Part shown: positions 1 through 42,352 of the stretch, piece after piece
How positions within the stretch are numbered: the first letter of the stretch is position 1
Layout of the letters: every line of letters begins with the position of its first letter
Source of the DNA: an uncultured Oscillospiraceae bacterium
GTDB lineage: Bacteria > Bacillota > Clostridia > Oscillospirales > Oscillospiraceae
Length of the DNA: 42,352 nucleotides
Direction of reading: 5' to 3'
Assembly (NCBI GenBank): GCA_946546815.1
Contig: CAMNOL010000007.1
Span: forward strand, 1-42,352
Position numbers and translations under genes: made by a program
The notes under the pieces: generated by a model
Told to the model about the DNA's origin: nothing
Seen by the model: only the letters and a program-made list of their open reading frames with translations
Databases searched by the model: none

Positions 1-189
1 TGGCGGAGAATAAACCGCAAGGCGCCGAAGTTCTTATTGTGCGGTGATGCCTTAAGTATACCATACCTGTCAATGGAGCAAAAAGGCCAGTGTTTTGATG
101 TTTAAAGCCCCTCCGGAGGGTGCATACTGAGGAAAAGGCTGGAATCCAGTCAAAAACCAGGTCCCCGTGACCGGAAAGGAACCGATCTC
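1..189 (+). other. Upstream edge region; possible 3' end of a truncated gene
   Basis: Two reading frames are open from the window edge. One ends at 45-47 (last residues AENKPQGAEVLIVR); the other ends at 103-105 (last residues GQCFDV). Either could be the tail of a gene lying outside the window, and I cannot decide between them. After position 105 there is a perfect palindrome, CCCTCCGGAGGG (about 109-120), and a small GGTC/GACC hairpin just before the ribosome site of the next gene. No clear promoter was found. Confidence 0.3.
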
Positions 190-573
190 ATGTCCATGCC
201 AAAGCTCCGTTTTTCGCTGCTGGCCATTGCGCTGACCCTGGCGGCGGCGCTGTCCGTCTCCGCACTGCTGTACGCCGCCTCCCCCGCCGTCTCCGCTTCC
301 TCAGCGGAGCAGGTCCCCGCCGCCGAAGCTCCTCCCCCGCCTCAGGAGCAGCCTGCCGATGTCCCGGAGGAATCCCCCGCCGCTCCGGAGCCATTGTACG
401 TGCTCCGGGATGTGGACGGGGAGCTGTGCATCTTCCGGAACAGCCGTCTGCTCCGCCACACCGGCGTGTACACCGCCTCCCTGCCCCGGGAGGACCGGGA
501 GCTGCTGGCCGGGGGCATTGCAGCCGGGTCGGAGCAGGCCCTTGCCTCCCTGCTGGAGGACCTTTGCTCCTGA
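190..573 (+). CDS. Small secreted or membrane-anchored protein with BofC-C-like tail
   Basis: This is a 127-residue protein. Residues about 5-30 form an uncleaved or cleavable signal sequence (FSLLAIALTLAAALS followed by Ala/Ser). A Pro/Ala/Glu-rich linker covers about 36-68, and a compact C-terminal domain covers about 69-127. That domain (YVLRDVDGELCIFRNS, then LPREDRELLAGGI and LLEDLCS) resembles the C-terminal domain of BofC, the forespore intermembrane regulator of SpoIVB, and related clostridial proteins in which a 'DG-x-(V/I)' strand is followed by LP-x-x-D-x-x-LL. The family call is from memory and inference; a sporulation role is not shown. The ATG at 190 is preferred over 196 because AAAGGA sits 9 bases upstream of it. 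It is monocistronic and converges on lysC. Confidence 0.55.
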   Translation: MSMPKLRFSLLAIALTLAAALSVSALLYAASPAVSASSAEQVPAAEAPPPPQEQPADVPEESPAAPEPLYVLRDVDGELCIFRNSRLLRHTGVYTASLPREDRELLAGGIAAGSEQALASLLEDLCS

Positions 574-589
574 CCCGGAAGAGTCAGAA

Positions 590-626
590 AGGGCGGCATC
601 TGCAGAAACCCCGCAGGTGCCGCCCT
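590..626 (-). terminator. Intrinsic terminator of the lysC operon
   Basis: An 8-9 bp perfect stem (AGGGCGGCA / TGCCGCCCT) encloses an 18-base loop. On the minus strand it is followed by TTTCT, so it ends the pheB-hom-lysC transcript. It lies between converging genes and may also stop the small secreted gene. Confidence 0.7.
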
Positions 627-645
627 GAATGTTTGAAAGAACTGA

Positions 646-1866
646 TTATCTTCCGTACTCCGCAAAGAACTTGTCGTGAACCGCCTGGACTGCCCGGTCC
701 GCGTCGTTCTCATCCACCAGCACGGAGACCTTGATCTCGGAGGTGGAGATCATGTTGATGTTGATACCCGCGTTGAACAGGGCCTCGAACATATTGGCGG
801 CCACGCCGGGGTTGCCAATCATGCCGGCGCCGACGATGGAAACCTTGGCCACGTGATCGTTGATCTCCAGGCGATCGTAGCCCAAGGACTCTTTGCGCTC
901 CTCCAGCAGTGTTTTGGCCTGCTCCAGGTCACTTTTCTTGACGGTGAAGGAGATGTCCTTTTCCTCGTTGCGGCCGATGGACTGCAGGATGATGTCCACA
1001 TTGATCTTCTTGCCCGCCAGCAGAGAGAAGATATGGAAGGCGATACCCGGCTCGTTCCTCAGGCCGACCAGCGCCAGACGGGCGATATTCTTATCCTTAG
1101 CGACTCCACTGACATGAGATTTTTCCATCTTTTTCACGACCTCTTTGACTTTAGTTCCGGGTTTGCCGGTGAAGCTGGAGAGCACCTCCAGGTTGACATG
1201 GTAGCGTTTTGCCATTTCCACGCTGCGGTTGTGGAGCACCCCGGCGCCGACGGTTGCCAGCTCCAGCATCTCGTCGTAGGTGATCTCCTCCAGCATATGG
1301 GTGCCCCTGACCTTGTTGGGGTCGGAGGTGAACACGCCGTCCACGTCGGTGTAAATCTGGCACAGGTCCGCGTGCAGCGCGGCAGCCAGCGCCACGGCGG
1401 AGGTGTCGCTGCCGCCCCGGCCCAGCGTGGTCACATCCCCCCGGCGGTTGATGCCCTGGAACCCAGTAAACAGCACGATCTTGTGCTGATCCAGCTCCAT
1501 CTGAAGGCGCTCCGTGTCAATTTTGGTGATCCGGGCGTCACCATAGGTGGTGTTGGTCTTGAACCCTACCTGCCAGGCGTTCAGGGACACCACGGGGTAG
1601 CCCATGCCCTGGATGCACATGGCGGCCAGCGCCACAGACTGCTGCTCGCCGGTGCTCATCAGCTGGTCCAGCTCCCGCTTGCTGGCTCTGGGGTTGTACT
1701 CCATCGCCTTGGCAATCAGCTCATCGGTGTATTTGCCCTGGGCAGAGAGCACCACGACCACGTCGTTGCCCTGGTTGTAGGTGTCGGTGATGATTTTGGC
1801 GACGTGCCGGACCCGGTCCAGTCCTCCCACGGAGGTGCCGCCGAATTTTTGTACGATCAATGCCAT
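646..1866 (-). CDS. lysC: Aspartate kinase
   Basis: It phosphorylates L-aspartate to 4-phospho-L-aspartate, the entry step to lysine, threonine and methionine, in the cytoplasm. The protein has 406 residues. The amino-acid kinase domain begins with KFGGTSV (residues 7-13), includes a GRGGSDTSA motif near residue 173, and is followed by two C-terminal ACT domains (about 265-400) that normally bind lysine and/or threonine for feedback control. The start is set at 1866, where AGGGGGT lies 8-13 bases upstream; an upstream in-frame ATG would add 34 low-complexity Arg-rich residues and has no support. It is the last gene of the pheB-hom-lysC run. The 155-base gap after hom has no obvious promoter. 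Confidence 0.95.
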   Translation of the reverse strand: MALIVQKFGGTSVGGLDRVRHVAKIITDTYNQGNDVVVVLSAQGKYTDELIAKAMEYNPRASKRELDQLMSTGEQQSVALAAMCIQGMGYPVVSLNAWQVGFKTNTTYGDARITKIDTERLQMELDQHKIVLFTGFQGINRRGDVTTLGRGGSDTSAVALAAALHADLCQIYTDVDGVFTSDPNKVRGTHMLEEITYDEMLELATVGAGVLHNRSVEMAKRYHVNLEVLSSFTGKPGTKVKEVVKKMEKSHVSGVAKDKNIARLALVGLRNEPGIAFHIFSLLAGKKINVDIILQSIGRNEEKDISFTVKKSDLEQAKTLLEERKESLGYDRLEINDHVAKVSIVGAGMIGNPGVAANMFEALFNAGININMISTSEIKVSVLVDENDADRAVQAVHDKFFAEYGR

Positions 1867-2021
1867 TTGAAAAAATGACCCCCTGTTCGTTTTCATCCGG
1901 AACGGCAGAAGAGCACACAGAAGCAGCTGAGGCGTTCTGGGGCGCCGTTGCCGGCGCAGTCCCCTCATTGATTCTGCGCGGCGCTGCCCTGACGTTCCGA
2001 ATTACCTATTTCTATGTCGAA

Positions 2022-3218
2022 TTACAGCACCCGGTACATGGCTTTGACGTCCATGTCCTTCGTCAGCTCCCTCACCTGAGCGGGCGTCAGCGCCTCGTCG
2101 GTGATAAAAGCGTTCTCGCCGTCCTTGGCGTCGCCGTTGCGCAGGCGGCGGGTGCCCTCTACGGCGAAGTCGCCGGCCACCCGGACATACCACTGGTTGG
2201 CAATCTCTTCCACGGAGTAAACGGTGTCCTCACCGCCCTCTTCCCAGCTGATGACCTTCTTGCCCTTCATGCGGACAATGTCCATCACATCCGCCACAAC
2301 CGCAGAGGCGGTGGGCAGCTTGCCGGCGCCCCGGCCGTAGAACATCACGTCGCCGATGGAGTCTCCGGTGACCTGGATGGCGTTGAACACGTCCTCCACG
2401 TTGGCCAGAGGGGAATCCTCCGCCACCAGATGGGGGGCAACATAGGCGCAGACCTTCAGGTCGGAGTCCCGGCGGATGGAACGGCCCAGCAGCTTGATCT
2501 TGTAGCCGCCGCTGCGGGCATAGGCCACATCAGACAGGGTGATGCCGGTGATGCCCTCGGTGGGCACCTGATCGGGGTAGATATGGCGTCCGAAGCCCAG
2601 GGAGGACAGGATGCAGATCTTCCGGCAGGCGTCCCAGCCCAGAATATCGGCGGAGGGGTCGCGCTCGGCGTAGCCGTTGGCCTGGGCCTCCTTCAGCGCA
2701 GCGTCGAAGGACAGACCGGCGCGGATCATGCGGGTCAGAATGTAGTTGGTGGTGCCGTTGAGGATGCCGACGATCTCCTGCAGCTCATTGGCGGCCAGGC
2801 AGCTGGTCATGGGGCGCAGGATGGGAATGCCGCCGCCCACGGAGGCTTCGAACAGATAGGAGCAGTGGTTCTCCTTGGCCAGCTTCAGCAGCTCACAGCC
2901 GTGGGTGGCCACCAGCTCCTTGTTGGAGGTGACCACGCTCTTGCCGGCCTTCAGCGCCCGGCGGGTGCAGTCCAGGGGGAAGGGTACGCCGCCCATGGTC
3001 TCCACCACGATCTGGACCTCGGGGTCATTCTCGATCACAGAGAAATCATGGACCACCCGGTCAGCAAACACGCTGTCGGGAAACTCCCGCCGATCCAGGA
3101 TATATTTCACATTCACTTTGTTGGCAACGCGCTCGGAAATGTGCTGGCCGTTCTTATAAAGAATCTCGCCAACGCCGCTTCCCACGACGCCGTAACCCAG
3201 AATTGCTACGTTTACCAT
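2022..3218 (-). CDS. hom: Homoserine dehydrogenase with shortened regulatory tail
   Basis: It reduces aspartate semialdehyde to homoserine with NAD(P)H, the branch point towards threonine and methionine. The protein has 398 residues. The Rossmann motif GYGVVGSGVGE sits at residues 8-18, the substrate domain carries the family signature NGTTNYIL, and GWDACRK holds the catalytic Asp/Lys pair. The family commonly ends in a full ACT domain (about 430 residues in Bacillus). Here only about 58 residues follow the catalytic core: a first strand (WYVRVAGDF) and the closing part (AFITDEALTPAQV), with the middle of the ACT fold apparently missing. Threonine feedback may therefore be weakened or supplied by the neighbouring ACT protein (inference). 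The start at 3218 follows AGAGAGGTG. It lies 113 bases after the ACT-domain gene, in the same direction. Confidence 0.93.
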   Translation of the reverse strand: MVNVAILGYGVVGSGVGEILYKNGQHISERVANKVNVKYILDRREFPDSVFADRVVHDFSVIENDPEVQIVVETMGGVPFPLDCTRRALKAGKSVVTSNKELVATHGCELLKLAKENHCSYLFEASVGGGIPILRPMTSCLAANELQEIVGILNGTTNYILTRMIRAGLSFDAALKEAQANGYAERDPSADILGWDACRKICILSSLGFGRHIYPDQVPTEGITGITLSDVAYARSGGYKIKLLGRSIRRDSDLKVCAYVAPHLVAEDSPLANVEDVFNAIQVTGDSIGDVMFYGRGAGKLPTASAVVADVMDIVRMKGKKVISWEEGGEDTVYSVEEIANQWYVRVAGDFAVEGTRRLRNGDAKDGENAFITDEALTPAQVRELTKDMDVKAMYRVL

Positions 3219-3331
3219 AATACACCTCTCTATTCAATCAGGAATCCGGTCTCCCTTGCTCCGGTTCAGCCCCGGCAGAGACGAAACTGCCGCGCCTGGT
3301 TAGAATCGGGGGGCCGGATCCAAAATCAACA

Positions 3332-3772
3332 TTACCCGGCCAGTACCTCAAACTTCACCACGCCGCTGAGCTCCTGGACCTGATGCACGAGCTCCTCCAG
3401 GGACACCAGCAGTCCGCTGGTCTCGGCGCTCAGATTCACCGCAGCCACGCTGCCGGTGGGAATGGTCTGGTTGATGGTGAGAATATTTCCGCCGCTGGCG
3501 GCAAAAATATTCAGGATGGCGGAAAGAATGCCCGGTTCGTCCCGGAGCATCGCCTGGAAGGTGACAATGTGACCGTTCATCATGTCGTTGAAGGGCCGGA
3601 CCGCATCCTTATACTTATAAAATGCGCTTCGGCTGATGCCCACCCTCCGGGTGGCCTCGTTTACGGTGGAGACCTCACCCAGTTCCAGAGCCTGCTTTGC
3701 CTGGACAACCTTGATGAAGATCTCCGGCAGCGCGCTGGCCTCTACAATAAAAAACTTGGGAACCTTCGGCAT
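3332..3772 (-). CDS. pheB: ACT-domain protein of the PheB/UPF0735 family
   Basis: The protein has 146 residues. The N-terminal half (about 1-60) contains a helix-turn-helix-like segment (TVNEATRRVGISRSAFYKYK). The C-terminal half (about 68-145) is an ACT domain (HIVTFQAMLRDEPGILSAIL, then ILTINQTIPTG). This architecture matches UPF0735/PheB of Bacillus, whose biochemical role is not settled. Sitting first in an operon with homoserine dehydrogenase and aspartate kinase, it is a plausible amino-acid-responsive regulator of this branch, but that is inference. The start ATG at 3772 has AGGAGTAAC upstream. A clear sigma-A promoter lies just upstream. Confidence 0.88.
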   Translation of the reverse strand: MPKVPKFFIVEASALPEIFIKVVQAKQALELGEVSTVNEATRRVGISRSAFYKYKDAVRPFNDMMNGHIVTFQAMLRDEPGILSAILNIFAASGGNILTINQTIPTGSVAAVNLSAETSGLLVSLEELVHQVQELSGVVKFEVLAG

Positions 3773-3835
3773 ATCTGTTACTCCTCCTACATCTGTCCAC
3801 GCAGAGTGGTCATTTGTATTCGCTATGCAGAAGCC

Positions 3836-3864
3836 ATTATAGCATTCTGCTTTAACAAATTCAA
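3836..3864 (-). promoter_or_regulatory. Sigma-A promoter for pheB-hom-lysC
   Basis: On the minus strand, TTGAAT (3859-3864) and TATAAT (3836-3841) are separated by 17 bases. The start would fall about 55 bases before the pheB start codon. Confidence 0.7.
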
Positions 3865-4010
3865 CTGTAGAATTACCGATTTTTCCGGCGGACCGGAATT
3901 TTTCTTTGGTGAGTTAGAAAGAAAACCGGGTTTTTCGGCATTGGCCCTGGAAAAACTCCCTGATTGCTCCCCGAATTACACCCGGAAGGACGCGCAAAAA
4001 GGAGGTATTT

Positions 4011-5018
4011 ATGTCCCAGACAGCAAAGAAAATCCTCCTCTCCGCCCTGCTGCTGCTCTCCCTGCTGATGGGCCCGGTCCGGCGCTGCGCCGCCGCCGCC
4101 GGCCTTGCTCTGCTCGCCGCCGCCGCCGCAGACCGTCCTGTAAGCTGGCTGGAGCGCCGCCGGGTGCCCCGCTGGCTGGGTGCGCTGCTGGTGGTTGGCG
4201 GTGCGGTGAGCGGGGCGCTGCTGGCGCTGTGGACGCTGGCCAGCCGGCTGTGCGGCACGGTACACCGCATCAGTCCGCTGTTTCCCGACCTGAGCACCCT
4301 GTTCCGGCGGCTGAGCACCGCCGCCGCCGTGCTGCCGGAGGGCATGGGCGCGCTGGCCAGGCAGGGGCTGGAGCTTCTGAATCAGCGCAGCAGCGCCATC
4401 CCGGGACAGATCACCGCCTGGGCCGCCCGGGTCAGCGGGAGAGTGCTGTCCACCCTGCCGGAAAAGCTGTTTTTCCTGCTGATTGTGGTGCTCTGCGGTT
4501 TTTACGCCGCGTCGGACTGGCCAAACCTGCGCCGGCAGCTGGGCGCAGTGATCCCCGCAGCGTGGCGGCGGCACGTGCTCTCCGCCCTGCACTCTCTGAA
4601 ACGGGGCCTCACCGGCTGGCTGCGGGCACAGGGCCTGCTGATGCTGATCCAGTTTCTGGTGCTCACCGCCGGCCTTTCCGTTCTGCACATCCGGGGCGCC
4701 GGAGCGGCGGCGGCGCTGGTGGCGCTGGCGGACGCCATGCCCCTGCTGGGCACCGGAGCGGTGCTGCTGCCCTGGGCGGCGCTGCTGTGGCTGGAGGGGC
4801 ACACCCTGCGTGCGCTGGGGGTCTGTCTGCTGACGCTGGTGTGCTGGCTGACCCGGACCATGCTGGAGCCCCGGCTTGTGGGGAAGCAGGCGGGACTCAG
4901 CCCGTTTTTCACGCTGCTGGCCATGTACCTGGGACTGCAGTGCTTCGGCCTTCCCGGGCTCATTGGCGTTCCGGTTGCGGCAGCGGCGGCGGCGCAGCTG
5001 AAAGGGCATCGTTTGTGA
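4011..5018 (+). CDS. AI-2E family (UPF0118/PF01594) membrane transporter
   Basis: This 335-residue polytopic membrane protein has about seven to eight hydrophobic segments: two at the N-terminus, a long polar periplasm-type loop around residues 80-135, then paired helices to the C-terminus. The conserved C-terminal pattern MLEPRLVGKQAGLSPFFTLL, followed by a glycine-rich last helix, is characteristic of the AI-2E/YtvI permease family. Members have been linked to autoinducer-2 export, Na+/H+ antiport and other substrates, so substrate cannot be assigned. The sequence is unusually rich in Ala, Leu and Arg, and very GC-rich. The start follows a strong AAAGGAGG. It stands alone, divergent from pheB. 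A hairpin (ACTTTTTC/GAAAAAGT, 5020-5043) follows immediately but lacks a T-tract. Confidence 0.85.
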   Translation: MSQTAKKILLSALLLLSLLMGPVRRCAAAAGLALLAAAAADRPVSWLERRRVPRWLGALLVVGGAVSGALLALWTLASRLCGTVHRISPLFPDLSTLFRRLSTAAAVLPEGMGALARQGLELLNQRSSAIPGQITAWAARVSGRVLSTLPEKLFFLLIVVLCGFYAASDWPNLRRQLGAVIPAAWRRHVLSALHSLKRGLTGWLRAQGLLMLIQFLVLTAGLSVLHIRGAGAAAALVALADAMPLLGTGAVLLPWAALLWLEGHTLRALGVCLLTLVCWLTRTMLEPRLVGKQAGLSPFFTLLAMYLGLQCFGLPGLIGVPVAAAAAAQLKGHRL

Positions 5019-5116
5019 GACTTTTTCCTGTTACAGAAAAAGTTCCCGGCTTTTGCCTCTGCACAGCCGTTGAAAACAGAAGTTTCTTCCATTCCATGAG
5101 ACTGGCAAAATAGTTC

Positions 5117-5145
5117 TTGCTTTTTTCTGGCGATTCGGGTACAAT
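5117..5145 (+). promoter_or_regulatory. Sigma-A promoter for the first DUF1292 gene (and possibly 6S RNA)
   Basis: TTGCTT (5117-5122) and TACAAT (5140-5145) are separated by 17 bases. The predicted start is about 18 bases before the AAAGG ribosome site. Confidence 0.7.
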
Positions 5146-5169
5146 ACCAATGAAAGGCTGGTGAGTATC

Positions 5170-5499
5170 ATGAGCGACAAGCCCAGGAACAACCCCAACG
5201 AAATGGATGAGGACTACGGCTCCACCTTTATCACTCTGACCAGTGAGGACGGAGAGGAGCTGGAGCTGGAATATCTCGACACCCTCGAGTATAAAGACAA
5301 CATTTATATGGCCTTCTTCCCCACTGTCCCCGAGGACGCTGATCCGGATCAGCTGGAAGAGGATGAGGAGTACGGCCTGATTATTATGAAGGTCATTGAA
5401 GTGGACGGCGAAGAACAGCTGGCCACGCTGGACAGCGAAGAGGAGGCCGAAGAGGTCTATCAGCAGTTTATGGAAGAACTGCTGGAGGACGAGGAATAA
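5170..5499 (+). CDS. DUF1292 (YrzB-like) acidic protein
   Basis: This 109-residue, very acidic cytoplasmic protein has the DUF1292 pattern: FITLTSEDGEELELEYLDTL, then YMAFFP and YGLIIMKV, and a Glu-rich tail (EEDEE) that probably forms a helix. The family is widespread in Firmicutes and its function is not known. The ATG at 5170 is preferred over the in-frame GTG at 5161 because AAAGG at 5153-5157 is correctly spaced only for the ATG. It lies directly upstream of 6S RNA with no terminator between, and a second DUF1292 paralogue occurs at 9662-9961 beside ruvX. Confidence 0.88.
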   Translation: MSDKPRNNPNEMDEDYGSTFITLTSEDGEELELEYLDTLEYKDNIYMAFFPTVPEDADPDQLEEDEEYGLIIMKVIEVDGEEQLATLDSEEEAEEVYQQFMEELLEDEE

Positions 5500-5527
5500 T
5501 CCCCTGTTCCATGGCATAAGATCAAGT

Positions 5528-5720
5528 TGAGCCCTGCGGGGTGCGTGATGATCCTTTTTTTAACCCACATTTCTGAAAAGGGACGCAATAGCTCTCATAA
5601 CTGTTTGCAGACCTCCCGGTCTCGGCCGGAAGCTGGTAGCAGTAACGTTATGCGGCGGCGACCCACCTGCCTATTTGGTGCAGGTTGAATCGGGATCACA
5701 CGGCTCATGCGGGGTTTTTC
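5528..5720 (+). ncRNA. ssrS: 6S RNA (SsrS)
   Basis: The ~190-nt segment matches the clostridial 6S pattern. A closing helix (TGAGCC at 5528-5533 with GGCTCA at 5702-5707) is followed inward by an imperfect helix (GTGATGATCC with GGATCACAC). The 3' half holds the typical GGCGGCGACCCACCTG hairpin whose other arm is CAGGTTGAATCGGG, with GGATCACACGGCTC before a T-rich end. 6S RNA mimics an open promoter and sequesters sigma-A RNA polymerase in stationary phase. No good promoter is seen immediately upstream, so it may be processed from the DUF1292 transcript. Boundaries are approximate. Confidence 0.85.
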
Positions 5721-5761
5721 TTTTTCACAATGCAGCGCCTTACGTGATATAGCACCAAGCA

Positions 5762-5788
5762 GAGGACCGCCGGGTCCTCATTTTTTTT
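5762..5788 (+). terminator. Intrinsic terminator downstream of 6S RNA
   Basis: The stem GAGGACC/GGTCCTC with loop GCCG is followed by eight T residues (5781-5788). It probably ends transcripts running past the 6S RNA gene. Confidence 0.85.
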
Positions 5789-5799
5789 GAAACTGCACC

Positions 5800-5828
5800 T
5801 TGTTTTTTGAGGTCTCATCCTATATAAT
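5800..5828 (+). promoter_or_regulatory. Strong sigma-A promoter upstream of the parvulin-like gene
   Basis: TTGTTT (5800-5805) and a perfect TATAAT (5823-5828) are 17 bases apart. The start would be near 5835. Confidence 0.8.
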
Positions 5829-5834
5829 GAGCTA

Positions 5835-6004
5835 CGATTGCAAAGCATTACGTCCATCCTAGAGCAAGATTCAAGAATACTGGCACAAAGGAAGGAGTAC
5901 AAAATCATTCAGAACGAGGCGGAGGACGCAGGCAGGCTGACGCCTGTCAAGGATGACAACGAAGTTGTGGAGGATTTTGCGCCCTGAACTGTGTCAGGGT
6001 TTTT
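5835..6004 (+). other. Short transcription unit or leader with a start-less 49-codon frame
   Basis: From the predicted start near 5835, a frame stays open to the TGA at 5985-5987 and looks protein-like (ILEQDSRILAQRKEYKIIQ, then VKDDNEVVEDFAP). It has no ATG or GTG; the only usual initiator is TTG at 5838, almost leaderless. A good AAGGAAGGAG at about 5888-5897 is followed by no standard start codon in frame. The stop codon lies inside the terminator stem. It could be a small protein with a rare start, a decayed gene or an untranslated leader. I do not recognise the sequence. Confidence 0.4.
5982..6004 (+). terminator. Intrinsic terminator or attenuator before the parvulin-like gene
   Basis: A six-base stem CCCTGA/TCAGGG with loop ACTGTG is followed by five T residues. 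It sits 48 bases before the next start codon, with no further promoter between, so the downstream gene must depend on read-through of this element. Confidence 0.7.
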
Positions 6005-6051
6005 AAAGATTGCAATAACGAGGAATCAATTTGGAGGTTAACAGAGCAGCT

Positions 6052-7674
6052 ATGAGTGTTCAAAAGAAAGAAACGGACAAGCGACTGGAAGGCCTGTCCA
6101 TCAAAGAGCGCAACGAGATTCTGGCTGAGCAGAAGGAAGAGCGCAAGTGGCGCGTTTACGGCGTCATCGCCGTGGTGGTCATCGCACTGATCGCCGCCCT
6201 TCTGTTCTGGGACCACGGCTTCATCCAGAGCCGCGCCACCGCCGTCACCATCGGGGAGAAATCCTACTCCGCCGCCGACGTGGATTACTACTACTATTCC
6301 CAGTACAACACCATGTACGCCTACGCCAGCTACTACGGCATTGACACCAGCAAGAGCCTGAAGGAGCAGGAGGCTTACGACGGCCAGACCTGGTACGAGT
6401 ACCTGAGAAGCAACGCCGAGTCCTCTCTGCGGGAGGTCAGCACCCTGGCTCAGCAGGCTGAGGCCGCCGGCTACACCATCTCCGAGGACGGCCAGAAGAA
6501 CATCGACGATATGCTGGCCAACGTGGAGAAGGCCGCAAAGACCAACAACGTCTCCCAGGCCTACTACCTGCGGCGTATGTTCGGCCGTTTTATGACCATG
6601 AGCCGCTTTGAGAAGATTATCACCGAGTACTTCTACGCCTACGACTATCAGGCCAGCAAAACCGAGGGCTTTGAGGTCTCTGAGGACGAGATCAAGGACT
6701 ATTATAAGGAGCACAAGGACGAGCTGGACACCTTTGACTTCGCCGCCTACAAAGTGAACGTGGAAACCGAAACCGATGAGGACGGCAACGAAATCCCCGC
6801 CACCGAGGAGCAGATCGCTGCAGCAAAGAAGGGCGCTGAGCAGCTGAAGGATGCACTGAAGGACGGCGACCAGAAGAAGATCGACCAGCTGGTCAGCGCG
6901 CTGAATGCTGCGGATTATTCCGATGTGGTCGGCGCAAACCTGGGCAACTTCGCCTTTGGCAAGTGGCTCACCAGCAGCGACCGCAAGAAGGGCGACGTCA
7001 CCGTTATCGAGGACGCCGAAGCCTCTTCTGAGGAAGGCTCTGACCAGGATGAGACCAGTGTGACCGGCTACTTCGCCGTGAAATTCAACAGCCGCAAGCG
7101 CGATGAGTACAAGGCCGGTTCCCTGCTGGCCGTCAGCATTCCCGCTGAGCAGGTGGCCGCCGAGCCCGCCGATGGGGACAGCTCCGCCGAAGCCGAGAGC
7201 GAGGACGCTGAGCCTGTTTACGACATGGAGGGCGCCAAAGCCGCCGCCGATGCCTTCGTAAAGACCTGGCTGGACAACGGCGGCACCGAAGAGGCCCTGC
7301 GCCAGATGACCACCGACAGTTCCGCCGAGGAGGAAGAGGAGGCCGCCGACAGCTCTGCCGAAGGCACCGATTCCGCCGCTCCCACCTACGTTCTGAGCGA
7401 GTTTGAGAGCGTCAGCAAGGAGTCCGGCGCACTTCCCGAGGAGGCCGTGACCTGGCTGTACAGCGGGGAGCACAACGTCGGGGACTGCACCGTGGTGGAG
7501 GACGCTGACGCCAACCGCTATCTGGTGATTTGCTTCAACGGCTACGATGAGCTCCCCTACTGGCAGGAGACCGCCAAGAGCGCCATTCAGTCTGACAAGT
7601 ACACCGAATGGTACGAGGGCATTCAGGACAAGTACGAGCCCACTGAGACCTGGTTCTTCAGCCAGGTGGGCTGA
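6052..7674 (+). CDS. Membrane-anchored SurA/PrsA-like protein with degenerate parvulin repeats
   Basis: The protein has 540 residues. A charged cytoplasmic N-terminus (1-33) is followed by one transmembrane helix (about 34-53, VYGVIAVVVIALIAALLFW) and a large extracytoplasmic part. Residues about 70-215 resemble the SurA N-terminal helical domain. Two regions, about 220-370 and 390-520, each end in a parvulin-like strand pattern (GYFAVKFNSRKRDEYKAG; RYLVICFNGYDELPYW). Neither shows the full PPIC active-site signature, so catalysis is doubtful and a chaperone or holdase role is as likely. Acidic Ser/Ala/Glu linkers interrupt both repeats. The start is the ATG at 6052 with GGAGG at 6033-6037, not the upstream TTG. 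It is followed by a strong terminator. Confidence 0.7.
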   Translation: MSVQKKETDKRLEGLSIKERNEILAEQKEERKWRVYGVIAVVVIALIAALLFWDHGFIQSRATAVTIGEKSYSAADVDYYYYSQYNTMYAYASYYGIDTSKSLKEQEAYDGQTWYEYLRSNAESSLREVSTLAQQAEAAGYTISEDGQKNIDDMLANVEKAAKTNNVSQAYYLRRMFGRFMTMSRFEKIITEYFYAYDYQASKTEGFEVSEDEIKDYYKEHKDELDTFDFAAYKVNVETETDEDGNEIPATEEQIAAAKKGAEQLKDALKDGDQKKIDQLVSALNAADYSDVVGANLGNFAFGKWLTSSDRKKGDVTVIEDAEASSEEGSDQDETSVTGYFAVKFNSRKRDEYKAGSLLAVSIPAEQVAAEPADGDSSAEAESEDAEPVYDMEGAKAAADAFVKTWLDNGGTEEALRQMTTDSSAEEEEEAADSSAEGTDSAAPTYVLSEFESVSKESGALPEEAVTWLYSGEHNVGDCTVVEDADANRYLVICFNGYDELPYWQETAKSAIQSDKYTEWYEGIQDKYEPTETWFFSQVG

Positions 7675-7690
7675 TCGGGTCAAAAAAGCA

Positions 7691-7736
7691 GGCAGCTCTG
7701 TGATTTGTGTCACGGAGCTGCCTTGTTTTATTTTTA
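7691..7736 (+). terminator. Intrinsic terminator after the parvulin-like gene
   Basis: A long stem GGCAGCTC.GTGA / TCAC.GAGCTGCC (7691-7722) is followed by TTGTTTTATTTTT. Confidence 0.9.
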
Positions 7737-7830
7737 TAATATATAGTAATCGCTGGCCCCCTCATTATATTTCAGTCTTTTTTGATAAAAATGGCAGCTT
7801 TTTCCTCGCGGAATCTGTGCATCTTTTCCA

Positions 7831-7860
7831 TTGAGACTTTTCCCCCTTCTCTGATATAGT
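7831..7860 (+). promoter_or_regulatory. Sigma-A promoter for the Na/Pi cotransporter
   Basis: TTGAGA (7831-7836) and TATAGT (7855-7860) are separated by 18 bases, with a ~70-base untranslated leader. No PHO-box-like repeat was recognised. Confidence 0.65.
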
Positions 7861-7938
7861 AAGATTGTTAAAAGATGTGCTTCTGGGGATTTTTCACCAG
7901 CAGACAACAGAAAGAATCACAAGGAAGGGTATTGGTAT

Positions 7939-9576
7939 ATGTCACTTTTAGAATTTTTCTCCCTGTTGGGCGGCGTAGGGATGTTCCTCTACGGTATGTC
8001 CCTGATGTCCTCCGGCCTGCGGAATGCCGCCGGTGAAAACCTGCGGGTCATTTTGGAGAAGGCCACCAGCAACCGCATTATGGCGGTCATGGTGGGCCTG
8101 CTGGTGACCCTGATGATCCAGAGCTCCTCTGCAACGGACATGATGGTCATCGGCTTCGTCAACTCCGGTCTGATGACCCTGGCCCAGGCCATCGGCGTCA
8201 TCATGGGCGCCAACATCGGCACCACCGTCACCGCACAGCTCACCGCCTTCAACCTGAGCGCCTATGCCCCGCTGATTCTTTTCGTCGGCGCGGTGATGTT
8301 CCTGTTCCTGAAAAAGACCTTCGTGAGGGATGTGGGCACCATTATCATGGGTTTTGGTATGCTCTTCCAGGGCATCGGCATTATGAAGACCGCCATCGCC
8401 CCCCTGTCCCAGACCCAGGCCTTTATCAACCTGATGCGGGGGCTGGACAACCCGCTGCTGGCCATCCTCTTTGGCGTGGCTTTCACCGCGCTGCTTCAGA
8501 GCTCCTCCTCCTCCATCGTCATTTTCCAGGCCTTTGCGGTGCAGGGCATTATCGAATACCACACCGCCGTCTACCTGGTCATCGGCGCCGCCATCGGCTC
8601 TGTGACCCCCAACCTGCTGGCCTCCCTCACTGCCAACCGGAACGGCAAGCGCACGGCTATCCTGAATCTGGTGTTCAACCTGATCCGCGCTCTGATCCTG
8701 GGCACCCTGGTCACGGTGTTCCCCCAGATCCTCACCGCCATTCAGAGCCTGTCTCCGGACAGCGTGGGCCGTCAGATCGCCAACACCCACACCATTTTTG
8801 CCATTACGGCGGTGCTCATCGAGCTGCCCTTCTCCCACCTCATCGTCAAACTGGCACAGACCATCCTGCCCCAGCTGCCCGAAGAGACCAGAAAGCAGGA
8901 GAACCAGCAGCTCATTTACATCAACAACTTCGAAGGAATCCCTGCCGCGGTGGCCCTCGCCAACGCCAAGCTGGAAATTGTCCGTATGTGCAGCTTTGCG
9001 CTGGAAAACCTCCGCACCAGTGTGGAGTGCTTCTTTGAAAAAGACTACGCCAAGGTCCAGCAGGTGGAAGAGGGCGAGGACACCGTGGACTTCCTGGATC
9101 ACAACATCACCGAGGCGCTGGTTCGCCTGCGTTCTTACCGGCTCAACAGCCGTGACCGGGACCGCCTGACCAAGCTGCTGCTGGATGTGTCCGATCTGGA
9201 GCGCATCAGCGACCACGCCGTGAACCTGACAGAGTACATGGTCAAAATGCAGGAGCGCAAGGGAAGCATCTCCCCGGCGGGCATGGCAGACCTGAAGAAG
9301 ATGGCGGATGCCGCCCTGGCCAGCATCGAGCTGAGCCTGGAGGTTTTTTCCACCGGGGACTTCTCCCGCCTGAAGGAAGCGGAAGATCTGGAGCAGCGGG
9401 TGGACGAGCTGGAAGAGTACTGCATTGCCAGCCACGTCGAGCGCCTGATGAACCAGGAATGTGAGCCCTACGGCGGCGTTGTCTATTCCGACATCGTCAC
9501 CGACCTGGAGCGCTGCGCAGACCACGCCATCAACGTCGCCTTCTCCCTCAGCGGGAAAGATGAGAACGATGTCTGA
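7939..9576 (+). CDS. Na/Pi-cotransporter family protein fused to a PhoU-like domain
   Basis: The protein has 545 residues. The N-terminal ~310 residues form the NptA/Na-Pi cotransporter II membrane domain with two inverted repeats, each carrying the diagnostic QSSS motif (QSSSAT at 61-66 and QSSSSS near 187). The following GANIGTTVTAQ and GAAIGSVTPN segments are also typical. Residues about 340-540 are soluble helices with PhoU-like repeats (DVSDLERISDHAVNL; DIVTDLERCADHAINVA). It probably imports phosphate with sodium and senses it through the PhoU part; direction and substrate are family-based inference. The start follows AAGGAAGGG. It is monocistronic. Confidence 0.92.
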   Translation: MSLLEFFSLLGGVGMFLYGMSLMSSGLRNAAGENLRVILEKATSNRIMAVMVGLLVTLMIQSSSATDMMVIGFVNSGLMTLAQAIGVIMGANIGTTVTAQLTAFNLSAYAPLILFVGAVMFLFLKKTFVRDVGTIIMGFGMLFQGIGIMKTAIAPLSQTQAFINLMRGLDNPLLAILFGVAFTALLQSSSSSIVIFQAFAVQGIIEYHTAVYLVIGAAIGSVTPNLLASLTANRNGKRTAILNLVFNLIRALILGTLVTVFPQILTAIQSLSPDSVGRQIANTHTIFAITAVLIELPFSHLIVKLAQTILPQLPEETRKQENQQLIYINNFEGIPAAVALANAKLEIVRMCSFALENLRTSVECFFEKDYAKVQQVEEGEDTVDFLDHNITEALVRLRSYRLNSRDRDRLTKLLLDVSDLERISDHAVNLTEYMVKMQERKGSISPAGMADLKKMADAALASIELSLEVFSTGDFSRLKEAEDLEQRVDELEEYCIASHVERLMNQECEPYGGVVYSDIVTDLERCADHAINVAFSLSGKDENDV

Positions 9577-9595
9577 TCGCCGCTGAAACAGACAA

Positions 9596-9636
9596 AAAAC
9601 CATTCAATCACCCGCCAGTGGTTGAATGGTTTTTTC
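9596..9636. terminator. Bidirectional terminator between converging genes
   Basis: The 14-bp perfect stem AACCATTCAATCAC / GTGGTTGAATGGTT has A residues on its left and TTTTTT on its right, so it can end both the Na/Pi gene and the ruvX-DUF1292 operon. Confidence 0.92.
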
Positions 9637-9661
9637 GTTTTATGACATTTCATCCGTCCGA

Positions 9662-9961
9662 TCAGAACGCAAAGCTGTTGGCGCCGAAGTCAAAGGCGTC
9701 CAGATTCTTGATCTGGAACAGATCAAAGACCGCCTGCTCCAGCCCGTCATCGTTCACCGGAGCATAGCTCTCCGGCTTCTGGTCGTCCTCCCCCACCAGG
9801 CGCAGAATGGCGACGTCGCCCTCCTTCTCGTCGGCGGGCAGAAAAATGCCGAATCCTTCCTTGTTGTACTCCACCACGTCCAGCAGCTCGTAGGGCTGCA
9901 CATTTCCCAAGGGGTCCTCCAGGTTCAGCACGATTTTGTTGTTGTTGGTGTCCAGCATCAT
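9662..9961 (-). CDS. DUF1292 (YrzB-like) protein, second paralogue
   Basis: The protein has 99 residues and the DUF1292 core: KIVLNLEDPLGNVQPYELLD, then FGIFLPADE and VAILRLV, with an acidic middle. It is shorter and less acidic than the paralogue at 5170-5499. It lies 81 bases downstream of ruvX on the same strand, the same order as yrrK-yrzB in Bacillus, which supports the family call. Function is unknown. Adjacent ATGs at 9961 and 9958 are both possible starts; GGAGGAACC lies upstream. Confidence 0.88.
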   Translation of the reverse strand: MMLDTNNNKIVLNLEDPLGNVQPYELLDVVEYNKEGFGIFLPADEKEGDVAILRLVGEDDQKPESYAPVNDDGLEQAVFDLFQIKNLDAFDFGANSFAF

Positions 9962-10042
9962 AGTCCGGTTCCTCCCTCAGTTCTCATAATCTCTGATTCC
10001 GCCGCCCTGAACAGGGGGCACGCACAGCAGCTGGGCCGCTGT

Positions 10043-10462
10043 TTAAAGATGTCCGTTTTTCCGGCCAAGGTAGCCCTCCAGGATCAGCGTCGCCGCCACC
10101 GCGTCCACATTCTTCCGGTGCTTGCTGGTCTTCCGTCCGTTGGAGCGGAGGATCCGATGGGCATCCACCGTGGTCAGCCGCTCATCCCACAGCGTCACCG
10201 GCAGGCCGGTTTTCTCCCGCAGCAACCCAGCCAGCTGCTCGTTCAGCTCTGCCTTCTCGCCTCTGGTGTTGTTCATGTTCTTGGGATAGCCCAGCACAAG
10301 CTCTTCCACCTGGTGCTCCCGGACGAGCTTCACCAGCTCCTCCACCACGACCTCCTGCCGCCAGCTGCTGATGACGGTGGTAAAGCCCGCCAGCACTCCC
10401 ATCGCGTCAGAAATGGCCACGCCGGTCCGGGCGTCGCCGTAATCGATTGCCATAATCCGCAT
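10043..10462 (-). CDS. ruvX: Putative pre-16S rRNA nuclease / Holliday-junction resolvase YqgF
   Basis: The protein has 139 residues with an RNase H-like fold. Acidic and conserved motifs are in order: AIDYGDARTGVA (residues 5-16, first catalytic Asp), LGYPKNMNNTRG (about 57-68), LWDERLTT (about 93-100) and KNVDAVAATLIL (about 119-130, last catalytic Asp). In E. coli the homologue matures the 5' end of 16S rRNA. The start at 10462 was chosen because the protein then begins MRIMAIDYG and has GGGGAAAC upstream; the longer frame adds an unrelated Arg-rich stretch that overlaps both promoters. It is first in an operon with DUF1292. Confidence 0.95.
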   Translation of the reverse strand: MRIMAIDYGDARTGVAISDAMGVLAGFTTVISSWRQEVVVEELVKLVREHQVEELVLGYPKNMNNTRGEKAELNEQLAGLLREKTGLPVTLWDERLTTVDAHRILRSNGRKTSKHRKNVDAVAATLILEGYLGRKNGHL

Positions 10463-10486
10463 GGTTTCCCCTCGCTTTCTCTTGTG

Positions 10487-10515
10487 ATTGTACCATTGTT
10501 CCGGGAGATTGGCAA
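10487..10515 (-). promoter_or_regulatory. Sigma-A promoter for ruvX
   Basis: On the minus strand, TTGCCA (10510-10515) and TACAAT (10487-10492) are 17 bases apart. It is divergent from the rpmG promoter. Confidence 0.78.
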
Positions 10516-10585
10516 ATGGTTTGCAAGAGCGTCTGCCGAAAAAAAGCGCGGCGGACCCGGCGGGCAAATTTCCCGAAAAAAACGG

Positions 10586-10615
10586 TTGACAAGCCTCCCG
10601 AAAAAATGGTATAGT
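10586..10615 (+). promoter_or_regulatory. Sigma-A promoter for rpmG-secE-nusG-rplK-rplA
   Basis: A perfect TTGACA (10586-10591) and TATAGT (10610-10615) are separated by 18 bases, giving an unusually long leader of about 240 bases before rpmG. Confidence 0.85.
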
Positions 10616-10621
10616 AATTCT

Positions 10622-10864
10622 ACCTGCGGGAAAGCAGCGATGCGTCATGCGTTTTTCAGCGTATGGGTCCGCTTTCCGGGTGAAAAGCCGCGCAGGGAGG
10701 CAGAACCTCTGCCGAACCCCAACCAAACGACAGTCCCGGAGGATTTCTGCGGGAATTGCTGCGCTGGAGTTCGACAGATCAGCCTGTTTCAGGGCGTGTC
10801 TGCCGGAATTCCGGCTTTTTTACTGTTCTGAAACAGAACTACCCAAATTAAGGAGGTGCCGAAT
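10622..10864 (+). promoter_or_regulatory. Structured rpmG leader with internal terminator (candidate attenuator)
   Basis: The leader holds several hairpins: GGAAAGC/GCTTTCC enclosing about 10630-10676, GGCAGA/TCTGCC near 10699-10713, and TCCCG/CGGGA near 10734-10754. CTGTTTCAG at 10784-10792 is perfectly complementary to CTGAAACAG at 10828-10836; that pairing encloses the terminator at 10802-10821, while CTGAAACAG can instead pair locally with GTTCTG to form a small hairpin. This is the layout of an on/off switch, but I recognise no known riboswitch or ribosomal-protein leader here. A 63-codon ORF (10640-10831) crosses it with a weak ribosome site. Confidence 0.55.
10802..10821 (+). terminator. 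Intrinsic terminator inside the rpmG leader
   Basis: GCCGGAATTCCGGC is a perfect palindrome followed by six T residues, 44 bases upstream of the rpmG start codon. Confidence 0.75.
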
Positions 10865-11035
10865 ATGGCCAAGGCAAAAGGCGTCGCACGCACGAAAATC
10901 ACTCTGCGCTGCTCCGAGTGCAAGCAGAGAAACTACAACACCATGAAGAATAAGAAAAACACTCCTGAGCGTCTGAAAATGAGCAAGTACTGCCCGTTCT
11001 GCAAGAAGCACACCGAACACACTGAAACGAAGTAA
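10865..11035 (+). CDS. rpmG: 50S ribosomal protein L33, zinc-binding type
   Basis: The 56-residue basic protein carries two cysteine pairs, C16-x-x-C19 and C43-x-x-C46, that form the zinc ribbon of the C+ L33 paralogue. [10 protein letters not shown] and [13 protein letters not shown] are family signatures. The start has AAGGAGGTG upstream. Gene order rpmG-secE-nusG-rplK-rplA is the classic bacterial cluster. Zinc-independent L33 paralogues replace this form under zinc limitation in some Firmicutes; none is in the window. Confidence 0.96.
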
Positions 11036-11069
11036 GTCTGTTTGTTTGCTTTAAAGAAAGGTGTGTAAC

Positions 11070-11330
11070 ATGGCAAAAAAAGCAAAAGAGTCCCAAGACA
11101 CCGGCGCAAAGAAGGAAAACTGGTTTACCCGCCGCTGGAACGGCCTGAAGTCCTGGGCTCACGACATGAAGATCGAGCTGAAAAAGGTTCACTGGCCCAC
11201 TCGCGACGAGCTGGTTAAGGCCTGTATCTCCGTGCTGCTGTGTGTCGCCATCATCGGCGTTTTTGTCTGGGTTCTGGACGGCCTGGCAGCCGCAGTGATC
11301 AGCGCCCTGCTCCGTTTGTTCCGGGGTTGA
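11070..11330 (+). CDS. secE: Protein translocase subunit SecE
   Basis: The 86-residue single-spanning Gram-positive type SecE clamps the SecYEG channel. A charged cytoplasmic N-terminus is followed by an amphipathic helix with the hallmark MKIELKKVHWPTRDELVK (about 39-56), then one membrane helix (about 57-80). The ATG at 11070 is used, not the GTG at 11061, because AAAGAAAGGTG is spaced for it. Confidence 0.95.
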   Translation: MAKKAKESQDTGAKKENWFTRRWNGLKSWAHDMKIELKKVHWPTRDELVKACISVLLCVAIIGVFVWVLDGLAAAVISALLRLFRG

Positions 11331-11345
11331 GTGAGGTGACTGAAA

Positions 11346-11987
11346 ATGAGTGGAACACCTGAATGGTATGTACTTCACACATATTCCGGCTATGAGAATT
11401 CCGTAGCCAGCACAGTCAACCAGTATATCGCCAACCGTGAGGACCTGCGCAATCTGATCTGCAAGGTTCACATCCCTACCGAGACCGTCATCGAGCCTGT
11501 GAAGGTCAAGAAAAAGGTCGTTCGGCAGGAAGAAATGAAGCCCGGCAAGTTCATTGAAATGACGGACACCGTTGAAGTCACCGAGAACCGTCAGGTGGAG
11601 CGCAAGCTTCTCCCCGGCTACGTACTGGTGAAAATGGTCCTGACAGACAAAACCTGGCATATCATCCGCAACATCCGCGGCGTCACCGGATTCGTCGGCG
11701 CCGACCTGCAGGAGACCGGTATGAACGGCGTCCCGCTGAACGAGAGCGAGCTGACTGCGCTGGGTATTGACATCACAGAAGACGAAAACGAGACCGTCAA
11801 CGTCAACCTGGGCTTCGCCGAGGGCGACAAGGTCCGTGTCATCAGCGGCCCCTACTCCGGCAACACCGCCGTGGTGGACGAGATCGATGCGGAACGGGAA
11901 ATGGTTTACCTGAGCGTCTTCATGTTTGGCCGTGAGATCCCCGCAGAGGCGGAGCTCAGTCAGGTCGAACCCATCCGGGAAGATTGA
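11346..11987 (+). CDS. nusG: Transcription elongation/antitermination factor NusG
   Basis: The 213-residue protein has the NGN domain (EWYVLHTYSGYENSVA at 6-21, and LLPGYVLVKM near 93-102) and a C-terminal KOW domain (GDKVRVISGPYSGNTAVVDE near 159-178). It is longer than the ~175 residues usual for the family. The extra residues lie inside the NGN domain, in a charged region about residues 56-92 (VKKKVVRQEEMKPGKFIEMT and following). NusG binds RNA polymerase and couples it to ribosomes or Rho. The start lies 15 bases after the secE stop with GAGGTGA upstream. Confidence 0.95.
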   Translation: MSGTPEWYVLHTYSGYENSVASTVNQYIANREDLRNLICKVHIPTETVIEPVKVKKKVVRQEEMKPGKFIEMTDTVEVTENRQVERKLLPGYVLVKMVLTDKTWHIIRNIRGVTGFVGADLQETGMNGVPLNESELTALGIDITEDENETVNVNLGFAEGDKVRVISGPYSGNTAVVDEIDAEREMVYLSVFMFGREIPAEAELSQVEPIRED

Positions 11988-12048
11988 TGATTGTCTTCCT
12001 GTTGTCCCTATTTGAAATTTTCTGACAGATATTAAGGAGGTATTCCTC

Positions 12049-12486
12049 GTGGCACCTGCAAAAAACAAGAAGATCACCGGCTATGTAAAGCTGCAGATCC
12101 CCGCCGGCAAGGCAACTCCGGCTCCCCCTGTTGGCCCCGCTCTGGGTCAGCACGGCGTGAACATCGCCGGTTTCACCAAAGAGTTCAATGAGCGCACCAA
12201 GAAAGATGTGGGCATGATCATCCCGGTCATCATCACCATCTACGCTGACCGCTCTTTCACCTTCGTGACCAAGACTCCCCCCGCAGCCGTCCTCATCAAG
12301 AAGGCCTGCAACATCGAGTCCGGCTCCGGCGTGCCCAACAAGACGAAGGTCGCAACCATCAGCAAGGCTGACGTGCAGAAGATCGCTGAGCTCAAGATGC
12401 CCGATCTGAACGCTGCTTCTCTGGAGGCCGCTATGTCCATGATCGCCGGTACCGCACGTTCCATGGGCGTTGTCGTCGGCGACTAA
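12049..12486 (+). CDS. rplK: 50S ribosomal protein L11
   Basis: The 145-residue protein binds 23S rRNA at the GTPase centre. The N-terminal domain begins [20 protein letters not shown] with the proline-rich PPVGPALG loop. The C-terminal RNA-binding domain ends near [17 protein letters not shown]. The start codon is GTG with a very good AAGGAGG upstream, which would have been missed if only ATG were considered. rplA follows 14 bases downstream. Confidence 0.97.
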
Positions 12487-12500
12487 GGAGGTAAAGAGTA

Positions 12501-13184
12501 ATGGGTAAGAAATATAACGACAGCCTGAAGCTGATCGAAAAAGGCAATCTCTATGATTCCAACGAGGCCCTGGACCTGGTCTGCAAGACCGCCAAGGCAA
12601 AGTTTGACGAGACCGTTGAGCTGCACATTAAGCTGGGTGTCGACGGCCGTCACGCTGACCAGCAGGTCCGCGGCGCTATCGTCCTGCCCAACGGCACCGG
12701 CAAGAGCGTTCGCGTGCTGGTTTTCGCCAAGGACGCACAGGCTGAGGCCGCCAAGGCCGCCGGTGCTGACTATGTCGGCGAGATGGATCTGGTGGAAAAG
12801 ATCCAGAAGGAGAACTGGTTTGACTTCGACGTGGTCATCGCCACTCCCGATATGATGCGCTTCGTCGGCCGTCTGGGCCGCGTGCTGGGCCCCAAGGGCC
12901 TGATGCCCTCCCCCAAGTCCGGCACCGTCACTCCCGACGCCGCCAAGGCTGTCCGGGACGCCAAGGCCGGTAAGGTGGAGTATCGTCTGGACAAGACCAA
13001 CATCATCCACTGCCCCATCGGCAAGGTTTCCTTCGGTGCTGAGAAGCTGCAGCAGAACTTCGATGCTCTGGTGGGCGCTGTCATCAAGGCCAAGCCCGCC
13101 GCTGCCAAGGGACAGTATATCCGTTCCTGCACCGTCGCCTCCACCATGGGCCCCGGCGTGCGTGTGAACCCCGCCAAGCTGTAA
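12501..13184 (+). CDS. rplA: 50S ribosomal protein L1
   Basis: The 227-residue L1 stalk protein carries the family signature [13 protein letters not shown]-like segment ([20 protein letters not shown] near 128-147). It often acts as a translational repressor of rplK-rplA by binding its own mRNA. The start has AAGGAGG upstream, and the gene is translationally close to rplK. Transcription appears to stop or slow at the inverted repeat at 13215-13248, before the separate rplJL promoter. Confidence 0.97.
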
Positions 13185-13214
13185 TCTGACGGCTTCGGCA
13201 AAAACGTAAAAAAT

Positions 13215-13248
13215 CTGGCGGAACAGGTTGACAAATCCGTTCCGCCAG
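13215..13248 (+). repeat. Perfect 10-bp inverted repeat enclosing the rplJ -35 box
   Basis: CTGGCGGAAC (13215-13224) is the exact reverse complement of GTTCCGCCAG (13239-13248). The 14-base loop contains TTGACA. It lacks a T-tract, so it is a poor intrinsic terminator for rplA; an operator or a transcript-level structure is also possible. Confidence 0.75.
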
Positions 13249-13256
13249 GTTATAAT
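13228..13256 (+). promoter_or_regulatory. Consensus sigma-A promoter for rplJL
   Basis: TTGACA (13228-13233) and TATAAT (13251-13256) are both perfect and 17 bases apart. Confidence 0.92.
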
Positions 13257-13269
13257 AATCATCGCGTTC

Positions 13270-13382
13270 AAAGACAGCAGGTTCCCGTCCGGGGTAATGC
13301 CTGCCGAGAGTGCATCGAAACAATATGGATATACTGTTTTGCTGCTTACTGTCCTCCTGTCTTTTGACGCGGAGGATTTTTT
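13270..13382 (+). promoter_or_regulatory. Ribosomal protein L10 leader with terminator
   Basis: The segment starts AAAGACAGCAGGT and contains TGCCTGCCGAGAG and a distal stem, matching the L10 leader that binds the L10-(L12) complex. AAAGACAG (13270-13277) pairs with CTGTCTTT (13357-13364) to close the leader. The terminator stem TCCTCC (13352-13357)/GGAGGA (13371-13376) plus TTTTTT (13377-13382) immediately overlaps that 3' strand, so the two structures compete. This gives autoregulation of L10/L12 supply by premature termination. Confidence 0.85.
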
Positions 13383-13402
13383 AGTTGTGAGGTGAAAACG
13401 AA

Positions 13403-13918
13403 ATGCCTAACGCAAAGGTTTTGGAATCCAAGAAGGCCATTGTCGCCGCTCTGGAGGAGCAGCTGAAGGGCGCCGCTTCCGGCGTGCTGGTGGATTACTC
13501 CGGCATCACCGTGGAGCAGGACACCGAGCTGCGCACCGAGCTGCGCAAGAACGAGGTCAGCTATGGTGTTGTGAAGAACACCATGGTGCGCCGCGCTCTG
13601 GACGAGTCCGGCCTGTCTGAGCTGGACGACGTGCTGCACGGCAACACTTCTCTGGCTACCGCTACCGAGGATCCCATCGCTCCCATCCGGGTGCTGGCTG
13701 ACTACGCCAAGAAGATGGGTGATGAGAAGTTCCACATCAAGGCCGCTTTCATGGAGGGCAAGGTGCTGTCCCAGGCTGAGATCGCTCAGCTGGCAACTCT
13801 GACCTCTAAGAAGGATCTGTACGCCCAGCTGGTCGGCGTGCTGGTCGCCCCCGTGGCCAACCTGGCCGCTGTTGTCAACGCAATTGCTGAGAAGGACAGC
13901 GAGGCCGCTGCTGAATAA
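13403..13918 (+). CDS. rplJ: 50S ribosomal protein L10
   Basis: The 171-residue base of the ribosomal stalk binds 23S rRNA through its N-terminal domain (SGVLVDYSGITVEQDTELR, then YGVVKNTMVRRAL) and L7/L12 dimers through its C-terminal helix. The start has GTGAGGTG upstream. It is cotranscribed with rplL, 46 bases downstream, from its own promoter and L10 leader. Confidence 0.97.
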   Translation: MPNAKVLESKKAIVAALEEQLKGAASGVLVDYSGITVEQDTELRTELRKNEVSYGVVKNTMVRRALDESGLSELDDVLHGNTSLATATEDPIAPIRVLADYAKKMGDEKFHIKAAFMEGKVLSQAEIAQLATLTSKKDLYAQLVGVLVAPVANLAAVVNAIAEKDSEAAAE

Positions 13919-13964
13919 GCAACCTACTTTTATCTGAAAAGCTCTATTTTAGGAGGTAACTAAC

Positions 13965-14342
13965 ATGTCTGAGAAGATTACTGCTATCGTGGAAGAGATC
14001 AAGGCTCTGTCCCTGCTGGAAGTCAAGGAACTGACCGACGCCCTGAAGGAGACCTTCGGCGTTGAGGCCATCGCTGTTGCCGGCGGCGCCGGCGCTGCTG
14101 CCGCTGCTGAGCCCGTGGAAGAGAAGACCGAGTTCGACGTCGTCCTGGCTGGCCTGGCTGACCCCAAGGCTAAGATCAAGGTCATCAAGGTTGTCCGCGA
14201 GATCACCGGCCTGGGCCTGGCTGACGCCAAGGCTGCTGTCGAGAACGCTCCCACCACTCTGAAGGAGGCGGCTTCCAAGGAGGATGCCCAGGCTCTGAAG
14301 GAGAAGGTCGAGGCCGTCGGCGGCAAGGTCGAGCTGAAGTAA
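13965..14342 (+). CDS. rplL: 50S ribosomal protein L7/L12
   Basis: The 125-residue protein has an N-terminal dimerisation domain ([20 protein letters not shown]), an Ala/Gly-rich hinge (about 42-52) and a C-terminal factor-binding domain ([20 protein letters not shown]). It recruits translational GTPases. A strong AGGAGG precedes the ATG, in keeping with the four to six copies needed per ribosome. It is followed by a strong terminator. Confidence 0.98.
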
Positions 14343-14370
14343 TTGCAGCGACTCTTTGCATAAAAAACGG

Positions 14371-14400
14371 GAGGCTGTCCGGTTGGACAGCCTCTTTTTT
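14371..14400 (+). terminator. Intrinsic terminator of rplJL
   Basis: GAGGCTGTCC-GGTT-GGACAGCCTC is a perfect 10-bp stem followed by six T residues. Confidence 0.95.
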
Positions 14401-14411
14401 GTTTGATCGGA

Positions 14412-14978
14412 TCATAGCGTCCGGTCCGGGACGTCCGGAAACCGCCTGTCCATGGCCCTTCCCGCAAACCGGCACACCAGGCCGCTGCCCAGCCAGCCCC
14501 ACAGGCTGCCCACCAGCACATCGGTGGGATAATGTACCCCCAGGTACAGCCGGGAGAAGGCGATCAAAAACGCCACCAGCAGAATACACCATCTGAGCCA
14601 CTGGATCCCCAGCGTCCGCCAGTGCCCCCCCGCCGCAGAGAAGGAGGCGCAGGAATGCCCCGACGGAAAAGAGAACGAAGTGGGCGGCTTCACCGCAGGG
14701 ACCAATCCTTCGATCATAAGAAAGGGACGGGTGCGCTGAACCAGCGCCTTTAAAATCAATTCGCTGGAGGTCCAACAGACCAGCAGCGAGAGCAGCGCCA
14801 TCACCCCGGCCTTTCGGGTGGGCCGGTAAAACAGCATCAGAAGGGACAGAATGATCCAGATTTCACCGTGCTCGCAGGCGTAGGTCAGCGGGACCAGCAC
14901 GGAGGAAAGCAGGCTGTTTCGCACGTGTTCCTGTAAGAACAGCAGAACCGTCCCTTCCATTTGGTGGAAAGCTGTCAT
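14412..14978 (-). CDS. PAP2-superfamily membrane phosphatase
   Basis: This 188-residue protein has about five membrane helices. The three-part phosphatidate phosphatase active site is present: KALVQRTRP (about 78-86), FPSGH (about 104-108) and SRLYLGVHYPTD (about 142-153), with the catalytic histidines outside the membrane. Likely substrates are undecaprenyl pyrophosphate or lipid phosphates; the choice is not visible from sequence. The start has AAAGGAGG upstream. It is divergent from a glycosyltransferase, which may hint at envelope work but is weak evidence. Confidence 0.9.
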   Translation of the reverse strand: MTAFHQMEGTVLLFLQEHVRNSLLSSVLVPLTYACEHGEIWIILSLLMLFYRPTRKAGVMALLSLLVCWTSSELILKALVQRTRPFLMIEGLVPAVKPPTSFSFPSGHSCASFSAAGGHWRTLGIQWLRWCILLVAFLIAFSRLYLGVHYPTDVLVGSLWGWLGSGLVCRFAGRAMDRRFPDVPDRTL

Positions 14979-15007
14979 ACAATACCTCCTTTATGGGATT
15001 CGAGATG

Positions 15008-15036
15008 ATTATATACCGAATGTTCAGCGGAGACAA
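15008..15036 (-). promoter_or_regulatory. Sigma-A promoter for the PAP2 gene
   Basis: On the minus strand, TTGTCT (15031-15036) and TATAAT (15008-15013) are 17 bases apart. Confidence 0.7.
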
Positions 15037-15062
15037 TGCTCTTTTAATTTTTCCTCCTCCGC

Positions 15063-15091
15063 TTGCATTCTCATTGTATATCGTATAAAAT
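15063..15091 (+). promoter_or_regulatory. Probable promoter for the glycosyltransferase gene
   Basis: TTGCAT (15063-15068) and TAAAAT (15086-15091) are separated by 17 bases. An overlapping TATAAA gives an alternative register. Confidence 0.5.
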
Positions 15092-15162
15092 AATGATTAA
15101 TCTTATCTTAGAGACAATTCCGTTCGGTTTGATACAAAGATCGCCAAGAGGTGCCCGCTGCA

Positions 15163-16263
15163 ATGCAGATTGTTTGTATTTCCTATACTCTGTGGGACCG
15201 GTCCGTTCGTTTCAGGATGCTGACCCAGACCATTCCCAACGCAGAAATCCTGTTTTTTGAACCGGCTCAGCCCCTGCTGTCCAAATACCGCCGCCCCCGG
15301 GAGGGCGCAAAAACTGCCCCCAACGTCACCGCTTTTACGCTGCCCGCCAGTGTGCCCTCCGGTGAAGAAGGCGCCGCCCGCATCGCACAGCGCAGCCGAA
15401 AAAATGCCGCTTATATCCGCCGGTGTATGCTGGAGCACGCCTTTGACGAGCCGGTGCTGTGGCTGACCTGTCCGGATCAGGCCGGACTCATTTATGAGCT
15501 CTCCGAAGCCCGGGGCCTGGTGTACGACTGTGACCGGGACTGGCAGGGCTTTCCCTTCGACTGGGAAGCTGCGCTGGCTGAAGAGGCGGATGTGGTGGTG
15601 GCGGCGGCTCCCTCCATCCAGAGCCGCCTCCGGCAGTTCAGCGGCAACGTGGTCATGCTGCCCAACGGGGTGGATTATCCCCTGTTTTCCCAGGCAGCAG
15701 GTACCTTCCCCTCCCTGCCCACCGACCTGCAGCGGGTGTTTTCCCCCATCTTCGGTTATCTCGGCGAAGTGGATGACTTTACCCAGCTCTCTCCGGTGTA
15801 CCGGGCCGCTTCCCAGCATCCGGAGTGGAACTTTGTGTTTGTCGGGCCCTGTTCCCGCCGAAATCCCGGCTTTTCTCAGCTGAGCCGGCTGACCAATGTG
15901 TTTTTTTTGGGGGAAAAATCTCTGTCCACCCAGCCCAGATATCTGTCCGGCTTTGACGTGTGCTTCTCCCTGGTCAGCGAGCAGATGGAGGATCCGGCGG
16001 TGGCGCCGGAGCAGCTGTACCAGTATCTGGCCTCCGGCAAGCCAATTGTCATGATGACCGGAGGAAAACTGGACGATTTCTACCGCGAAGTGGTCTCCGC
16101 CGCCCATTTCGACGCAGAATTCGTCGTCTCCTGCGAGGCTCTTTTGGAGGAGGAGCACGCCCAGGGCCACGCCGCCCTGCGCATCCACTATGCCGAAGGG
16201 GCGGACTGGCAGCAGCGCAGCAGGCAGCTCTACCAGATTCTGGACGCCAACGGCCTGTCCTGA
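15163..16263 (+). CDS. Glycosyltransferase, group 1 (TuaH-like)
   Basis: This 366-residue cytoplasmic protein has the GT-B layout: an N-terminal domain (MQIVCISYTLWD) with a conserved YDCDRDWQGFPFDW stretch, the linker motif VVMLPNGVDYPLF, a second domain with IFGYLGEVDD, and the nucleotide-sugar site EQLYQYLASGKPIV. The pattern resembles TuaH and related transferases of cell-wall or exopolysaccharide synthesis. Donor and acceptor sugars are unknown. The ATG at 15163 was chosen because AAGAGGTG ends about 9 bases upstream. No other polysaccharide genes are nearby, which is unusual for such enzymes. Confidence 0.8.
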   Translation: MQIVCISYTLWDRSVRFRMLTQTIPNAEILFFEPAQPLLSKYRRPREGAKTAPNVTAFTLPASVPSGEEGAARIAQRSRKNAAYIRRCMLEHAFDEPVLWLTCPDQAGLIYELSEARGLVYDCDRDWQGFPFDWEAALAEEADVVVAAAPSIQSRLRQFSGNVVMLPNGVDYPLFSQAAGTFPSLPTDLQRVFSPIFGYLGEVDDFTQLSPVYRAASQHPEWNFVFVGPCSRRNPGFSQLSRLTNVFFLGEKSLSTQPRYLSGFDVCFSLVSEQMEDPAVAPEQLYQYLASGKPIVMMTGGKLDDFYREVVSAAHFDAEFVVSCEALLEEEHAQGHAALRIHYAEGADWQQRSRQLYQILDANGLS

Positions 16264-16393
16264 GATGCTTTCCCAGGAGCAGCCCCCCGGCAAAAAAGGC
16301 TCGTGTCTGTTGTGAGATTTATTCAACGCTTCCCCATTTTTTTCTTTTTCCTTGTGGAACAGTCCAAACTTCTGACTTATGTGCTGGTTCCAC

Positions 16394-16422
16394 TTGAAAA
16401 ATCCCATTTCGTGGGCTAAAAT
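16394..16422 (+). promoter_or_regulatory. Sigma-A promoter for the purine cluster
   Basis: TTGAAA (16394-16399) and TAAAAT (16417-16422) are 17 bases apart. The start would be near 16429, leaving a ~170-base leader before purE. Confidence 0.75.
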
Positions 16423-16453
16423 AGAGGCAAATCAAGGCGAGGAGGGAATCGGT

Positions 16454-16603
16454 ATGACTCAGTTCCGCAGCGGCAATCAGATCGTGAACCCCGGGGCTAT
16501 TTTCCACGTCACCGGTCTACCCTTTCCTATCAGCAGGCAGCGTGCGTCACTCTGCCTGCTGTTTTTTCTCGCCTGTTACCCCTTTCAGGAGGTTTATTTA
16601 TGA
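16454..16603 (+). CDS. Putative purE leader ORF, translationally coupled to purE
   Basis: A 49-codon ORF starts with ATG seven bases after a near-ideal GGAGGG (16441-16446). It begins MTQFRSGNQIVNPG and ends ACYPFQEVYL. Its TGA (16601-16603) overlaps the purE ATG (16600-16602) as ATGA. It runs straight through the leader terminator at 16531-16567. The second half is hydrophobic. I recognise no family and it is not PurS. The arrangement suggests that ribosomes translating the leader control terminator folding and feed initiation at purE; this is inference. It might instead be a fortuitous frame across an unknown riboswitch. Confidence 0.45.
   Translation: MTQFRSGNQIVNPGAIFHVTGLPFPISRQRASLCLLFFLACYPFQEVYL
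16531..16567 (+). terminator. Intrinsic terminator in the purE leader (attenuator)
   Basis: CAGCAGGCAG/CTGCCTGCTG is a perfect 10-bp stem with an 11-base loop, followed by TTTTTT. Its position between promoter and purE means the cluster is expressed only on read-through. Confidence 0.85.
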
Positions 16604-17091
16604 AAAAAGTTGCAGTTATCATGGGATCTGACAGCGATCTGTCGGTCATGATGGACGCCGTAGAGAAGCTGAAGCACTTCGGCATTCCCTATGAGGTCCA
16701 CGTCATCTCCGCCCACCGCACCCCCGCCGCCGCAGAGCAGTTCGCCTCCTCCGCCGCGGACAACGGCTTCGGCGTCATCATCGCCGGCGCAGGCAAAGCA
16801 GCCCATCTGGGGGGCGTGCTGGCAGCCTACACCACCCTGCCGGTCATCGGCGTGCCCATCAAGACCTCTATGATGGGCGGCCTGGACAGCCTGCTGTCCA
16901 TTGTGCAGATGCCCTCCGGCATTCCCGTGGCCACGGTGGGGGTCAACGGCGCCGCCAACGCGGGCATTCTGGCCGCTCAGATGCTGTCTCTGGAGGACCC
17001 CTCTCTGGTGGAGAAACTCTCCGCCTTCAAGGAGGACATGGCACAGAGCGTGGCAAAGAAGGACGCCAAAATTCAGAGCAAGGTCTACTGA
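16600..17091 (+). CDS. purE: 5-(carboxyamino)imidazole ribonucleotide mutase / AIR carboxylase
   Basis: This 163-residue enzyme forms carboxyaminoimidazole ribonucleotide in de novo purine synthesis, as an octamer. Visible motifs are VIMGSDSDLSVM (7-18), ISAHRTP (36-42) and the GAGKAAHLGG loop (about 62-71). GSDSD and the absence of purK here leave open whether it is a class I mutase with purK elsewhere or a class II enzyme using free CO2, as in some anaerobes. AGGAGG precedes the start, and the leader ORF overlaps it by four bases. It is first of the pur cluster. Confidence 0.95.
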   Translation: MKKVAVIMGSDSDLSVMMDAVEKLKHFGIPYEVHVISAHRTPAAAEQFASSAADNGFGVIIAGAGKAAHLGGVLAAYTTLPVIGVPIKTSMMGGLDSLLSIVQMPSGIPVATVGVNGAANAGILAAQMLSLEDPSLVEKLSAFKEDMAQSVAKKDAKIQSKVY

Positions 17092-17142
17092 TCCATCAGC
17101 AAACAATCTCCCCAACCATCAGATTGAAAGGAAGTAATGATT

Positions 17143-17853
17143 ATGGAAAAGCTGCAGCAGCTGTATGAGGGCAAAGCCAAGAAAGTATTCGCCACCGACG
17201 ACCCCAACGTCGTTATCGTGGACTACAAGGACGACGCCACCGCATTCAACGGCCTGAAGAAGGGCACCATCGTGGGCAAGGGCGTCATCAACAACAAAAT
17301 GTCCAACTTCATGATGCAGAAGCTGGAAAAAGAGGGCATCCCCACTCACTTCGTGGAGCAGCTGTCCGACCGTGAGACCGCCGTCAAGAAGGTCACCATC
17401 CTGCCGCTGGAGGTCATTGTCCGCAACATCTCTGCCGGTTCCTTCGCCAAGCACTACGGCGTGAAGGAGGGCATCGTGTTCGATGAGCCCACCATCGAGT
17501 TCTCCTACAAAAACGACGACCTGGGCGACCCCCTGCTGAACGAGTACCACGCTGTGGCGCTGAAGCTGGCCACCTGGGATGAGATCGCTCTGGTCAAAGA
17601 GTACACCTTCAAGATCAACGCCTTCCTGAAGTCCTACATGAAGAGCATCGGCATCGACCTGGTGGACTTCAAGATCGAGTTCGGCAAGACCGCTGACGGC
17701 CAGATCGTTCTGGCTGACGAGATCAGCCCCGACACCTGCCGCCTGTGGGACGAGAACACCCATGAGAAGCTGGACAAGGACCGCTTCCGCCGTGATATGG
17801 GCAACGTGGAGGACGCTTACCAGGAGGTCATGCGCCGCCTGATGGGAGAATAA
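17143..17853 (+). CDS. purC: SAICAR synthase
   Basis: This 236-residue enzyme joins aspartate to CAIR using ATP. Signatures include LYEGKAKKVF (8-17), DYKDDATAFNG (about 27-37), LPLEVIVRNISAGS (about 87-100) and LVDFKIEFGK with LADEISPDTCRLWD near 180-205. The ATG at 17143 has AAAGGAAG correctly placed; the in-frame ATG at 17137 is too close. It lies 51 bases after purE. A 161-base spacer follows before purM, where purF commonly sits in clostridial clusters. Confidence 0.96.
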   Translation: MEKLQQLYEGKAKKVFATDDPNVVIVDYKDDATAFNGLKKGTIVGKGVINNKMSNFMMQKLEKEGIPTHFVEQLSDRETAVKKVTILPLEVIVRNISAGSFAKHYGVKEGIVFDEPTIEFSYKNDDLGDPLLNEYHAVALKLATWDEIALVKEYTFKINAFLKSYMKSIGIDLVDFKIEFGKTADGQIVLADEISPDTCRLWDENTHEKLDKDRFRRDMGNVEDAYQEVMRRLMGE

Positions 17854-18014
17854 TTCCCCCGCTGTAACCCTGCAAACGGTCACAACGGTAACAGAGGATG
17901 TTCATGAGAGCTTCTTTCATGAACTGCCAGCTGAACCCTGTCAGAGCACAGATTCCTCCCCGGAACTGTGGAGTCTGACGCTGATAACTGACAAATCTGA
18001 GGAGTTAAACGGAC
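17854..18014 (+). other. 161-base structured spacer between purC and purM
   Basis: The spacer has no ORF of note. It contains GTTCATGA/TCATGAAC (17900-17924), an 8-bp perfect hairpin, and CAGA..CTCC/GGAG.TCTG near 17949-17977. Neither is followed by a T-tract, so they are not terminators; processing sites or an RNA-level regulator are possible. Confidence 0.45.
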
Positions 18015-19082
18015 ATGAACAACAACAGCAGATCTGAATCCTACGCCGCCGCCGGCGTGGACGTCACCGCCGGCTACCAGGCGGTGGACCGCATCAAGCC
18101 GCTGGTGGCTTCTACCGCCGTCCCCGGCGTAATGGGCGGTCTGGGCGGCTTCGGCGGCCTGTTTGCCCCGGACCTGGCCGGTATGAAAAAGCCCGTTCTG
18201 GTCTCCGGCACCGACGGCGTAGGCACCAAACTGAAGCTCGCTTTCCTGTTGGACAAGCACGACACCGTGGGCATCGACTGCGTCGCCATGTGCGTCAATG
18301 ACATCATCTGCGGCGGCGCCAAACCCCTGTTTTTCCTGGATTACATCGCCTGCGGCAAAAACTACCCTGAACGCATCGAGCAGATCGTCAGGGGCATCAC
18401 CGACGGCTGCAAGCAGTCCGGCTGTGCGCTCATCGGCGGCGAGACCGCGGAAATGCCCGGCTTCTACCCGGAGGACGAGTACGACCTGGCCGGCTTCTCT
18501 GTGGGCATTGTGGATGAGCAGCAGATCATTGATCCGGAGCAGCGGATGAAGGAAGGGGACGTGCTGGTGGGCATGACCTCCAGCGGCGTTCACTCCAACG
18601 GCTTCTCCCTGGTACGCAAGGTTCTGGACATTGAGAACCACTACAACGACCATTATCCCTCCCTGGGATGCACCCTGGGCGAAGCTCTGCTGGCCCCCAC
18701 CACCATCTATGTCCGGGCCATCCTGAGTATGCTGAAGGACGGCGTGGACATCCACGGCATCAGCCACATCACCGGCGGCGGCTTCTTTGAAAACGTGCCC
18801 CGCATGATGAAGAAGGGCCTGACCGCCCGCATCAATCCCCTGTCCTTCCCCCGCCTGCCCATTTTTGATATCATCAAGGAAGCTGGAAACATCCCCACCC
18901 GGGATATGTACAACACCTTCAACATGGGCATCGGCATGGTAGTTGCCGTTCCCAAAGACCAGGTCAGCCTGGCCATGGGCACCGCCGTTCGGGCGGGACA
19001 GCACGCCTACGTCATCGGCTCCGTCGTCAAGGGCGAAGAGGGCAAGCGGGGCGTAATCGTGGAAGGCATCGGTGAAGCATGA
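18015..19082 (+). CDS. purM: Phosphoribosylformylglycinamidine cyclo-ligase (AIR synthetase)
   Basis: This 355-residue ATP-dependent enzyme closes the imidazole ring. It starts [20 protein letters not shown] and shows [22 protein letters not shown] (about 64-77), [18 protein letters not shown] and the glycine-rich [13 protein letters not shown] motif. AGGAGTTAAA precedes the ATG. Its stop overlaps the purN start by four bases (ATGA), so the two are probably translationally coupled. Confidence 0.97.
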
Positions 19083-19708
19083 AGCGCATCGCTGTGCTGG
19101 TGTCCGGCGGGGGCACCAATCTCCAGGCGCTGATCGACGCTCAGGCCAGAGGGGAGATTCAAAACGGCACCATCGCCGCAGTGATCTCCTCCTCCCCTGG
19201 CGCCTACGCTCTGGAGCGGGCCGGAAAGGCGGGCATCCCCGGTTACGTGGTGAACCGGAAGGACTACGACTCCAACCGGGAGATGACCCTGGCCCTGCTG
19301 AAGCAGCTCAGGGAGCTGGACATTGACCTGATCGTACTGGCCGGATTCATGTATGTCCTCACCGAGGAGCTGGTCCATGCCTACCGCAACGCCATCATCA
19401 ACGTCCACCCGGCGCTGATCCCCTCCTTCTGCGGAGAGGGCTTCTACGGTCTCCACGTCCACGAAAAGGCTCTGGCCTACGGCGTGAAGGTCTCCGGCGC
19501 CACGGTGCACTTTGTCTCTGAGGAGTGCGACGGCGGCCCGGTGATCCTGCAGAAGGCGGTGGAGGTCCGGGAGGACGACACCCCCAAGCTGCTCCAGCGG
19601 CGCATCATGGAAGAGGCAGAGTGGCAGCTGCTGCCCAGGGCAGTCAGTCTGTTCTGCCAGGACCGGCTGAAGGTAGAAGGAAGAATCGTCCGTATTTTAC
19701 CGGAATAA
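19079..19708 (+). CDS. purN: Phosphoribosylglycinamide formyltransferase
   Basis: This 209-residue enzyme transfers the formyl group of 10-formyl-THF to GAR. Motifs are [15 protein letters not shown] (7-21), the catalytic [10 protein letters not shown] (Asn/His) near residue 109, and [17 protein letters not shown] carrying the catalytic Asp. In most bacterial enzymes the loop reads HPSLLP; here it is HPALIP, a conservative change. It overlaps purM by four bases. Confidence 0.96.
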
Positions 19709-19775
19709 CCCTGATTTTTACAACGATTTACAGGCGCACACCATGCTCCTGTGGAGATGAAACGGAGAGAGCACT

Positions 19776-20480
19776 ATGAAGATCATCGACATTGCCCAGG
19801 CTCTGCGCACCAATGCGTACCCCGGCCGGGGGATTATCCTGGGCCGCAGCGCTGACAATCGGCAGGCAGTCATCGCCTATTTTATCATGGGCCGCAGCGT
19901 CAACAGCCGCAACCGCGTTTTCACCCCCACCGAGGACGGCATCCGCACCGAAGCCTTTGACCCGTCCAAGATGGTGGACCCCAGCCTGATTATCTATCAT
20001 CCGGTCCGCTATTTTGAGGGCAAGACCATCGTCACCAACGGCGACCAGACGGACACCATCTGGGAAGGCTTCAAGGCCGGCCACTGCTACCGCCATTCCC
20101 TGCTCACCCGAACCTTTGAGCCGGACGCGCCCAACTTCACCCCCAGGATTTCCGGCGTGGTGAAGCCCAACGGCGACTACAACCTGTCCATCCTCAAGAG
20201 CTTCGAGGGGGACCCGGATTACAGCTGCAAGTACTTCTATGAGTACAATGCAAAGCCCGGTTTCGGCCACTTCCTGCACACCTATATGGGCGACGGCAAC
20301 CCGCTGCCCTCCTTTGAGGGCGAGCCGGAGCTGATGCGGGTGGAGTGCGCCACCGCCGCCGAATTTGCCGACCTGCTGTGGGAAAACCTGAACAGCGACA
20401 ACAAGGTCTCCCTGTTTGTGCGCTACATCGACCTGGAGAGCGGCAAAACCGAGGATGTCATCAAAAACGTCAACGAGTAA
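19776..20480 (+). CDS. purO: IMP cyclohydrolase, archaeal PurO type
   Basis: This 234-residue protein of the IMP_cyclohyd family performs the last step of IMP synthesis, closing FAICAR to IMP. It is recognisable from AYPGRGIILGRSADNRQAV (14-32), AYFIMGRSVNSRNRVF (34-49) and YHPVRYF. This fold is unrelated to the C- or N-terminal parts of bacterial PurH and was first known from archaea. It precedes a stand-alone AICAR transformylase by only 15 bases, so the two together replace bifunctional PurH. GGAGAG precedes the start. Confidence 0.92.
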   Translation: MKIIDIAQALRTNAYPGRGIILGRSADNRQAVIAYFIMGRSVNSRNRVFTPTEDGIRTEAFDPSKMVDPSLIIYHPVRYFEGKTIVTNGDQTDTIWEGFKAGHCYRHSLLTRTFEPDAPNFTPRISGVVKPNGDYNLSILKSFEGDPDYSCKYFYEYNAKPGFGHFLHTYMGDGNPLPSFEGEPELMRVECATAAEFADLLWENLNSDNKVSLFVRYIDLESGKTEDVIKNVNE

Positions 20481-20495
20481 CACCGGAGGTTCAAA

Positions 20496-21671
20496 ATGAA
20501 AGAACTGGAACTGAAATACGGCTGCAACCCCAACCAGAAGCCCGCCAAGATCTACATGGGCGAGGGCGAGCTGCCCGTCACCGTACTCAACGGCAAGCCC
20601 GGCTATATCAACTTCATGGATGCGTTCAACTCCTGGCAGCTGGTCAAGGAGCTGAAGGCGGCCACCGGAATGCCCTCCGCCGCCTCTTTCAAGCACGTCT
20701 CCCCCGCCGGCGCCGCTGTGGGCCGTCCCCTCACCGACATTGACCGCAGGATCTACTTTGTGGAGCCTGACGCGGAGGTCACTCCCATCGCCGCCGCCTA
20801 CATCCGCGCCCGTGGTGCGGACCGGCTTTGCTCCTACGGTGACTGGGCCGCTCTGAGCGATGTGTGCGACGCCGCTACCGCTGCGTATCTGAAGAATGAG
20901 GTCTCCGACGGCATCATCGCCCCGGGCTACACCGACGAGGCGCTGGAGATCCTGAAGAGCAAGAAGAAGGGCAACTACAACGTCATCCAGATCGACCCGG
21001 ACTACGTCCCCAAGGCGCAGGAGCGCCGGGAGATCTTCGGCGTGGTCTTTGAGCAGGGCCACAACTTCCTGAAAATCGACGAGGAGATGCTGGGCAACAT
21101 CGTCACCGAGTCCAGGGACCTGCCCGAGAGCGCCAAGATCGACCTGATTGTCGCCCTCATCACGCTGAAGTACACCCAGTCCAACTCCGTCTGCTACGTG
21201 AAGGACGGTCAGACCATCGGCGTGGGGGCCGGCCAGCAGAGCCGCATCCACTGCACCCGTCTGGCGGGCGACAAGGCCAACAACTGGTGGATGCGTCAGC
21301 ATCCCAAGGTGCTGGGCCTGCAGTTCGTGGACAACATCCGCCGTCCCAACCGGGACAACGCCATCGACGTGTACACCTCCAACGAGTACGAGGATGTGCT
21401 GGCAGAGGGCGTGTGGCAGCAGACCTTTAAGGTGAAGCCGGAGCCTCTGACGGAAGCGGAAAAGAAGGAATGGGTGGCCAAGATGCAGGACGTGGCCTGC
21501 GGCTCTGACGCCTTCTTCCCCTTTGGCGACAATGTGGAGCGGGCCTTCAAGTCCGGCGTGAAGTATATCGCCGAGCCCGGCGGCTCCATCCGGGACGACA
21601 ACGTCATTGAAGCCTGCAACAGCCATGGCATTACCATGTGCTTCACCGGAATCCGTCTGTTCCATCACTGA
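20496..21671 (+). CDS. purH: AICAR formyltransferase (monofunctional, PurH C-domain type)
   Basis: This 391-residue protein corresponds to the transformylase half of PurH; the N-terminal IMP cyclohydrolase (MGS-like) half is absent. The catalytic Lys66-His67 pair is seen in AASFKHVSPAG, followed by the GVGAGQQSRIHCTRLAG folate-site motif (about 247-263) and the C-terminal GGSIRDDNVIEACN and RLFHH. It forms FAICAR from AICAR and 10-formyl-THF; PurO upstream completes the reaction pair. CGGAGG precedes the start. A weak terminator follows. Confidence 0.94.
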   Translation: MKELELKYGCNPNQKPAKIYMGEGELPVTVLNGKPGYINFMDAFNSWQLVKELKAATGMPSAASFKHVSPAGAAVGRPLTDIDRRIYFVEPDAEVTPIAAAYIRARGADRLCSYGDWAALSDVCDAATAAYLKNEVSDGIIAPGYTDEALEILKSKKKGNYNVIQIDPDYVPKAQERREIFGVVFEQGHNFLKIDEEMLGNIVTESRDLPESAKIDLIVALITLKYTQSNSVCYVKDGQTIGVGAGQQSRIHCTRLAGDKANNWWMRQHPKVLGLQFVDNIRRPNRDNAIDVYTSNEYEDVLAEGVWQQTFKVKPEPLTEAEKKEWVAKMQDVACGSDAFFPFGDNVERAFKSGVKYIAEPGGSIRDDNVIEACNSHGITMCFTGIRLFHH

Positions 21672-21677
21672 GTTTAC

Positions 21678-21706
21678 GGGGCAGGAGTCAAGCTCCTGTC
21701 CCTTTT
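21678..21706 (+). terminator. Weak intrinsic terminator after the AICAR transformylase
   Basis: GGGGCAGGAG-TCAAG-CTCCTGTCCC (one G-U pair) is followed by only TTTT, so read-through into the Nudix-dCMP deaminase-purD part is likely. Confidence 0.6.
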
Positions 21707-21726
21707 CAGCAAAAGGAGGGGTGTAG

Positions 21727-22245
21727 ATGAAACGTCTGCTGACCCTTGACGAGGGCAATTATACCAACGAAATGCCCGTGCACGAGCGCTGGAACGTGCG
21801 GGCAGTGATTTACCGGGACGGCAGACTGGCCATGGAACGCAGCCGCCGGGGGGAGTTCAAGTTTCCCGGCGGAACCGTGGACCCGGAGGAGGGCTTCCAC
21901 GCCGCGCTGTGCCGGGAGGTCCGGGAGGAGACCGGACTGCTGGTGATTCCGGAGTCCATTCACGAACTGGGCGAGATTCTGGAGCTGCGGGAGGACCTGT
22001 TTCACAAGGGCGTCAAGTACGTCTGCCACTCCCTGTTTTACCGGTGCGAGGTGAAGGATCACACCGTGGCCACCGCCAAAACGGAAAGCGAGATCCAGCA
22101 AGGCCTTCATCTGCACTGGGAAACCCCGGATCGCATCGCCGCAGCCAACGAAGCCTTCCGGCACAAGCGCTGGATTGCCCGGGATACGGCCTTTCTGTGG
22201 CTGTGGATGGAGCAGCAGTCCCACGCAGCCCCTCCCCTTCTGTAA
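21727..22245 (+). CDS. Nudix hydrolase
   Basis: This 172-residue protein has a complete Nudix box, GGTVDPEEGFHAALCREVREETGLL (starting at residue 48), with the REVREETG metal-binding core. It hydrolyses a nucleoside diphosphate linked to some other moiety; the substrate cannot be read from sequence. Its place in a purine cluster between AICAR transformylase and dCMP deaminase suggests nucleotide-pool cleaning (inference). AAAGGAGGGG precedes the start. Confidence 0.88.
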   Translation: MKRLLTLDEGNYTNEMPVHERWNVRAVIYRDGRLAMERSRRGEFKFPGGTVDPEEGFHAALCREVREETGLLVIPESIHELGEILELREDLFHKGVKYVCHSLFYRCEVKDHTVATAKTESEIQQGLHLHWETPDRIAAANEAFRHKRWIARDTAFLWLWMEQQSHAAPPLL

Positions 22246-22293
22246 CCGGCAAATCTGAAAAAACTGCGTATCCTGCAACCGGAGGTGTGTTTC

Positions 22294-22782
22294 ATGGCAA
22301 GACGCGACAAAATCAACTATTATCTGGACCTGGCGGACGTGGTCTCCCAGCGGGGCACCTGTCTGCGCCGCCGCTACGGCGCGGTGATCGTCAAGAACGA
22401 TGAGGTCATTTCCACCGGCTATGTGGGCGCGCCCCGGGGCAGGAAAAACTGCACGGATCTCCATTACTGCATCCGTCAGCAGATGAAAATCCCCCGGGGA
22501 GAGCGTTACGAGCTGTGCCGCAGCGTTCACGCCGAGGCAAACGCCATCATCAGCGCCGAGCGCAACAAGATGATCGGGGCCACCATGTACCTGTCCGGCC
22601 GGGAGGTCTCCACCGGAGCGTACATCCGCAACTCCAACAGCTGCTCCATGTGCAAGCGAATGATCATCAACGCCGGCATTGAACGGGTCATCGTCCGGGA
22701 CAATGAGGACGAGTACCGGGTGATTCAGGTACAGGACTGGATCGACAACGACGAGTCCCTGCTGGGCACCTTCGGTTATTGA
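22294..22782 (+). CDS. dCMP deaminase family protein (ComEB-like)
   Basis: This 162-residue zinc-dependent cytidine/deoxycytidylate deaminase fold has H79-A-E81 as catalytic pair (SVHAEANAII) and C117-x-x-C120 (SNSCSMCKRM) as the other zinc ligands. The usual Pro before the first Cys is Ser here. An extra Cys/His-rich stretch, NCTDLHYC (52-59), matches the second zinc site of dCMP deaminases. It would make dUMP from dCMP for thymidylate synthesis. The ATG at 22294 is used because CGGAGGTG is spaced for it, rather than the GTG at 22285. Confidence 0.88.
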   Translation: MARRDKINYYLDLADVVSQRGTCLRRRYGAVIVKNDEVISTGYVGAPRGRKNCTDLHYCIRQQMKIPRGERYELCRSVHAEANAIISAERNKMIGATMYLSGREVSTGAYIRNSNSCSMCKRMIINAGIERVIVRDNEDEYRVIQVQDWIDNDESLLGTFGY

Positions 22783-22875
22783 ATTTTACGTTTTTTCTGC
22801 GGAAGTTAGTTTCTGCAGCTGATCTGAACCCTTTGCGCCGCCCAGGCGCATGAATCCCGCAAAAGGAGTTTTACC

Positions 22876-24141
22876 ATGAAAGTATTAGTCGTGGGCGGAG
22901 GCGGCCGGGAGCACGCCATCTGCTGGAAGCTGGCTCAGTCCCCCAAGGTGACGGAGCTGTACTGTGCGCCGGGCAACGCCGGCATCTCCTCTGTGGCCAC
23001 CTGCGTGCCCATTGGCGCAACGGATGTGGACGCTATGGTCCAGTGGGCCAAGGACAACTCCATGGACTTTGTCATGGTGGCCCCGGACGACCCGCTGGCG
23101 CTGGGCATGGTGGACGCGCTGGAGGCGGAGGGCATCCGGGCCTTCGGTCCCCGGAAGAACGCCGCCATCATCGAGGCGTCCAAGGCGTTTTCCAAGGAGC
23201 TGATGAAGAAGTACCACATCCCCACCGCCGCCTATCAGACCTTCACCGATCAGGAGTCCGCACTGGCCTACATTGACCAGCAGGGCGCTCCCATCGTGGT
23301 CAAGGCCGACGGCCTGGCGCTGGGCAAGGGCGTCACCGTGGCCGCCACCGTGGAAGAGGCCAAACAGGCGGTGAAGGAGATGATGGAGGGCGGCAAGTTC
23401 GGCGCCTCCGGCTCCACCGTGGTCATTGAGGAGTGCATGACCGGCCCCGAGGTGACGGTGCTGGCCTTTGCCGACGGCGAGCACGTGGTGCCCATGCTGT
23501 CCTCTCAGGACCACAAGCGGGCCTACGACGGCAACCAAGGCCCCAACACCGGCGGTATGGGCGCCTTTACTCCCTCCCCCAACTACACCCCGGAGATCGC
23601 AAAGACCTGCATGGAGCAGATCTTCCTGCCCACTATGGCGGCGCTGAAGGCGGAGGGCCGCCCCTTTAAGGGCGTGATCTACTTCGGTCTGATGCTGACC
23701 CCCAAGGGCCCCAAAGTGGTGGAGTACAACGCCCGCTTCGGCGACCCGGAGACCCAGGCTCTGCTCTACCAGCTGGACACGGACCTCTTCGACATCTTCA
23801 ACGCCTGCGTGGACGGCACCCTGGACCAGCTGGACATCCAATGGAAGGACGGCGCCGCCTGCTGCCTGGTGCTGGCCTCCGGCGGCTACCCGCTGAGCTA
23901 TGAGAAGGGCAACGTCATCTCCGGCCTGGATCAGGTGAAGGACGCCTTTGTGTTCCATGCCGGCACCAAATTCGGCGCTGACGGCGAGTATCTGACCAAC
24001 GGCGGCCGTGTGCTGGGCGTCACCGCCCGGGGTGCAACCCTGGCTGAGGCGGTGGACAACGCCTATCGCGGGGCAAAGCCCATCCACTGGAAGGATATGC
24101 ACTTCCGCACCGACATCGGCAAGGTCTGGATCAACGGATAA
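22876..24141 (+). CDS. purD: Phosphoribosylamine-glycine ligase (GAR synthetase)
   Basis: This 421-residue ATP-grasp enzyme makes GAR, the second step of purine synthesis. It begins MKVLVVGGGGREHAICWKL and shows GPRKNAAIIEASK, VVKADGLALGKGVTV (about 139-153), the QDHKRAYDGNQGPNTGGMGA loop and EYNARFGDPETQ (metal ligands). AAAGGAG precedes the start. It is the last gene of the purine run and ends at a strong terminator. PRPP amidotransferase (purF), which supplies its substrate, is not in the window. Confidence 0.97.
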   Translation: MKVLVVGGGGREHAICWKLAQSPKVTELYCAPGNAGISSVATCVPIGATDVDAMVQWAKDNSMDFVMVAPDDPLALGMVDALEAEGIRAFGPRKNAAIIEASKAFSKELMKKYHIPTAAYQTFTDQESALAYIDQQGAPIVVKADGLALGKGVTVAATVEEAKQAVKEMMEGGKFGASGSTVVIEECMTGPEVTVLAFADGEHVVPMLSSQDHKRAYDGNQGPNTGGMGAFTPSPNYTPEIAKTCMEQIFLPTMAALKAEGRPFKGVIYFGLMLTPKGPKVVEYNARFGDPETQALLYQLDTDLFDIFNACVDGTLDQLDIQWKDGAACCLVLASGGYPLSYEKGNVISGLDQVKDAFVFHAGTKFGADGEYLTNGGRVLGVTARGATLAEAVDNAYRGAKPIHWKDMHFRTDIGKVWING

Positions 24142-24154
24142 AAAAAGGATAAGC

Positions 24155-24186
24155 AAAACCACCGGTCAGACGATCGGTGGTTTTTT
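24155..24186. terminator. Bidirectional terminator between purD and the DUF4317 gene
   Basis: AAAACCACCG / CGGTGGTTTT with a ten-base loop; T residues follow on the plus strand and A residues precede, serving both converging genes. Confidence 0.9.
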
Positions 24187-24200
24187 GTCATTCAATGGTT

Positions 24201-25364
24201 TTATACTTCTGCACCGACGAGATCCTGGTCTTTGATCTCCACCGGCACGCCGTTGACCTCCACGCTCTCATCCACCCGGATGGTGATGTACCGGATGCCG
24301 TCGATGACCCGGGTTTTCACCTGGTCCAGGTACTCCGGGTCCACCTTGATGGACACGCTGGGGGTTTTCACCTCAAACTTTTTGCTGTCAATGAGGTTTT
24401 TCGGGCTCACCGGGTGGTCGGTGCCGAATTCGCTGTCAAATTTGACGTTGAAGGCCGCCATGCGCTCCTCAGACACGCCGCAGCTCTCCAGCACCTCTCC
24501 CACATCGGCCCGGGTGATGGTCAGCGGCTCCGACACCTTGCTCTCTTTATGGGCGACGATCATGGACCGCAGCTGGTCGTGGACGGACTGGACCACCTCC
24601 ATGCTGCACTCCTCCTCCAGCGCATTGGACAGCACCGCCTCAAAGCCGGCCTTCTGCTCGGCGGCGGGCATGGGGGGCTGGGTGTGGAAGATCCGGTCGA
24701 TGAACGCCTCATGGGCGTCCTTGATGTCCTTGGTGTAAAACAGCGCGTTGTACAGGTTGGCCCTCCGGTCGTCAAAGGCGGGAAACAGGAAGCCCATCAC
24801 CGGGGGGGAGACCAGCAGGTCCCCGTACTCCATATGGAAGGCGTTCTGATCCCGGTCGTAGCTCAGGCCGGACTTGCTCTTTTTCACCGGACAGATGCTG
24901 CACAGCAGGTGGGAGAACACCTCCTCGGAGCGGTCGCTGTCCCGGTCAAACACGTCGGTTTTGGAGCGGAAGGGCACGTCATAATTGCTGTGGGCGACGA
25001 GGATCAGGTAATTCTCCTCCCCCTCCAGGGTTTCAATGACCCTCTGGTAGAACTCCTCCAGCGCCTCCCGATCCTGGAGCCTGGTGTCCCGCAGCTTCAT
25101 GAGAAACGCGTGTTCCTCCCCCTCCGCCACCTGCATGGTGGTGAAGGAAATGTCCACCAGATTCCGGCCCAGGCCGCCGGACAGGGACTTTTTCAGCAGA
25201 CCCAGGTACTGCTCCCGCTCCTCGTCGTTGAGCATCCCCATGGACTGCTCAAAGGTGGAAATGATCTTCTTCTGCTCGTTGACATAGCAGCCGTGAATGG
25301 TCACGATGGTGTGGCGGTCCGGATGCAGGTGCCGCCGCAGCTCCGCTACTTCTTTTTCGTTCAT
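24201..25364 (-). CDS. DUF4317 protein
   Basis: This 387-residue soluble protein has no signal or membrane segment. It starts MNEKEVAELRRHLHPDRHTI and contains YLILVAHSNYDVPFRSKTD, CSICPVKKSKSGL and PPVMGFLFPAFDDRRAN, patterns I associate with the DUF4317 family of clostridia. Function is unknown. The start has AAGGAGAG upstream. A very good promoter lies about 32 bases above it, so it is monocistronic. Confidence 0.8.
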   Translation of the reverse strand: MNEKEVAELRRHLHPDRHTIVTIHGCYVNEQKKIISTFEQSMGMLNDEEREQYLGLLKKSLSGGLGRNLVDISFTTMQVAEGEEHAFLMKLRDTRLQDREALEEFYQRVIETLEGEENYLILVAHSNYDVPFRSKTDVFDRDSDRSEEVFSHLLCSICPVKKSKSGLSYDRDQNAFHMEYGDLLVSPPVMGFLFPAFDDRRANLYNALFYTKDIKDAHEAFIDRIFHTQPPMPAAEQKAGFEAVLSNALEEECSMEVVQSVHDQLRSMIVAHKESKVSEPLTITRADVGEVLESCGVSEERMAAFNVKFDSEFGTDHPVSPKNLIDSKKFEVKTPSVSIKVDPEYLDQVKTRVIDGIRYITIRVDESVEVNGVPVEIKDQDLVGAEV

Positions 25365-25395
25365 ATAGGCTCTCCTTCAAATGGGAATCTCCAGC

Positions 25396-25424
25396 ATTGT
25401 ACCCCGCCGGAGAAGAATTGTCAA
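25396..25424 (-). promoter_or_regulatory. Sigma-A promoter for the DUF4317 gene
   Basis: On the minus strand, TTGACA (25419-25424) and TACAAT (25396-25401) are 17 bases apart. Confidence 0.88.
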
Positions 25425-25484
25425 CCGAACGGTGTCTGGTCGCCTTCAGCGCAAAAATAATGGTTTCTTTTTTCAAGTTAGCTC

Positions 25485-25513
25485 TTGACAACCGAAGAGA
25501 AATCCGCTATACT
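25485..25513 (+). promoter_or_regulatory. Sigma-A promoter of a small RNA gene
   Basis: TTGACA (25485-25490) and TATACT (25508-25513) are 17 bases apart; no coding sequence follows before the terminator at 25661-25688. It is divergent from the DUF4317 promoter. Confidence 0.88.
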
Positions 25514-25519
25514 GCAAAC

Positions 25520-25688
25520 AGTTAGCAGAGGCAAACTCCTTTCTCCTTTTTTATTACCTGTTTGACAATCTGTCTCTGCCAGCGTCCTCCTCCATCAGAA
25601 GTTCTCCTCGCTTCTGAATCTGCATTGAAGCGGAATGCCATAGCTGCTCCGATGCAATAACCCGCAGGCTGCATCCTGCGGGTTTTTT
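25520..25688 (+). ncRNA. Candidate small regulatory RNA with anti-Shine-Dalgarno loops
   Basis: A ~169-nt unit lies between a strong promoter and a strong terminator and has no ORF. Hairpin 1 uses GCAGAG (25525-25530)/CTCTGC (25574-25579) extended by CAAAC (25532-25536)/GTTTG (25560-25564); its 23-base loop (25537-25559) contains TCCTTTCTCC. A single-stranded linker holds CCTCCTCC (about 25586-25593). Hairpin 2, CAGAAG/CTTCTG (25596-25616), has loop TTCTCCTCG. Hairpin 3, GCAT..CGGA/TCCG.ATGC, precedes the terminator. The three exposed CU-rich stretches can pair with AGGAGG-type ribosome sites, like C-rich-loop sRNAs of other Firmicutes. I recognise no named family. Confidence 0.7.
25661..25688 (+). 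terminator. Intrinsic terminator of the small RNA gene
   Basis: CCCGCAGG-CTGCAT-CCTGCGGG is a perfect 8-bp stem followed by TTTTTT. Confidence 0.93.
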
Positions 25689-25852
25689 ATGTTTTTATAG
25701 GATTCAGCAGCAAAGACCGTGGAGCTGCTCTGGGTCATTTTGTAACAGACACCATTACCTTCTGTTGGAGAACGCCGCGGCCAGCTTGCGGGCAGGCCAA
25801 GAGTGATGGTCAGCCCTGGGAACCGGCGTCAAGGAGTCAGTAGCAACGGGCC
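25689..25852. other. Intergenic stretch with nothing recognised
   Basis: The 164 bases between the small RNA and the 3' end of the glycerophosphodiesterase gene show no convincing ORF, terminator or promoter. Confidence 0.5.
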
Positions 25853-26584
25853 TCACCCTTTCTGTTCCCTCAGTACCTGCCGCACCATATCCGGCTTGTT
25901 GGTGATGATGGCGTCCACCCCCAGCGCGGCCAGCCGCCGAACGTCCTCCGGCTCGTTCACCGTCCACACATGGACCCGCTGTCCCGCCCGGTGGATCTTG
26001 TCCACCGCGTTTTTCCGGTACATATCTTCAAACTCCGGATGCAGCGCCATCCAGGAACGGTGATCCAGATGCCGGATCACCAGGGATTTCCAGCCCTCGT
26101 ACAGCAGCGCAGCGGGAATCTCCCGGTCGATGAGGTGGAGCTTTTTCAGCCGGGAAAAGTGGAAGGAGGAGTACAGAATCCGGTTCGTCATGCCGAATTC
26201 CTCCGCCAGCGCCACGCACTTGCGCTCCAGCCCGGTGTCGGAAAAGATGCCGGTTTTCAGCTCCACATTCACCGTCAGGTTCGTGGGTGCGATCAGCTGG
26301 AACGCCTCCCGCAGGGTGGGCATGGTGACGCCGTGAAACTCCGGGAACGTGTAGGAGTAGTCGTAGCTTCTCAGCTGCTCACAGGTCATTTTTCTCACCT
26401 TTCCGGTGCCGTTGGAGCAGCGATCAATGGTGTCGTCATGGGCTACCATCACCTCGCCGTCCCGGGACAGACGGACATCCAGCTCAATGCCGTCCGCCCC
26501 CAGCTCAATGGCCTTTTCAAAGGCGGGAAGGGTGTTCTCCGGCGCGTAGGCCGACGCCCCCCGGTGGGCCCAGATTTTAATCAT
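25853..26584 (-). CDS. Glycerophosphodiester phosphodiesterase
   Basis: This 243-residue cytoplasmic TIM-barrel enzyme (no signal peptide) hydrolyses glycerophosphodiesters to glycerol 3-phosphate and an alcohol. The catalytic set is visible: H7-R8 (AHRGASAYAPENT), E34 and D36 (DGIELDVRLSRDG) and H49 (VAHDDTIDRCSNGTG). The barrel closes with HVWTVNEPEDVRRL and GVDAIITNKPD. The ATG at 26584 overlaps the stop of the upstream radical SAM gene as ATGA, so the three-gene unit here is tightly coupled. A longer frame upstream is only the overlap with that gene. Confidence 0.95.
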   Translation of the reverse strand: MIKIWAHRGASAYAPENTLPAFEKAIELGADGIELDVRLSRDGEVMVAHDDTIDRCSNGTGKVRKMTCEQLRSYDYSYTFPEFHGVTMPTLREAFQLIAPTNLTVNVELKTGIFSDTGLERKCVALAEEFGMTNRILYSSFHFSRLKKLHLIDREIPAALLYEGWKSLVIRHLDHRSWMALHPEFEDMYRKNAVDKIHRAGQRVHVWTVNEPEDVRRLAALGVDAIITNKPDMVRQVLREQKG

Positions 26585-27471
26585 TCTTTGTTCTCTCCTT
26601 TGTGCTGATGCAGCGCCCGGTTCAGCGCGTTCAGCACCCTTTTTTTGTCTCCGCTCCACAGAGGAGCGATGAGGATCCGTTTGGGACCGTCCCCGGTGAG
26701 CCGATGCACCACCATATCCTCCGGCAGCAGCGACACGCAGTCCCGAACCAGCTCCACATACTCCTCCAGCTCCAGCGTGGGGAACTTCCCCGCCCGGTAG
26801 TCCTCCGCCAGGTCCGTTCCCTCCAGCACATGGAGCAGCTGCAGCTTGATGCCGCCGCTGTGCACCTGCACCACATGGCGCACCGTGTCCAGCATCTCAG
26901 ACCGGCTCTCCCCGGGCAGCCCCAGAATGACGTGGGTCACCGTGTGGATGCCCATGGGGTTCAGACGCTCCACCGCCCGGTCGTACACCTCCAGCGGGTA
27001 GCCCCGGCGGATGTACGCCGCCGTTTCCGGGTGGATGGTCTGGAGCCCCAGCTCCACCCAGACGGGCTTATACCGGTTCAGCTCCTCCAGCAGCGCCAGC
27101 ACTTCCTCTCCCAGGCAGTCCGGCCTTGTGGCGATGGACAGCGCCGCCACATCTTCCCGGCGGATCACCGGCCAGAACAGCCCGCTCAAGTACTCCACAG
27201 GTGCATAGGTGTTGGTGTACGCCTGAAAATAGGCGATAAACCGGCTGCTTCTGGCTTTTCCGGCCACCCGTTTCTTAGCCTGCCGGATCTGCTCCTCCAG
27301 GGGCAGCATGGCAGAGGGCGCAAAGTCCCCGCTGCCCCCTGCGGAGCAGAAGATACAGCCCCGGGTGTCCAGGGTCCCGTCCCGGTTGGGACAGGTCATG
27401 CCCCCGTTCAGGCTCAGCTTGTAGAGCTTTTCCCCGAAGCGGGCCTTGCAGTACTCAGACAAGGTGAGCAT
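26581..27471 (-). CDS. Radical SAM protein of the TIGR01212 (YtqA/YhcC) family
   Basis: The protein has 296 residues. The iron-sulfur cysteines are C27, C39 and C42 (CPNRDGTLDTRGCIFC), the widely spaced motif of this family. Further signatures are FQAYTNTYAP, SIATRPDCL and WVELGLQTIHP. The Bacillus homologue YtqA has been implicated (named MnmL) in making the 5-aminomethyl group of wobble uridine in tRNA, usually with the methyltransferase YtqB/MnmM; no ytqB is seen nearby. The ATG at 27471 is used (GGAGGG about 7 bases upstream) rather than the GTG at 27477. It overlaps the preceding peptidase gene by 17 bases and the following one by 4. Confidence 0.88.
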   Translation of the reverse strand: MLTLSEYCKARFGEKLYKLSLNGGMTCPNRDGTLDTRGCIFCSAGGSGDFAPSAMLPLEEQIRQAKKRVAGKARSSRFIAYFQAYTNTYAPVEYLSGLFWPVIRREDVAALSIATRPDCLGEEVLALLEELNRYKPVWVELGLQTIHPETAAYIRRGYPLEVYDRAVERLNPMGIHTVTHVILGLPGESRSEMLDTVRHVVQVHSGGIKLQLLHVLEGTDLAEDYRAGKFPTLELEEYVELVRDCVSLLPEDMVVHRLTGDGPKRILIAPLWSGDKKRVLNALNRALHQHKGENKE

Positions 27472-28126
27472 GCTCACCCTCCGGCAGCAGAAACAGCCGC
27501 ACCCGTCCCATGGTGGAGATCTGGTCCCCCCGGACGATGACGCCGCCGTCGTTGTACACCGCGATCACCGGCCTCTTCTTCTCCCGGAGGACCCGGTGGA
27601 TGCTCCGGTGCTGCAGCTCTGTCTCCTTGTAGTGGACCTCAATGTCAAACCGGTCCAGCATCTTCATGCCGTGGTAGTATCCGAAATCGGAATAGTCTGC
27701 GTCCGGAGTGATGTGGTAATCCTGCACCTGCACCATGGCGCCGGCGCTGCAGCCCATGACAATGCCGTTGAAGGACTCGATCAGCTCCACCAGTCCCCAC
27801 CGGTGAAGGCGGTACATCATATGGTCCGGCCACCCGCCGGTGAAAAACAGCACATCGCTGTTCCGGATTTTTTTCCGGGCGGTTTCCGGGGTGTCCAGAA
27901 ACCAGTTGACCAGCTCGATCTGGGCCTGGGGGATTCCGTAGGCGGCAAAGGCAGGCAGCAGGTCCCGGCGGTGCCCCTCCGAGGCAGCCTGCATCTCGTC
28001 CATGCCGGCATTGAACGAAAACGCCACCACTGTCACCCGCATGGTGGGATGCAGAATCCCGGTCAGCGCCGACTGCGCCCACGGTTCGTGAAATGCGTAT
28101 GTATTCAAAAGGACGTTGGTCCGCAT
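27455..28126 (-). CDS. Peptidase S51-like / type 1 glutamine amidotransferase-like protein
   Basis: This 223-residue protein has the nucleophile elbow GIVMGCSAGAMV with Ser127 as probable nucleophile, and DVLFFTGGWPDHM, the glycine-rich strand typical of the PepE/cyanophycinase (S51) fold. Dipeptidase E and related enzymes cut Asp-X or other small peptides; the substrate here is not known. GAGGTGG precedes the ATG. It is first in the operon with the radical SAM and glycerophosphodiesterase genes, an odd functional mix. Confidence 0.8.
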   Translation of the reverse strand: MRTNVLLNTYAFHEPWAQSALTGILHPTMRVTVVAFSFNAGMDEMQAASEGHRRDLLPAFAAYGIPQAQIELVNWFLDTPETARKKIRNSDVLFFTGGWPDHMMYRLHRWGLVELIESFNGIVMGCSAGAMVQVQDYHITPDADYSDFGYYHGMKMLDRFDIEVHYKETELQHRSIHRVLREKKRPVIAVYNDGGVIVRGDQISTMGRVRLFLLPEGEHAHLV

Positions 28127-28187
28127 GGAAAAACCACCTCAGATGAGATTTTTGCTCTGAAGCGGCAAGTCCGCTTCTGCAGCGTGT

Positions 28188-28216
28188 ATTATAGCATAAA
28201 ACAGGGCTGACAAACA
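28188..28216 (-). promoter_or_regulatory. Probable promoter of the S51 peptidase operon
   Basis: On the minus strand there is a perfect TATAAT (28188-28193), with TGTTTG as a weak -35 at 28211-28216 (17-base spacing). The -35 lies inside the neighbouring terminator. A small hairpin AAGCGG/CCGCTT follows in the leader. Confidence 0.55.
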
Positions 28217-28245
28217 GGGAGAAACTGTCTGTCAGCCCGTTTTTT
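28203..28245. terminator. Intrinsic terminator downstream of ldh
   Basis: GGGCTGACA (28204-28212) pairs with TGTCAGCCC (28230-28238). T-rich sequence follows on both strands (GTTTTTTC on plus, TGTTTTATG on minus). The functional direction is minus, ending ldh. Confidence 0.8.
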
Positions 28246-28277
28246 CAGAAAATGTTAATAAGTCTCTCCGATTCTAC

Positions 28278-29228
28278 TTATTCGGGAAACTCGGTGTCCA
28301 GCGTCTCCTTCAGGACCTTGGCGGAAGCCCGCAGCTGCTCCGCCTCTTCCTCGCTCAGATGGATGGGCACACGCAGCTCCATGCCGTCCTGACCCACCAC
28401 GGTGGGCAGGCTCAGGGCAACGCCCTCGATGCCGTAATCCCCGTGAATCATGGTGGAGACGGGCAGGATGGAATGTTCATTGCGGACAATGCACTCGCAG
28501 ATGCGCTTGACCGCCATGGCCACGCCGTAGTAGGTGGCGCGCTTCTTCTCGATGATGGTGTAAGCGCTGTTCTTCACTTCCTCATAGATCTTGTGAGCGG
28601 CGGCAACGTGGTCGTTGTGGTGGCCCCGCAGCTCGCAGAACTCAGGCAGAGACAGTCCGCCCACATCCACGCAGCTCCAGGCCGCCAGCTCGCTGTCGCC
28701 GTGCTCGCCGATGATGAAGGCGTTGACGCTGCGGTTGTCCACGCTCAGGTGCTGGCCCAGCAGATACTTCAGGCGGGCGGTGTCCAGAACGGTGCCGGAA
28801 CCGATGACCCGGTTCTCGGGATAGCCAGACAGCTTGACGGCGGCGGCGGTCAGAATATCAACAGGGTTGGCCACGATCAGCAGGATGCCCTCAAAGCCGG
28901 AAGCGGTGATCTGAGGAATGATGCTGCGCATGATGCCCACGTTCTTGTGGACCAGGTCCAGGCGGGTCTCGCCGGGCTTCTGGGCGGCGCCGGCGGTGAC
29001 AACGACGACGGCCGCATCGGAGACCGCCTCATAGCCGGCGGCGTAAATCTTCATGGGGCTGGCATAGGGCAGGCCGTGGCTGATGTCCATTGCCTCGCCC
29101 TCGGCACGGTTCTTGTCCGCGTCGATGAGCACCATTTCAGAGAACAGCCCGCTCTGCATCAGGGCAAAGGCAGAGGAGGACCCAACGAAGCCGCAGCCCA
29201 CAATTGCCACTTTTCTCATGTTGATCAT
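28278..29228 (-). CDS. ldh: L-lactate dehydrogenase
   Basis: This 316-residue NAD-dependent enzyme reduces pyruvate to L-lactate. The Rossmann motif is VAIVGCGFVGSSSAF. GAAQKPGETRLDLV contains Gln83, the residue that sets lactate rather than malate specificity, plus the mobile-loop Arg89. SGTVLDTARLKYLLG has the Arg152 of the fructose-bisphosphate-type LDHs, and IIGEHGDSE has the catalytic His176. The sequence closely resembles Bacillus LDH. The start at 29228 has AAGGGA about 9 bases upstream; a longer frame begins before that site. It is monocistronic with its own terminator. Confidence 0.95.
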   Translation of the reverse strand: MINMRKVAIVGCGFVGSSSAFALMQSGLFSEMVLIDADKNRAEGEAMDISHGLPYASPMKIYAAGYEAVSDAAVVVVTAGAAQKPGETRLDLVHKNVGIMRSIIPQITASGFEGILLIVANPVDILTAAAVKLSGYPENRVIGSGTVLDTARLKYLLGQHLSVDNRSVNAFIIGEHGDSELAAWSCVDVGGLSLPEFCELRGHHNDHVAAAHKIYEEVKNSAYTIIEKKRATYYGVAMAVKRICECIVRNEHSILPVSTMIHGDYGIEGVALSLPTVVGQDGMELRVPIHLSEEEAEQLRASAKVLKETLDTEFPE

Positions 29229-29272
29229 TGTAATCAATCCCTTCTTAACTGAAATCATAAAAGAAATCTGTC

Positions 29273-29311
29273 CCGGACAGCAGCCTGTCCGGATTCCCTG
29301 TGGTTATTATA
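29273..29311 (-). promoter_or_regulatory. Probable ldh -10 box and leader hairpin
   Basis: On the minus strand a perfect TATAAT lies at 29306-29311 with no good -35. The leader then holds CCGGACAG/CTGTCCGG (29273-29292), a perfect 8-bp stem with a four-base loop. No Rex site of the TTGTTAA..TTAACAA kind was seen. Confidence 0.5.
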
Positions 29312-29399
29312 GACCAAATTCCATAAAAAGTCAGCAAAAAACCGCAAAAGAGTTGGACAAGTTTTTCAAATTTTCGTCAGCGTTTTTCCTTATTTTCTG

Positions 29400-29428
29400 T
29401 TGACAACAAGTTTTCCCTTTGCTATAAT
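29400..29428 (+). promoter_or_regulatory. Consensus promoter for tRNA-Leu
   Basis: TTGACA (29400-29405) and TATAAT (29423-29428) are both perfect and 17 bases apart, as expected for a stable RNA gene. Confidence 0.93.
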
Positions 29429-29442
29429 AATAAGGCTAAATT

Positions 29443-29526
29443 GCGGGTATGTTGGAATTGGTAGACAAGCAAGCTTGAGGTGCTTGTGTTCAATTGGACA
29501 TACGGGTTCGAGTCCCGTTACCCGCA
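29443..29526 (+). tRNA. tRNA-Leu(GAG)
   Basis: The 84-nt type II tRNA has acceptor arms GCGGGTA/TACCCGC with discriminator A. The anticodon stem CAAGC/GCTTG encloses TTGAGGT, giving anticodon GAG (reads CUC and CUU). The variable arm follows, and the T arm is ACGGG-TTCGAGT-CCCGT. The 3' CCA is not encoded. It is a single-gene unit with its own promoter and terminator. Confidence 0.95.
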
Positions 29527-29531
29527 TAAGG

Positions 29532-29578
29532 AAAAGAACGGAGCTGGCTGAGCGTCAGTTCCGTTCTTTTTTGTTTTT
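29532..29578 (+). terminator. Intrinsic terminator of tRNA-Leu
   Basis: AAAAGAACGGA / TCCGTTCTTTT is a long stem followed by TTGTTTTT. Confidence 0.9.
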
Positions 29579-29637
29579 CATCCACTTTTCTGGGTGACAG
29601 TTTTTTTCGCAGCTGCAAAAGGCACAGCAGTCCGGCC

Positions 29638-30687
29638 TCACACGGGCTGCTTTTTCACGTCGCCCCGGCTCACTACCACCCGGTAGCCTACGCTCTCCAT
29701 ACGCCGTTCCAGACAGAACCGGCATTCCGCCGCCTCTTCTCCGGTGCAGATTTTGTTCTCATACAGCTCGTATTTTTTCCGCACCGCCGCCGGGGACAGG
29801 TTTGGCATGACCACGTTGGCGCCGGCCTTCATGCCCAGCTCCCGTCCCTGGGGATGGATGGTTCCCAGCGCTGTGGTGGCGGGGATCAGCGCACCCGGAA
29901 ACAGCAGCCGCAGAATGGACAGCAGCCGCAGGGTCTCATGGAGCCCCCCGCTGGGCATATCCCGGAAGGGCGTGTCCGCGTGGGTGATGTAGGGGCCGAT
30001 TCCGATCATATCCGGCTGAAGCTCCTGCAAAAACCGCAGGTCCTCCAGAATGTACTCCGGCTTCTGGTACGGCGCGCCCACCATAAAGCCCGCGCCCACC
30101 TGGTAGCCCAGCTCCTTCAGATCCCGGAGGCAGCGCTTCCGGTTTGCGCAGGACAAAGGCTCCGGGTGCAGCTGCCGGTAGTGGTTCTCATTGGCGGTCT
30201 CATGGCGCAGCAGGTACCGGTCCGCCCCCGCCTCCCGGTAGGCGGCGTAACTCTCCCGGCTCTTCTCCCCAATGGACAGGGTGACGGCGCACTCCGGGTA
30301 CTCTCCCTTGATCCTCTTCACCAGATTGCAGATCTTTTCGTCGGTGTACCAGGGATCTTCGCCCCCCTGGAGCACAAAGGTCCGATACCCCAGCTCCCAG
30401 CCGGCGCGGCAGCAGCGGAGAATCTCCTCCTCCGTCAGTCGGTAGCGGTCGGCATGGGTGTTGCTCCGGCGAATGCCGCAGTAATAGCAGTCGTTTTTGC
30501 AGATATTGGTGAACTCGATCAATCCCCGGACGTAAACATCTGTGCCGTACCAGCGCCGGCGGACCCGGTCAGCTGTCTGCGCCAGATACCGCTCCGTTTC
30601 GCTGTCTGTATTCCGGATCAGCGCCAGCAGCTCCCCGTCCGGGAGGTTCTGCTGCTGTGCCAGTCTGTCGATCAACTCTTTCATCAT
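29638..30687 (-). CDS. hydE: [FeFe]-hydrogenase H-cluster maturation radical SAM protein HydE
   Basis: This 349-residue protein has the radical SAM cysteines C63-x3-C67-x2-C70 (TNICKNDCYYCGIRRSN), then QGGEDPWY, LRHETANENHY and GAGFMVGAPYQ, all matching HydE. It helps build the dithiolate-bridged two-iron unit of [FeFe]-hydrogenase together with HydF and HydG. Neither partner nor a hydrogenase is in the window. Close paralogues such as PylB and BioB are less likely given the HydE-type spacing and motifs. Two adjacent ATGs (30687, 30684) are possible starts. It is last in the eamA-mrnC-rqcH-hydE run, 24 bases after rqcH. Confidence 0.88.
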   Translation of the reverse strand: MMKELIDRLAQQQNLPDGELLALIRNTDSETERYLAQTADRVRRRWYGTDVYVRGLIEFTNICKNDCYYCGIRRSNTHADRYRLTEEEILRCCRAGWELGYRTFVLQGGEDPWYTDEKICNLVKRIKGEYPECAVTLSIGEKSRESYAAYREAGADRYLLRHETANENHYRQLHPEPLSCANRKRCLRDLKELGYQVGAGFMVGAPYQKPEYILEDLRFLQELQPDMIGIGPYITHADTPFRDMPSGGLHETLRLLSILRLLFPGALIPATTALGTIHPQGRELGMKAGANVVMPNLSPAAVRKKYELYENKICTGEEAAECRFCLERRMESVGYRVVVSRGDVKKQPV

Positions 30688-30711
30688 GTTACTCCATCCA
30701 CTCCCCCGGTT

Positions 30712-32484
30712 TTATCGGACCCGGAGCTGCTCCGCCAGCTTTTTGTCCGGATCCACATAGGCGGTCTGGTAGGTGGTGTAGATCACCATGCCGGGCCGGG
30801 CGCCGCCGGGTTTTTTCACATATTTCACGCTGGTGTAGTCCACCGGCACATGGCCTCCCTCGCTGGCCTGGGAATAGGTGGCCGCCAGGATCGCCGCCTC
30901 GGTGACGGACTGCAGATCCGGCTGCTGACCCTCACACCAGAGGATGACGTGGGCGCCGTGGATCTTCTGGGTGTGGAACCACAGGTCCCGCCGATCCGCC
31001 AGCTTGCAGGTGAGCTGGTCGTTCTGGGTGTTGTTGCGTCCCACGGAAATCCGCATTCCTGAGGAGCTTCGGAACTCCATGGGGCCGCCCCGCACCCGCT
31101 TGGGGGCTTTTTTGCCGTTGCCCACCTTTTTCCGGCGCACATAGCCGGTGTCCTCCAGCTCCTGGCGGATCTCGGCCAAATCCTTTTCTCCCTCCGCCCG
31201 GTTCACCGCCTCCAGCACGCTCTCCAGATAATCCAGCTCTTTGCGCCCCTTTTCCAGCTGTTCGGTGAGGATTCTGTCAGCAGTTTTCGCTTTGGTGTAC
31301 TTTTTGTAGTACTTCGCCGCGTTCTGCTGGGGCGTCAGCAGCGGGTCCAGGGGAATGGTGATGGGTTTGTACTCCGGGTCGTAGTAGTTCTCGCAGGTCA
31401 GCGCCTTCTCCCCCTTGCCCATCTGGTACAGGTTGGAGGTGATGAGGTCGCCGTACACCCGGTACTGCTCCCGGTTGGCAGCGGCGGCCAGCTCCTTTTC
31501 CTGCTGGGCAATTTTTCGCGCGGTTCGGTTGCGGGCATTGGTCAGGGTTTTCAGCAGCTGCTGCCCCTTGGCGCGCACCCGCTCCGCCTGCTCCCGGGCG
31601 GAGTAGAACTCGTCCAGCAGCAGAGAAAAGCTGGGGTAGGTGCGGCACTCCATGGACAGGCCGTACTGATAAAGGTACAGGCAGGAAAAATCTTTGGGCT
31701 TTCCCTGCTGGTACAGCGCGCAGGGAATCAGCTTTCCCGCCCGGACATTTTCCAGAAATCCCCAGAAACTCTGCAAAAATGTGTCATTTGCGCAGGGATT
31801 CAATTCGGAAATCCGGGTATCCACACCGTCTGTGGCCTGACACACCAGCTCCCGGCACAGCAGCGGGGACAGTCCGGAAAAGTGATCCATCAGCCAGTCC
31901 GTCAGCTTCCGCTCCTGAGGGGCCTCGTAGAACAGCCCGGCGATGCGGTCAAAGCTCAGCTCCAGCGGATTGAGCTTGTCCTCCCGCACCGGCGGCAGCC
32001 GATAGAGCATGCCCGGCAGCACCGGGCGCAGCTCGCTCATCTCCGTGTCCACCCGGTGGATGCAGTCCACAATGTGGCCGTCCTGGGTGGTGAGAATCAG
32101 GTTGGAGCGGCGGCCCATGGCCTCCAGAATCAGGTGCATGGTCACCCGGTCCCCCAGCTCGTTCAGCGTCTCCAGCTCCAGATCCACCAGCCGCTCCATT
32201 GGGGGCTGGGTGATGGACAGGATCCGGCTGCCCGACAGATACTTGCGCAGCAGCATACAGAACATGGGCGGCGTCGCCGGATTCTCCCGGCGGCTCTCCG
32301 TCAGCTGGATGCGGGGATGGGCAGGGTTGGCAGTGACCAGCAGCTTGCAGTTTCCCTTCTGGGTCCGCAGCAGAAACATCAGCTCATCCTTTGCGGGCTG
32401 AAAAATCTTGTCGATTTTGGCATTTTCCACCACCGGGCGCAGCTCTGCGACGACACCGGTGAGGGTGGCGGCGTCAAGTGGCAT
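30712..32484 (-). CDS. rqcH: Rqc2/RqcH-type ribosome quality-control protein (NFACT)
   Basis: This 590-residue protein has an NFACT-N domain (1 to about 280), a helical/coiled-coil middle (about 285-445, rich in Glu/Lys/Arg/Gln) and NFACT-R (about 460-585) with the hallmark DLWFHTQKIHGAHVILW. In Bacillus it binds stalled 50S subunits and, with Ala-tRNA, adds C-terminal alanine tails. Residues 97-98 are E-R where the Bacillus protein has the functional D97-R98 pair. It was formerly annotated as fibronectin-binding protein. The start at 32484 (AGGAGGG, 8 bases upstream) overlaps mrnC by 11 bases. Confidence 0.92.
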   Translation of the reverse strand: MPLDAATLTGVVAELRPVVENAKIDKIFQPAKDELMFLLRTQKGNCKLLVTANPAHPRIQLTESRRENPATPPMFCMLLRKYLSGSRILSITQPPMERLVDLELETLNELGDRVTMHLILEAMGRRSNLILTTQDGHIVDCIHRVDTEMSELRPVLPGMLYRLPPVREDKLNPLELSFDRIAGLFYEAPQERKLTDWLMDHFSGLSPLLCRELVCQATDGVDTRISELNPCANDTFLQSFWGFLENVRAGKLIPCALYQQGKPKDFSCLYLYQYGLSMECRTYPSFSLLLDEFYSAREQAERVRAKGQQLLKTLTNARNRTARKIAQQEKELAAAANREQYRVYGDLITSNLYQMGKGEKALTCENYYDPEYKPITIPLDPLLTPQQNAAKYYKKYTKAKTADRILTEQLEKGRKELDYLESVLEAVNRAEGEKDLAEIRQELEDTGYVRRKKVGNGKKAPKRVRGGPMEFRSSSGMRISVGRNNTQNDQLTCKLADRRDLWFHTQKIHGAHVILWCEGQQPDLQSVTEAAILAATYSQASEGGHVPVDYTSVKYVKKPGGARPGMVIYTTYQTAYVDPDKKLAEQLRVR

Positions 32485-32917
32485 CGTCCGTTCCCTCCTG
32501 TTGCTGATTGTCCTCTGTTTCGCCCATAATGACGGCGAACAGCTGGTTGATGCGGTCTTTTTCCCCCTGGAGATACAGCCAGCCGAACAGCGCCTCCAGG
32601 GCGGTGGCGTGGGCGTACTCTCCCCGGGTGGCGTTTTTGGGAATCTGGTGCACATTGGCGTTGCGGCCCCGGCGGAACACTGCCGCCTCCCGCTCCGTCA
32701 GAAAGGGTACCAGCCGCTTCATCGCCGCCGCCTGGGCAGGGGCCTTCACCATGTTCACCGTGGCCCGGTGGAGGTTGCCGATGGTCTCCAGCTCATGGCT
32801 GCACAGCCAGCCCCGGCACAGCACCTCGTACACCCCGTCCCCCATATGGGCCAGCGCCAGAATGTTCATATTGTTCAGCTGGGTGCTGCTGATGTTCAGT
32901 GTAAAATAGTCCTTCAT
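32474..32917 (-). CDS. mrnC: Mini-ribonuclease 3
   Basis: This 147-residue protein is the RNase III catalytic domain without a dsRNA-binding domain; in Bacillus it matures the 3' and 5' ends of 23S rRNA. The signature ALAHMGDGVYEVL (21-33) supplies metal-binding Asp27 and Glu31, and ATALEALFGWLYLQG (about 105-119) the second acidic cluster. ANVHQIPKNATRGEY is typical of the subfamily. The C-terminal tail is acidic. Its end overlaps rqcH. Confidence 0.93.
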   Translation of the reverse strand: MKDYFTLNISSTQLNNMNILALAHMGDGVYEVLCRGWLCSHELETIGNLHRATVNMVKAPAQAAAMKRLVPFLTEREAAVFRRGRNANVHQIPKNATRGEYAHATALEALFGWLYLQGEKDRINQLFAVIMGETEDNQQQEGTDDAT

Positions 32918-32937
32918 ACCGATTCCTCAGTTCCAAG

Positions 32938-33837
32938 TCAGGCGGCTTTCCCCGCCGGCTCCGTCTTGTGTCCCCCCTCTGCGCCGGGGCGGTTGTTGTA
33001 CAGGAAAATCCCGATCGCCGCGCCGATGATGAGCACATACCCCAGAAAGCTCCAGCGGTCGGGCAGGTCCCCGAACACGGCGTAGCCGATGAGGGCGGAG
33101 AAGATGATCTGGGAGTAGTCAAACACCGACACCTCCCGGGCGGGGGCGTGGGTGTAGGCTGCGGTGATGGAAAACTGTCCCCCGGTGGCGGCGAGGCCCG
33201 CCGCCAGCAGCGTCAGCGTCTGCTTCAGCGTCATGGGCACGAAGTGGGTCACCACCCACGGCAGCACAAACAGACAGGAAAAGGCGGAGAAAAACAGCAC
33301 GATCACCGTGCCCTTCTCCCCCTTCAGCCCCAGCACCCGCACAAACGTATAGGCAAGACCTGCGCTGACGCCGCCCAGCAGCCCGATGAGGGAGGGGCCA
33401 AGCTGCAGATTGGCAAAGGTGGGCTTGATGATGAACAGACTGCCCCCAAAGGCCACCAGTACCACCCCCACCTGCACCGGCGTCAGCTTTTCCTTCAAAA
33501 TCAGGAAGGAAAAAATCAGCACGAAAAAGGGGGACATCTTATTGAGCATGGAGGCGTTGGACAGCAGCAGGTGGTCCACCGCGTAAAAATTGCACAGAAT
33601 CCCAACGGTGCCCCAGAAGGAGCGCTGCAGGAAAAAGGGGATGTTCTCCCGCTTCAAATGGAGCCCCTCCCCGCTGCGCCACAGCATCACCGCTGCAACC
33701 ACCAGCGCCACGAGGTTCCGGAAAAAGCTCTTCTCCACGCTGGGCAGGTCCCCGGACAGGCGCACAAAGGCATTCATCCAGCTGAAACAGAACCCGGAGC
33801 AGATGATAAACAGCACTGCTTTTGTTTTTTCTTTCAT
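32938..33837 (-). CDS. EamA/DMT-family transporter
   Basis: This 299-residue inner-membrane protein has ten predicted helices in two EamA repeats (about 8-140 and 150-282). Conserved features include the SFFRNLVAL segment after helix 1, ASMLNKMSPFFVLIFSFLIL at the end of repeat 1, and AREVSVFDYSQIIFSALIGY in repeat 2. Substrate is unknown; relatives move amino acids, nucleotides or drugs. It is first of the minus-strand run with mrnC, rqcH and hydE, 20 bases before mrnC. Confidence 0.9.
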   Translation of the reverse strand: MKEKTKAVLFIICSGFCFSWMNAFVRLSGDLPSVEKSFFRNLVALVVAAVMLWRSGEGLHLKRENIPFFLQRSFWGTVGILCNFYAVDHLLLSNASMLNKMSPFFVLIFSFLILKEKLTPVQVGVVLVAFGGSLFIIKPTFANLQLGPSLIGLLGGVSAGLAYTFVRVLGLKGEKGTVIVLFFSAFSCLFVLPWVVTHFVPMTLKQTLTLLAAGLAATGGQFSITAAYTHAPAREVSVFDYSQIIFSALIGYAVFGDLPDRWSFLGYVLIIGAAIGIFLYNNRPGAEGGHKTEPAGKAA

Positions 33838-33905
33838 TCTCTTTTCTTCTTTCCTCAGTCATTCGGCGGCGCAGAGAGTTCCTCCGCCCCCGCCGATACA
33901 GGCTA

Positions 33906-33933
33906 AGTATAGCACAGTCGGGTGGAAAAGCAA
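33906..33933 (-). promoter_or_regulatory. Probable promoter for eamA-mrnC-rqcH-hydE
   Basis: On the minus strand, TTGCTT (33928-33933) and TATACT (33906-33911) are 16 bases apart. Confidence 0.6.
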
Positions 33934-33944
33934 AGACTCCCCTT

Positions 33945-33976
33945 TGCAGGAGAACCGGACTTTTCCTGCATTTTTT
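33945..33976 (+). terminator. Orphan plus-strand intrinsic terminator
   Basis: TGCAGGA (33945-33951)/TCCTGCA (33964-33970) is followed by TTTTTT. No plus-strand gene lies upstream; eamA is on the other strand. It may insulate the next promoter from antisense transcription or end an unseen short RNA. Confidence 0.7.
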
Positions 33977-34009
33977 ACCGAAGCCTGTCGATTCATTTCG
34001 TTAAAGCGG

Positions 34010-34039
34010 TTGCAAGAGCGTCGGAGTTTATGCTATAAT
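34010..34039 (+). promoter_or_regulatory. Promoter for the aconitase-family gene
   Basis: TTGCAA (34010-34015) and an extended TGCTATAAT (-10 at 34034-34039) have 18-base spacing. Confidence 0.75.
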
Positions 34040-34078
34040 AAGGAGCGAAGTACATTTTTTCACTGGAGGTACTCTGTT

Positions 34079-36331
34079 ATGCTGCAAATACTCCATTCCG
34101 GCGCATATTACTCCGGCGGGCGGTTTATTCCCCTGTCCGAGGGGGCTGCCGCCGGTCTTCCCGCTGCTGAGCAGGCCAAAAAGGGCACCATGTCCTACAA
34201 CATTCTGGCCAGCCACAACACCAGCGGGGATATGACAAACCTGAAAATCCGCTTTGACGCCATGGCTTCCCATGACATCACCTATGTGGGCATTATTCAA
34301 ACCGCCCGAGCCTCCGGCCTGAAGGAATTCCCCCTTCCCTATGTGCTGACCAACTGCCACAACTCCCTGTGTGCTGTGGGCGGCACCATCAACGAGGACG
34401 ACCATGTGTTCGGCCTGTCCGCCGCAAAAAAGTACGGCGGCGAATTTGTCCCCGCCCACCAGTCCGTCATCCACTCCTATATGCGGGAACGCTACGCCGG
34501 AGGGGGCAAGATGCTGCTGGGCTCCGACTCCCACACCCGTTACGGCGCCTTCGGCACCATGGCCATGGGCGAGGGCGGACCGGAGCTGGTGAAGCAGCTG
34601 CTGAACAAGACCTATGATATCGCCTATCCCCGTGTGGTGGCCATTTACCTCACCGGCGCCCCCCGTCCCGGCGTGGGTCCCCAGGACGTAGCGCTGGCCC
34701 TCATCGGCGCCACCTTCACCAAGGGCATCGTGAAAAACTCCGTCATGGAGTTCTTCGGCCCCGGCGTGGCCTCTCTGGCCATGGATTACCGCTGCGGCAT
34801 CGACGTCATGACCACGGAGACCTCCTGCCTGACCTCCGTTTGGAGCACTGACGACACGGTGAAGCAGTACATGACTGCGCTGGGCAGAGGGGACGAGTTC
34901 AAGGCGCTGGCCCCCGCCGACGGCGCCTACTACGACGACGTTATTACCGTGGACCTGAGCAAGGTAGAGCCCATGATCGCCCTGCCCTTCCACCCCTCCA
35001 ACGCCTACACCATCGCGGACTTCAAGGCCAACATGATGGACATTCTCCACGAAACCGATGAGGCCACCATCCGCCAGTTCAAGCTGAAAACCCCGCCGGA
35101 ATCCCTGACCAAGAAGGTCCGGGACGGCAGGTTCTATGTGGATCAGGCGGTGATTGCAGGCTGCTCCGGCGGCACTTACCAGAACCTGATGCGGGTGGCG
35201 GAAATGCTCCGGGGCAAGGGACTGGGGGATCAGGCCCTGTGGCTGAGCTGCTACCCCGGCTCCATGCCCGCCTTCCTGGCCCTGTCCCGGAACGGCGCCA
35301 TCTCCGACCTGCTGGCTGCCGGCGCCTCCGTCCGCTCCTGCTTCTGCGGCCCCTGCTTCGGCGCGGGAGACGTACCAGCCAACGGCGCCTTCTCCATTCG
35401 CCACTCCACCCGGAACTTCCCCAACCGGGAGGGCTCCAAGCCCGCAGATGGTCAGCTGAGCTATGTGGCGCTGATGGACGCCCGTTCCATCACCGCCACC
35501 GTGCTGAACGGCGGCGCGCTGACCGCCGCCACCGAGCTGCCCGACGTGCCCGCAGACCCCGCTTATGAGCCCTACGATTACGACGACACCGCCTACAGGA
35601 ACCGGGTGTACTTCGGCGTGGGCCATCCCAAGCCGGAAACCGAGCTGGTCTTTGGCCCCAACATCGCGGACTGGCCCGAGCAGATCGCCATGCCCGAGGA
35701 CCTGCTGCTCACCGCTGCCTCCGCCATTTATGACCCGGTGACCACCACCGACGAGCTGATCCCCTCCGGCGAAACCTCTTCCTACCGTTCTAACCCGCTG
35801 AAGCTGTCTGAGTTCGCTCTGAGCCGCAAGGACCCGGCCTATGTGGGCCGTGCCAAGGCCATTCAGGCGGTTGAGAAAAAGCGCCGCAGCGGCATTGTGG
35901 ATGACGAGGTCACCGCCGCTCTGGCCGGACACGACCCGGCAAAGACGGGTCTGGGCTCCTTCGTTATGGCGCTGAAGCCCGGCGACGGCTCCGCCCGGGA
36001 GCAGGCCGCCTCCTGCCAGCGGGTGCTGGGCGGCGTGGCCAACATCGCCGCGGAGTACGCCACCAAACGCTATCGCTCCAACGTGGTGAACTGGGGGATG
36101 CTGCCCTTCATCGCCGAGGACGTGGCGGACTGGAACATCCAGCCCGGGGACCAGGTGTACCTCCCCGGCATCAAGGCACTGCTGGAGGGCGACGGCGAAG
36201 CCCTCACCGCCACCCTGATTCAGCCCGACGGAGAAAAGCAGGTGACGCTGACGCTGCCCGCCATGACCCGGGAAGAGCGGGACATTGTGCTGGCTGGCTG
36301 CCTGATCAACTTCTACGCCGCCGAACAGTAA
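34079..36331 (+). CDS. Aconitase-superfamily hydratase (YbhJ-like)
   Basis: This 750-residue cytoplasmic protein keeps the iron-sulfur cluster cysteines: one in AGCSGGTYQNL (about 358) and two in RSCFCGPCFGAGD (about 424-427). LGSDSHTRYGAFGTMAMGEG (about 142) and the swivelling C-terminal domain are also aconitase-like. The usual S-C-T-N around the first cysteine is G-C-S-G, and the overall length and motifs fit the YbhJ-type hydratases rather than AcnA/AcnB or LeuC. The substrate is therefore unknown. The long upstream extension of the frame is ignored: GGAGG sits 10 bases before this ATG and a promoter lies just above. It is followed by a strong terminator, so it stands alone. Confidence 0.82.
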   Translation: MLQILHSGAYYSGGRFIPLSEGAAAGLPAAEQAKKGTMSYNILASHNTSGDMTNLKIRFDAMASHDITYVGIIQTARASGLKEFPLPYVLTNCHNSLCAVGGTINEDDHVFGLSAAKKYGGEFVPAHQSVIHSYMRERYAGGGKMLLGSDSHTRYGAFGTMAMGEGGPELVKQLLNKTYDIAYPRVVAIYLTGAPRPGVGPQDVALALIGATFTKGIVKNSVMEFFGPGVASLAMDYRCGIDVMTTETSCLTSVWSTDDTVKQYMTALGRGDEFKALAPADGAYYDDVITVDLSKVEPMIALPFHPSNAYTIADFKANMMDILHETDEATIRQFKLKTPPESLTKKVRDGRFYVDQAVIAGCSGGTYQNLMRVAEMLRGKGLGDQALWLSCYPGSMPAFLALSRNGAISDLLAAGASVRSCFCGPCFGAGDVPANGAFSIRHSTRNFPNREGSKPADGQLSYVALMDARSITATVLNGGALTAATELPDVPADPAYEPYDYDDTAYRNRVYFGVGHPKPETELVFGPNIADWPEQIAMPEDLLLTAASAIYDPVTTTDELIPSGETSSYRSNPLKLSEFALSRKDPAYVGRAKAIQAVEKKRRSGIVDDEVTAALAGHDPAKTGLGSFVMALKPGDGSAREQAASCQRVLGGVANIAAEYATKRYRSNVVNWGMLPFIAEDVADWNIQPGDQVYLPGIKALLEGDGEALTATLIQPDGEKQVTLTLPAMTREERDIVLAGCLINFYAAEQ

Positions 36332-36346
36332 TCCACCACCCCCTCC

Positions 36347-36381
36347 GCCCGCCGCTGCCCTGTGCCGCGGCGGGCTTTTTT
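36347..36381 (+). terminator. Intrinsic terminator after the hydratase gene
   Basis: GCCCGCCG / CGGCGGGC with a long loop is followed by TTTTTT. Confidence 0.9.
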
Positions 36382-36392
36382 CGGCATCGTTC

Positions 36393-36421
36393 TTGACAGA
36401 CCGCTCTCAACGGTGGATAAT
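36393..36421 (+). promoter_or_regulatory. Sigma-A promoter upstream of the inverted-repeat element and HAD gene
   Basis: TTGACA (36393-36398) and GATAAT (36416-36421) are 17 bases apart. It would drive transcription through the element at 36443-36656 into the HAD gene. Confidence 0.75.
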
Positions 36422-36442
36422 GAAACAAAAAACAAGGGAAAC

Positions 36443-36656
36443 ACTGATTCAATCAAGCTACGGCGTCTGGACGGTCTATTATTCGCCATATAGCGGTTCA
36501 AGGTGTGCATCTGATCGATCCGGGGCAACCTGCCACTGGCAGCTTGCCTGATTCCGGCTCGACCAATTCCTTGAAATCCGTCAGGATTCCTGCAGAATTT
36601 GGCCACTATCTGGACGAAAAATATCCTCGCCCAGCCATCCGAGAGATTGAATCAGT
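36443..36656. mobile_element. Candidate MITE-like inverted-repeat element
   Basis: A 214-base segment is bounded by a perfect 12-bp inverted repeat, ACTGATTCAATC (36443-36454) and GATTGAATCAGT (36645-36656). It has lower GC than its surroundings and an internal hairpin (GGCAA..TGCC/GGCA..TTGCC near 36523-36547). No transposase is encoded. Partial frames are open on both strands but lack ribosome sites, so they look like remnants or chance. Target-site duplications are not obvious. A non-mobile structured leader for the HAD gene is the alternative. Confidence 0.45.
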
Positions 36657-36680
36657 CCTTCTCATGAATTTGGAGTGCCT

Positions 36681-37514
36681 ATGAACATCAAACTCATCGC
36701 TCTGGACCTGGACGGCACCACACTGAACGCTCAGTCCAGGCTCTCCCCCGGCAACCGGGCCGCCTTGGAGTACGCCATTTCCAAGGGGGTCCATGTGGTC
36801 ATCGCCTCCGGGCGCCCCTTCTCCTCCCTGCCGGAGGACGTGCTGGCGGTGCCGGGCATCGAATACGCCATCACCTCCAACGGCGCGGCGGTGTGGCACA
36901 TCCCCACCCGCACCTGCCTGCACCGCTACACCCTGCCCCCCGACACGGTGGAAACGGTGCTGCGCCTCACCGGAGACGAGTACCACCTGACCTACGAGGG
37001 GATGATCTGCGGCGAGGCCTACGGGGATGCGGAGTACGTCCGCGACCCTGAGCGGTTCTGCGCTGTGCCTGAGGGGCTGGAGTACGTCAAGGCCACCCGG
37101 ACGCTGCTGGAGGACATCCGCTCCTTCCTGCTTGACCACGCCCATGAGCTGGAGAGCATGGATGTGGTGGTTACAGGCAATTCGCTGAAGGAAAAGGTGG
37201 TCCGTCTGATCGCCCCCGCCCTTCCGGAGGTCTATATCACCTCCTCCGCCCCTCAGCTGGTGGAGCTGGCCCACAAGGACGCGGGCAAGCACGCCGGAGT
37301 CCGGTTTATCTCGGAGCATCTGGGCCTGTCCCCGGACTGCGCCGCCGCCTTCGGCGACGCGGACAACGACGCGGATATGCTGGACTATGTGGGAGTGGGC
37401 ATCGCCGTGGCCAACGCCTCCCCCGCCTGCATGGCCGCCGCAGATCGGGTGACTTTGCACCACGACGAAGACGGCGTGGCCCATGCCATCTACCAGCTGC
37501 TGAACCAGGAGTAA
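36681..37514 (+). CDS. Cof-type HAD-IIB phosphatase
   Basis: This 277-residue protein has motif I LIALDLDGTTLN (D9, D11), motif II VIASGRP, a large IIB cap (about 85-190), the motif III Lys near VELAHKDAGKHAGV, and motif IV FGDADNDADML. It is a cytoplasmic phosphatase of sugar phosphates, flavin or cofactor phosphates; the substrate is not assignable. The ATG at 36681 fits GGAG at 36672-36675; the upstream GTG at 36675 lies inside that site. Its leader is mostly the inverted-repeat element. Confidence 0.9.
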   Translation: MNIKLIALDLDGTTLNAQSRLSPGNRAALEYAISKGVHVVIASGRPFSSLPEDVLAVPGIEYAITSNGAAVWHIPTRTCLHRYTLPPDTVETVLRLTGDEYHLTYEGMICGEAYGDAEYVRDPERFCAVPEGLEYVKATRTLLEDIRSFLLDHAHELESMDVVVTGNSLKEKVVRLIAPALPEVYITSSAPQLVELAHKDAGKHAGVRFISEHLGLSPDCAAAFGDADNDADMLDYVGVGIAVANASPACMAAADRVTLHHDEDGVAHAIYQLLNQE

Positions 37515-37546
37515 GGATTCCTTCTCCGGCTGAAATGCGGTGCGCT

Positions 37547-37587
37547 CAGTGATTATCACTGGCGTCCCGGTCAATCACTCCTTTTTT
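37547..37587 (+). terminator. First of two tandem terminators after the HAD gene
   Basis: AGTGATT (37548-37554)/AATCACT (37573-37579) is followed by CCTTTTTT. The left arm also belongs to CAGTGAT-T-ATCACTG (37547-37561), a perfect short palindrome that could be an operator or a competing hairpin. Confidence 0.65.
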
Positions 37588-37593
37588 ATAAAC

Positions 37594-37634
37594 CGGAGCC
37601 GGCAATGCACAGACAGCGCCGGCTCCCCTTTTTT
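37594..37634 (+). terminator. Second tandem terminator, upstream of leuC
   Basis: GAGCCGGC (37596-37603)/GCCGGCTC (37618-37625) is followed by CCC and six T residues. Confidence 0.85.
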
Positions 37635-37662
37635 ACGGCTACCAAGGCAAATCTCCTGCAAT

Positions 37663-37678
37663 TGTAACATAGTTTACA
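37663..37678. promoter_or_regulatory. Palindromic site upstream of leuC
   Basis: TGTAA-CATAGT-TTACA is a symmetric 5-6-5 site located 70-85 bases before leuC. It looks like a repressor or activator site, but no regulator family is assigned. I found no T-box and no convincing promoter in this leader. Confidence 0.35.
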
Positions 37679-37748
37679 TTCTTTGGCCGGGGGAGCTGTC
37701 ATAATAAAAATTACTAACCGTGTCACAACACAAAGGAGGAATTCAGTT

Positions 37749-39008
37749 ATGGGCATGACCATGACCCAGAAGATTTTTGCAGCCCATGCGGGCCTTGCAT
37801 CCGTGTCCGCCGGGCAGCTGGTGGAGGCCAAGCTGGACCTGGTCCACGGCAACGATGTGACCACCCCGGTTGCCATCAAGGTTCTGGAGGACAACGGCAT
37901 CACCCAGGTCTTTGATAAGGACAAAATCGCCATTATTCTGGACCATTACACCCCCTGTAAGGACATCAAAGCGGCGCAGCTGTGCAAAACCGCCCGTGAC
38001 TTTTCCCGGAAGCACAACATCACCCACTTCTACGACGTGGGCGAGGTGGGCGTAGAGCACGCCTTTATCCCGGAGAAGGGACTGGTGGTGCCCGGTGACC
38101 TGACCATCGGCGCGGACTCCCACACCTGCACCTACGGCGCGCTGGGGGCCTTCTCCACCGGTGTCGGCTCCACCGACATGGCCGCCGGCATGGCCACCGG
38201 ACTGAACTGGTTCAAGGTGCCCTCTGCCATCAAAGTGACCATCACCGGCAAATTCAAGCCCTTTGTCTCCGGCAAGGACGTGATGCTCCACCTGATCGGC
38301 CTCATCGGGGTGGACGGCGCTCTGTACAAGTCCCTGGAATTCACCGGCCCCTCCATCAAAGAGCTGACCATGGATGACCGCTTTACCATCGCCAATATGG
38401 CCATTGAAGCCGGCGCCAAGAACGGCATTTTCCCGGTGGATGAGCAGACGCTGGCGTACCTGAAGGGCCGCACAGACCGGAAGCCGGTCATTTACGAGGC
38501 GGACCCCGACGCGGAGTACGAGCGGGAGGTGGTCATCAACCTGGACGAGCTGGACTCCACTGTGGCCATGCCCTACCTGCCCGGCAACGCCAAGAAGGTT
38601 CAGGAAGTCAAGGGCATCAAAATCGACCAGGTGGTCATCGGCTCCTGCACCAACGGCCGCATTTCCGATATGCACGCCGCCGCCCAGATCCTGAAGGGCC
38701 GCAAGGTGGCCCACGGGGTGCGCTGCATCGTGCTGCCCGCCACCCAGGAGATTATTAAGGAAATGATCGAGGACGGCTCCTATATGGACCTGCTGAACGC
38801 CGGCTGCGCCATCTCCACCCCCACCTGCGGCCCCTGCCTGGGGGGCCACATGGGCTGTATGTGCGAGGGCGAGGTCTGCGTCTCCACCACCAACCGGAAC
38901 TTTGTGGGCCGTATGGGCCATGTGGAGTCCAAGGTCATTCTGGCCTCCCCGGCCGTGGCCGCCGCCTCCGCAGTGAAGGGCGAGCTGGCCGACCCCAAAG
39001 ACCTGTAA
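37749..39008 (+). CDS. leuC: 3-isopropylmalate dehydratase large subunit
   Basis: This 419-residue aconitase-fold subunit binds the [4Fe-4S] cluster and, with LeuD, isomerises 2- to 3-isopropylmalate in leucine synthesis. Cluster cysteines lie in [12 protein letters not shown] (about 299) and [14 protein letters not shown] (about 359 and 362). [20 protein letters not shown] (about 120) is also diagnostic. Length and motifs match the shorter homoaconitase-like (type 2) LeuC of archaea and clostridia. AAAGGAGG precedes the start. leuD follows after 20 bases. leuA is not in the window. Confidence 0.95.
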
Positions 39009-39028
39009 TTTGACGGGAGGAAAAAACT

Positions 39029-39517
39029 ATGTCTAAAATTTACGTTTATGGCGACAATGTGGACACGGATGTCATCATTCCCGCCCGTTATCTCAACGAT
39101 CCCAGCGAAAAGGCCCTGGCCTCCCACTGTATGGAGGACATCGACCCCTCCTACGCCGGCACTGTGGAGCCGGGAGACATCATCGTGGGCGGCGCCAACT
39201 TCGGCTGCGGCTCCTCCCGGGAGCACGCCCCCCTGGCCATTAAAGTCAGCGGCGCCAAGTGCGTCATCGCCGCGTCCTTTGCCCGGATTTTCTACCGCAA
39301 CGCCATCAACATCGGCCTGCCCATTATGGAGTGCCCTGAGGCTTCCGCCAGCATCAAGCCCGGCGACAAGGTGAGCGTGGAGTTCTCCACCGGCAAGATC
39401 ACCGATGAGACCACCGGCCAGGTGTTCCAAGCCGCCCCCTTCCCCCCGTTTATTGAGAACATCATCCAGTCCGGCGGACTGATCAACTCCCTGAAGGCCC
39501 GGGGCCTGGCAAAATAA
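39029..39517 (+). CDS. leuD: 3-isopropylmalate dehydratase small subunit
   Basis: This 162-residue subunit provides the swivel domain. It starts KIYVYGDNVDTDVIIPARYL and has the GGANFGCGSSREHAPLAIK substrate-binding loop (about 56-74). The short length fits the two-subunit type 2 enzymes. GGGAGG precedes the start. leuB follows after 31 bases. Confidence 0.96.
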   Translation: MSKIYVYGDNVDTDVIIPARYLNDPSEKALASHCMEDIDPSYAGTVEPGDIIVGGANFGCGSSREHAPLAIKVSGAKCVIAASFARIFYRNAINIGLPIMECPEASASIKPGDKVSVEFSTGKITDETTGQVFQAAPFPPFIENIIQSGGLINSLKARGLAK

Positions 39518-39548
39518 ATCTCCGCGGAAGCAAAGGAAGTGTACTGAA

Positions 39549-40625
39549 ATGGACTATAAAATTGCAGTCATCCGGGGCGACGGCATCGGCCCGGAGATCG
39601 TAAACGAGGCCGTAAAGGTCATGGAGACCGTGGGTGCGAAATATGGCCACAGCTTTGGGTTTGTGGACGTGCTCATGGGCGGCTGCGCCACCGACGCGGT
39701 GGGCAAAAGCTATCCTGACGGCACCGCCGAGACCTGCAAGGCCTGCGACGCCGTGCTGCTGGGCGCGGTGGGCGGTCCCAAATGGGGCAGCGACAAGCCC
39801 GCAGAGCAGCGTCCGGAGACCGCCCTGCTGGCCATCCGCAAGGATCTGGAGCTGTTCACCAACCTCCGCCCGGCCACCATGCGGAAGGGCATGGAGGACG
39901 CAAGCCCGCTGAAACGGGAAACGGCAGAAAAGGGCTTTGATATCATGATGGTCCGGGAGCTCACCGGCGGCATTTACTTCGGCAAGCGGGACCGCTACCA
40001 GACCGAGGACCGGGGAGAAGAGGCCACTGACCTGATGACCTACTCCGAGATGGAGATCGAGCGCATCGGCCGCCAGGCCTTTGAGCTGGCCCGGCTGCGC
40101 AGCAAAAAGGTCACCAGCGTGGACAAGGCCAACGTGCTGGCCACTTCCCGGCTGTGGCGGGAGGTCATGCACCGCCTGGCCAAGGAGTACCCGGATGTGA
40201 CCTATGAGGATATGCTGGTGGACAACTGCGCCATGCAGATCGTCCGTGACCCGGGCCAGTTCGATGTGGTGGTCACCGAGAATATGTTCGGCGACATCCT
40301 GTCCGACGAGGCCTCCCAGGTCACCGGATCCATCGGCCTGCTGCCCTCCGCCTCTCTGGGCGCCCAGGCCCCCGGCCTGTACGAGCCCATTCACGGCTCC
40401 GCCCCCGACATCGCCGGTCAGGATAAGGCCAACCCCATGGCCACCATTCTGTCCGTCGCCATGATGTTCCGCTATTCCTTTAAGCTGGCCGCTGAGGCCG
40501 ACGCCATTGAAAACGCGGTAGACGCCGTGCTGGGTGAGGGCTGGCACACCGCTGACATCGCCGGTGACCCGGAAAAGCTGGTAGGTTGCAGGAAAATGGG
40601 CGAGCTCATTCGCGCCCACATCTGA
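39549..40625 (+). CDS. leuB: 3-isopropylmalate dehydrogenase
   Basis: This 358-residue NAD-dependent enzyme oxidatively decarboxylates 3-isopropylmalate. Signatures include [13 protein letters not shown] (6-18), [11 protein letters not shown] (about 75), [10 protein letters not shown] and [32 protein letters not shown] (Asp metal ligands) and [19 protein letters not shown] (adenine site). Ribosome site GGAAG is modest. It ends the leuCDB operon at a terminator. Confidence 0.97.
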
Positions 40626-40686
40626 TTTTTGCAATTTCATTTTTACATTCCTGCATTTTTACATTGAAAAATCTTAAGAACAGAAG

Positions 40687-40718
40687 GCGGGCTGTGCTGG
40701 CGCACGGTCCGCTTTTCT
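40687..40718 (+). terminator. Intrinsic terminator of leuCDB
   Basis: GCGGGCTGTGC / GCGCACGGTCCGC (one mismatch or G-U) is followed by TTTTCTTT. Its sequence is similar to the terminator at 42229-42268. Confidence 0.8.
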
Positions 40719-41014
40719 TTATCAGAGAAAACAGTTTGTCATGCTCTGGAATTATTATCAATTTTGTTAATCATTTCAAAAAAGAAGGTGAAGAACGGCA
40801 GTCCGGAAAGGGTGAACAGCTGTATTTGGGCCCTGGAATCCGAAGAAATGAATTTTGCATTTAAGGAACATTCATTTTCTTTCCGCTTCACCGGAAAAAA
40901 GACTTGCAATTTTGCAAGCTGTAGCATATAATATGTCATATCGACACTGCAACTATGCGCAGAGCGGGTGCGCCCGCTCTGGTGTGCTGTATCAGGAAAG
41001 GACTGTAACAGAGT
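40719..41014 (+). promoter_or_regulatory. Leader and control region of the aminotransferase gene
   Basis: This ~296-base gap has no gene. TTGCAA (40904-40909) and TATAAT (40927-40932), 17 bases apart, form a good promoter. The -35 lies inside a perfect 16-bp palindrome, CTTGCAATTTTGCAAG (40903-40918), a likely operator. The leader then holds a 9-bp hairpin CAGAGCGGG-TGCG-CCCGCTCTG (40960-40981... stem arms 40960-40968 and 40973-40981) without a T-tract. The first ~180 bases of the gap are AT-rich and unexplained. Confidence 0.65.
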
Positions 41015-42205
41015 ATGAAAGAACTATCCGTAATTGCCTCTCAGGTGAAGGCCTCTACAACACTGGAGCTGGACACCCTGTACAAGCAGATGAAGGCGGA
41101 TGGAGTAGATGTCATCGGCTTTGCCGCCGGTGAGCCTGATTTTGCTACGCCTGAGCATATCAAATACGCTGGCATCAATGCCATCGTCAACAACGACACC
41201 AAATACACTCCCGCTACCGGCACCGTCAAGCTGAAGAAGGCGGTGTGCAAGCGGCTGAAGGAAGATATGGGTCTGGACTATGAGCCGGCCAATATCATCT
41301 GCTCCAGCGGCGCCAAGCACTGCCTGTATCTGGCGCTGAAGGCCATCATCAACCCCGGCGACGAGGTCATTGTGGTGGAGCCCGCCTGGGTTACTTATAA
41401 CGAGATCGTCCGCATGGTGGAAGGTGTTCCGGTGAGTGTTCTGACCCGGGAGACCGACAACTTCAAGCTCACTCCCGAAGAGCTGGAGGAGGCCATTACC
41501 GACAAGACCAAGTGCATCATGCTGAACAACCCCTCCAACCCCACCGGTATGCTGTATTCCAAAGAGGAGCTGCAGCAGCTGGCGGACGTGTGCGTGAAGC
41601 ATGACCTGTACATCATCTCCGATGAGATTTACTACAGCCTGCTGTATGATGGACTGACCTTTACCTCTATGGCCGCTCTGGGCGAAGAGGTGAAAGAGCG
41701 CACCATTTTGATCAACGGCGTGTCAAAAAGCTACGCCATGACCGGCTGGAGAATCGGTTATATTGCCGCCAACAAGCAGATTGCCAAAGTGGTGGGCAAC
41801 TACCTGAGCCACTCCACCGGCAACCCCTCTGCCCCGGCGCAGGCTGCCGCCGCTGCGGCGCTGTCCGGACCTCAGGACTGCGTGGAAGAAATGCGCAAGG
41901 CATTTGAAGAGCGCCGGAATTACATGGTGTACCGCATGAACACCATCCCCGGCGTCAGCTGCCTGAAGCCTCAGGGCGCCTTTTATGTGATGATGAACAT
42001 CACCGACCTTTTGGGCAAAGTCATCCACGGAAAGCTCATCACCAGTGCCGACGACTTCGGCGATGTGTTCCTGAAGGAAGGTCTGGTCTGTATTGTCCCC
42101 TGCACCGGTTTCGGAGATCCCCACTTCCTCCGCTGGTCCTATGCCACCTCCATGGAGAACATCAAGGAGGGTCTGGACCGTCTGGAGAAGTTCCTGGCGG
42201 ATTAA
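41015..42205 (+). CDS. Class I pyridoxal-phosphate aminotransferase (aspartate aminotransferase Ib-like)
   Basis: This 396-residue enzyme has the subgroup Ib layout: FAAGEPDFATPEHIK (36-50), NNPSNPTG (171-178), SDEIY (202-206) and the PLP lysine K238 in SKSYAMTGWRIGY, with RWSYATSMENI near the C-terminus holding the carboxylate-binding Arg. It probably transfers amino groups between aspartate (or another acidic or aromatic amino acid) and 2-oxoglutarate; specificity is not certain. The nearest ribosome site, GGAAAGGA, is about 12 bases from the ATG, longer than usual. It has its own promoter and terminator. Confidence 0.92.
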   Translation: MKELSVIASQVKASTTLELDTLYKQMKADGVDVIGFAAGEPDFATPEHIKYAGINAIVNNDTKYTPATGTVKLKKAVCKRLKEDMGLDYEPANIICSSGAKHCLYLALKAIINPGDEVIVVEPAWVTYNEIVRMVEGVPVSVLTRETDNFKLTPEELEEAITDKTKCIMLNNPSNPTGMLYSKEELQQLADVCVKHDLYIISDEIYYSLLYDGLTFTSMAALGEEVKERTILINGVSKSYAMTGWRIGYIAANKQIAKVVGNYLSHSTGNPSAPAQAAAAAALSGPQDCVEEMRKAFEERRNYMVYRMNTIPGVSCLKPQGAFYVMMNITDLLGKVIHGKLITSADDFGDVFLKEGLVCIVPCTGFGDPHFLRWSYATSMENIKEGLDRLEKFLAD

Positions 42206-42228
42206 GCATCTTATCAACAGAGCAACAA

Positions 42229-42268
42229 CGGGCTGTGCGTGTTCGGCGCACGGCCCGCTTTCGTTTTT
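42229..42268 (+). terminator. Intrinsic terminator after the aminotransferase gene
   Basis: CGGGCTGTGC (42229-42238)/GCACGGCCCG (42248-42257), with one G-U pair, is followed by CTTTCGTTTTT. Confidence 0.85.
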
Positions 42269-42313
42269 ATTACTGGGGCAATGAATTAATCGCCCCAGTA
42301 ATAATTTTTTTAA
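42268..42313. terminator. Second strong hairpin terminator, probably for a gene beyond the window
   Basis: TATTACTGGGGC / GCCCCAGTAATA is a perfect 12-bp stem. It is followed by ATTTTTTT on the plus strand and also has A/T-rich flanks on the left. Confidence 0.8.
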
Positions 42314-42315
42314 AG

Positions 42316-42351
42316 CCGTTTTGCTCGCCCCTTACGGGGCAACCGCAAAAC
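42316..42351. repeat. Composite hairpin at the window end
   Basis: GTTTTGC..GCCCC-TTAC-GGGGC..GCAAAAC forms an interrupted 12-bp stem immediately after the previous terminator. It may be another terminator, a stable RNA end, or part of an intergenic repeat. Confidence 0.5.
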
Positions 42352-42352
42352 A

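Follow-up and report, generated by a model that had tools for sequence, protein, structure and literature searches.

What does the ORF-less stretch between two minus-strand genes of an uncultured Oscillospiraceae bacterium encode, and to which signal does it respond? The stretch lies in a window of 42,352 nucleotides, the whole of the DNA analyzed, which is contig C7 of a genome of 1.86 Mb in 145 contigs that is 94% complete; other genomes of the genus are filed under the names Oscillospiraceae, Ruminococcaceae or Clostridiales. It is flanked by a DUF4317 gene (24201-25364) and a glycerophosphodiester phosphodiesterase (GDPD) gene (25853-26659). With moderate confidence the locus is read here, from its own sequence and that of its relatives, as a stand-alone gene for a trans-acting sRNA that would be repressed by iron through a DtxR-type regulator and would act like IsrR of Staphylococcus or FsrA of Bacillus subtilis.

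The transcription unit

Judged from its signals, the locus is a predicted stand-alone sRNA gene, devoid of an ORF and equipped with its own promoter and terminator (Table 1). The promoter matches the consensus at 11 of 12 positions, and the 561 bp that were scanned contain two promoter-like sites compared with a mean of 0.2 in shuffled sequences; the second is on the minus strand (25424-25396) and faces DUF4317. The terminator consists of a perfect 8-bp stem (CCCGCAGG/CCTGCGGG) with a loop of 6 and six T residues, and its stem extends to 10 pairs, 7 of them G-C, if the outer A-T pairs are counted (25659-25684). No ORF of at least 60 amino acids starts inside the unit. The longest plus-strand frame, among those of at least 10 codons, is a 32-codon TTG frame with no visible Shine-Dalgarno sequence. 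The promoter with its 17-bp spacer, the approximately 169 nt free of an ORF and the 8-bp terminator followed by six T, all of them claimed in a preliminary description of this DNA, were borne out by the promoter scan, the ORF list and the terminator scan. Two plus-strand ORFs further downstream (25803-26063 and 25970-26608) are antisense to the GDPD gene and were taken as spurious.

Table 1. Features of the sRNA locus; positions are those of the window
Feature	Position	Strand	Basis or remark
sRNA gene, predicted transcript of ~169 nt	25520..25688	+	promoter and terminator scans, fold z -4.75, homologues
Promoter TTGACA-17-TATACT	25485..25513	+	scan; both hexamers identical in 9/9 aligned type A genes
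Operator AGTTAGC-AGAG-GCAAACT	25520..25537		1 mismatch to AGTTAGCNNNNGCTAACT; ~+1 to +18
Weak candidate for a second box, across the -35	25476..25493		3 mismatches; chance level on its own
Hairpin 1, 37-nt open loop at 25534-25570	25521..25583	+	fold; 5' arm overlaps the operator
CU stretch 1 (TCCTTTCTCC), unpaired	25537..25546	+	fold
CU stretch 2 (CCTCCTCC), linker, 5' foot of hairpin 2	25586..25593	+	fold, type A comparison
Hairpin 2 (P3), with CU stretch 3 (TTCTCCTCG, 25602-25610) in its loop	25595..25617	+	fold, type A comparison
Hairpin 3 (P4), loop GCCATAGC at 25637-25644	25621..25656	+	fold, relatives
Intrinsic terminator	25659..25688	+	stem equivalent to P5 of the type A relatives

No Rfam family was matched at the gathering score, in agreement with the earlier statement that none was recognized; the best weak match at the sRNA is anti-hemB, with 19.4 bits as against the 49.5 needed. 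When 14 loci with relatives were compared with Rfam, only ribosomal S10-Clostridia leaders were found, and a search of phage records with the sRNA gave no match. Elsewhere in the window, a 6S RNA is located at 5528-5719 (56.6 bits in Rfam; gathering score 46.4).

The operator at the transcript start

The predicted transcript begins with an imperfect palindrome. In a first operator search, 400 genomes of the family were scanned with the 19-mer CAGTTAGCAGAGGCAAACT, allowing 2 mismatches, and matches were found in seven genomes, including those of the window and of its homologue G024. The five other genomes have no sRNA at the site: according to translations read by eye, two sites are at feo and one is near a feoB-like gene; the remaining two lie upstream of DtxR-family genes (Fe_dep_repress and Fe_dep_repr_C domains) in two other genera (L039, L042). 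Because these sites sit at feo and DtxR-family genes, the stretch at 25520-25537 was taken to be a palindromic operator.

Searched for in the own genome with at most 2 mismatches, AGTTAGCNNNNGCTAACT occurs at seven places, including the sRNA, compared with three for the reversed control. Besides the sRNA, these places are near an HMA-feoB operon, a FeoA-FeoB fusion that is preceded by a MarR gene, an ABC transporter and DUF3793 (two sites), and a weak site lies 390 bp from an Fe-hydrogenase gene. Across 32 genomes of the genus, 169 sites were counted versus 58 for the control; 29 genomes were above their control, two equal and one below. Among the neighbors in the genus, 20 of which were picked by hand and 16 of these domain-scanned, with two DtxR genes in addition, are ferredoxin, FMN reductase, PFOR, PFL, ZIP and FeoA, and also a C1-like peptidase. 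At the place of the possible second box, an AGTTAC half site is present in six of eight homologues; it is missing from G024 and altered in G008. Since the sRNA promoter has the same switch as iron-uptake genes, the RNA is probably made when iron is short. The own genome, at 94% completeness, encodes a single Fe_dep_repr_C protein, and we infer that a DtxR-family repressor binds the box at +1, with iron rather than manganese as the metal.

Two further observations concern the operator at other genes. Within about 255 bp upstream of DUF3793 of the own genome there are two operators (L045, C54:7120 and 7356), and DUF3793, identified by Pfam in L045 and L082 and by similar starts at other loci, may be part of the iron regulon. 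The same operator precedes PFOR (L085 by Pfam; L146 by reading) and pyruvate formate-lyase (L072, Pfam), which suggests metal control of the pyruvate branch.

Related genes in the genus

When 98 relatives were searched with the sRNA by blastn, matches were obtained in eight genomes: the own genome, one true homologue (G024), similar in its promoter and 5' end, and six with short matches, three of which (L004, L006, L008) were read and contained no homologue. Inspection by eye of the regions upstream of DUF4317 in the genus yielded no copy beyond that of G024. The sequences downstream of operators contained seven more genes of what is here called type A, nine in total with the window and G024.

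A covariance model (R1) was built from the P3-P5 part, 116 positions, of eight type A sequences including the window; G024 was left out because it lacks that part. R1 recovered its training set and further detected, in six genomes, a second copy, called type B, which in every case lies directly downstream of an operator (E 1e-6 to 2e-4). Over the 400 family genomes, the best match outside the genus had an E value of 0.0028 and was treated as chance. Within the genus, type A is present in 9 of 32 genomes, type B in 6 and either one in 10. Common to both types are the TTGACA-17-TATACT promoter, the operator at +1, CU-rich unpaired stretches and usually a hairpin with a GCCAUAGC loop. This P4 hairpin occurs in the window, in six of the eight other type A genes and in all six type B genes, and is missing from G008 and G024. 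CTCCTTT follows the operator in all nine type A genes. The number of CU-loop hairpins varies within the family, G024 being reduced to hairpin 1 and the terminator. Homologues in relatives, the search for which had been proposed in the preliminary description, were found, and they have kept the CU stretches. A scan of GTDB 220 contigs for the promoter, the box and CTCCTT returned 17 contigs; eight are type A genes of genomes already known, seven have the box before enolase and two are other.

That CU stretches go together with the absence of a coding sequence was seen in a survey of 236 operator places, resolved by strand and distinct in their 60-base contexts, at loci that cover part of the 169 sites. 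Thirty-eight overlap a promoter. Thirteen of these have no ORF (at least 45 codons with a Shine-Dalgarno-like stretch) over a distance of 282 nt, and every one of them is a type A or B gene. At least three CU motifs (CCTCC, CTCCT, TCCTC, CTTCC and TTCCC, counted in 200 nt) are present in 12 of the 13, the exception being G024, versus none of the 25 with an ORF. The Fisher value of 5e-9 for this association is an overstatement because the genomes are related and not independent.

Two side observations were made at these loci. In seven of seven relatives (L068, L090, L096, L125, L135, L139, L157) a second operator palindrome lies inside a long stem after P5, with its half sites kept and its spacer letters variable; it could serve repression by looping or as a roadblock. 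On the strand opposite to the type B gene, an S10-Clostridia ribosomal leader (Rfam) was identified at L217 and L229-L233.

Predicted fold and covariation

The 169-nt RNA is predicted to fold with -55.6 kcal/mol, compared with a mean of -38.8 for shuffled sequences (z -4.75; none of 200 as good), and the opposite strand, the reverse complement of 25485-25688, folds less strongly (z -2.94). The three CU stretches are positioned as previously claimed and occupy the same places as in the type A relatives, but the first supposed loop is in fact an open loop of 37 nt. The earlier account of three hairpins was also incomplete, in that the 5' arm of hairpin 1 is the operator palindrome and the loop of hairpin 3 is common to most relatives. 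As the conserved 5' stretch is the operator, it is a DNA switch as well as an RNA stem, and since it is the most conserved stretch of all, constraint at the DNA level explains part of the conservation. Hairpin 3 probably, as a guess, serves for protein binding or stability and not for pairing through its loop.

Compensatory changes in the stems, which had been named as the support to look for, were obtained for P4 by hand alignment at the loop, whereas the automatic alignment yielded an unfavorable covariation term. For the hand alignment, the string GCCATAGC served to find the P4 hairpins in 13 rows, taken from regions from which R1 was built (7) or which it found (6); that all 13 rows share this string is therefore in part a consequence of the selection. 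In this alignment 93% of the cells pair, and 9 of 13 pairs show double changes, a result reached by none of 2000 shuffles; since the alignment was made at the loop, the count leans towards structure, and most of the double changes are contributed by the window row alone. Pairing falls to 33-48% when the alignment is slid out of register. RNAalifold, applied to the automatic alignment, gave a covariation term of +2.14 and double changes in 4 of 26 pairs; automatic alignments misplaced the stems of the window. With a model of the P3-P4 part from which the window was left out (R2), the sRNA locus was the best match in the 42-kb window (15.9 bits, E 0.063), and it was not among the matches up to E 1 in a search of the whole genome. 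The sRNA locus of the window is likely a member of the family, most strongly so in promoter, box and loop 1.

Possible targets and the identity of the metal

The first loop of seven of the nine type A members reads CCTCCTTTCT, like the anti-Shine-Dalgarno tail of 16S rRNA. A 17-mer of the 16S 3' end, with 1 mismatch allowed, was found in only 1 of the 32 genomes, with the mismatch inside the tail, so that the standard tail sequence was used here; an excess of A before AGGAG in the own genome agrees with it. Against start windows (150/405 genes sampled), loop 1 of type A reached a z of -2.7 relative to shuffled loops and the loops of the window itself -0.8 to -1.9, and loops 1 and 2 of the window bound reversed windows even better than start windows.

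A target screen by simple duplex energies covered 717 genes, 43% of the own genome, with crude gene calls, motif and energies. The Fe-S cysteine motif was not enriched among the predicted targets, occurring in none of the 35 top genes versus 12 of the 682 others. Here the preliminary description fares less well: it had proposed a repressor of several targets, for which no Fe-S enrichment was obtained and whose loops pair with start windows little better than shuffled loops do. A role of the GCCAUAGC loop in covering start codons (GCTATGGC) was rejected, as the matches at 30 loci from a longer list were mixed, many of them inside genes, and formed no iron-gene pattern.

The missing Fe-S enrichment would fit a different regulon, in which an anti-Shine-Dalgarno sRNA with a metal box would answer to manganese or to metals in general and have targets unrelated to iron enzymes. 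DtxR-family proteins include manganese regulators, and in one relative the box is present at a ZIP transporter gene. Arguing against this possibility, which is considered unlikely, are the named neighbors of the box, hand-picked with two DtxR genes in addition, most of which are feo, ferredoxin, hydrogenase, PFOR and PFL genes.

The enolase connection

In all five type B loci whose neighbors were read, enolase (Pfam) follows about 0.3-0.45 kb downstream of the copy, with no clear terminator seen in between; the sixth locus, L231, has no enolase match. In addition, seven of the 17 contigs of the GTDB 220 scan (L167, L168, L172, L174, L175, L180, L181; titled Ruminococcus, Oscillospiraceae or Clostridia) have an operator at the enolase promoter and a CTCCTTTC leader, although the scan pattern itself required CTCCTT. 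Cis control of enolase by metal is possible in these seven. Both sets of loci would be accounted for if the sRNA descended from an iron-box 5' leader that acts in cis on enolase, as the place of type B would have it, with type A and the copy in the window as detached duplicates whose present action would be in trans, on enolase or a few mRNAs; we regard this origin as improbable. The own enolase has neither the operator box nor GCCATAGC and thus no such leader, its start region comes 199th among 717 in pairing with loop 1, by which it was rejected as a target, and the seven leaders are not among the loci with GCCATAGC after the operator.

It is very doubtful that there is no regulatory RNA at all and that the operator and the short terminated transcript arise as a side effect of an iron promoter that drives DUF4317 divergently. 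This gene is divergent, has its own promoter-like site and also neighbors the G024 homologue. DUF4317 is, however, absent from the seven other type A loci (3.3-8 kb each), where the promoter, the CU loops and P3-P5 are nevertheless kept; in addition, shuffled sequences fold much less stably, and the box is located after the -10 of the sRNA itself.

Comparison with known iron-sparing RNAs

An iron-repressed, trans-acting sRNA of the iron-sparing class, to which IsrR, FsrA, RyhB and MrsI belong, is the reading preferred here and would function as follows. With plentiful iron, the iron-charged DtxR-family repressor on the +1 box would block transcription of the sRNA; when iron is low, repression would be lifted and the sRNA made. 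Through its unpaired CU stretches it would bind a group of mRNAs at their Shine-Dalgarno regions and keep them from being translated, so that iron would be spared for essential use; by analogy, these messages would be those that encode iron-using enzymes.

IsrR of Staphylococcus is described as an iron-starvation sRNA of 174 nt with three stem-loops (H1-H3) and a terminator, C-rich stretches in the H1 loop, the H2 loop and the 5' foot of H2, and Fur boxes in the promoter and just past +1 (PMC9410917). Compared with this description, the sRNA of the window is similar in size, in its three hairpins and terminator, in the placement of its CU stretches and in having repressor boxes in the promoter, the second box being weak here, and after +1. 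It differs from the described IsrR, with its Fur boxes and C runs, in its DtxR-type box, its CU runs and its GCCAUAGC hairpin. Staphylococcus belongs to another class of Bacillota than the host of the window. The same source describes FsrA of B. subtilis as iron-repressed, under Fur control, aided by Fbp chaperones and binding Shine-Dalgarno sequences by a C-rich motif, predicts IdeR control for MrsI of Mycobacterium, and characterizes the iron-sparing sRNAs of different bacteria as unrelated RNAs with overlapping targets (PMC9410917). By that description, the likeness to MrsI lies in its predicted control by IdeR. IdeR is of the DtxR family, and Mycobacterium is of a different phylum.

RsaE/RoxS and RsaA, which had been put forward as parallels, are Firmicute sRNAs with C-rich pairing sites that respond to signals different from that proposed for the sRNA described here. 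The parallel holds for the unpaired stretches of C-rich type; the metal-regulator operator at +1, however, points to iron starvation, and IsrR and FsrA are therefore closer. Up to E 10, the Rfam matches in the window include none to FsrA, RsaE/RoxS or RsaA, all of which we take to have Rfam families. No title in the literature covered, outside of which most subscription journals fall, dealt with this RNA or with an iron sRNA in this group.

A more elaborate proposal, which we put forward as a speculation of low probability, is that of an RNA family that arose from a metal-regulated enolase leader, was duplicated into a trans-acting iron-starvation sRNA and reached the IsrR layout independently, with a loop 1 that mimics the ribosome tail and favors mRNAs with an extended Shine-Dalgarno sequence, and with a second operator in the 3' stem of seven relatives.

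If the preferred reading of an iron-repressed sRNA is true, uncultured gut-type Oscillospiraceae would possess an iron-sparing sRNA under a DtxR-type box, showing how anaerobes with an Fe-S-based energy metabolism meet iron limitation. It would also be an independent case of the IsrR layout and would make the features needed by an iron-sparing RNA testable. The operator offers an easy way to search for iron-regulated RNAs in organisms that do not grow in culture. In Candidatus Enterenecus (L179, at about 3969), one promoter region contains two operators, downstream of which lie a short CU stretch and then a strong hairpin resembling a terminator; this may be an iron-box sRNA of unrelated origin.
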